A stretch of DNA of 5,716 nt from Deltaproteobacteria bacterium (GTDB lineage Bacteria > Desulfobacterota_B > Binatia > UBA9968): assembly GCA_005879255.1 (NCBI GenBank), contig VBKY01000691.1:1-5716 (forward strand), in the 5' to 3' direction. This document shows, in pieces, positions 1-5,716 of the stretch. Below the pieces are notes generated by a model. That model searched no databases, was not told the DNA's origin, and saw nothing but the letters and a program-made list of their open reading frames with translations. The position numbers and the translations under genes are program-made. Each line of letters opens with the position of its first letter. Within the stretch, counting starts at the first letter, position 1.

Positions 1-14
1 AGGCTGAAAGGGTC

Positions 15-371
15 ATGGCCGAGAGCTCACTGTACCCGATCGTCGGCGATTTCCTCAAGCGAAAGCTCGGCTGTTTCTACGTCCAGGCGCGCCCGACGGT
101 GACGCGACACGGAGCCGTCGATGTTGTTGGGCTGCGCCAGAGTGCCGGCAAGTACGGCGGCAACGCTGAGGTTATCGCCGTCGAGGTCAAGGCCACTGGC
201 TCCGGATTCCTGAATTCTGCCGGCCAAGCTCTCGGGTATTCCGTGATGGCCGATCGTTGTTACCTGGCGATCAGCGGCGACGGTGTCGGAGAGGTCGAGA
301 GCGAGCTCGCGTCCCAGCTGAACATCGGCCTCATCGTCATCCGCTCCGGTCGGCGATGTGAGATTGTTTGA
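15..371 (+). CDS. Small PD-(D/E)XK nuclease-like protein
   Basis: This 118-residue protein carries the ordered residues of a PD-(D/E)XK nuclease core. D36 lies in a GAVDVVG strand, E57-V-K59 follows on the next strand, and a QxxxY motif (Q71, Y75) follows on a helix, as in RecB-like and Holliday-resolvase-like members. These residues normally bind a divalent metal and cut DNA. There is no other domain, signal peptide or membrane segment, so it is a minimal cytoplasmic nuclease domain. The ATG at 15 lies just after what may be the remains of an attC core box at the window edge. The stop overlaps the start of the zinc-ribbon gene by four bases (TTGA), suggesting translational coupling within one cassette. 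A role in phage or plasmid defence is inference. It could also be a DNA repair nuclease or a catalytically inactive relative. Confidence 0.75.
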   Translation: MAESSLYPIVGDFLKRKLGCFYVQARPTVTRHGAVDVVGLRQSAGKYGGNAEVIAVEVKATGSGFLNSAGQALGYSVMADRCYLAISGDGVGEVESELASQLNIGLIVIRSGRRCEIV

Positions 372-637
372 CGTCACCGCAGCATCGTCCGCTGAGAGCG
401 CAGAAGCTCACGCTCATCCGCCGGCTCCGTTTCGTCGAGTGCGTCGTATGCGGGACGCTTCGCTCTCGATCCGAGATGCTTAAGCAGGACAACAACGCGC
501 TTCGTGTGGCTGCACGAGCTAAGAAAGGATTTCGCTATCTCCTTTCCGGGCGGGCGCACGGTGGCCAGCAGCGCCGTTTCGTTTGCCCTGACTGCGTCCG
601 CGCACTCTCTGGGGCATACTGCGTGGCTCTGTCTTAA
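368..637 (+). CDS. Zinc-ribbon-like small protein
   Basis: This 89-residue basic protein has two CxxC pairs, C25/C28 (CVVC followed by G) and C73/C76 (CPDC), spaced as in a zinc ribbon, plus a lone C85. The stretch between is rich in Arg and Lys, which suits nucleic-acid binding. The start is a TTG at 368 overlapping the TGA of the nuclease gene (TTGA). The first in-frame ATG would remove the first cysteine pair, so the TTG start with coupled translation is preferred. The TAA stop at 635-637 lies inside the R'' box of the following attC, as is common in cassettes. I do not recognise the family. A partner role for the nuclease, for instance in DNA recognition, is inferred only from coupling and composition. 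Confidence 0.65.
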   Translation: MTSPQHRPLRAQKLTLIRRLRFVECVVCGTLRSRSEMLKQDNNALRVAARAKKGFRYLLSGRAHGGQQRRFVCPDCVRALSGAYCVALS

Positions 638-714
638 CAAGCCGTTTCACCTGACGTCGGGCCTCCGCTCCCTGCGGTCGCTCGGTCCGTCGCAGGTGAA
701 CGGCAGCGTTAGCC
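632..714 (+). other. attC recombination site 1 (83 bp)
   Basis: The site begins with an R''-like TCTTAAC (632-638) and ends with an R' box GTTAGCC (708-714). The arms 641-653 (GCCGTTTCACCTG) and 693-704 (CAGGTGAACGGC) pair over 12 bp with one extra T in the left arm. This matches the extrahelical bases that set strand choice for IntI recombinases. The interior holds a smaller hairpin, CCGC/GCGG, at about 665-677. The 83 bp length lies within the known attC range. Both core boxes deviate by one position from RYYYAAC/GTTRRRY. Confidence 0.85.
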
Positions 715-722
715 ACACGTAT

Positions 723-944
723 ATGACTTACGAGGAAGCCACGGCCAAAGTCATTCAACTTTCTCATGATAATGATGTCGTCACGGTTGTGCTCGAAATC
801 TCATCACTGTTATCCGAGCCGCTCGCCCCAGGCGGGCTTTACGTCATCGATAAACCTGAACAAGAGGTAATACAGCTCCACAAGTTAAAGGCAGCAGATG
901 GAAACGTCCTAACGTTCGAGAACTACGATCAGGGAGGGAAATGA
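723..944 (+). CDS. Cassette-encoded hypothetical protein, 73 aa
   Basis: I do not recognise this protein. The ATG at 723 is nine bases after the attC 1 core box. An upstream in-frame extension exists but would read through the attC hairpin, so it is not used. No strong Shine-Dalgarno sequence is visible, as in many cassettes whose first codon sits close to attC. The product is acidic to neutral. The N-terminal part looks helical (residues 1-15), followed by a hydrophobic stretch VVTVVLEISSLL (20-31). The C-terminal half looks strand-rich, with GGLYVIDK and a downstream VLTFENYD. There is no signal peptide or cysteine pair. The last codons and the TGA stop lie in the first unit of a short tandem repeat (934-967), so the original C-terminus may have been altered. 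Confidence 0.6.
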   Translation: MTYEEATAKVIQLSHDNDVVTVVLEISSLLSEPLAPGGLYVIDKPEQEVIQLHKLKAADGNVLTFENYDQGGK

Positions 945-967
945 GAGGGAAATGGAGAGGGAAATGG
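934..967 (+). repeat. Three tandem copies of GAGGGAAATGR
   Basis: Units start at 934, 945 and 957 and read GAGGGAAATGA, GAGAGGGAAATGGA-like and GAGGGAAATGG-like, with periods of 11 and 12 bases. The first unit encodes the stop of the preceding cassette gene. The last unit forms part of the left arm of the inverted-repeat element. Slippage or duplication of the element's end is a possible origin. Confidence 0.7.
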
Positions 968-1241
968 GGTCAGAGAACTATTTCGGCTGTAGGCGGACTG
1001 ATTGAAAACTAAAAAAGCACTCTGACCCCAATGATCCCTCTCCGTCTTCGGCCGGGTGTGTCTACCTGTGCGAAGAGGTGGCTGCCAAACCCTCAATTGC
1101 ACCGCGGTAATCATTGAAAATCTATCGGCGTCGAACTCAACCTTCACCCACTTGTCGATCGCTACCAAAACGCCACACTCAGCGCCGCTCCGCCGCTTTA
1201 CAATCCCTATAGCCGCAACTGACGCGCTACTCCGCGGTTTA
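945..1241. other. Non-coding part of cassette 2
   Basis: About 300 bases follow the cassette gene without a convincing coding region. The left third is the tandem-repeat and inverted-repeat element. The rest (1044-1241) has no clear Shine-Dalgarno plus start combination. A minus-strand frame stays open here from about 1168 down to 929, but its end merely reads through the repeat element. It may be decayed cassette sequence. Confidence 0.5.
954..1043. repeat. Inverted-repeat element (REP/MITE-like)
   Basis: The left arm 954-975 reads GGAGAGGGAAATGGGGTCAG and then AG. The right arm 1020-1043 is its near-perfect inverse (CTCTGACCCC, a few mismatched bases, then CCCTCTCC). About 44 bases lie between the arms. 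The GGGGTCAGAG/CTCTGACCCC core resembles palindromes I recall beside IS200-like REP-associated tyrosine transposases, but that link is from memory and low confidence. No transposase is encoded here, so any mobility would need help from elsewhere. The element lies between the cassette 2 gene and attC 2. It could also act as a transcription attenuator, though there is no U-tract. Confidence 0.65.
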
Positions 1242-1333
1242 GTCCAACACGTTTTATCCCCTGCCTCACTTCGGCGATTTCTTTGGAGGTTGATTGCCTC
1301 CAGGCTTCAGGGTTAAAACGCTATACGTTAGGC
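1242..1333 (+). other. attC recombination site 2 (92 bp)
   Basis: R'' GTCCAAC (1242-1248) fits RYYYAAC exactly, and R' GTTAGGC (1327-1333) fits GTTRRRY. The arms CGTTTTA (1250-1256) and TAAAACG (1314-1320) pair, followed inward by CCCTG (1259-1263) with CAGGG (1308-1312). Between the two paired blocks TC stands opposite a single T, leaving an unpaired base. An internal GGAGG/CCTCC hairpin lies in the loop at about 1285-1302. Confidence 0.85.
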
Positions 1334-1339
1334 AGAAAT

Positions 1340-1861
1340 ATGGACACTAAGCTTCCAACTAAGTCCTCCGAACTTTTGCAAGCAGCGATCAAAGGAACGA
1401 TTTCAGCGATTCCGGTCGTGGGGGGCCTCATTGCCGAACTCGGTAGCTGTTTAGTTAGTCCACTAGACAAACGAAAACGAGAGTGGTGCGACGAAGTTGA
1501 AAAAGCTCTTCAAATTCTCAGATCGCAGTATCACAAACTTCCAGAGGCTCTCGCAGAAGATCCTGCGTTCGTAACCGCCTTGCTCAAAGCAACTGCGACT
1601 GCGTTAGCTACACATAGAAAAGAGAAATGGGTTTTGCTCCGGCATTTCCTGGTCAGTGTAGGTTCCAGAGCTATTCCTGATGAAGAAATGCAACACGCGC
1701 TTATTAGATTGCTCGATGACCTTTCCATTGGGCACATAGAAGTTCTTCGCTTTCTCGAAGCAGACTACGGTCTTCTAAAAGCTAAAGAGACGTTAGAGGC
1801 CATTTACGGCCGTTATCACTATGAACACAAAGGTGAGCTTGATCGCATTACTTTTCGTTGA
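1340..1861 (+). CDS. Uncharacterised cassette protein, ended by in-frame TGA
   Basis: The ATG at 1340 is seven bases after the attC 2 core box. An upstream in-frame start exists but reads through attC and is rejected. The 173-residue product has an Ala/Gly/Pro hydrophobic patch, AAIKGTISAIPVVGGLIAEL, near residues 15-34. A charged helix with KRKREW follows, then a predicted all-helical middle with LATHRKEKWVLLRHFL. From memory, this layout of a PVVGG patch, a THxxEKxxxLR motif and an acidic helical segment matches a widespread family of uncharacterised bacterial proteins that normally ends in a winged-helix-like tail with a 'TxLGRxLL' signature. That tail is absent before the TGA at 1859-1861 but is encoded in the same frame just after it. 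The gene is therefore probably truncated or a pseudogene. Its A+T-richer composition differs from cassettes 1 and 4. Confidence 0.75.
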   Translation: MDTKLPTKSSELLQAAIKGTISAIPVVGGLIAELGSCLVSPLDKRKREWCDEVEKALQILRSQYHKLPEALAEDPAFVTALLKATATALATHRKEKWVLLRHFLVSVGSRAIPDEEMQHALIRLLDDLSIGHIEVLRFLEADYGLLKAKETLEAIYGRYHYEHKGELDRITFR

Positions 1862-2002
1862 ATTCTAGCGGACTTGTCTGCGAGGATGGTCATTCATCTC
1901 GGTGACATTGAAGACATGAATGAGTTTGCTTCCCGCCAAGAACGTCTACTCTTTACCGATTTAGGGCGGCAGCTTCTAAAACTACTTCGAGATCAGGAGT
2001 AG
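1862..2002 (+). pseudogene. In-frame continuation of the 1340 gene past TGA
   Basis: The frame that starts at 1340 continues directly after the TGA for 46 sense codons and ends at TAG 2000-2002. The translation is plausible protein: ILADLSARMVIHLGDIEDMN followed by a charged turn and FTDLGRQLLKLL. It resembles the last helix and wing of a small winged-helix domain. The simplest reading is one ancestral gene of about 220 codons with a single nonsense change (CGA or TGG to TGA would suffice). Reinitiation at ATG 1886 is conceivable, but no Shine-Dalgarno sequence precedes it. Readthrough or recoding is possible but unsupported. Confidence 0.65.
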
Positions 2003-2053
2003 TTGGGTTACGTCGATGCGGGGGTCTGCATTTGCAAGCGCGATGAAGAAGAG

Positions 2054-2116
2054 GCCTAAGAAAACGCTTCAGACTCATCGCCTAACGGCGACGGCTGAGC
2101 TTTGTGTTCGTTAGGC
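2054..2116 (+). other. attC recombination site 3 (63 bp)
   Basis: R' is GTTAGGC (2110-2116). The left end is GCCTAAG (2054-2060), which pairs with R' except at its last base, so R'' is degenerate. The arm GCTTCAG (2066-2072) pairs with CTGAGC (2095-2100) leaving one extra T. The tip is a clean hairpin, TCGCC (2078-2082) and GGCGA (2087-2091), with a TAAC loop. The length is close to that of classical short attC sites. Another GCCTAAC box lies at 2080-2086 inside the tip, but using it as R'' would give only 37 bp. Confidence 0.75.
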
Positions 2117-2206
2117 TCCCCATCTGGAGAGGAGGGCCCCAAGAAAAGGTCTTCGAGTCCTGATCGGACTGCCGGTTCCTAGATCACGCAGCGTTTGGAG
2201 AAATAC

Positions 2207-3103
2207 ATGACGTTTAATTCCCTCGACTTCGCCGACGACACGGCTTTCGAGCGCTTCGCTCTCGACCAGCTCGGGGCTCACCGTGTCCGGGTTGCCGAGC
2301 CAAAATACATCTACGGCAGGCGGGGCATCACGGGCAAGCTCGGCATGGCAGAGGAGGGAACACGGCTCCGCGAGGAGCTTCGCCATTCCCTGCGCCCGCT
2401 TGGGTTCGGTGCCGCGTACAAAGTGCTCGACATGCTGGTCGAGCACGTTCTGCGGGCTAAGCGCACAGTGACCGGTCGCTTGACGTTCCAACAGAAGAGG
2501 AAGGACCTCGCGGAGCGCCCGCGCACGCTGCCGATGCCGCTCGATGCCCGTCCGGAGCTGTGGGACCGTCTAGCGGCCCTTTACACTGCCTTGGGGAACG
2601 CTAGGGACGCGGTGACGCACCGGCGCTTCGAGGTGACACAACCAGGTGACCTCCAGATCTTCGACGACAGACGTCATCTCGTCGACACCATCGCAAGCGC
2701 CGAGAACGAATACTTCGCGGCAGCGGTCCACGCCGTGGCTGAGCTGGTTATCAACGCACGCGACGACAGCCGGCAAGCCAACATCGTCGCGTTTCATCTA
2801 AACGCACTGCAGTCGAGGCACGGCCTACCCCCGCTGCCCGCGACCGACCCGAACGCCCATCGCTGGCTCCTCGAAATAGATCTCATCGACCTCGATGACG
2901 GGCGCTTCCGGTTCGAGGCCGTGCGCGCAAGGGATATCATTGAGCACCAGCCGAAGCCTTCCTTGTGGGACCTTCGGCTTCACGCCGGCAGCCGAGTATT
3001 CGTCGGCCTCTGGGAGGAAGTGGCGGACCAGTCCGCGCCAGCGCTGGATTTCCATCCGGCAACGCCGCCTGTGTGGCTCTCGGAGGAGCTTCCCCCGGCC
3101 TGA
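2207..3103 (+). CDS. Cassette-encoded protein with HEPN-like RxxxxH segment, 298 aa
   Basis: The ATG at 2207 is preceded by GGAG (2197-2200) at six bases and is preferred over an upstream TTG at 2195. I do not recognise a full-length family. Residues 50-140 look all-helical: an amphipathic helix with AAYKVLDMLVEHVLR (69-83), then a helix ending ALYTALGNARDAVTHRR with R133-x4-H138. This spacing matches the RxxxxH motif of HEPN domains, which are often RNases or helical partners of toxins. The C-terminal part (from about 215) looks strand-rich, with LEIDLIDLDDGRFRFEAV and SRVFVGLWEEV. It has no signal peptide or membrane segment. The gene is markedly G+C-rich relative to cassette 3. The HEPN assignment is inference from a short motif and helix pattern. 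The leader 2117-2206 holds only a small AGTCC/GGACT hairpin. Confidence 0.8.
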   Translation: MTFNSLDFADDTAFERFALDQLGAHRVRVAEPKYIYGRRGITGKLGMAEEGTRLREELRHSLRPLGFGAAYKVLDMLVEHVLRAKRTVTGRLTFQQKRKDLAERPRTLPMPLDARPELWDRLAALYTALGNARDAVTHRRFEVTQPGDLQIFDDRRHLVDTIASAENEYFAAAVHAVAELVINARDDSRQANIVAFHLNALQSRHGLPPLPATDPNAHRWLLEIDLIDLDDGRFRFEAVRARDIIEHQPKPSLWDLRLHAGSRVFVGLWEEVADQSAPALDFHPATPPVWLSEELPPA

Positions 3104-3143
3104 GGGGGGCGCGTTTGAGCTTGGGAGGAAAACGAACAATTAC

Positions 3144-3233
3144 GTGGAGGTATCCTTCGCCATTGACGAGTCAGAGTTCAAAGAGGCACAACGCGTAGTG
3201 GAGATTATCTTTTGCGAACGCGACCCACTCTGA
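3144..3233 (+). pseudogene. Possible small coding remnant before array end
   Basis: A short open frame ends at TGA 3231-3233 and encodes a coding-like acidic tail, VEVSFAIDESEFKEAQRVV and a few more residues ending CERDPL. The only in-frame standard start near it is GTG 3144, whose nearest Shine-Dalgarno-like GGGAGG (3123-3128) is 15 bases away, which is too far. It may be the end of a lost gene or chance. It overlaps the candidate attC 4. Confidence 0.25.
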
Positions 3234-3241
3234 CGTTAGCC
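3161..3241 (+). other. Candidate attC 4 / end of cassette array
   Basis: A core-like GTTAGCC (3235-3241) is directly preceded by ACTCTGAC (3227-3234), which pairs exactly with GTCAGAGT (3170-3177). The 5' box would be a poor CATTGAC at 3161-3167. An alternative GCACAAC at 3186-3192 gives a 56-bp site with weaker pairing. The R' box matches those of the other sites, but the left half is not convincing. After it the sequence changes to the host-type gene cluster. Confidence 0.4.
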
Positions 3242-3317
3242 GAGTCGATGTATGCGGTCGTATCATGACATCGGGATCGAACAAATGGTTCCAACAGAGC
3301 TGATAGTAACCAAGTTC

Positions 3318-3325
3318 AAGGAGGG
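3318..3325 (+). promoter_or_regulatory. Strong ribosome binding site of cupin gene
   Basis: AAGGAGGG lies nine bases before ATG 3335 and fixes that start. No clear -35/-10 promoter pair was found in 3242-3317. Confidence 0.7.
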
Positions 3326-3334
3326 AGAAAGACA

Positions 3335-3784
3335 ATGACACTTCAATTACGTCGGGTAGTCACCGGACATGATGCCAACGGGCGCGCGGTCGTCAAGATC
3401 GACGAGGTTTCCAAAAATCTTGTCTCGGGCCGGCCGGGAGCGACGGCTTGTGTGGTCTGGACCACGGAATCTTTTCCGGTCAACAACACAGGTGACGCCG
3501 ACGAGGGACTGCGGCAGGTCGGTACGACATTGAACAACGGGACGGTTTTTCGCGTCGTCGAGTTTGGGCCCGGAGTGGCGCCGCGAAACCACCGGACGGA
3601 TTCCATCGATTACATGGAGCTCGATGACTCTGTCGTCCATCTAAAGGCGGGCGACGTGCTCGTGCAGCGCGGCACGATCCACAATTGGATCAATCGCGGC
3701 ACTCAGCCTTGTGTGATCGCTTTTGTCCTGATCGACGCCAAGCCGGTCGAGGTCGGCGGTAAGGTCCTAAATGCGCAAGGCTAG
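3335..3784 (+). CDS. Cupin-domain protein with shortened motif 1
   Basis: This 149-residue protein is a single-domain cupin. Motif 2 is clear: G106, the segment DVLVQRGTIHNWIN with H116 and N120, then a closing strand CVIAFVLIDA. The start of motif 1 is also visible at residues 84-93 (RNHRTDSIDY, with H86). In relatives I remember, the run after 'SIDY' continues with a strand holding a GE pair (about nine residues, roughly 'xxVxSGEID') before 'MELDD'. Here Y93 is followed at once by MELDDS, so the motif 1 glutamate and glycine appear missing by an in-frame deletion of about 27 bases. Metal binding may be impaired. Related cupins occur beside catabolic enzymes and may bind small organic acids. 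The gene precedes a ThDP enzyme in the same direction. Confidence 0.85.
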   Translation: MTLQLRRVVTGHDANGRAVVKIDEVSKNLVSGRPGATACVVWTTESFPVNNTGDADEGLRQVGTTLNNGTVFRVVEFGPGVAPRNHRTDSIDYMELDDSVVHLKAGDVLVQRGTIHNWINRGTQPCVIAFVLIDAKPVEVGGKVLNAQG

Positions 3785-3790
3785 TTTCTA

Positions 3791-3840
3791 GTTTCGTTTC
3801 TCGGTTTTCGGGTTTAACTCGAAACCACAAACAACGAAAC
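3791..3840. repeat. GTTTCG-rich inverted repeat between cupin and ThDP genes
   Basis: GTTTCGTT (3791-3798) is inverted as AACGAAAC (3833-3840), and inside it GGTTT (3811-3815) pairs with AAACC (3822-3826). The spacer is built largely of GTTTC/GAAAC words. It can fold into a weak stem-loop but has no U-tract, so it is not an obvious intrinsic terminator. It may be a spacer repeat or an mRNA processing structure. Confidence 0.5.
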
Positions 3841-3858
3841 CCGCAATAGCGAAAGCGC

Positions 3859-3867
3859 AAAGGAGGT
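3859..3867 (+). promoter_or_regulatory. Near-perfect Shine-Dalgarno of ThDP enzyme gene
   Basis: AAAGGAGGT is fully complementary to the 16S rRNA tail and lies seven bases before ATG 3875, fixing the start and predicting strong translation. Confidence 0.85.
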
Positions 3868-3874
3868 AGTATTC

Positions 3875-5542
3875 ATGCCTATGATGACGGGCTCACGCTT
3901 CTTTGCCGAGGCCATGCAAGCCTATGGCGTCACCCATATTTTTTTCGTCCCCACGATGCTGCTGCCGGCTATGGCGGAGATGGAGGATATGAATATCCGG
4001 CGCGTGGTGACTCACGGCGAAAAGGCGGCGGCCTACATGGCCGACGGCTACGCGCGCGCCTCGCATAAGCCGGGAATCTGTATGGCGCAAAACATTGGCG
4101 GCGCTAACCTCGCTGCAGGATTGAGGGACGCCTACATGGCTTGCTCTCCCGTGATCGCGATCACCGGAGGTCCCGACTCGGATTCAATGTATCGTTACCT
4201 CTATCAGGAGGTCGAGGATTTCTCGATGTTCGATCCGGTGACGAAATTCAATGCCCGAATCGACAAACTGAGCCGCTTGCCGGACCTACTTAGACAAGCC
4301 TTCCGAGAGGCGACCACCGGAGCGCCCAGACCCGTGCACCTCGAGATGCGAGGAAGTCATGGACAGGTAACTGAAGAGGAAGGCAACCTCGAACTGATCG
4401 TCGAAGAACAGTACAAACAGTATCCCGCTTTCAGACCCGAGCCGGAAATGGAGCGGATTCGCGAAGCAGCCAAAGCGCTGACCAGCGCGCAAAAACCCGT
4501 CATCGTCGCCGGTGGCGGAGTGACCGCTTCACAAGCAGAGCCGGAGGTCGTGGAGCTTGCGGAGAAGCTATCGATCCCGGTGGCAACTTCACTCAACGGC
4601 AAGGGGACCATCTCCGATGACCATCCACTCGCTCTGGGAGTTGTCGGAACCTATTCCCGCCGGTGCGCCAACCAAGGCGTGGCCGAAGCAGAGCTAGTAT
4701 TTTTCATCGGCAGCCACACCGGCAGCCAGGTGACGAACAATTGGAAGATTCCACGGCCAGGTACAGCCGTTATTCAGTTGGATATTTCGCCAGCTGATCT
4801 GGGCCGAAACTATCCGAACCGCGTCAGTCTGTTGGGAGACGCCAAAGTGACTCTGCGACAATTGATCGAGCAGCTAAAACCGATAGAACCCAGGACAAGC
4901 TGGATAAGGCGGGCGCAGCAGCTGGTAAGTGAATGGCGTGAGGAAGTGGCGCCAGTGCGCAACTCCGACGCCGTGCCGATGAGGCCGGAACGGATTTGCA
5001 AAGAGATCACTGACTTTCTACCTTCTAATGCAGTCTTGGTCTCAGACACGGGCCACTCCGGCATCTGGACGGGCAGCATGATCGATTTTAAAAAGCCGGA
5101 ACAAAGATATATTCGTTGTGCCGGCTCCCTCGGATGGGCTTTCCCGGCATCTCTAGGAGTTAAATGCGCTCTTTCCGATAGACCGGTTTTATGTTTCACC
5201 GGCGACGGTGGTTTTTATTATCATCTGGCCGAGCTCGAGACTGCCGCTCGCTTCGGCATCAACGCTGTCATCGTCGTCAATGACAACCGCTCTCTCAATC
5301 AAGAGATCAGGTTGTTCGATGCCGCTTACGGCGGGCAGCAACGAGGCAAATCCCGTGAGATGTGGGTTTTCGAAGATATCAATTTGGCGAAAGTTGCGGA
5401 AGCGATGGGTTGCTTCAGCGTCCGAGTCGAGCGGCCAAGCGAGCTAAAAGGCGCGCTGGAGCGCGCCTTCGCCGCAAACAAGCCGGCGGTGGTCGATGTC
5501 GTAAGCGACATCAACGCGCTGGCCTCGCGGGCGTGGAGCTAG
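3875..5542 (+). CDS. Thiamine-diphosphate-dependent enzyme, acetolactate synthase-like
   Basis: This complete 555-residue protein has the three-domain layout of the acetolactate synthase/benzoylformate decarboxylase superfamily. The N-terminal pyrimidine-binding domain (about 1-170) contains the activating glutamate E49 in VVTHGEKAAAYMADGYAR. The central domain (about 193-330) has a VIVAGGGV strand and LDISPADLGRNYP. The C-terminal pyrophosphate domain (about 385-540) has GDGGF (443-447) and N469-D-N471, the GDG...N metal/ThDP motif. It would bind ThDP and Mg2+ in the cytoplasm and act on a 2-oxo acid or related carbonyl compound. Substrate specificity (decarboxylase, carboligase or lyase) cannot be read from sequence. 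It lacks the markers that would make a biosynthetic IlvB call safe, so no gene symbol is given. The neighbouring cupin and amidohydrolase point to a catabolic role. Confidence 0.92.
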   Translation: MPMMTGSRFFAEAMQAYGVTHIFFVPTMLLPAMAEMEDMNIRRVVTHGEKAAAYMADGYARASHKPGICMAQNIGGANLAAGLRDAYMACSPVIAITGGPDSDSMYRYLYQEVEDFSMFDPVTKFNARIDKLSRLPDLLRQAFREATTGAPRPVHLEMRGSHGQVTEEEGNLELIVEEQYKQYPAFRPEPEMERIREAAKALTSAQKPVIVAGGGVTASQAEPEVVELAEKLSIPVATSLNGKGTISDDHPLALGVVGTYSRRCANQGVAEAELVFFIGSHTGSQVTNNWKIPRPGTAVIQLDISPADLGRNYPNRVSLLGDAKVTLRQLIEQLKPIEPRTSWIRRAQQLVSEWREEVAPVRNSDAVPMRPERICKEITDFLPSNAVLVSDTGHSGIWTGSMIDFKKPEQRYIRCAGSLGWAFPASLGVKCALSDRPVLCFTGDGGFYYHLAELETAARFGINAVIVVNDNRSLNQEIRLFDAAYGGQQRGKSREMWVFEDINLAKVAEAMGCFSVRVERPSELKGALERAFAANKPAVVDVVSDINALASRAWS

Positions 5543-5545
5543 CAA

Positions 5546-5595
5546 CCCCCACCTCTTTCCTCCCCCGCAAATCGCGTGCGAGGATTAGGAGGGGG
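5546..5595. repeat. C-run/G-run inverted repeat after ThDP gene
   Basis: CCCCCACC (5546-5553) can pair with GGAGGGGG (5588-5595) with one A-A mismatch. There is no following U-tract, so terminator function is doubtful. Confidence 0.35.
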
Positions 5596-5596
5596 A

Positions 5597-5623
5597 TTGA
5601 ACGGCTTGAACGATTTGAACTCT
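5597..5623 (+). repeat. Three 9-bp tandem repeats TTGAACNNN
   Basis: TTGAACGGC, TTGAACGAT and TTGAACTCT follow one another exactly in the spacer before the amidohydrolase gene. The role is unknown. The first six bases are identical in all copies, suggesting a spacer repeat or a binding-site array. Confidence 0.75.
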
Positions 5624-5660
5624 AGGGATTGCAGCCTGCACGGGTAGAAAGGATACGACA

Positions 5661-5716
5661 TTGAAGATCGACGTTCACGCGCATTACGTTCCGCACGAGT
5701 GCATCGGCGAGGTAAA
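5661..5716 (+). CDS. Amidohydrolase (ACMSD-like family), 5' end only
   Basis: Only the first 18 codons are present. A TTG start at 5661 follows AAAGGA (5648-5653) at seven bases. The translation begins MKIDVHAHYVPHECIGEV and contains D4-x-H6-x-H8, the first metal-binding motif of the amidohydrolase superfamily as seen in 2-amino-3-carboxymuconate-semialdehyde decarboxylase-like enzymes. These act on aromatic-ring-cleavage or carboxylic-acid intermediates. Its position after the ThDP enzyme suggests a shared catabolic operon. The gene continues beyond the window. Confidence 0.7.
   Translation, partial: MKIDVHAHYVPHECIGEV

Follow-up and report, generated by a model that had tools for sequence, protein, structure and literature searches.

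Short genes that alternate with hairpins resembling integron attC sites, in DNA where no integrase gene is apparent, raise the question of whether such a locus belongs to an integron and, if so, to which part or remnant of one. The locus considered here lies on contig VBKY01000691.1 of assembly GCA_005879255.1 (Deltaproteobacteria bacterium), and the whole stretch analysed, 5,716 nucleotides, is referred to as the window. A few captured genes, split by integron recombination sites, stand here in a row beside ordinary metabolic genes; the bacterium is uncultured. Since similar integrase-less arrays are found in the closest relative, the array is a fresh example of an already known phenomenon.

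Recombination sites in the window

Core boxes of the form GTTAGSC were found on the forward strand at 708-714, 1327-1333, 2110-2116 and 3235-3241. On both strands the window holds five matches to this motif compared with 0.81 expected, and at least five were reached in none of 200 shuffles. The first-pass annotation of this DNA, made from the sequence alone, had proposed attC hairpins with such boxes at 632-714, 1242-1333 and 2054-2116, and a box is present at the end of each. An anchored-complementarity scan of forward-strand positions 1-3400 placed these three sites at the top with exactly these coordinates, and its third-best score was equalled in 12 of 1000 dinucleotide shuffles of 1-3260. 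A stricter scan run before it had reported site 2 alone in the window and was replaced, as the box match that it demanded was too stringent. Over whole loci the anchored scan produced many chance-like hits, which in R388 reached 13.4 and so matched the score of one of the two true sites there; it was therefore applied only with shuffles and for choosing training sites.

Two covariance models, R1 and R2, were built from attC sites of other genomes, with the window sites excluded. R1 was trained on 12 sites of 57-64 bases (alignment A4). Sites differing in length had also been aligned with MAFFT (A3), but their right arms came out of register and this alignment was discarded. The first site, attC 1 (632-714, forward strand, 83 bases, core box GTTAGCC at 708-714), was matched at 631-714 by R1 with 38.1 bits (E 1.6e-9) and by R2 with 45.7 bits (E 7.3e-10). 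The third, attC 3 (2054-2116, forward strand, 63 bases, core box GTTAGGC at 2110-2116), was matched at 2054-2116 with 23.3 bits (E 2.8e-5) and 19.5 bits (E 0.0012), respectively, so both models place two attC less than 4 kb apart. In each of these two sites the bottom strand folds as DNA into a hairpin in which the R and L boxes pair and one arm contains unpaired bases (z -4.02 for attC 1 and -3.42 for attC 3). The left box of attC 3, GCCTAAG at 2054-2060, is complementary at six of seven places to GTTAGGC at 1327-1333, the start of its own cassette, as expected if the cassette was once circular.

The second site, attC 2 (1242-1333, forward strand, 92 bases, core box GTTAGGC at 1327-1333), fared less well. 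It is missing from the 16 matches that R1 lists up to E 10, and R2 gave it 7.4 bits (E 0.89), below five other window matches taken for chance. The proposal of three well-formed hairpins with unpaired bases in one arm thus held for sites 1 and 3, and site 2 fell short of confirmation by covariance model. It is unlikely that attC 1 and attC 3 alone are real and that the hairpin at 1242-1333 is due to chance, with cassettes 2 and 3 forming one unit or one of them being a chromosomal insertion. The model results favour such an interpretation, as does the anchored score of 11.1, which is expected 0.46 times per shuffle. Against it, the left box fits RYYYAAC at all seven places, the bottom-strand fold (z -2.32) was equalled in only 5 of 200 shuffles, and a gene begins six bases past the box. 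A chance site 2 would be compatible with either of the two integron histories weighed below.

The box GTTAGCC at 3235-3241 (forward strand) stands isolated. No attC hairpin ending at 3241 was found in folds of 3099-3241 (z -0.44) or 3186-3241 (z 0.46), and R2 scored 3186-3241 at merely 6.1 bits (E 1.8). A fourth attC at 3099-3241, with arms 3102-3115 and 3217-3230, was dropped on account of its fold and because no model match spanned it. At the other end, the window opens on AGGC (1-4, forward strand), possibly the tail of a GTTAGGC core box whose attC would lie outside the window, so the array may extend leftwards; a gene starts 10 bases on, compared with 8 and 6 bases past the core boxes of sites 1 and 2. 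No Rfam family reached its gathering score in the window, DNA of 400-3330 had no match among plasmids, and an inverted repeat at 966-1029 was absent from the three genomes searched.

Flanking genes and integrons of related genomes

To the right of the array lie a gene for a cupin-domain protein (3335-3784, forward strand; Cupin_2, E 1.8e-4, below its cut-off) and one for a thiamine-pyrophosphate (TPP) enzyme of the acetolactate-synthase kind (3875-5542, forward strand), the latter assigned by Pfam, NCBIfam and homologues. Both look chromosomal, and the metabolic cluster proposed beside the array is indeed there. The TPP enzyme shares 83% identity with its counterpart in the 'Deltaproteobacteria' MAG DP_1 (G001), and the host is probably of the same class. 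Among five loci carrying relatives of the enzyme (L001-L005), no attC reached E 0.1, and cupin matches were found in L003 only (27-30% identity), just downstream of the enzyme compared with upstream in the window.

An integron-integrase match is present in 40 of 148 genomes of the class of DP_1, 38 of them over the family cut-off. At E up to 1e-3, R2 found 16 attC in DP_1, 20 in G002 and 14 in G070. Two stretches of DP_1 carry 7 and 8 attC, each set on a single strand, and tblastn matched no integron integrase in either; the stretch of G070 examined has an integrase and, after it in the same orientation, 14 attC. The closest genomes thus contain integron integrases and also, on contigs where no integrase matched, clusters of attC. 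Judged by title, no paper on integrons in such bacteria was found.

Genes of the array

All genes point in the same direction and their GC content is mixed, with 62, 48, 47 and 64% in the array genes followed by 59% in the cupin gene and 57% in the TPP enzyme gene, which bears out the co-oriented short genes of differing composition described before. Breaks affect two of the four array genes, for which near-identical intact copies are known elsewhere; this adds to the earlier claims.

The cassette 1 gene (15-637, forward strand) belongs by homologue comparison to a family whose members measure about 190-207 aa and carry PD-(D/E)XK-like residues and a CxxC...CxxC pattern. A one-base frameshift near 366-371 divides it into pieces at 15-371 and 368-637, and a copy 97% identical is intact; a sequencing error at this place is possible. 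The signature of PD-(D/E)XK nucleases is a D...ExK core, and the invariance of D36, E57, K59 and Q71 in 14 family sequences suggests a product with residues like those of such a nuclease. No Pfam family matched more than one of the 14. The family occurs in 4 of the 148 class genomes (E 9.3e-9 to 8.7e-4), and the first piece had no match among plasmids. Cassette 2 (723-944, forward strand), starting 8 bases past attC 1, encodes 73 aa with no family match.

The cassette 3 gene (1340-2002, forward strand), which starts 6 bases past attC 2, has relatives mostly of about 230 aa with an N-terminal IPVVGG. It is interrupted by a premature stop at 1859-1861 and, further on, has lost 30 bases in frame; a copy 99% identical is intact. 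Its protein matched one PHROGs family of unknown function (E 2.5e-4). Relatives were found in 0 of 3 and 1 of 395 genomes, the empty genome searches for array gene families having run without a positive control. Among plasmids there was one weak match (Hymenobacter, 31% over 58%), and none was found on viral contigs in a pattern-limited search. A structure model of the family (mean pLDDT 73.6) matched nothing useful in the PDB (best E 0.15), and the genome with a relative (G406) had no R2 attC match in 14 kb.

The fourth gene (2207-3103, forward strand) encodes an intact 298-aa protein that looks HEPN-like, with R133-x4-H138. The HEPN motif, as given in an excerpt of PMC3710099, is R-x4-6-H in which the R is followed by a polar residue, usually N, D or H. 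The protein carries this motif: R133 and H138 are invariant across 59 sequences, and the position behind R is occupied by D, H or N in the 22 homologues listed. The 83 homologues have no Pfam match in common. No solved structure matched by sequence at E up to 1, no plasmid matched, a pattern-limited search of viral contigs found no member, and the family was present in 0 of 148 and 1 of 398 genomes. In G842, which carries a relative, R2 found no attC in 18 kb and the anchored scan scored one place at 14.4. This gene starts 90 bases from its core box and has no attC behind it, which makes its place as a cassette uncertain: it is either the last cassette or the first flanking gene.

The description of the cassette proteins as unfamiliar stands in that no array protein reaches a Pfam or NCBIfam cut-off, and the best PADLOC match had only E 0.0068; it needs amending in that one is HEPN-like and one has PD-(D/E)XK-like residues.

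Origin of the array

The annotation had seen no integrase, and tblastn bore this out in the window, where the best match to an integron integrase had E 2.2 and the positive control 2e-128. Its suggestion of the chromosomal end of a sedentary integron or a CALIN was supported by two of three attC in independently trained models, by chromosomal-looking flanks and by the integrases and integrase-free attC clusters of the closest genomes. Our best reading is an array in decay, either a CALIN or that end of a chromosomal integron which lies away from the integrase. We lean towards a CALIN, here what is left of a chromosomal array that has no integrase and is decaying, in an uncultured member of the class of DP_1, ending at the metabolic cluster. 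This reading draws on the outside-trained models for attC 1 and 3, on shuffles, folds, the gene starts close behind core boxes 1 and 2 and the left box of attC 3, on the TPP enzyme identity to DP_1, the integrases of the class and the integrase-free attC clusters of DP_1, and on the arm layout that attC 1 shares with G070 and the breakage of cassettes 1 and 3 relative to intact copies. Each cassette would consist of a gene and, behind it, an attC that forms a hairpin on its bottom strand. Integron integrases cut attC at G/TTRRRY, excising or inserting cassettes, and here an integrase that was lost in cis or acts in trans could have cut the hairpins at this point. With the integrase lost or distant and probably no promoter nearby, the captured genes would be little used or silent, and stops, frameshifts and deletions would accumulate.

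Several observations count against a CALIN: attC 2 is weak, the HEPN-like gene is perhaps no cassette, the cassette 1 frameshift may be a sequencing error, the absence of an integrase covers the window only, from base 1, and the array gene families are seldom found in the genomes searched. The ratio of CALINs to integrons, just about 1 in an excerpt of PMC9024848, also counts against it. A lesser but substantial chance is that the integron is complete and chromosomal, with its integrase leftwards, past the contig edge, and the window as its far end. The AGGC at the window start with a gene 10 bases on, the G070 integrase upstream of attC in the same direction, the frequency of integrase matches in the class and the complication of assembly by attC repeats (excerpt of PMC9024848) would all suit this; two array genes are broken, however, and the DP_1 clusters likewise lack an integrase match, but nothing speaks against it directly. 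That there is no integron and every hairpin arose by chance in a GC-rich stretch is highly improbable. Weak matches of R1 and R2 within the TPP gene, presumably due to chance (for R1, 4732-4775, E 0.041, and 4526-4556, E 0.07), and the chance-like scores of the anchored scan show that such hits arise, but the outside-trained R1 E values for sites 1 and 3 and the core-box count in shuffles speak against this explanation.

We regard as rather doubtful the further proposal that this array carries HEPN-type RNase and PD-(D/E)XK-plus-zinc-finger families, both undescribed in the libraries searched, which would move as cassette-borne conflict or defence genes and decay after integrase loss.

Comparison with known systems

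The window adds an integron array, probably from an uncultured class with integrase matches in 40 of 148 genomes, and points to a HEPN-like family without a shared Pfam match. Genes broken here and near-identical and intact elsewhere are a prediction of the idea that CALINs are degraded integrons. A CALIN is defined by at least two attC (excerpt of PMC9024848) spaced less than 4 kb apart (excerpt of PMC9668308), and the window resembles one in this spacing, in its short co-oriented genes and in showing no integrase, with the differences that this absence was checked inside the window and that one site is weak. HEPN proteins of integron cassettes, the family of PDB 3jrt, are named in an excerpt of PMC3710099; the protein encoded here is likened to them by motif and setting, an R-x4-H protein beside attC, and differs in being a candidate cassette product whose sequence matches no solved structure at E up to 1. 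Compared with the G070 integron, with its integrase and 14 attC, the window shows no integrase and its sites 2 and 3 differ, whereas the arms of attC 1 are laid out as in that integron and are nearly identical to those there (AACAAGCCG.T.CACCTGAC / AGGTGA.CGGC).

attC sites in the array

The motif GTTAGSC occurs five times in the window, four of them on the + strand, against an expectation of 0.81, and none of 200 shuffles reached five. The first-pass annotation had placed three attC hairpins, the recombination sites between integron cassettes, at 632-714, 1242-1333 and 2054-2116 (sites 1, 2 and 3), setting apart short genes of one orientation, and had seen no integrase. A scan for complementarity anchored on two boxes, the left one RYYYAAC-like and the right one GTTRRRY-like, returned exactly these coordinates as its three top ranks on the + strand of bases 1-3400, with scores of 14.2, 11.1 and 15.8. 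Among 1000 dinucleotide shuffles of 1-3260, the best score was at least 15.8 in 6 and at least 14.2 in 36, and the third-best score was at least 11.1 in 12; 0.46 scores at or above 11.1, the level of site 2, are expected per shuffle. The anchored scan alone proves no site, because in the control plasmid R388, whose two attC score 18.4 and 13.3, chance-like places reach up to 13.4.

A covariance model (R1) trained on 11 attC from three genomes of a related class and one from R388 (alignment A4), none from the window, matched 631-714 at 38.1 bits (E 1.6e-9) and 2054-2116 at 23.3 bits (E 2.8e-5) with filters off, and 1242-1333 was absent from its 16 window matches up to E 10. A second model (R2), built from the 50 sites (E up to 1) that R1 found across 23 loci, among them the 12 used to train R1, gave site 1 45.7 bits (E 7.3e-10), site 3 19.5 bits (E 0.0012) and 1242-1333 7.4 bits (E 0.89), the last below five window matches elsewhere that were taken for chance; the E-values of both models are rough. 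Bottom-strand DNA folds had z-scores of -4.02, -2.32 and -3.42 for sites 1, 2 and 3, with folds at least as good in 0, 5 and 0 of 200 shuffles, while the R388 attC gave -5.42 and -1.71. Thus, of the three proposed hairpins, both models and the folds give good support to sites 1 and 3 as predicted attC, while site 2 is only a probable one, given its box, its fold and a gene start 6 bases downstream of its core box. Within site 3, a second GCCTAAC (2080-2086) pairs perfectly with the core box at 2110-2116, making a shorter hairpin possible, and an opposite-strand model match covers 2116-2080 (E 0.0075).

Genes of the array

Gene 1 is present as two pieces, 15-371 and 368-637, split by a one-base frameshift near 366-371; its nearest relative (201 aa) has 97% identity to the first piece and continues into the second. 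D36, E57-x-K59 and Q71 are invariant in 14 relatives, which also carry a CxxC...CxxC pair, and from these signatures we take the family to be a predicted nuclease of the PD-(D/E)XK type whose tail would bind zinc, a reading confirmed by none of the libraries searched. Gene 2 (723-944, 73 aa) has no Pfam or NCBIfam match. Directly 3′ of it, an inverted repeat, GGGGTCAGAG...CTCTGACCCC at 966-1029, extended by GGAGAGGGA...TCCCTCTCC to about 90 bases in total (953-1042), looks like a miniature inverted-repeat element; the repeat is expected 0 times in shuffles, and a search for its core found no match in MAG DP_1 or in the two other genomes used as relatives (G002 and G070).

Gene 3 (1340-1861) encodes 173 aa up to a stop at 1859-1861 and has 41 relatives, mostly of about 230 aa, one with 99% identity. 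Its frame continues past the stop, and 1886-2002 matches the C-terminus of the relatives save for a 30-base in-frame deletion; its sole match in the libraries is to a functionally uncharacterised PHROG (E 2.5e-4). Gene 4 (2207-3103), called HEPN-like, is intact (298 aa) and has 83 homologues, annotated by their sources as 'hypothetical protein' or not at all, with no Pfam match common to more than 2 of 59 family members. A distant HEPN-like relative in another genome (G842, locus L100, 8313-10431) adjoins a 312-aa gene, which we take to resemble an Abi_2 abortive-infection protein.

As had been proposed, the array adjoins a metabolic cluster; the genes downstream encode a cupin protein and an acetolactate-synthase-type TPP enzyme. 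The closest TPP enzymes are those of MAG DP_1, at 83%, and of a groundwater MAG, at 76%, two genomes that carry the label Deltaproteobacteria, and the stretches fetched around these two enzymes contained no match to the cupin or array genes.

Integrons in related genomes

Integron-integrase matches at E 1e-60 or better were present in 40 of the 148 genomes searched in the class of MAG DP_1, 38 of the 148 having an integrase above the family cut-off. An integron in G070 (locus L056, 9534-19291) has an integrase upstream followed by 14 attC, all in the same direction, with arms nearly the same as those of site 1. By eye, the sequence just beyond the integrase (about 10410-10620) seems to recur as a diverged second copy inside that array (about 17990-18200).

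R2 counted 16 sites in MAG DP_1, 20 in G002 and 14 in G070. In MAG DP_1, seven attC lie on one strand of the 12-kb contig C42 and eight on one strand of the terminal 8 kb of contig C6, one of these sites also having a weak match on the opposite strand. Neither a tblastn search of both stretches with the G070 integrase nor an integrase-family search of both contigs gave a match; integrase-less attC clusters are therefore ordinary in the closest relative of the window, as far as a fragmented MAG can show. Elsewhere in MAG DP_1 and in G002 (loci L016, L015 and L017), some integrase matches are interrupted by one TGA (MAG DP_1, C244) or one TAG (G002, C162) or split into two pieces (MAG DP_1, C110), indicating integrase decay in these genomes too.

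Nature of the array

Judged from its sequence, the window is most likely either a CALIN, a cluster of attC sites lacking an integron integrase, or the integrase-distal end of a chromosomal integron; in the second case, the integrase would lie left of base 1. The window begins with AGGC, and a gene starts 10 bases further on; this looks like the end of a further core box, and the array may therefore continue leftwards. Two of its four genes are broken, in keeping with a silent, integrase-less array. According to PMC9668308, CALINs are commoner in bacteria than integrons with intI, and an integrase acting in trans can still mobilise CALIN cassettes. The integron/CALIN system itself is already known; the novelty lies in the gene families and in the stage of decay captured here.
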